From positions 4,792 to 25,896 of the IMG/VR virus record IMGVR_UViG_3300030110_002888: DNA of 21,105 nucleotides. One strand, 5' to 3'. The position numbers and the translations under genes were made by a program. Under the pieces are notes generated by a model, which saw only the letters and a program-made list of their open reading frames with translations, had not been told where the DNA came from and ran no database searches. Source of the stretch: a virus. This document shows, in pieces, positions 1 through 21,105 of the stretch. The first letter of the stretch is position 1. Every line of letters starts with the position of its first letter.

Positions 1-84
1 TATGGTAGATGCAACTGTGAAGGTTGGATTGAGGCACTTCAGTATGTGCTAGGTCGCATGGATGCACAGGGGGAAGAAGAATGA
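1..84 (+). CDS. C-terminal fragment of an unknown protein (cut by window start)
   Basis: An open frame runs in from the left edge and encodes the last 27 residues of a protein, reading YGRCNCEGW near its beginning and ending in GEEE. The start lies outside the window, so size and family cannot be judged. The Cys-x-Cys could belong to a zinc site, but this is speculative. The stop overlaps the next start as ATGA, and the purine-rich codons for the GEEE tail double as the ribosome binding site of that gene, an arrangement used repeatedly in this window. Confidence 0.6.
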   Translation, partial: YGRCNCEGWIEALQYVLGRMDAQGEEE

Positions 85-302
85 TTGACACAGATGCATA
101 CGAGGACATGACTTGGGAAACCCCGTCAGATGAGTTAGCAGATGCAGTAGAGAACCTGCTCGCAGAAGTCAAGCGGTTGCGTGAAGAGTTTGATATGAGA
201 ATCGCACTAATTACAGAAGTAGATACAATGATAGGTACGAAATTGAATGTAACTCCAGATGATTGGGATGAATTAGTAAACAAGTACTACGGAGAGGATT
301 GA
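81..302 (+). CDS. Small coiled-coil-like protein, paralogue of the next gene
   Basis: A 73-residue acidic protein of unknown function. It begins MIDTDAYE and has the segment LLAEVKRLREEF around residues 27-38, predicted to be helical/coiled coil. The next gene begins MIDTDKYE and also contains EVKRLRE; the DNA for that segment (gaagtcaagcggttgcgtga) is identical in both genes, so the two look like a duplicated pair. The start is fixed by an ATGA overlap with the upstream fragment and by a GGGGAAGAAG site just before it. Viral 'LLAEVKRLRE' segments are common in small phage proteins of unknown role. Confidence 0.75.
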   Translation: MIDTDAYEDMTWETPSDELADAVENLLAEVKRLREEFDMRIALITEVDTMIGTKLNVTPDDWDELVNKYYGED

Positions 303-303
303 A

Positions 304-633
304 ATGATTGATACAGACAAATACGAAGGACATACACCCGCACCGTGGGACAGTTTAGTGTGTGCCACTACTGGAAAGAAATGGATAATTGATGGGCCGG
401 AAGAAACTTGGGGTCAGACTATCGCTTTGGTTGAAGGAATAGGTGAAAATGATGTGGGTTGGATTAACATGTGGCTTATGGCAGACGCACCACTTCTCCT
501 TGAAGAAGTCAAGCGGTTGCGTGAGCAAGTCAAGGACTTAGAATACGAAGTTGAGAATTGGAAGGGTGAACTTTCTGTAAGAATGCACCCTATTGATTAC
601 GATGCTCTTGTTAATGGAGGCAAGAAAGAATGA
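304..633 (+). CDS. HTPAPW/ADAPLLL-motif viral protein of unknown function
   Basis: A 109-residue protein with two motifs that recur together in many small tailed-phage proteins: HTPAPW at residues 10-15 (usually HTPGPW) and ADAPLLLEEVKRLRE at 60-74, followed by a short coiled coil to about residue 88. No biochemical role is established for such proteins as far as I know. It is a tandem paralogue of the preceding gene, sharing the MIDTD-YE start and the EVKRLRE helix, but has gained or kept a central region of about 45 residues. The start follows the upstream stop by one base, and its own stop overlaps the next start (ATGA). Confidence 0.8.
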   Translation: MIDTDKYEGHTPAPWDSLVCATTGKKWIIDGPEETWGQTIALVEGIGENDVGWINMWLMADAPLLLEEVKRLREQVKDLEYEVENWKGELSVRMHPIDYDALVNGGKKE

Positions 634-767
634 TTATCATAGGGATATGTGATGACGGCATCGCTTGCGAGCAAAGTCACCCAACTATACTCAATGAGTG
701 GGGCTACTGCTCTTGTTGTGAGGAAGAGCGTAACTACGAGAACGAAAAATATCCACTGGAGGAGTAA
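630..767 (+). CDS. 45-residue cysteine-rich peptide, probable zinc binder
   Basis: A short frame starting at the ATGA overlap with the preceding gene. It contains Cys7, Cys13 and a CSCC cluster at 27-30, followed by an acidic stretch (EEE) and ending PLEE. Four or five cysteines in 45 residues suggest a small metal-binding knuckle, but no family is recognised. Support for it being real is its exact junctions with both neighbours: ATGA at the front, and a GGAGGAGTAAG stop/ribosome-binding-site overlap at the back, two bases before the next ATG. Confidence 0.6.
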   Translation: MIIIGICDDGIACEQSHPTILNEWGYCSCCEEERNYENEKYPLEE

Positions 768-769
768 GA

Positions 770-991
770 ATGAATAGGTATGATTGGGCTAACTCAGATT
801 ACGTTATGTACAAAAGAGCATTGAAAGCAGAAGTGTTAGAATATATGCGTGACAAAGATATTGGTATGAAGGAAGCATACCATTACTTTGAGAGAATAGG
901 TCGAAGGCCATCGCTAGGGACGATGAAAGCAGTTCGTAAAGAAGTTGAAAGAAGGGGCGATACAGTTTGGAATGTAGGTGAGGAAGAATGA
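770..991 (+). CDS. Small basic helical protein, possible HTH
   Basis: A 73-residue charged, largely helical protein beginning MNRYDWANSDY. Residues about 36-62 (MKEAYHYFERIGRRPSLGTM and onward) have the spacing of a helix-turn-helix: two helices separated by a Gly/Pro turn, then a helix rich in Lys/Arg. This is a pattern guess, not a family match. It ends VGEEE, encoded by the strong GGTGAGGAAG ribosome binding site of the next gene, with an ATGA overlap. The start is preceded by GGAGGAG at suitable spacing. Confidence 0.7.
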   Translation: MNRYDWANSDYVMYKRALKAEVLEYMRDKDIGMKEAYHYFERIGRRPSLGTMKAVRKEVERRGDTVWNVGEEE

Positions 992-1290
992 GCAACGAGA
1001 TAAATACGTTAATTAGAGAATTAATTGATGAGATGGAATTGACGAAGGAAGAAGTGGAATATGTTAAGGGAGAAGGGATATTTGCGATGCGGTTAAACAG
1101 AATAGCGGTGACCGAAGAGCAAGCAACACAAACTTTCTCTCACGAAAGCATTTTACGTCTTACACAAATGTTTCATCTATGGATATTGAATAGAATTAAT
1201 GAAAGATGGTATCCAAGTGGGTATTCAAAAGATTCTGTACCTGAAACATTCACTGTTTTCAGCACAATGGATTGGAGTGATGACCAATGA
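988..1290 (+). CDS. Hypothetical 100-residue protein
   Basis: An unrecognised protein. Its first 35 residues are acidic and helical (MSNEINTLIRELIDEMELTKEEVEYV), and the remainder is mixed, with aromatic residues. The start is well supported by GGTGAGGAAG immediately upstream and an ATGA junction with the previous stop. It ends at another ATGA junction. No signal peptide or membrane segment is visible. It belongs to the same co-directional string as its neighbours, and nothing in the context narrows its function. Confidence 0.7.
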   Translation: MSNEINTLIRELIDEMELTKEEVEYVKGEGIFAMRLNRIAVTEEQATQTFSHESILRLTQMFHLWILNRINERWYPSGYSKDSVPETFTVFSTMDWSDDQ

Positions 1291-1400
1291 GCGTTGCAAA
1301 TTATGTATGTGGTTCGTGTTTACACATTTTACCCCACGTCTACACAAGAAGAGGTAATTTAGTTTGTAAAAGATGTGGGCATGTGAAGGTGGTTAAATGA
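1287..1400 (+). CDS. 37-residue zinc-ribbon peptide
   Basis: A tiny protein with a textbook zinc-ribbon layout: Cys8-x-x-Cys11, then a 15-residue spacer, then Cys27-x-x-Cys30, with the second knuckle followed by GH. Both ends are fixed by ATGA overlaps, at 1287-1290 with the upstream stop and 1397-1400 with the downstream start. Such mini zinc ribbons are frequent in viral genomes and usually mediate protein or nucleic acid contacts. The partner here is unknown. Confidence 0.7.
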   Translation: MSVANYVCGSCLHILPHVYTRRGNLVCKRCGHVKVVK

Positions 1401-1927
1401 TTTTAAACAAGATAACTAACGCATTAAATAATCTAAGTGTTAGAATAGGTGATGAGCCTTTTGAAGTGCCACCTATGACAGCACAAGTAATAGCCCACAG
1501 AAGAATGGCTAAACTAAACACTGAGGATATGCACTCTAAGTATGGCTATCAGCACACAGGTTGGGCTGAATTAGCAGTACCTTGTGACTTAGAGAACGTC
1601 ATTGACATGATTACATATCATCTAATGTGTATGGAGTTAGCAACTAAATGGAATGTACCTGTATCTTTCATCAGTGCGTTGAAACTACACATAGGTGATG
1701 AACCTGCTAGATTTTACGTACAATGTAAGGGTATGTTACCGCTTATAATAGAGAGTAAATCAACACCTGCGCTATGCCGTGTAGCGTATGAAGGTGCTAA
1801 TCACGGCCTATGGGAGATGGAGGAGTTGTACCAATTGCCTCCGCCCTTAGTAGCAATACCAAAGGAACTGATGTCAGACGTAGATGTAACAGACTACTTT
1901 GATGAACCTGACATCACCTTTGCGTAG
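1397..1927 (+). CDS. Hypothetical 176-residue protein
   Basis: A soluble, mixed alpha/beta protein that I do not recognise. Two short similar phrases, RIGDEPFEV near residue 17 and HIGDEPARF near residue 100, could mark an internal duplication or equivalent beta turns. A Pro-rich phrase (LPPPLVAIP) occurs near residue 147, and the acidic tail ends DEPDITFA. The start is set by the ATGA overlap with the zinc-ribbon peptide. It is the last gene before the first repeated promoter, so it probably ends a transcription unit. No obvious poly-T terminator lies in the few bases before that promoter. Confidence 0.75.
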   Translation: MILNKITNALNNLSVRIGDEPFEVPPMTAQVIAHRRMAKLNTEDMHSKYGYQHTGWAELAVPCDLENVIDMITYHLMCMELATKWNVPVSFISALKLHIGDEPARFYVQCKGMLPLIIESKSTPALCRVAYEGANHGLWEMEELYQLPPPLVAIPKELMSDVDVTDYFDEPDITFA

Positions 1928-1935
1928 AAAGTTTG

Positions 1936-1957
1936 GACTATATAAATAAATTAAGTA
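1936..1957 (+). promoter_or_regulatory. Archaeal TATA promoter, repeat copy 1
   Basis: First copy of the repeated element beginning GACTATATAAATAAATTAAG and ending TA. The TATA box (TATATAAAT) is at about 1939-1947, so transcription should start near 1965-1975 by the usual archaeal spacing of about 25 bases. It sits in the short gap between a stop at 1927 and the DUF932 gene, and is identical over 22 bases to copies at 5953, 7209 and 12222. Confidence 0.85.
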
Positions 1958-1986
1958 AACAACAATAACAAAAAAGAGGAATGAGT

Positions 1987-3189
1987 ATGAGTGATAATAT
2001 GAATGAAATAAATGATGAGATGCCAGTGTGGACAACCCACCAAATAGAGACTGCCGCTATGCAACATGCAGAGGGTGAAGGCTATGCCTTCTTAGAGAAA
2101 GGAGGAAGAACCAAAACTACGTGTGATTGGGACTTTGAGCCTTACGTACTACCTGCTGTGATGAACATAGTAGACCACCCTGAGGGTATAGAAGACGGGG
2201 GATATGTAGTAACAGATGCTTACAGAGGTGAGCCTAACCTGTTTATGATATTGAATCCTAACGTAAGAACAGAACAACAACCAGCAGGTGCAATACTTGG
2301 GGCTGTATCAAGCCGTTATGCTATTGCATCTTATACAGATGTGTTCCTACCTATGTTAGAACATGCTAACAATCAGGGATGGGATGCTAAAATCACATGT
2401 TATGATTTTGGTAAGAAAGCACGTATGGACATCAACATCAAAACAACTGTTGACAAGAACGACCCAACAAGACAGAGACAAGTAGGTGATTTATACAACT
2501 ACGGAGTTACTATACACACTAGCCTAGATGGTAGTGGCTCATTCAAAATCAGTGGTGTAGCGGAAAGGCTTGCTTGTACAAATGGTATGGTGACTACAAG
2601 GTCAAAGAATCTAATGACACTTAGACACACAAAAGGCGGTGTAGGTAAGATTGATTTCAGACTACTAAGCAACGCTATTACAAGTATGCTCAAAGAAGTG
2701 GAGACTGAACTAGAACAAGTCGAACTGATGAGCGACTTTGCTATGGACAATGAAATGTTTGAGAGACTACTAGTAGCCGCTAAAGACAGAAAGATACTCA
2801 CACTACCTAACGCTAAACCTGTGTTTGGTAAGGGTAGCAAAGTGATTCAAGACTACAACATAACAAGCGGATATGGATTCAGAGCCGCTATGATGGGTTG
2901 GTCACAACCTGAGGCAGACTTCGTTAAGGTTGAAGGTGAGTCTGTTGGTACAGCGTTCCATGCTTACAATGTACTTACTGGTGTACTAACACACAAACCT
3001 ACATGGAGAGGCCCATCTAAACTAAGCGGTACTGGTACTGCTATCCTAGAGGGTAGTGCTTTGGCTATGGGTGCATTAGATACAAGGCTACAAGCAGTTC
3101 ACTCATTGATGAGAGATGTTGTAGACGGTACAATTGACCTAGCAGACTACGTTACTCCACAAGAAGCGATGGGAATTGTGGTACAATGA
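1987..3189 (+). CDS. DUF932 family protein
   Basis: A 400-residue member of the DUF932 (phage/plasmid-like) family. The family's two recognisable blocks are present: VSSRYAIASYTDVFLPMLE at about residues 107-125, and a HTSLDGSGS...ERLACTNGM block at about 177-201, the latter matching the 'SHDGS...R.VCtN' signature. DUF932 proteins are widespread in phages and plasmids; some have been linked to recombination or DNA processing, but no firm activity is known. It is the first gene after promoter copy 1. In-frame ATGs are at 1981 and 1987; 1987 is chosen because the AGAGGA site at 1975-1980 abuts 1981 directly but is six bases from 1987. Its stop overlaps the next ATG. Confidence 0.8.
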   Translation: MSDNMNEINDEMPVWTTHQIETAAMQHAEGEGYAFLEKGGRTKTTCDWDFEPYVLPAVMNIVDHPEGIEDGGYVVTDAYRGEPNLFMILNPNVRTEQQPAGAILGAVSSRYAIASYTDVFLPMLEHANNQGWDAKITCYDFGKKARMDINIKTTVDKNDPTRQRQVGDLYNYGVTIHTSLDGSGSFKISGVAERLACTNGMVTTRSKNLMTLRHTKGGVGKIDFRLLSNAITSMLKEVETELEQVELMSDFAMDNEMFERLLVAAKDRKILTLPNAKPVFGKGSKVIQDYNITSGYGFRAAMMGWSQPEADFVKVEGESVGTAFHAYNVLTGVLTHKPTWRGPSKLSGTGTAILEGSALAMGALDTRLQAVHSLMRDVVDGTIDLADYVTPQEAMGIVVQ

Positions 3190-3548
3190 GTATGCAGACC
3201 AAGATTCTCATAGAGAGATGGTCAGAGTTCAGAGATGTGGCAATCACTGAGGCGTGTATCCAATACCACAAGCACATGATAGAAGGGTGGAAAGAGACTC
3301 TTTACCAAGAGATACGCTCGTTGGAATACGATACACGGTACGAGTATGACGATGATGACGAGGAAATTGAGACATGTTCCATCCACGTTCTACGGCAACT
3401 GGAAGAGGACTCAAGAGGTGAGTGGTCTGATATTGACTACCACAACTACGTCACTAGAGAGGACTTCAGGCGAGCCATGATACGTGACTTGGATATTATG
3501 TGTAGGATTTGGAAGTTCGCTGACGACATAGAAGGTGAGGAAGAATGA
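3186..3548 (+). CDS. Hypothetical acidic protein, 120 residues
   Basis: A protein with no recognised family. The first half is helical with an aromatic/charged character, followed by an acidic run YDDDDEE at about residues 54-60. Its tail ends EGEEE, encoded by the GGTGAGGAAG ribosome binding site of the following gene. The start used is the ATGA overlap with the DUF932 stop; an alternative ATG lies two codons downstream. It is the second gene of the transcription unit from promoter copy 1. Confidence 0.7.
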   Translation: MSMQTKILIERWSEFRDVAITEACIQYHKHMIEGWKETLYQEIRSLEYDTRYEYDDDDEEIETCSIHVLRQLEEDSRGEWSDIDYHNYVTREDFRRAMIRDLDIMCRIWKFADDIEGEEE

Positions 3549-3796
3549 ACAAGAGACGAATGGTACGTCCACTATTACTCAAGCAAGAGAGAAAGGAGTT
3601 ACTTCTTCAGATTGCTGAACTATCAAGACAAATTGTGTATAAAACAACATACCTTTTCAGTAGTGATAAGGCTGAACAGATTGGATGCGGATGCCTTGAC
3701 ATAATAGACCAAGAATACTTCAACAAACAAGCAATAGAGATAGATAAACATGCCATTGGTTTAATAGAACACTACAACTTACATGAGGAGGAATGA
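3545..3796 (+). CDS. Hypothetical 83-residue protein
   Basis: An unrecognised protein with a basic N-terminus (MNKRRMVRPLLLKQERKELLL) running into a long amphipathic helix, then a CGC pair in the middle and an acidic HEEE tail. The basic start might contact nucleic acid, but there is no motif to prove it. A strong GGTGAGGAAG site precedes the ATG, which overlaps the upstream stop. Its end codes GAGGAGGA, the ribosome binding site of the next gene. Confidence 0.7.
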   Translation: MNKRRMVRPLLLKQERKELLLQIAELSRQIVYKTTYLFSSDKAEQIGCGCLDIIDQEYFNKQAIEIDKHAIGLIEHYNLHEEE

Positions 3797-3798
3797 AA

Positions 3799-4002
3799 AT
3801 GAGTGAAGATGGAAGAGGGCAAGAATATCTAGACGAAAACTTTTGTACACATGATAATGTTTACATTGACAACTTTGAGGTTATCAATAGTAGTGAAGAT
3901 GTGCTCATTACCATACGTTGTCAAAATTGTGGAGAAACACAAGACCATACTTTGTGTATTGAGAATATGATATATGACTTAAACTTGGGGTGGGAAGAAT
4001 GA
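3799..4002 (+). CDS. Small zinc-ribbon protein, pair member A
   Basis: A 67-residue protein with Cys16-x-His18 near the start, then beta-rich sequence and Cys41-x-x-Cys44-Gly, plus Cys53. The pattern C-x-H-[DE] ... I-x-C-x-x-C-G is shared with the next gene, suggesting duplicated zinc ribbons. ATGs occur at 3793 and 3799; the GAGGAGGA site ends immediately before 3793 but has six-base spacing to 3799, which is therefore preferred. It ends GWEE, encoded by the next gene's ribosome binding site. Function unknown. Confidence 0.7.
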   Translation: MSEDGRGQEYLDENFCTHDNVYIDNFEVINSSEDVLITIRCQNCGETQDHTLCIENMIYDLNLGWEE

Positions 4003-4259
4003 GTTGTAAGCACGAAGAATGGAGCATAACAAATGCTGGCATAATAGATGTAGAAGGAGGTTACGTTACGGGTGTCCTCGCAGAAATTAGAGGTGGGGAA
4101 CAAGTGAAAAAAGCAAAAGCCGTTATACAAATCAAATGTGACAGTTGTGGTAGAGAAAACTATGGTCGAGTAAAATGGACTAAGATACTAAAACTACTAA
4201 GAGATGAGTTTGAGCATTCTGGTGGCCTAGAGATAGATGAGGACGGGTGGGAAGAATGA
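3999..4259 (+). CDS. Small zinc-ribbon protein, pair member B
   Basis: An 86-residue protein with Cys3-x-His5-Glu at its start and IKCDSCGRE (Cys47, Cys50) in the middle, followed by a charged helix. It resembles the preceding gene in metal-ligand layout and ends in the same GWEE. The open frame extends to a GTG nine bases upstream, but the ATG at 3999 forms the ATGA junction and has a GGGTGGGAAG site before it, so it is the likely start. The proposed zinc site is inferred from the cysteine/histidine pattern. No specific role is apparent. Confidence 0.7.
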   Translation: MSCKHEEWSITNAGIIDVEGGYVTGVLAEIRGGEQVKKAKAVIQIKCDSCGRENYGRVKWTKILKLLRDEFEHSGGLEIDEDGWEE

Positions 4260-4369
4260 GTAGAGAGATAGGCAGGTGTGACGCTTGCTTTAAGTACGGA
4301 AGGTTGTGGAAAACAATAGATACAGATGACGGGATGCGTACTCTGTGCAAAAAATGTGTAGGTGAATAA
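4256..4369 (+). CDS. 37-residue zinc-ribbon peptide
   Basis: A tiny protein with Cys8-x-x-Cys11, a 19-residue spacer, and Cys31-x-x-Cys34, ending VGE. This is a minimal zinc-ribbon layout, similar in size to the peptide at 1287-1400. The start is an ATGA overlap with the previous stop behind a GGGTGGGAAG site; the stop TAA lies one base before the next ATG. The precise junctions on both sides make it likely to be translated although it is very short. Confidence 0.7.
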   Translation: MSREIGRCDACFKYGRLWKTIDTDDGMRTLCKKCVGE

Positions 4370-4370
4370 A

Positions 4371-5105
4371 ATGAATGAACAAGACAAACAATTGGTAGAA
4401 TGGCTAAAACAACATACAGCAGACGTGAGCGTAGGAGGCATGTGGATGCCTGAGGGCAGTGGCCTTACCTACATCAAAGAAGATGAGAAAACATGGCGTT
4501 TAACACACATGATTGATGATGAATCAGTAGAGAGTAATCACACACGAATGAAAACTTTGTTGTGGGATATTGGGATTACTATGATAGACGATGAGGCAAT
4601 CATGCGTCCAGCACCTACTAGTGTGCATGAAGCACACGCTCAAGAATTGCACATGAAGCGTGAGATGGCACAACAATGGGCTGATACAGACGGTACACGT
4701 TTAGTTGATATGGATTTAGAGAACACATGGCCTGAGTACATCGAAGACAAAGAGATACTCTTGGACAATGGTGAGACAACTACGTTACAGATATGGGCAT
4801 ACAGACCGCTTAATCCTAATACGGGTGAGCATTTGAGTATAGACCCTGACGATTACCATTTACTTATGGGTGACGAATACTTCATGCGATTTAGAATACT
4901 TGACGAAGATTACCATATAGATGGTATGAAGAAATATTGGTGGTTTAGTGCATTAACACGTGAAAAGATGATAGAACATATAGATTCACAGAGTGGTGTT
5001 GTCCACGGGGTTGGTAGTAACTTCATCGAAGGTGTAGGACAAGCCAAAATACCACCTTGGATGTGGGGTACATATTGTTTATCTGATAGCGGTGAAGAGG
5101 AATGA
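4371..5105 (+). CDS. Hypothetical 244-residue acidic protein
   Basis: A soluble, acidic, Trp-rich protein without a recognised domain. The N-terminal third has a helix (NEQDKQLVEWLKQHTADV) that might be a small helical domain. The C-terminal half is rich in aromatic residues (KKYWWFSA, IPPWMWGTY), suggesting a compact beta fold. It ends SGEEE, encoded by the next ribosome binding site. A GTG at 4362 is in frame, but the ATG at 4371 has AGGTGA five bases upstream and is preferred. No signal peptide or membrane segment is seen. Confidence 0.7.
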   Translation: MNEQDKQLVEWLKQHTADVSVGGMWMPEGSGLTYIKEDEKTWRLTHMIDDESVESNHTRMKTLLWDIGITMIDDEAIMRPAPTSVHEAHAQELHMKREMAQQWADTDGTRLVDMDLENTWPEYIEDKEILLDNGETTTLQIWAYRPLNPNTGEHLSIDPDDYHLLMGDEYFMRFRILDEDYHIDGMKKYWWFSALTREKMIEHIDSQSGVVHGVGSNFIEGVGQAKIPPWMWGTYCLSDSGEEE

Positions 5106-5185
5106 GCGAGAAAGATACACGCAAGCCAATAGCCATAATTGAGACAGAGGAATACGTCTTAGAAATATACGGTGATGAAGAATGA
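5102..5185 (+). CDS. 27-residue peptide
   Basis: A very short frame beginning MSEKDTRKPIAIIE and ending YGDEE. It is bounded by ATGA overlaps at both ends and preceded by GGTGAAGAGG, an excellent ribosome binding site. The sequence could form a beta hairpin. Because it is so short its protein-level reality is uncertain; it may act mainly to couple translation between its neighbours. Confidence 0.5.
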   Translation: MSEKDTRKPIAIIETEEYVLEIYGDEE

Positions 5186-5466
5186 GTGATGATATCAAAT
5201 GGCAATCACCCAGTATGGAAGGCAAGTGGAAAGACAACAAGGGTGTCTTGTACCTAAGAGGTATAGACTACTACGGTAAACAATGGGTTGACCTACGTAT
5301 AATGAACATGAGTAATACACCACCTAACTTCACAAGACATGGGGTTAGGTTGACTGAACAACAAGTAGAAGAGTTAATACCGATACTAAGAGAACTGGTA
5401 TCAAAGATGAAAGATGAGAGGGAAATGAATGAACGGAAAGAGAGCAGCGAGCGTAACACACGTTGA
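5182..5466 (+). CDS. Candidate PC4-like ssDNA-binding protein
   Basis: A 94-residue protein. Residues about 19-72 resemble the PC4/p15 transcriptional-coactivator fold: beta strands KGVLYLRGIDY and QWVDLRIMN, then FTRHGVRLTEQQVEELIPIL, which mirrors the family's 'GisLt.eqw..L' strand-helix end. PC4-like proteins bind single-stranded DNA as dimers, and viral versions serve replication or transcription. The match is by eye and imperfect: the usual basic 'P.KKG' turn is TRHG here. The last 20 residues are highly charged and overlap the following gene by 38 bases. The start is fixed by an ATGA junction with a GGTGATGAAG site. Confidence 0.5.
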   Translation: MSDDIKWQSPSMEGKWKDNKGVLYLRGIDYYGKQWVDLRIMNMSNTPPNFTRHGVRLTEQQVEELIPILRELVSKMKDEREMNERKESSERNTR

Positions 5467-5659
5467 ATACGAGATACTAAAACACGTTACTGAAAAGATT
5501 AATCTTCGTGATTTACGTAGCGTTATGGCTACGGATAAGGTAACGGAGGATAGGTTTGACAAGGGCGCAGCCAATGTAGTAGGGCTTATACAGAACATGA
5601 TGAGTAGACGTACACACAAACTACCTAAGACACATGTTAGATATGAGGCGAAGAAATGA
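5429..5659 (+). CDS. Hypothetical basic protein, 76 residues
   Basis: A basic helical protein beginning MNGKRAASVTHVEYEILKHV and ending THVRYEAKK. It overlaps the previous gene by 38 bases in another frame. GAGAGGGA at 5416-5423 lies about six bases before the chosen ATG, so it would be translated independently. The charge suggests nucleic acid contact, but no motif is recognised. It ends at an ATGA junction with the next gene. Confidence 0.6.
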   Translation: MNGKRAASVTHVEYEILKHVTEKINLRDLRSVMATDKVTEDRFDKGAANVVGLIQNMMSRRTHKLPKTHVRYEAKK

Positions 5660-5985
5660 GGGCTGACCATAAACTTAGACAACGTGGTTGGCAACCAACA
5701 GTGATACATCTATCGAATGGTGATGGTAATACATATTGTCGTGCAAAAAATAGAACATGGCCTGACAACTTCATGAAAGATAGTGTAGCACGTACACTAC
5801 CTAAATGCCCTGCTTGCTTAGAAGAACTAAGTAGACGTAAACTGTTAATTGTATCACATAGAGAACAAGCCCACATCAATACAGAGAAGCAAAAGCAAAT
5901 CAGATTAGAGAGAAAAAGGGAAGAAGAATCTAACTCACCTCTGTATCTAGTAGACTATATAAATAAATTAAGTAAGAGTGGTTGA
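5656..5985 (+). CDS. Small zinc-finger-like protein with charged tail
   Basis: A 109-residue protein with putative metal ligands His18, Cys28 and Cys51-x-x-Cys54 (in TVIHL, NTYCRA and KCPACLEEL). The order His...Cys...CPxCLEEL is familiar from small actinobacterial and phage proteins whose function is not established. A long charged helix rich in Lys, Arg and Glu follows (about 78-92). The final codons (VDYINKLSKSG) read through promoter copy 2, so this gene's 3' end and the next gene's promoter share DNA. The start is an ATGA junction. Confidence 0.65.
   Translation: MRADHKLRQRGWQPTVIHLSNGDGNTYCRAKNRTWPDNFMKDSVARTLPKCPACLEELSRRKLLIVSHREQAHINTEKQKQIRLERKREEESNSPLYLVDYINKLSKSG
5953..5974 (+). 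promoter_or_regulatory. Archaeal TATA promoter, repeat copy 2
   Basis: Exact copy of the 22-base element, with the TATA box at about 5956-5964. It lies inside the 3' end of the preceding coding region, and the predicted start of transcription is near 5982-5987, just before the ATG at 5990. It would give the next gene an almost leaderless transcript. Confidence 0.85.
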
Positions 5986-5989
5986 TAAT

Positions 5990-6355
5990 ATGACTAAGGA
6001 AAATAATATTGACACGATGGATACTTTTGTTTTTACATCAGATAAAGTCCATGCCGACTTATACAGCGTCATAGTGGACTTGGACTTGATAATCAGGAGG
6101 CATTCAGGGCCACCTGCTGACAAATCAATAGAGCATCTGACTAACAACAAGGATGCATTTGAGAAAGATGCATTGAGATTGATATGGAGCATAGTCCATG
6201 CTAACCTAGATGTAGATACAATAGATGATGAATCACCACAGAAAGGGCAAGCAGGTCTGTTTCCTACAAGAGTAGGTAGACCTGACATCACACATCTAAT
6301 GTGGCAGTTGAAGAACTACAACAAGAAAACTGAAAAGAAGTTTGCTGAATACTAA
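5990..6355 (+). CDS. Hypothetical 121-residue protein
   Basis: An unrecognised, mostly helical acidic protein with a phrase RRHSGPPADKS in the first half and KGQAGLFPTRVGRP in the second. The open frame extends to GTG 5978, but the ATG at 5990 fits a transcript starting about 25-30 bases after the TATA box of promoter copy 2. It appears to be a single-gene unit: its stop interlocks with the stop of the minus-strand gene (CTAA at 6352-6355), so the two genes converge with no spacer. Confidence 0.7.
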   Translation: MTKENNIDTMDTFVFTSDKVHADLYSVIVDLDLIIRRHSGPPADKSIEHLTNNKDAFEKDALRLIWSIVHANLDVDTIDDESPQKGQAGLFPTRVGRPDITHLMWQLKNYNKKTEKKFAEY

Positions 6356-7149
6356 GGATTCAACCAATCAAGCGATTCGTTTAGTTGCCTTTGTTCGTTT
6401 GACATTAAATCTTTCATAGGTGCTATCACCCTTGGGTCACCTGTATTGTAAGCAGCGTCTACAATGGGTTTAGCATATTCTTCAAGCGTAGGTAGGTTAC
6501 TTTGAAACTCCCTAGAGGCATCTAAAAACTCATCTGTATAATATGGCTTAGGCATGTGGCGAGTTTCTCCGCCTCTCATGTTGAACTGAGGGTCAATCAC
6601 CTTCACCTTTCGATTATCATACTCAGGTATCTCCACTCCTTCATTTGGGAACTCAGCCCAGTTCTGAGGCTTAACATCCCACATCCTCAATCCCTGTGTG
6701 ATAGGCATTTCTTGATACATTCTACTTCTTATATCCCTGTGTAATCCAATGTCATCCCAATCTACATTAGCCTCAAGTGGGTCGCCTCTTCTCTGTGTGA
6801 ATGCAACAGCGTTTCTATTCTGAACATCTTGCTCTCTCATGCTAGGTGTGTCGTTCCATTGTAGTCGCTCACCCGTTTCTCTGTCTTGCATAAGAAAATC
6901 AGGTAGACCCTTCGGGGCAGCATGTAGTTCCTCCCTCTCGAAATACTCAGGGTACATCTCAGCAAGCCTGTCTAAGAGCATCGCATTTGCTATCCCCTCA
7001 CCGCTTCCGAACTTGGACACATGAGGAACATCAGGGCTTTCGTATGCGGTTCTGTAAGTACCTGCTCCTATCTGTTCCTCCATGTCTTTAGGTACAAATG
7101 GTTTCATAGCCTTGAGTAACGCCCAAGCAATCTCAAACGCTTCACTCAT
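6352..7149 (-). CDS. Protein-kinase-like protein (viral kinase fold candidate)
   Basis: The only minus-strand gene in the window, 265 residues. Its motifs match a minimal protein-kinase-like fold: a glycine loop IGAGTYRTAY (27-36), a possible ATP-anchoring lysine in HVSKFG (Lys46), a catalytic-loop-like WDVKPQNW (Asp158, Lys160, Asn163), and a metal-binding DFG-like VKVIDPQF (Asp186). Spacing from the catalytic loop to this Asp is normal for kinases. The DFG phenylalanine/glycine and the HRD histidine/arginine are not conserved. Marine tailed viruses carry small kinase-like proteins with a Gly loop and an 'NW' catalytic loop, some of unknown activity. The start ATG at 7149 is the only early one; upstream on this strand I see no clear TATA box or Shine-Dalgarno. 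It faces away from promoter copy 3. Confidence 0.6.
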   Translation of the reverse strand: MSEAFEIAWALLKAMKPFVPKDMEEQIGAGTYRTAYESPDVPHVSKFGSGEGIANAMLLDRLAEMYPEYFEREELHAAPKGLPDFLMQDRETGERLQWNDTPSMREQDVQNRNAVAFTQRRGDPLEANVDWDDIGLHRDIRSRMYQEMPITQGLRMWDVKPQNWAEFPNEGVEIPEYDNRKVKVIDPQFNMRGGETRHMPKPYYTDEFLDASREFQSNLPTLEEYAKPIVDAAYNTGDPRVIAPMKDLMSNEQRQLNESLDWLNP

Positions 7150-7177
7150 GGTATACGGTAAGTGTGTTATGATTTAG

Positions 7178-7203
7178 TTATTCCTTAATACATAACGGAA
7201 TAA
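7178..7203. repeat. Short inverted repeat in divergent intergenic region
   Basis: TTATTCC at 7178-7184 is matched by GGAATAA at 7197-7203, with a 12-base spacer. It lies between the start of the kinase-like gene (7149, minus strand) and promoter copy 3 (7209, plus strand), where an operator or a regulator binding site would be expected. Seven-base arms can occur by chance in AT-rich DNA. Confidence 0.35.
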
Positions 7204-7208
7204 ACTTG

Positions 7209-7230
7209 GACTATATAAATAAATTAAGTA
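7209..7230 (+). promoter_or_regulatory. Archaeal TATA promoter, repeat copy 3
   Basis: Exact copy of the 22-base element, TATA box at about 7212-7220, in the divergent intergenic region. The upstream sequence (AACTTGGAC) closely resembles that of copy 1 (AGTTTGGAC). It serves the run of small genes starting at 7248. Confidence 0.85.
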
Positions 7231-7247
7231 AACAAGGCTGATAAAAA

Positions 7248-7334
7248 ATGAGGAACAGATTATTATGCCGTTGGTGTGGTGCTAAAGTACACTGGGGGCA
7301 TGACAGAAAAAAGAAATGCGAGGAATGTAAATGA
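7248..7334 (+). CDS. 28-residue zinc-ribbon peptide
   Basis: A very small basic peptide with Cys7-x-x-Cys10-Gly, a 13-residue spacer, and Cys24-x-x-Cys27. It is the first open frame after promoter copy 3, about 36 bases from the TATA box, and its stop overlaps the next ATG. Its layout equals the minimal zinc ribbons elsewhere in the window. The length makes independent proof difficult, but the position and junction support translation. Confidence 0.55.
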   Translation: MRNRLLCRWCGAKVHWGHDRKKKCEECK

Positions 7335-7534
7335 ATTATGACGAACAAATAAGAGATGAAGTAGAGAGAGAAATAGAACTGTATGCTAGTATGATAGACA
7401 TGTTACAAAATGGTGATGTGTCTATTGACTTTGAAAATAAGTTTAGCAAAAATAGAATACGAGATTTGAATGCGTATCTAGTCAATCATTACTATACAGC
7501 ATACATTAGCAATGATGTGTTAGGGGTTGAATGA
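7331..7534 (+). CDS. Hypothetical acidic 67-residue protein
   Basis: A small acidic helical protein, starting MNYDEQIRDEVEREIELYAS, with no recognised family. The start is the ATGA overlap with the zinc peptide, behind a GAGGA site eight or so bases upstream that lies within that peptide's coding region. The next gene begins immediately after its stop. It could be a small adaptor or antitoxin-like acidic protein, but nothing specific supports that. Confidence 0.65.
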   Translation: MNYDEQIRDEVEREIELYASMIDMLQNGDVSIDFENKFSKNRIRDLNAYLVNHYYTAYISNDVLGVE

Positions 7535-7729
7535 ATGAGTAGTTATTACACTATTATGTTGAGATACACAACAGACTCAGGTGAACCTTGCAGTCCACCA
7601 CCACACATAACTGACAGAATGGCTATGGCTGTGGATGTGCTACATGAGATGGGTTTTGGTATGGATGTAGTTTATGGACAATGTACAGACAAACTATTCA
7701 AGCAAGCAGAAAAGGAGATGAGTGAATGA
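7535..7729 (+). CDS. Hypothetical 64-residue protein
   Basis: A small protein reading MSSYYTIMLRYTTDSGEPCS at the start, followed by a helix containing MAMAVDVLHEMGFGMDVVYG. The pattern strand-loop-helix-strand suggests a small alpha/beta fold. The coding sequence starts directly after the previous stop, and AGGGG lies about ten bases upstream. Its stop overlaps the start of the MNIFVLD-family gene (ATGA). No family is recognised. Confidence 0.65.
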   Translation: MSSYYTIMLRYTTDSGEPCSPPPHITDRMAMAVDVLHEMGFGMDVVYGQCTDKLFKQAEKEMSE

Positions 7730-8274
7730 ATATATTTGTATTAGATAATGACCCTGTAAAGGCAGCACAAGCGATGGACTGTGTGAGAGTGCCGAAAATG
7801 GTCACTGAGTCAGCACAGATGATGGCATCAGCCTTGCGTAGACATGGTGCTACTGATGAGCAGATGCCTCTTACTAAATCAGGTAAGCCGTATCGTGGTG
7901 GTTACAAACATCACCCATGCACGATTTGGGCGGGAGATAGTCGTGCCAACTTTAATTGGTTGGCTCGTCACGCACAGGCATTACTCACCGAATACACAAA
8001 TCGTTTTGACAAAATACATGCTTGTAGTGGGCCAATCCATATTATGTCCTGTAAAGACTACATCATCCCCGAAGGTGGATTGACACAGTTCGCATTGGCT
8101 ATGCCTGATGAGTATAGACCTGAACCTATTGATGGTGAGATTGTATATCACGCCTACCCAAAGTTCGCAGTAGAAGCATACCGAGCCTACTACCACAGCA
8201 AAGCAGACAGTAAAGGCGGTGTGCATTACAGACACACAAGTCCTCCTAACTGGTGGATGGGGGCGACAGCATAA
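7726..8274 (+). CDS. MNIFVLD-family conserved viral protein
   Basis: A 182-residue protein of a family I recognise from marine tailed viruses: it starts MNIFVLDNDPVKAA, continues with a KMVTESAQMM helix (24-33; usually KMILESAQML), has a HHPCTIWAGDSRANFNWL block at about 62-79, and ends with a PPNWW motif (173-177). To my knowledge the function is not experimentally known. The family's typical CDKHV segment reads MDCVRVP here, so one conserved His is absent. The start is an ATGA junction with an AGGAG site upstream. The stop overlaps the next ATG as TAATG. Confidence 0.7.
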   Translation: MNIFVLDNDPVKAAQAMDCVRVPKMVTESAQMMASALRRHGATDEQMPLTKSGKPYRGGYKHHPCTIWAGDSRANFNWLARHAQALLTEYTNRFDKIHACSGPIHIMSCKDYIIPEGGLTQFALAMPDEYRPEPIDGEIVYHAYPKFAVEAYRAYYHSKADSKGGVHYRHTSPPNWWMGATA

Positions 8275-8381
8275 TGGATTGGTTTGAGATATTATGTGGT
8301 GCATGTGCTATACTTACATCATTTCTTTTCTTTGTTGGTGTTTTGTTGGTATTTGAATTAAGAAAGTATATGGGTAAATGA
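8274..8381 (+). CDS. 35-residue single-pass membrane peptide
   Basis: A short peptide consisting almost entirely of one hydrophobic segment (about residues 5-27, LCGACAILTSFLFFVGVLLV) flanked by an acidic N-terminus and a basic C-terminus (ELRKYMGK), which predicts a membrane span with the C-terminus inside. It starts at a TAATG overlap with the preceding gene and ends six bases before promoter copy 4. A holin-like or membrane-anchoring role is possible but unproven. Confidence 0.55.
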   Translation: MDWFEILCGACAILTSFLFFVGVLLVFELRKYMGK

Positions 8382-8387
8382 AACCTT

Positions 8388-8409
8388 GACTATTTAAATA
8401 AATTAAGTA
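8388..8409 (+). promoter_or_regulatory. Archaeal TATA promoter, repeat copy 4 (variant)
   Basis: Copy of the repeated element with one change: TATTTAAATA instead of TATATAAATA (a single A-to-T). The downstream AATTAAGTA is fully conserved. The ATG at 8419 is only about 28 bases from the TATA box, so the transcript should be leaderless. Confidence 0.8.
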
Positions 8410-8418
8410 AGTGATGTT

Positions 8419-9000
8419 ATGAAAAAAATTAGCGAAATGGATTGGACAGACGGCACAGGTGCATCTCTACAAAAGGTAGGAGGTATACTGAAAAAGGCTG
8501 AGAAGGAGAGGCATGATGCGAATGAGGATTACTTCTCTAACCCACGTATCCTAGTCATGGATTTGGATACAGGCTCATCGTTTGTCATTAGGACAAAGTA
8601 CGAAGAGGGTGGTAAGACCAAGGGGTACGGATACAGAAGATGTTCTTCTGTCAGGCAACGTATAACCGCTAAGTTACCTACGAAGAAGATAATAGCGAGA
8701 CTGGTTAGAATGGCTATACGTTCATTCGTACCTAAGGATGCTCCGTCAGAACAATACAGTGTAGTTGTACAGAAGGCGATAGAGGACATAGCAGCAGAGA
8801 TAGCAGACGACAGTAAGTGGGAAGCATCTGATGATAAGTATGGTAGCGCAGTTACGGCAGCAGTATCAGACATACTAGGTCATACGTGGACTGATAGAGC
8901 AGGTGATTCTATCACATGTATAGAGGCTATACCTGCACCGTTCGTTGTGATGGATACAGAAGCAGTCAAGGAAATGGCAGAGAGAGTAGTGGTGGAATGA
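8419..9000 (+). CDS. Hypothetical 193-residue protein
   Basis: An unrecognised protein. The first 35 residues are charged and helical, then a beta-rich region (RILVMDLDTGSSFVIRTKY), a basic helix (PTKKIIARLVRMAIRSF), and a long Ala-rich helical part including AIEDIAAEIADDS and AVTAAVSDILG. No membrane segment is evident. It is the first gene after promoter copy 4, probably from a leaderless transcript, as no good Shine-Dalgarno precedes the ATG. Its stop overlaps the next start. Confidence 0.7.
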   Translation: MKKISEMDWTDGTGASLQKVGGILKKAEKERHDANEDYFSNPRILVMDLDTGSSFVIRTKYEEGGKTKGYGYRRCSSVRQRITAKLPTKKIIARLVRMAIRSFVPKDAPSEQYSVVVQKAIEDIAAEIADDSKWEASDDKYGSAVTAAVSDILGHTWTDRAGDSITCIEAIPAPFVVMDTEAVKEMAERVVVE

Positions 9001-9161
9001 GTGAAAAAATGAATAGATATGAAGGATATGAAAAGAAAAACATTTTGCGATTGATAGACGAAAAGAGAAAGAACATTGTTCTTCTATTAGATGCAATATC
9101 AGGTTATGAAGAAGATATACAGATGCTTGAAGAGGAATTACAACGCTTGGAGAATAGTTGA
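8997..9161 (+). CDS. 54-residue coiled-coil peptide
   Basis: A short protein beginning MSEKMNRYEGYEKKN. Most of it fits a coiled coil (ILRLIDEKRKNIVLLLDAI, then EEDIQMLEEELQRLENS with heptad-spaced Leu/Ile). The open frame extends further upstream to 8916, but that part overlaps the previous gene; the ATG at 8997 forms the usual ATGA junction and is preferred. The next gene starts immediately after its stop. It likely oligomerises; partner unknown. Confidence 0.65.
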   Translation: MSEKMNRYEGYEKKNILRLIDEKRKNIVLLLDAISGYEEDIQMLEEELQRLENS

Positions 9162-9752
9162 ATGACAGAGAAACAAGGCATCTGTATTGTTTGTAAAGAA
9201 GCGTTTACCTACGAAGTGAAACGTGGTAGACAACCTAAGTTGTGTGCATCTAAAGAATGTAGAAGTATACACAGAAAGACTGTACGTAAGCCAGCCACGC
9301 CAATAGTGAGGCGGAAGAAATGTGCTGGATGTGACACAATCATAGTCAAACATGGTAGGGGGCAAATCAAATGGTGCGAGCCTTGTAGGAAAGAAATAGC
9401 CAAGAAACAGAATAAGCGATACAGAGATGCGAATTACAAAACAGTAGTAAGAAAGCAAGGAAAGTGCATAGACTGTGGATGCGACTTAGGTGTCAAGACA
9501 GGTAGAGGCAATCCTAAGAAGAGATGCACTGAATGTCAAAAGATTAGAAGAAGAAAGCAAGCACGTGATTCAGCAAAGAGGTGTTACACAAATAAAGTAA
9601 GAACATACAAGTGTTTTGACTGTAATAAAACATTTGAACAACAGGGTAAGGGTAAATTGAGAAAGAAATGCCCTACTTGTTTAGCAACTACTGTACAACC
9701 TGAAGTTGTTATGAGTGAAGAAGCAAAGAAACTATGGAATGCGTTGGAGTGA
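9162..9752 (+). CDS. Tandem four-zinc-ribbon basic protein
   Basis: A 196-residue, very basic protein built of four cysteine units: Cys8/11/28/33, Cys54/57/72/75, Cys102/105/122/125 (with an extra Cys107), and Cys151/154/170/173. Each has the form C-x-x-C, about 15 residues often including a G-[RK]-G turn (RGR, HGRGQ, TGRGN, QGKGK), then the second cysteine pair preceded by Lys/Trp. Units are linked by Lys/Arg-rich helices. This repeat architecture suggests a nucleic-acid-binding protein made by duplication. The C-terminal 20 residues are free of cysteine. It begins directly after the coiled-coil gene's stop. No named family is recognised; RNA or DNA binding is inference. Confidence 0.7.
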   Translation: MTEKQGICIVCKEAFTYEVKRGRQPKLCASKECRSIHRKTVRKPATPIVRRKKCAGCDTIIVKHGRGQIKWCEPCRKEIAKKQNKRYRDANYKTVVRKQGKCIDCGCDLGVKTGRGNPKKRCTECQKIRRRKQARDSAKRCYTNKVRTYKCFDCNKTFEQQGKGKLRKKCPTCLATTVQPEVVMSEEAKKLWNALE

Positions 9753-9758
9753 GTTAAG

Positions 9759-10190
9759 ATGAAAGGAGTAAGATACGAAAGAAGATGTACAAAAATAATG
9801 GAAGATGGTTATAGATGTGGTAAAATCTTTCACTCAAGTACAAGAGTGGATATACGCCTATGCGAAGAATGTACACGTGGGACTAATGCAGGTTTAGTAA
9901 GAAGCACTAACAAGTATGCTAAGGCTGGTAATGATAAGAAAATAAGAGATTTCGTAATTAATTTGATGACTACACATGAAAATGACAAAAAAATTATCAC
10001 TGATTTAATCAAAGGAATAGAATCACTAGGTAATAGATTGGTACACTTGGAGACTAATACTGAAATAGCGGTGAATCTGAAACTTGAGAAAGATATTGAA
10101 AAACTAAAAAGACAAAATAAAGTCAATGAAAAGAAAATAGAATCTATGAGAAAACTAATTCACAATATGAAAAAAGCAAGGGATATATAA
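9759..10190 (+). CDS. Zinc-finger plus coiled-coil protein
   Basis: A 143-residue basic protein. The N-terminus has Cys10, Cys20, and Cys35-x-x-Cys38 (RRC, YRCGK, CEEC), a likely single zinc site. From about residue 57 onward it is helical, with a long coiled coil at about 98-140 rich in Lys/Glu. The combination suggests a nucleic-acid-binding homodimer. A start at 9759 follows the previous stop by six bases with GAGTGAG upstream. Its stop codon TAA is part of the TATA box of the next promoter (TATATAA), an overlap that ends this unit exactly where the next begins. Confidence 0.65.
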   Translation: MKGVRYERRCTKIMEDGYRCGKIFHSSTRVDIRLCEECTRGTNAGLVRSTNKYAKAGNDKKIRDFVINLMTTHENDKKIITDLIKGIESLGNRLVHLETNTEIAVNLKLEKDIEKLKRQNKVNEKKIESMRKLIHNMKKARDI

Positions 10191-10193
10191 ATA
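10182..10193 (+). promoter_or_regulatory. Archaeal TATA promoter, non-repeat type
   Basis: GATATATAAATA precedes the GTG-start gene at 10226. The TATA core matches the repeated promoters, but neither the GAC upstream nor the AATTAAGTA downstream is present. Transcription would start near 10210-10215. It overlaps the preceding gene's stop codon. Confidence 0.65.
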
Positions 10194-10225
10194 GGCATTG
10201 TGGCGCAAGCATAGAGGCGTACTGA

Positions 10226-10522
10226 GTGAAACAATTCCCTGATATCTTAGAAGGATACCAATTAGGTCTTCTCTTTGGTCTGACACCTGCACAGGCTAAA
10301 CGTGCCATACAGATTTACGAGACGATTCGTTTAGATGCTCACTGGACTAATAAAAGAAATAATTACGCACTCATGGTTGATTGCCTGTACCTATTAGGTA
10401 AGAAGTACAAAACAGGTATTACTGCATTAAAAGTTGTAGACATTACTAAACAACAGAGAGGTTATGGTACACAACCCATGCCACATAAATGGCAAAACCA
10501 ATACAAGGAGATGTTTGAGTAA
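10226..10522 (+). CDS. Hypothetical 98-residue protein (GTG start)
   Basis: A helical protein of unknown function that reads (GTG-initiated) MKQFPDILEGYQLGLLFGLTPAQAKRA, then a central helix NNYALMVDCLYLLGKKY, and a Trp-containing basic end (HKWQNQYKEMFE). The GTG at 10226 is preferred because no ATG occurs early in the frame and GAGGCG lies about seven bases upstream. Its stop TAA overlaps the next ATG (TAATG). The helical make-up is compatible with a small adaptor or a DNA-binding helical bundle; no family can be named. Confidence 0.6.
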   Translation: MKQFPDILEGYQLGLLFGLTPAQAKRAIQIYETIRLDAHWTNKRNNYALMVDCLYLLGKKYKTGITALKVVDITKQQRGYGTQPMPHKWQNQYKEMFE

Positions 10523-11811
10523 TGTACTCTGATATCGCATTAGTATGGGAACGTTGTCGCTTGGGTGACAAGAACCAGTTGTACACAATAGACTATGCTA
10601 CACCAGAACAGTACTTGTTATTGTACGATTTTCTTTTTCCGAAAGAAACCTTAACAGAAAGAATCACACTTCTAAAAGTGGCTGATGAATTAAATACACC
10701 GATAGAGATACTTAGAGAGATTATGAATACGACAGCACCTATGTTGTTAGCCTCAGAGAGCAGTGGGTCGAATGCATCTGAATGGACTATTGAAGATGCA
10801 CTATCTATCAGAGATAGTTACGTAAACGGACACAGTAAGTTTCTATCACTGTCAAAAAACATGAATGAAGTAGAGGCTAGAATGTTTTGGTATTCCGTAA
10901 TGGGTTACAAACAACCTTTCAGTACACTGTTTTTCTTAAGATGTATAGGTAATAGAAAAGATATACCTGCTGACGTTGTGAATATGAGTAGAAGTTTTTT
11001 AACAGATAAAGAAATAATTATGGCTATGTTTCAAGACTCTAATAGATTACACAACCCGAAAGAATGGTACAAGAAACCTAACGCAGCGTTGAGAAAAAGA
11101 AAATACAAGGGTTGGAGTAAATACAAATCGATTGGGCTAGATGATTTCAACGGGGCTGTTTACCAAGAGATTCCAAACAACGGTGTCTGTACAGTCAGTT
11201 ACGATGAAGAATCTATGATAGTCATCGAAAGAGCAGGTGATATAATTACAGACATAGCCTACGTCAATCATCCTGAACTGGGATTAAGAGAACGTCTAAC
11301 TAAATATGCTAATGAACATGATGATGATATCGCTTGGCCTAACCCTATTCCTTCATGGAGTACTCTTGTTAAATCAGATAGCACAATAAGATTCCCAAAC
11401 ACAGGAGCATTCAACCCTGTTGAGTACAATGGATATGTGCTAGTAAAGAGCACCCATAAGCATAACTTGAGAATAAGTGGTTATCAAAATGACGAGGCAC
11501 TGCAAATTAAGTTGGAAGCAATAGACGGGTTAGATGATTTTGTAGAAGTAGCAAATTGCGGAGTTTATATATTGTCAGAACGAGGGTCAGTGCTCTTTGA
11601 ACTTGAAAGGATTCTTGGTTCTATAAATGAAGACAAAACAAAATGGATAGATATATCTGAGGATATTTGTATAGTAGCATCGGTATCTTCACCGTTTATG
11701 GATAGAAGAACAGGAATGTTATCTGACCCTGTTTTCTTAGGTATAGAACAAGACTTAGGAGTTAGAGACATAACACAGTACGTTGACTTAGTAGGTGTAC
11801 AAAATGAATAG
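10522..11811 (+). CDS. Unknown 429-residue protein with faint DNA-ligase-like features
   Basis: A large protein without a secure family. Its N-terminal 170 residues are helical and contain MNEVEARMFWYSVMGYKQPF (114-133), FFLRCIGN (137-144) and LTDKEIIMAMF (160-170), resembling the N-terminal DNA-binding domain of archaeal ATP-dependent DNA ligases ('lt..EakWf.r..lG'). Further on, DDFNGAVY (207-214) sits where motif I would be, ERAGDIITDI (236-245) recalls motif III, and EYNGYVLVKS (301-310) motif V. If aligned so, the catalytic lysine of KxDG is absent (DFNG) and the interval I-V is about 100 residues, much shorter than usual. It may therefore be an inactive or repurposed ligase-like protein, or unrelated. 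The ligase reading is weak. Confidence 0.7.
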   Translation: MYSDIALVWERCRLGDKNQLYTIDYATPEQYLLLYDFLFPKETLTERITLLKVADELNTPIEILREIMNTTAPMLLASESSGSNASEWTIEDALSIRDSYVNGHSKFLSLSKNMNEVEARMFWYSVMGYKQPFSTLFFLRCIGNRKDIPADVVNMSRSFLTDKEIIMAMFQDSNRLHNPKEWYKKPNAALRKRKYKGWSKYKSIGLDDFNGAVYQEIPNNGVCTVSYDEESMIVIERAGDIITDIAYVNHPELGLRERLTKYANEHDDDIAWPNPIPSWSTLVKSDSTIRFPNTGAFNPVEYNGYVLVKSTHKHNLRISGYQNDEALQIKLEAIDGLDDFVEVANCGVYILSERGSVLFELERILGSINEDKTKWIDISEDICIVASVSSPFMDRRTGMLSDPVFLGIEQDLGVRDITQYVDLVGVQNE

Positions 11812-12235
11812 GATAGATAGAAGAGAAGAGTGGATGGGTTTAGGTATCATACTTACTGAATTAAGAATGAAGGTATGGGTAGAAAATAGAAACGATAGCA
11901 AATTAGGTATGAGAGTACAACGTAGAATAGGTTGGCGTACCTTATTTACCACTGGCACATTCATGCAACAACAATGTGTAAGTGTGTTCCTCAACACATT
12001 CGATATGGAATTAAAAGAATACTATTATGATAAAGATAGCATAAACAAATGGTTGTTTCTATTAGATAGGTTAGAGATATTATACAATATACGTTCAGGA
12101 TTATCTGACCAAAGCGGATGGCATATGTTACGATGGGTTGTAGATAACCCTGTTCCTAAATCTTGGGACGAGTTCTTAGTTTGGGTAGAGTCGTATGACA
12201 ATGAGAGTGAGATGGTTGAAGGACTATATAAATAA
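11804..12235 (+). CDS. Hypothetical 143-residue protein
   Basis: An unrecognised, basic then acidic protein with many aromatic residues (MNRIDRREEWMGLGIIL, LEKEYYYD-like central part, WVVDNPVPKSWDEFLVWVE near the end). The frame extends to GTG 11795, but the ATG at 11804, overlapping the previous stop as ATGAATAG with AGGTG six bases upstream, is preferred. Its last five codons (EGLYK and the TAA) lie inside promoter copy 5, so the gene's end is constrained by promoter sequence. No domain is assigned. Confidence 0.65.
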   Translation: MNRIDRREEWMGLGIILTELRMKVWVENRNDSKLGMRVQRRIGWRTLFTTGTFMQQQCVSVFLNTFDMELKEYYYDKDSINKWLFLLDRLEILYNIRSGLSDQSGWHMLRWVVDNPVPKSWDEFLVWVESYDNESEMVEGLYK

Positions 12236-12243
12236 ATTAAGTA
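12222..12243 (+). promoter_or_regulatory. Archaeal TATA promoter, repeat copy 5
   Basis: Exact copy of the 22-base element, TATA box at about 12225-12233, driving the replication gene cluster. The clamp-loader ATG at 12253 is about 28 bases from the TATA box, giving a leaderless transcript. It overlaps the 3' end of the preceding coding region, whose TAA stop lies in the element. Confidence 0.85.
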
Positions 12244-12252
12244 TTCCAAACC

Positions 12253-13206
12253 ATGAAATTACTGGAAGCGTCTCGCCCCGAATTATTATCTGACTTAGCA
12301 GGTTTAGACACTTTAGTCAGGGATGCTGAGTTATGGAAGAACAAGGGTTACCCTCAGGCTTTACTGTTTGCTGGACCTGCTGGTACAGGTAAAACAAGTG
12401 CATCCTATGTAATAGCCAAGCATATGTTAGGTGAAAATTATGATGCGATTAATTTCATTGAATCTAATGCTAGTGATGACAGAGGTATCGATTTCATAAG
12501 AAATGGTTTGAAAACAGCGATGAGAAGCAAAGGTCTAGGTGTATCACGTAAGGTGATTCTACTTGATGAGGCAGATGGTCTAACACCTGCTGCACAAGAT
12601 GCTATGCGTCAGTTGATTGAGAAGTATAGTAAGAATGCATTAATCATCATGACGTGTAATGAAATAGAGAAGATACGACCTGCAATACGCTCACGATGTA
12701 AGATATACAGATTCAAACCCTTGTCACCCGCACAGGGAGCACAGCGGTTGTACACATTGTTGCCACCAATGCACCAGCGTGATGTTGTATCTTATTCTTT
12801 ATACAAACTTGTAGAACTTATGAATGGTGATTTACGTGCCTGTATAATGTTTCTTGACTCGATAGACATTGATGATATAGTAGACCGCGTAGACATGTTA
12901 GAAGCGTTGACTGAAGACAACTCAGCACAGTTAGCCTTAGAAGGTGACTGGTATAAATTACGAAGAAACCTTCATGGTCTTCTTGACACCGGACAAAGCC
13001 TACCGTCAGTACTGTATGGCTTCTACAAAAATATATACTCCCACTTTGAGGAAGATGATTCTTTAGATAACATATGGGACATAATGGCTGTATACGGTGA
13101 CATTATGATACACAAGCACACATGGGCTGGCGATGACTACTCCTACCTAGATTACATGGTAGCAAAAATGAAAAAAGAAGTAAAAACGGAAGTGAAAAAT
13201 AAATGA
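12253..13206 (+). CDS. Clamp loader ATPase, replication factor C small-subunit type
   Basis: A 317-residue AAA+ ATPase that loads the sliding clamp onto primed DNA. The expected motifs are in order: Walker A GPAGTGKT (41-48), Walker B VILLDEAD (101-108), sensor 1 TCNE (134-137), and the SRC motif IRSRC (145-149) that supplies the arginine finger to the neighbouring subunit. Length fits archaeal RFC small subunits (about 320). No large subunit is visible here, so it may work as a homo-oligomer or with the host large subunit. It is the first gene of the replication unit, leaderless by position relative to promoter copy 5. Its stop overlaps the next ATG. The clamp it would load is at 15777. Confidence 0.9.
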   Translation: MKLLEASRPELLSDLAGLDTLVRDAELWKNKGYPQALLFAGPAGTGKTSASYVIAKHMLGENYDAINFIESNASDDRGIDFIRNGLKTAMRSKGLGVSRKVILLDEADGLTPAAQDAMRQLIEKYSKNALIIMTCNEIEKIRPAIRSRCKIYRFKPLSPAQGAQRLYTLLPPMHQRDVVSYSLYKLVELMNGDLRACIMFLDSIDIDDIVDRVDMLEALTEDNSAQLALEGDWYKLRRNLHGLLDTGQSLPSVLYGFYKNIYSHFEEDDSLDNIWDIMAVYGDIMIHKHTWAGDDYSYLDYMVAKMKKEVKTEVKNK

Positions 13207-14531
13207 GTGAAGACGAAAAGAACCCCTTTAAACAGGAGAAAAAGAACGATGAATGGCCGGAAGAAGTGCTCAAGCGCTTGCAAATGCAAGCCGAGCGTAC
13301 CGGAGAAAGTCTTGAGAAAGTAACAGAATCTTTCATCAAGCACGTAGCAGAGGTATACAACTGTGACGATTGGTCAGCAGAAGACGCTGATTTACTCGTA
13401 GATTGGAGTGAGAGTTTCTTTATCCAAGACAGGCGTACAACAGTAAGCGGTAGCGGTAGCAACCTATCTACATTCGTAGGTGAGTTTGTTGGTGTTGATA
13501 TGAAACAAGCAGACCGTAGAGGTTGGTTTGTCAGAAATGCTACACAGAAATGGCAAGAGAATGCTAACGCAGCCTTATCTGATGGTGTTGTAGGACATTA
13601 CATGAAAGAAGGCTCTTTTTGGCAAATAAATACAGCCAATGGAGTTGTAAGTACAGAAGAGTCTATCGAAGAAGCACCGTCATTAGGTTTCCGCGTAGGT
13701 AATGATTGGCTATGTCTACTGAGTAGAGCAGGTAAACCTTACCCACATACAAGCATGGGAAGATACTACTACTTCTTGGGTAACGAGAAAGCGCTATTCA
13801 TAAACAACGGAGATATTAGGCTATGGAGAGTTGATTTAACAGACGACAATAGAAATCTATCAGTTAAGATAGGTGTACCATGCACCATACAAGTTAGACC
13901 TAACACGTCAACCAATGAAGAATACATGGACGTACTGGGTACTAATTTTAGTTTCTCAGACACCATAACATACACAGATGACTGGTTATCTCCAAAACTA
14001 AAACCACTACTAAAACCATTCAAATATTGGACTGACAGTGAAGTTGTAGATGATTTGTATGTACCTTTAGACGAACTACACGAAGCCTTTGAATCAAGAA
14101 AAAGAACATTCACAGGTAGAGATGGCAACTCAGGTTCAGCAGGGCCACTGATTATCACTAAGGGTTCTGTTTCTCGATTGAGCACAGAAGCACGTGAAAA
14201 TGAATATGATGAGGATAAGAGAGGATATTCATTATCTCTTACATCATTAGCACTAGAAGCACAACATGGTAACGGTAACGGTAGCGAAGTTATGTGTTGG
14301 GTAGGTAGTGCATGTAATGACCTAACAAGCCCATTCACATTCACGGATGTAGATGGTGAAAAATGGGGATATGCAGAAAAGAGCACTGTGTTAGTGTTTG
14401 GACGCATAGGATTATCCGTAAGAGATGGGGAAGCATTACCCAACCTGAAAGTAATGGGTGTGTTTGCAAACAACAGACGTTCACGAAGGAGAGTTGGCGG
14501 TGGAGACACGGGGTCAAATCAGTTTGAGTGA
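13203..14531 (+). CDS. Candidate RPA-like ssDNA-binding protein
   Basis: A 442-residue protein lying between clamp loader and Sak4-like ATPase. An N-terminal helical part (18-50, including LQMQAERTGESLEKVTESF) resembles the small helical head of euryarchaeal RPA proteins ('aektG.s.eev'). The rest is beta-rich, with segments such as STFVGEFVGVDM, IGVPCTIQV and TVLVFGRIG that could be OB-fold strands. No zinc finger is present. The C-terminus is Arg-rich then Gly/Asn-rich (RRSRRRVGGGDTG). Position in a replication operon and the lack of another SSB nearby support an ssDNA-binding role, but the fold is not proven. Other options are a replication accessory or primase-associated factor. The start is an ATGA junction. 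Confidence 0.75.
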   Translation: MSEDEKNPFKQEKKNDEWPEEVLKRLQMQAERTGESLEKVTESFIKHVAEVYNCDDWSAEDADLLVDWSESFFIQDRRTTVSGSGSNLSTFVGEFVGVDMKQADRRGWFVRNATQKWQENANAALSDGVVGHYMKEGSFWQINTANGVVSTEESIEEAPSLGFRVGNDWLCLLSRAGKPYPHTSMGRYYYFLGNEKALFINNGDIRLWRVDLTDDNRNLSVKIGVPCTIQVRPNTSTNEEYMDVLGTNFSFSDTITYTDDWLSPKLKPLLKPFKYWTDSEVVDDLYVPLDELHEAFESRKRTFTGRDGNSGSAGPLIITKGSVSRLSTEARENEYDEDKRGYSLSLTSLALEAQHGNGNGSEVMCWVGSACNDLTSPFTFTDVDGEKWGYAEKSTVLVFGRIGLSVRDGEALPNLKVMGVFANNRRSRRRVGGGDTGSNQFE

Positions 14532-14540
14532 GGTGAAAAT

Positions 14541-14807
14541 ATGACAGAAAAGAAAAGAACAAAGAAAGAATTGGAAGAAGAACTAGAGACAGCAGTATCG
14601 AATAATGCTATTCTGGTAGAGCAATACAATACGCTCTATACAGAGGCTATGCAGGTACAAAAAATCGCAGGTGATAGATTAGTTAATCTTAGACTGTTAG
14701 AAGCATTTGCAAATGAAGTTAATGCATCGTTTAACAAACTACGTAACGACATAGCAGAAGTTAACAGGGCTAACACAGAAGCAGAATCGGTGGAAGAGGA
14801 AAAGTGA
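14541..14807 (+). CDS. 88-residue coiled-coil protein
   Basis: A small acidic protein dominated by coiled-coil-like helices (KKELEEELETAVSNN, then LLEAFANEVNASFNKLRNDI). GAGGTGA at 14527-14533 gives a good ribosome binding site seven bases before the ATG. Placed between the RPA-like candidate and the Sak4-like ATPase, it may be an oligomerising accessory of recombination or replication. No family is recognised. Confidence 0.65.
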   Translation: MTEKKRTKKELEEELETAVSNNAILVEQYNTLYTEAMQVQKIAGDRLVNLRLLEAFANEVNASFNKLRNDIAEVNRANTEAESVEEEK

Positions 14808-14811
14808 AACT

Positions 14812-15771
14812 ATGGCTGGATTTGGAGCAACAAAAGAGAAAGAGTTGGCAGCGGAGGCAGAGGCAGAGAAAGCCTCTACCCCTGCTACCAAAAGGGTTGA
14901 TTCTGACCCTTACTCTAACCTAAGGGCTGAGTTTGAGCAACTAAACAAGCATGGCCCAAAGACACACATTTTCATGGCTCTAGTAGGCCATGAGAATACA
15001 GGTAAGACAGGTATAGTATTCGATGCTTTTCAAAAGTACTGTAATACTGGTGGGGATAAAATACTAGCAGTAATCGATTTCGATGGTGGAGGTGCTGCTA
15101 GTAAGTCAGCCTTCTATGCAGAGAATGAACAAATCAGATGCTGGGAGCCTTGGGTAATGGGCAAGGGTGACCGTACTGCTTATGATTATCCTTCTACACA
15201 TGACCGTGTGATGTCTATCATGCAGTTCTTACTTAGCGAAAACGAGACAATATGGGGTGTTCACATAACGGGCATCGATTTATGGGATAGCGTATGTACT
15301 AATAATATGAGAATTGTCGATTTGGGATTAGCGAAAGACGGTATTGAAGCAGCAGACAACCGTGGAGCAGGTTCAGGTCAACGTGTACAGATGCAGTTTG
15401 ACTGGGCTATACGAACTACTAGGTTTCATCAGTTGACTGCTATGTCACGTGCCTTAGTAAAGAAGGGTGTACGCGTCTTTTGGGAGACTCATCTAAAGGT
15501 AACTAACTATGCTATGGGTGGTAATGAGGCTAACGCTACATGGAAACCAGCATGGGAAAAGGCAAGTAACAACTACATGTTCCAAATCGTTCTTTGTGAA
15601 AGAAACGATACACTGGGTGAAAACGGAGAAGTCATACGCTCTGATTTCACAGCCACATTTGAGAAGTCTAAGACTAACGCTGCCCTACAAGGTCAGAGAA
15701 GTACAATACTAATCACGGAACAGGGTAGAAACCCTAACTGGATTGGGTTACCTGAAATGGATAAACTGTGA
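14812..15771 (+). CDS. RecA-fold ATPase, Sak4-like recombinase/annealing-factor candidate
   Basis: A 319-residue protein with a P-loop GHENTGKT (59-66) in the setting 'FMALVGHENTGKTGIV', a following IDFDGGG strand-loop (88-94), and a Walker B-like strand GVHITGIDLWD (149-159). The layout matches the viral RecA-fold ATPases of the Sak4/AAA_24 type, which act in single-strand annealing or recombination-dependent replication. The first 30 residues are Ala/Glu-rich and probably disordered. It sits between a coiled-coil protein and the sliding clamp in the replication unit, which fits a recombination role. A true RadA would be longer with an N-terminal helix-hairpin-helix, which is not seen. Confidence 0.75.
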   Translation: MAGFGATKEKELAAEAEAEKASTPATKRVDSDPYSNLRAEFEQLNKHGPKTHIFMALVGHENTGKTGIVFDAFQKYCNTGGDKILAVIDFDGGGAASKSAFYAENEQIRCWEPWVMGKGDRTAYDYPSTHDRVMSIMQFLLSENETIWGVHITGIDLWDSVCTNNMRIVDLGLAKDGIEAADNRGAGSGQRVQMQFDWAIRTTRFHQLTAMSRALVKKGVRVFWETHLKVTNYAMGGNEANATWKPAWEKASNNYMFQIVLCERNDTLGENGEVIRSDFTATFEKSKTNAALQGQRSTILITEQGRNPNWIGLPEMDKL

Positions 15772-15776
15772 TACAT

Positions 15777-16538
15777 ATGGCTTCCATCACGTTAGACAAG
15801 AAAGAATGGTTGAAACACTTAGGACAGTTCGGAGAATCTGTAAATGATTTGAAGTTGATACTTACAGAATCTAAGTTGTCATACTCAGTGGGATTTCAGA
15901 CACACTATCTGTCTGTTACACAAACTTATCCACAGTCTGTCAAAAAGGCTGGTGATATATACATATCTAGTCTAGACAAGGTGTGTGCATTCTTGAAGAA
16001 ATGTGAGGGGCTTGTGACATTGAAACAAATGGTTAACGGAAAGACACTTTACATCAGTAGTGGTAATTTCAAAATGCAATTACCTGTAACCGATTGTAAA
16101 AGCACACAGATGATTCCCACATACGAGAGGCTAGTAAAGAAAGCAGAGAAGAGTATGTGGGAGTCATTTGGTCAAGATGATTACACATTACATGGTAAAG
16201 TGGAGATGAAGGAAATACTCAAGTTAGCATCGTTGAAGCGTTTGATGGATAAGAATGCTGACTTTGTTATAGTAGCCAATGCAGATAGTGAAGAGTTATC
16301 GGTATCAGCAGGTAAACAACATACAGTAAAACTGTTTGCTAGTAGTAAGTTGATAGATGTAGAAGGGCCAAAGCATTCACTAACGTCTAACTATGGCCCA
16401 TGGTTACTACCTTGCCTGTCTCTAGTGGATAACACATTAGAATCTACAATACACTTTGGTATGGCTACTGGGTTAGTTGTACAGCAATCGACTGATGCAT
16501 GTGAAAGATTATTGATAATTATTGACCAAGAGGAATAA
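15777..16538 (+). CDS. DNA sliding clamp (PCNA-like)
   Basis: A 253-residue protein of PCNA size lying between a RecA-fold ATPase and DNA polymerase B in a unit that also encodes a clamp loader. Its sequence is divergent but follows PCNA layout: an N-terminal beta-alpha-beta part, a central region KADFVIVANADSEELSVS-like around residues 160-180, and a C-terminal PWLLPCLSLVD...IHFGMATGLVVQQ segment resembling the strands and last domain that end in the family. The clamp encircles DNA and tethers the polymerase. The open frame extends to GTG 15768, but the ATG at 15777 is preferred. Alternative: a diverged clamp with an extra role. The call relies partly on context. Confidence 0.65.
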   Translation: MASITLDKKEWLKHLGQFGESVNDLKLILTESKLSYSVGFQTHYLSVTQTYPQSVKKAGDIYISSLDKVCAFLKKCEGLVTLKQMVNGKTLYISSGNFKMQLPVTDCKSTQMIPTYERLVKKAEKSMWESFGQDDYTLHGKVEMKEILKLASLKRLMDKNADFVIVANADSEELSVSAGKQHTVKLFASSKLIDVEGPKHSLTSNYGPWLLPCLSLVDNTLESTIHFGMATGLVVQQSTDACERLLIIIDQEE

Positions 16539-16540
16539 TC

Positions 16541-18901
16541 ATGATTATTGATTATTTTTATCCTCATGGTTGGGACGATGTAGGGTATCCAAGTATCTAC
16601 GTAAGAACTAGGACAGAAGAAGGTGGTCTGTATACGAAGATAATCGCACCTAATGATGAGGGGTATATTCCTCCACACTGTTGGGTAGCAAGTAATACGC
16701 ATCCTATGAAACTGAGTCGGATAGTTGCTAGGTATCCGGGTGTAGTGATACGTGATACTATTACTGCTGAGGGTAATGATGGTATGCCACTTATGAGATT
16801 AGATACACCTAATCCACAGGTGTTGTATGACATAAAGAATGAACTACGCACATACGAGGCTGATACACCTTATGAAGACCAAATTATGTTTCATATGTTT
16901 CCTGACGTAGACAAGATACCTGCTTTTGCGCCTAGAATATGGTACTTTGATGCAGAATGGCAACCCAATGAACCGCATGAAGGTGCTACCACTATGATTT
17001 CAGTTGATGATACTCATGCTGAACTCCCAGTAATATTTGCATGGAAGGAAGGACAAGTTGGTCATTCAATTGATTTCATCGACAGAGAAGGCGGCTACAT
17101 GTTATACATGTATGAAAATGAGGACGACATGCATAGCGGTTTCATAAATCATCTAGAAGTGTGTGACCCTGACATGCTTATCGCTCACGCTATGATGTGG
17201 GCTGACCTTCCTCAGTTTATGAGGAGAATAAAGAACCCTAACAGATTAAGTCCAATTAACCAAGTTATCAAACCTAGAAAGAACGTGGGTTACAGAGATA
17301 CACAGCAACCCATACTAGGCCGTCTATGTTTTGATACTGCACTACCATGGAAAACAGGTAGTGGATTAGAATCAGTTTGGCAGAAGAGTGGTAAAGGACA
17401 ATTTAGAAGTAGGAAACTAGCAAGCATCGCAGAAGAACTGAATCTCACAGATGAACATGGTGAGCAAGGTGCTAAGATGGATGCTGATGTACGCACGTGG
17501 TGGGTAGAGAACTTTGATGAGTTTGTTGATTACTGTGTGCGAGATACAACACTGTTGAGGAAATGTACAGAAAAAGTAAGTGCTATTCCTTTTCACATAG
17601 CCATGCAGAAAGCGCATGGTGTACAATTCAAGAGTACGCACAATGTTACTAATTATCTAAGAGGACAATTTAACAGACGTACTCCACTAAAGGGTGTGAC
17701 TTTGTTTAACAGACAAAGAGAAGACCTAACGGCTGCTACGGTAGCCCCGACAATAGCAGGTAGGCATAGAGGCGTAGCCTGTCTAGATTTTGCCTCTATG
17801 TACCCTGCTATCATAACAGGTGCTAACCTTTGTGTAACCACTAAAGAAAGACACGCTGGTGATAATGTCAGAACGGTGGGTAACGGTACTCACTGGGCAA
17901 GAGAGCGTAAGGGTATACTCCCATCTATCGTAGAGGATATGATGGACTTAAGAAAGGAATACAAAAAGAAAATGAAAAACGCTGAGACAGAAGAAGAAGC
18001 ATTTCAGTATGACATGTTACAGACTGCTGTGAAAGTCGCAACTAACGCAATGTATGGGTATGTATCGCAAAGAAAAGTTGGTGGTGGTTGGATTGATGCT
18101 GATATAGGCTCTACAATCACATATTATGGTAGACAATGTATTGATACTTTATTGTTAGAAAGTGAGAAACAAGGATACAGAGCACTTGCTGGGCACACAG
18201 ATTCGGGTTACATACAAGTACCATTTGATGAAACAGATGCACTCGTTGAACATCTAAACAATACAATACGTAAGAAACTAGACTTACCCAATATGGACGT
18301 TGAGTTTGAGGCTTACTTTGATTACTGGACTACTGCTGATGTAAAGAATAGAAACTTTGGCATTATCACATGGCCTGAATCTAAGAAAGGTACACTCAAG
18401 GTGACTGGTTTTGGATACAAATCATCTAATGCATCTCCGTTGACTAAATTAGTACATGGAACTATATTCAACTTAGTAGGTACAGGTGCAGAAGAAGATG
18501 AAGTAAACGCTGCTATCAGACCAATCTCCCTCAAGACATTGAAAGGTGAACTATCAATAGATGAAGTAGCACCTTATGGTAGAATAGGCAAAGAAAAGTA
18601 TGCCAACGTCCCACCTATGTCAGTAAGGGGTGCATACTACTACAATGACCATCTAGACCCAATAGACCCGTTTAGAACGGGAGATAGCGTAAGATGGGTA
18701 TATGTTGCCGGTACACCCGATGGTTTACCTAATACAAATGTTATAGGTTTTAGAAGGCCGGAAGAGATTGATGGGTTTTTAGTAGACTATTCTCTCTGTG
18801 TTGAGAAGTTTATACGTGCAAAAATAAAGAGATTATACGATGTACTAGAATGGAATCTAGATGAAGCATCGGGGGCTAAAAGACCGAAGAAACATTGGTG
18901 A
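16541..18901 (+). CDS. polB: DNA polymerase, family B
   Basis: A 786-residue replicative polymerase with 3'-5' proofreading. Exonuclease motifs: YFDAEW (Asp137, Glu139), the Exo II-like AHAMMWADLP (Asp222), YCVRD (Tyr331, Asp335). Polymerase motifs: A LDFASMYPAII (Asp416; usually DFxSLYPSII), B KVATNAMYG (498-506; usually KxxxNSxYG), C AGHTDSG (551-556; usually YGDTDS). The first Asp of DTD is His552, while the metal-binding Asp554 is kept. A KVTGFGYKSS segment follows in the thumb region. Length is typical for archaeal PolB (about 780) and no protein-priming TPR insertions are obvious. GAGGA six bases before the ATG is its binding site. It sits beside clamp, clamp loader and primase genes. 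Confidence 0.92.
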   Translation: MIIDYFYPHGWDDVGYPSIYVRTRTEEGGLYTKIIAPNDEGYIPPHCWVASNTHPMKLSRIVARYPGVVIRDTITAEGNDGMPLMRLDTPNPQVLYDIKNELRTYEADTPYEDQIMFHMFPDVDKIPAFAPRIWYFDAEWQPNEPHEGATTMISVDDTHAELPVIFAWKEGQVGHSIDFIDREGGYMLYMYENEDDMHSGFINHLEVCDPDMLIAHAMMWADLPQFMRRIKNPNRLSPINQVIKPRKNVGYRDTQQPILGRLCFDTALPWKTGSGLESVWQKSGKGQFRSRKLASIAEELNLTDEHGEQGAKMDADVRTWWVENFDEFVDYCVRDTTLLRKCTEKVSAIPFHIAMQKAHGVQFKSTHNVTNYLRGQFNRRTPLKGVTLFNRQREDLTAATVAPTIAGRHRGVACLDFASMYPAIITGANLCVTTKERHAGDNVRTVGNGTHWARERKGILPSIVEDMMDLRKEYKKKMKNAETEEEAFQYDMLQTAVKVATNAMYGYVSQRKVGGGWIDADIGSTITYYGRQCIDTLLLESEKQGYRALAGHTDSGYIQVPFDETDALVEHLNNTIRKKLDLPNMDVEFEAYFDYWTTADVKNRNFGIITWPESKKGTLKVTGFGYKSSNASPLTKLVHGTIFNLVGTGAEEDEVNAAIRPISLKTLKGELSIDEVAPYGRIGKEKYANVPPMSVRGAYYYNDHLDPIDPFRTGDSVRWVYVAGTPDGLPNTNVIGFRRPEEIDGFLVDYSLCVEKFIRAKIKRLYDVLEWNLDEASGAKRPKKHW

Positions 18902-18906
18902 TTAAA

Positions 18907-19092
18907 ATGAGTAAGATAGAAGATATAGTGATAGAAAAAATAACTGCAAGGGCCAAAGTAGGTAAGAGAAAATATAACACTACTATGGAAAGAAAAGACT
19001 TGACTCGAAAGGCGTGGTTAATCCATGCACAGGAAGAGGCTTTGGACCTAGCAATTTATTTACAAAAATGTATAATGTTGGAGGAAGAATAA
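18907..19092 (+). CDS. MazG-like mini-protein (all-alpha NTP pyrophosphohydrolase family candidate)
   Basis: A 61-residue protein beginning MSKIEDIVIEKI. Residues 15-53 read RAKVGKRKYNTTMERKDL, then AWLIHAQEEALDLAIYLQK, which strongly resembles the small phage proteins 'kYG.tldR.DLs..eWL.H..EE.lD.aiYL.k', related to MazG/all-alpha NTP pyrophosphohydrolases. The metal-binding acidic pattern EExxD is present (Glu43, Glu44, Asp47), but only about half of a MazG domain is there, so activity is doubtful unless it dimerises. A TTG upstream is in frame, yet the ATG at 18907 is the natural start. The acidic LEEE tail codes the next ribosome binding site. Confidence 0.65.
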   Translation: MSKIEDIVIEKITARAKVGKRKYNTTMERKDLTRKAWLIHAQEEALDLAIYLQKCIMLEEE

Positions 19093-19277
19093 TGCGAGGT
19101 CAAAGAATTGCTACTCATCCTAGAAGAGATATCTGTTGGTGGTGCGGTGGTAAATTAATTTGGCAGAGTGACTTCGACAAGGAAGATGTCTATGGTGAAG
19201 GCAAGGGTTTAGTGACATACTTACAATGTTCAGAATGCAACGCATCAGTTGAGTATATTTCACAGGAGGAAGAATAG
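19092..19277 (+). CDS. 61-residue zinc-ribbon protein
   Basis: A small protein with CWWCGG (Cys15, Cys18) and CSEC (Cys46, Cys49) separated by 27 residues, a zinc-ribbon layout, ending QEEE. The reading frame is open further upstream, but the start at 19092 forms a TAATG junction with the MazG-like gene behind GGAGGAAG and is clearly preferable. The tail encodes the ribosome binding site of the next gene, GGAGGAAGAATAGATG. Specific function unknown. Confidence 0.7.
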   Translation: MRGQRIATHPRRDICWWCGGKLIWQSDFDKEDVYGEGKGLVTYLQCSECNASVEYISQEEE

Positions 19278-19415
19278 ATGACTAGGTTTCAGATAGTAAA
19301 ATGCTTTTGTGGATGGCAAGGCGAGAAGGGTGTCTATATGATGAAAGGTATACCTACTTGCCCTAACTGCCAAAGAGCACTTTCAACATTGAAATGTGAG
19401 GGGTGTGGTGAATGA
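19278..19415 (+). CDS. 45-residue double-knuckle zinc peptide
   Basis: A tiny protein with six cysteines in three pairs: Cys9-x-Cys11, Cys28-x-x-Cys31 and Cys40-x-x-Cys43, the last in CEGCGE. It starts immediately after the upstream TAG stop with GGAGGAAG about seven bases before the ATG, and its stop overlaps the ATG of the nuclease gene. Such adjacency to the Fe-S nuclease may be coincidental. No family assigned. Confidence 0.65.
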   Translation: MTRFQIVKCFCGWQGEKGVYMMKGIPTCPNCQRALSTLKCEGCGE

Positions 19416-20365
19416 GTAAGTTCATGAAGTTCAATCCAAATGAAACAGCATTCTTTGAAAATGCTGAATATCACGATAGTGATTTGTTAAAATCATACAA
19501 CAACAGCACGTATGCTTGGCAACCGGGTACAGATAAAGTCTTGAGAATAAGCAAGTCTTCCTTAGGTACGTACACGTTTTGCCCTTATCAATACAAATTG
19601 AGTTACATACATCGTATGCCTAGTATAGAGACAGAGGCTATGGTCAAGGGAACTAATATTCATGCAATAGTAGAATATTTTTGGGATAATGTAGACGAAG
19701 TGTTAGATGAAGTTTTGATACTTATAGAAGAGAATAAAGATTTACAGGCTAAAGCAAAATTAAAGTCGGTCATACCAGCACCCCCTGAACCATATAGACT
19801 TGGAGAAGAAGAAGTAATAGACAAATGGTTAGAGTGGCAATACAACAGACTAGTTATTACAGAAGGTGTCAACTGGAAAGCGGTTGGTAATGAGGTATCA
19901 TTCCACGCTAGGATGGACATAGACATAGACGATACACCAGTACCAGTGCATCTACGTGGGTTTATCGATAGTATATTTTCTGATGGTGAGGGTGGTTTCG
20001 TATTGATGGAATTAAAGACCGGAAAGTGGAATCTTAAGAAAGCCAAATACATGAGAGAAGAAATGCAATTTTATAGACTAGCATTGGAACAAGGACAGTT
20101 CAGTAAGTATTTACCTGTCTCACATTGGGCATGGGAGTTTCCTAACGGTCATACAAATAACGGTGTCAAGGCAGAGTGGGAGATAGAAGAGATAGGTACA
20201 CGTAAAACTAGTTACGCGCCACGAACCGTAATGAACAATATCAAAAAACTAGTCAGGTCACATATAGAAGATGACTTTGAACCAAAACCATTTGCTTCAA
20301 AATGCGAATGGTGCGATTTCATGGAATTATGTCCAGCATGGGGTGGGGGTATTGAAAATGAATAA
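19412..20365 (+). CDS. Cas4/RecB-like PD-(D/E)XK nuclease with probable Fe-S cluster
   Basis: A 317-residue exonuclease-like protein. RecB/Cas4 family signs in order: SKSSLGTYTFCPYQYKLSYI (Cys57), GTNIHAIVEYF (His84), FIDSIFSDGEGGFVLMELKTGKW (Asp186, Glu200, Lys202: the D...ExK catalytic core), the QFYRLAL helix (Gln219, Tyr221) and CEWCDFMELCPAW (Cys298, Cys301, Cys307). Cys57 plus these three would ligate a 4Fe-4S cluster, as in Cas4 and AddB. Homologues process DNA ends in recombination and replication; no CRISPR array or cas1/cas2 is nearby, so the link to CRISPR is not supported here. It belongs to the replication unit. Confidence 0.88.
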   Translation: MSKFMKFNPNETAFFENAEYHDSDLLKSYNNSTYAWQPGTDKVLRISKSSLGTYTFCPYQYKLSYIHRMPSIETEAMVKGTNIHAIVEYFWDNVDEVLDEVLILIEENKDLQAKAKLKSVIPAPPEPYRLGEEEVIDKWLEWQYNRLVITEGVNWKAVGNEVSFHARMDIDIDDTPVPVHLRGFIDSIFSDGEGGFVLMELKTGKWNLKKAKYMREEMQFYRLALEQGQFSKYLPVSHWAWEFPNGHTNNGVKAEWEIEEIGTRKTSYAPRTVMNNIKKLVRSHIEDDFEPKPFASKCEWCDFMELCPAWGGGIENE

Positions 20366-20669
20366 AGAAGAAATAAAGGTGAGAAAAATGATGGAACAAA
20401 CTGAAAGAATGCTTAAAGAAAGAATGAAAGAAATTGATGACACTTTAGTTGTTAATTTAGAAAGTGGTTTACTTGGATATAGGTATGACCATAGAGTAAC
20501 CCTATCCAAGCAAATGACGCTAGATAGTTACACAGATGGAGTTGAAGATTACTTCTATGTATTGGATGTAGTATTGAACCCTAGAGTGTTTATCGAGTAC
20601 GATGAGAAACAAGTGGTGTCTGAATTAATTAAAGAATATCAACACAAGAAAGAAAAATACTTCAAGTGA
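20358..20669 (+). CDS. Hypothetical 103-residue protein
   Basis: A protein with a charged N-terminal helix (IKVRKMMEQTERMLKERMKEID) followed by a beta-rich part (LVVNLESGLLGYRYDHRV, then VEDYFYVLDVVLNPRVFIEY) and a charged C-terminal helix. It does not match a family I know. The frame is open upstream within the nuclease gene, but the ATG at 20358 overlaps the nuclease stop as ATGAATAA and is preferred. It lies between nuclease and primase. Confidence 0.65.
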   Translation: MNKEEIKVRKMMEQTERMLKERMKEIDDTLVVNLESGLLGYRYDHRVTLSKQMTLDSYTDGVEDYFYVLDVVLNPRVFIEYDEKQVVSELIKEYQHKKEKYFK

Positions 20670-20673
20670 TTTT

Positions 20674-21105
20674 ATGCCGTTTATAGAACTTGATTTTCCA
20701 AGAGAAGTATTGGAGATAAGTTCAGGTGGAAAACACGGTGGAAGGTATCTTGTTAAAAATTGGGGAGAACTAGAAAGATACTGGAAGGGTAAGAACGGTA
20801 GTGGTAATGCTTACTTTACTGCTTATGGTTATAGGCGTACCCAAGCACCTAAACACCATAGGGCTGAGTATAACACTGCGATAGTAAGACACTTTGTTAT
20901 GGATTTCGATTGTAAGGATTTTCGCAACAGAGGAGCAGAAGTGGAGTTTTCAGTAATGCAACAACAAGTTAGGAGGTTGCATGAACATTTACTACTCAAT
21001 GACTATCATCACTTCATTTGGTTTAGTGGTGGTGGGTATCACATATGGGTTCCGTTCTCAGAGCCTTTTCTCCCAACAGATGGGTTAGAGGTAACTAGAA
21101 TAAAA
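20674..21105 (+). CDS. priS: Archaeo-eukaryotic primase small subunit (partial, C-terminus beyond window)
   Basis: The first 144 codons of an archaeo-eukaryotic primase (AEP), cut by the window's right edge. Motif I FVMDFDC (74-80) supplies the two catalytic aspartates (Asp77, Asp79). Motif II WFSGGGYHIWVPF (116-128) holds Ser118...His123 typical of the SxH motif that contacts the nucleotide. The start ATG follows the previous stop by four bases. In archaea this enzyme makes primers for PolB, so its neighbours fit. Whether a helicase or large subunit follows cannot be seen. Confidence 0.88.
   Translation, partial: MPFIELDFPREVLEISSGGKHGGRYLVKNWGELERYWKGKNGSGNAYFTAYGYRRTQAPKHHRAEYNTAIVRHFVMDFDCKDFRNRGAEVEFSVMQQQVRRLHEHLLLNDYHHFIWFSGGGYHIWVPFSEPFLPTDGLEVTRIK

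Follow-up and report, generated by a model that had tools for sequence, protein, structure and literature searches.

A divergent, predicted protein-kinase-like family with a convergent partner gene in a magrovirus-like archaeal virus

The gene and its viral source

Does a reading frame that runs against the replication genes of a virus, and that carries a set of kinase-like motifs, encode an active protein kinase? We examined this question in a window of 21,105 nucleotides, i.e., the whole stretch of DNA that was analyzed (bases 4792-25896 of the 56,086-base IMG/VR record IMGVR_UViG_3300030110_002888). The reading frame occupies positions 6352..7149 of the minus strand, opens with an ATG start codon, and encodes a protein of 265 aa (P0001). 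The motifs that the first-pass annotation had read in it, IGAGTYRTAY, K46, WDVKPQNW (residues 157-164), and VKVIDPQF (residues 182-189), were all found as claimed. When compared with its 76%-identical homologue (L003), the frame has a dN of 0.15 versus a dS of 0.61, and the two sequences differ at 45, 25, and 73 sites in codon positions 1, 2, and 3, respectively. Hence, it is a genuine gene under purifying selection. The same annotation had described it as the sole gene on its strand; this is true of the window, where it is the only solid minus-strand gene, but not of the 56-kb record, in which structural genes share that strand.

The record encodes a family B polymerase, a replication factor C small subunit, a PD-(D/E)XK nuclease, and a thermosome-type chaperonin. 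Replication genes occupy its plus strand, and beyond ~31.9 kb of the whole 56-kb record the minus strand holds the structural genes. PolB, clamp loader, and chaperonin genes are thus present together with replication and structural modules that point in opposite directions, and the published descriptions of Magrovirales match both this gene set and the opposed modules (PMC10768690, PMC12999244). Judged by gene content against published criteria, the source matches a magrovirus-like archaeal tailed virus. Within the phage collection, haloarchaeal tailed viruses have the closest polymerases (~22% identity). We infer Poseidoniales as the host, and the viruses carrying the kinase-like gene probably infect marine archaea.

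Two other genes of the record deserve mention. The chaperonin (L005 4712-6214, record ~29711-31213) is a group II, thermosome-type protein of 500 aa whose scores with thermosome models are much better than those with GroEL models; by contrast, GroEL is the chaperonin named in the ICTV profile of Aoguangviridae. The protein encoded at 7726-8274 of the plus strand contains a pyrimidine-dimer DNA glycosylase domain (PF03013, E 3e-6) and may be the product of a viral gene for repair of light damage.

Homologues, invariant residues, and predicted fold

The kinase-like protein had no sequence match in Pfam, PHROGs, NCBIfam, PADLOC, or PDB, and a tblastn search of 50,697 phage records gave no match that would support homology. 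A weak match in a Seonamhaeicola genome (33% over 61 residues) involved the C-terminal part only and was treated as chance. In profile-profile comparisons, the scores with classical kinases (PF00069, 1.7%), fructosamine kinases (PF03881, 1.2%), and APH (PF01636, 0.2%) were not significant; the three profiles match each other at 89-97%. The best of these weak alignments put glycine loop on glycine loop and IDP on IDP. No profile match places the protein among the classical kinases, and the family has [WAGSF]-D in place of HRD and D-[PAG]-x-F in place of DFG. Likewise, no Pfam or PADLOC match connects it to HipA or toxin-antitoxin kinases, and its neighbor is convergent and does not form an operon with an upstream antitoxin. 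Since the profiles join no known family, we call the protein kinase-like by its predicted fold and active-site residues, outside known sequence families.

Homologues were collected by starting from the 76%-identical relative and the corresponding places in related contigs, followed by scans with growing alignments. IMG/VR yielded 17 divergent homologues (20-76% identity), which makes 18 sequences with the query. The alignment contains 17 invariant columns (window numbering): M1, F5, E6, A8, W9, L12, K13, G30, K46, G48, Q119, D158, N163, D186, F189, P202, and P228. Conservation of Lys46, Asp158, Asn163, and Asp186 had been set beforehand by the first-pass annotation as the point on which its kinase reading could fail, and all four residues are invariant in 18/18 sequences. 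The chance that four pre-named residues would all fall among the 17 invariant columns is, by a rough estimate, ~1e-5, or, equally roughly, ~6e-5 when K, D, and N residues only are counted. Because the residues were named before any homologue was known, their invariance is a genuine prediction that was borne out.

The conserved positions coincide with recognizable kinase elements, all encoded on the minus strand. The glycine loop IGAGTYRTAY (residues 27-36, positions 7042..7071), with G30 invariant and G28 present in at least 90% of sequences, lies between predicted strands 26-29 and 33-37. Lys46 (7012..7014), the candidate ATP lysine, is in strand 43-48, and the invariant Gln119 (6793..6795) occupies a hinge-like position at the end of strand 115-120. 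In the catalytic-loop equivalent DVKPQN (Asp158-Asn163, 6661..6678), HRD is replaced by W-D here and by A-D, S-D, G-D, or F-D in other homologues, and Lys160 is changed to Gly in three homologues (L018, L021, and L038). The metal-binding motif D-P-Q-F (Asp186-Phe189, 6583..6594) replaces DFG; this position reads D-P-x-F in the family, with D-A or D-G in L021 and L038. Overall, the glycine loop, ATP lysine, catalytic aspartate, asparagine, and metal-binding aspartate of the kinase-like superfamily are all present (G30, K46, D158, N163, and D186 in 18/18). The N-terminal signature F-E-x-A-W-x-x-L-K (residues 5-13, 7111..7137), with its six named residues invariant in the 18 sequences, forms helix 3-14 in the model and was, among all loci examined, exclusive to the kinase-like family. 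The 18-sequence alignment contains no conserved acidic residue in the helix-C region. This is not fatal to membership in the kinase-like fold superfamily, because kinase-fold families with atypical motifs and without an identifiable ion-pair Glu have already been described (PMC9758233).

AlphaFold2 modeling on the 18 sequences gave a confident model (pLDDT 82.1, pTM 0.83), with residues 97-111 being the sole stretch with pLDDT below 50; a run on three close sequences only had reached a pLDDT of 38. The N-terminal part of the model consists of strands 26-29, 33-37, and 43-48, helix 53-65, and strands 73-77 and 115-120; helix 134-147, loop 157-163, and strands 164-167 and 180-184 follow, and then D186. 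The elements succeed one another as in kinases: strands 1 and 2 flank the glycine loop, strand 3 carries K46, a long helix precedes D158-N163, and the last core strand precedes D186. When the model was compared with the PDB by Foldseek, AceK was the best match (E 1.2e-4, probability 0.99), and all 50 PDB matches listed, AceK, SidJ, and LicA among them, are kinase-fold proteins or are described as kinases. Against viral models, a Solivirus kinase was best (E 6.8e-5, probability 1.00), followed by small phage kinases; a few uncharacterized or polyprotein entries were also among the matches in this library. Superpositions on kinases are loose, with large rmsd values and low TM-scores: the leading matches reach 0.33-0.36 when normalized by query length, and the highest value by target length is 0.48. 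The model has a predicted two-lobed, protein-kinase-like fold, although TM is only ~0.35. A confident model of another fold was the second point on which the kinase reading had been staked; the model obtained has kinase-like element order, and its leading structural matches are kinases.

The convergent partner and the proposed activity

The kinase-like gene is opposed to the replication genes in 18/18 loci and ends against a plus-strand gene (5978..6355) that encodes a 125-aa protein of an uncharacterized family. The two genes overlap by 4 nt in the window, and a homologue of the partner lies tail-to-tail with the kinase-like gene in 17/18 loci, the overlap ranging from 4 to 113 nt where measured. 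Partner proteins (~110 aa in the family) had no known relatives in our searches, and residues D36, R40, N76, G93, and H106 are invariant in the window protein and 16 homologues. A profile search of 22 contigs, a biased sample of fragments found mostly through the kinase gene, revealed both genes in 17, the kinase-like gene alone in one (L022), the partner alone in none, and neither gene in four. The pair occurs in four genomic contexts. In one it is flanked by a helicase-like gene and a DUF932 gene, and in another by homologues of the genes at 8419/9162 and the 10522-RFC block; the third is its place in the window, and in the fourth, that of L003, the pair follows the thermosome gene at the junction with other-strand genes. 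That the pair is kept together across these contexts suggests a functional link between the partner and the kinase-like gene. The kinase-like gene was previously unclassified, and its consistent opposition to replication genes and its linkage to a convergent partner are new here. The DUF932 protein of the window (1981-3189, plus strand; PF06067, E 4e-12; phrog_1221) has its gene beside the kinase pair in roughly half of the relatives.

We consider it probable that the gene product is a small and highly divergent protein-kinase-like phosphotransferase that acts on a host or viral protein and is linked to the convergent partner protein. The predicted fold, the leading kinase matches, and the invariance of the four named residues all uphold the kinase-like interpretation. 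As predicted, ATP-Mg would be bound by the glycine loop, Lys46, Asn163, and Asp186, with Asp158 acting as the catalytic base. Because the Arg of HRD is absent (non-RD), the enzyme probably does not depend on activation-loop phosphorylation. The invariant N-terminal FExAWxxLK helix probably serves in docking or regulation. A host or viral protein would most likely be phosphorylated during infection, and the small protein encoded by the convergent gene may be a regulator or a substrate of the enzyme. On our best reading, the family is new, very divergent, kinase-like, non-RD, and without a conserved alpha-C glutamate, and it is probably catalytic.

Comparison with known systems places the protein at a distance from each of them. 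It resembles classical Ser/Thr kinases (PF00069) in predicted fold, element order, glycine loop, ATP lysine, catalytic aspartate, asparagine, and metal-binding aspartate, but differs from them by the absence of HRD, DFG, and the alpha-C Glu and, as noted above, by its lack of a Pfam match and its low profile-profile score. AceK (isocitrate dehydrogenase kinase/phosphatase, PDB 3lcb) is likewise an atypical kinase; however, it has ~560 residues and a regulatory domain, shares only 11-13% identity, and superposes loosely. Kinase-like proteins of Xylella phage Paz (V5Q7I5), Xylella phage Cota (A0A6F8ZJY8), and Ralstonia phage RSB1 (B5BTU3) have the same small size and are among the structural matches (probability 0.99-1.00, TM 0.38-0.48 by target length), but identity in the structural alignment is 12-13%, tblastn supported no homology, and these are viruses of bacterial hosts. 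T7 gp0.7, also a virus-encoded kinase of a lytic tailed virus, is a functional analogy only (PMC8008677): there is no detectable sequence relation, and the non-RD active site, D-P-x-F, the FExAWxxLK helix, and the convergent partner gene all belong to the archaeal-virus protein.

Characterized phage protein kinases are counted as two, the T7-like and the 933W enzymes (PMC8008677), and we found no description of a protein kinase in marine archaeal viruses in the literature searched. If active, the conserved kinase would be a candidate means of taking over the host in an ocean lineage that is abundant but uncultured. The family stretches the kinase fold to sequences beyond the reach of profile searches and offers clear residues to mutate, along with one candidate partner. 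A more far-reaching proposal, that a viral protein kinase family new in sequence reprograms marine archaeal hosts and that the overlapping convergent gene is its controller or substrate, the two moving as a unit in a two-gene cassette, is tentative, and we put it forward as a speculation.

To a kinase fold with other chemistry or a small-molecule substrate we assign a small probability. Such a protein would be an AMP-transferase or a glutamylase, of which there are examples among atypical kinase-fold enzymes, or a metabolite kinase of the fructosamine kinase/APH type. Fructosamine kinases have I-D-P after the last core strand, which D-P-x-F resembles, and the weak profile alignment coincides precisely with this motif; in addition, none of HRD, the alpha-C Glu, and DFG has its canonical form, and AceK, SidJ, and LicA are among the structural matches. 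However, neither the fructosamine kinase (1.2%) nor the APH (0.2%) profile score is significant, and the model is small and lacks a large substrate-binding insert.

Somewhat slimmer are the chances that the convergent pair serves not host takeover but as a self-contained accessory cassette, toxin-antitoxin-like or for superinfection exclusion, with the kinase as effector under the control of the partner. The pair does stay together in 17/18 loci across four contexts and is missing from some related contigs, and the phage 933W kinase provides a precedent for abortive infection (PMC8008677). Against this, the genes converge and share no operon, which is unusual for toxin-antitoxin pairs, no PADLOC match was found, L022 has the kinase without the partner, and magroviruses are thought to be lytic.

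The first-pass annotation had allowed for a pseudokinase on the grounds of the degenerate DFG, and one could add to this the replacement of HRD by W-D or A/S/G-D, the lack of a conserved alpha-C Glu, and the loss of Lys160 in three homologues. Pseudokinase families usually lose at least one residue needed for ATP-Mg binding or catalysis. Here, all of these residues are invariant in 18 sequences down to 20% identity, and D-x-x-F keeps its Asp. Given this invariance, we favor an active enzyme and regard a kinase fold that serves as a non-catalytic binding scaffold or regulator as improbable. Finally, that the protein is not a kinase at all, its motifs being coincidental and the modeled fold wrong, is very improbable: TM-scores are low, no profile match is significant, and the three-sequence model was poor (pLDDT 38), but the four residues named in advance of any homologue turned out to be invariant, and an independently made model puts them in the right elements with kinases as leading matches.

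The upstream spacer and a repeated element

Gene orientation also bears on the suggestion, made at first pass, that the kinase-like gene is controlled separately from the rest. In favor is that the gene opposes the replication genes in every one of the 18 loci; against it, the strand is common to the structural genes, and the orientation of a TATA-like element upstream is ambiguous. Separate control is thus only indirectly supported. The space between the kinase-like gene and the plus-strand genes contains a 19-bp element, GACTATATAAATAAATTAA (7209..7227, plus strand), whose complement holds TTTATA 70 nt upstream of the kinase start, and TTTATA is found 60-83 nt upstream of the kinase gene in 13/18 loci. 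We had considered TTTATA as the kinase's own promoter. The strand claim was withdrawn for three reasons: TTTATAAA, the core, is a palindrome; a divergent gene shares the spacer; and the site in the window is the complement of the plus-strand repeat GACTATATAAATAAATTAA. The spacer likely contains a promoter region of ambiguous direction.

Five copies of GACTATATAAATAAATTAA, four perfect and one with a single mismatch, were found on the plus strand (1936-1954, 5953-5971, 7209-7227, 8388-8406, and 12222-12240), versus 0.03 expected. A plausible plus-strand start codon follows each copy at a distance of ~12-26 nt, and the genes concerned are the DUF932 gene, the kinase partner, a small gene near 7250, the gene at 8419, and RFC. 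No copy was present in the structural half of the record. From its placement, GACTATATAAATAAATTAA is probably an early promoter of the TATA type that gives near-leaderless transcripts. Elsewhere in the record, beyond the window, non-coding DNA contains a pair of nearly identical AT-rich sites (CTTTCTTTTATAAAGG; L004 1388/1395 and 2824/2831) in the same register.
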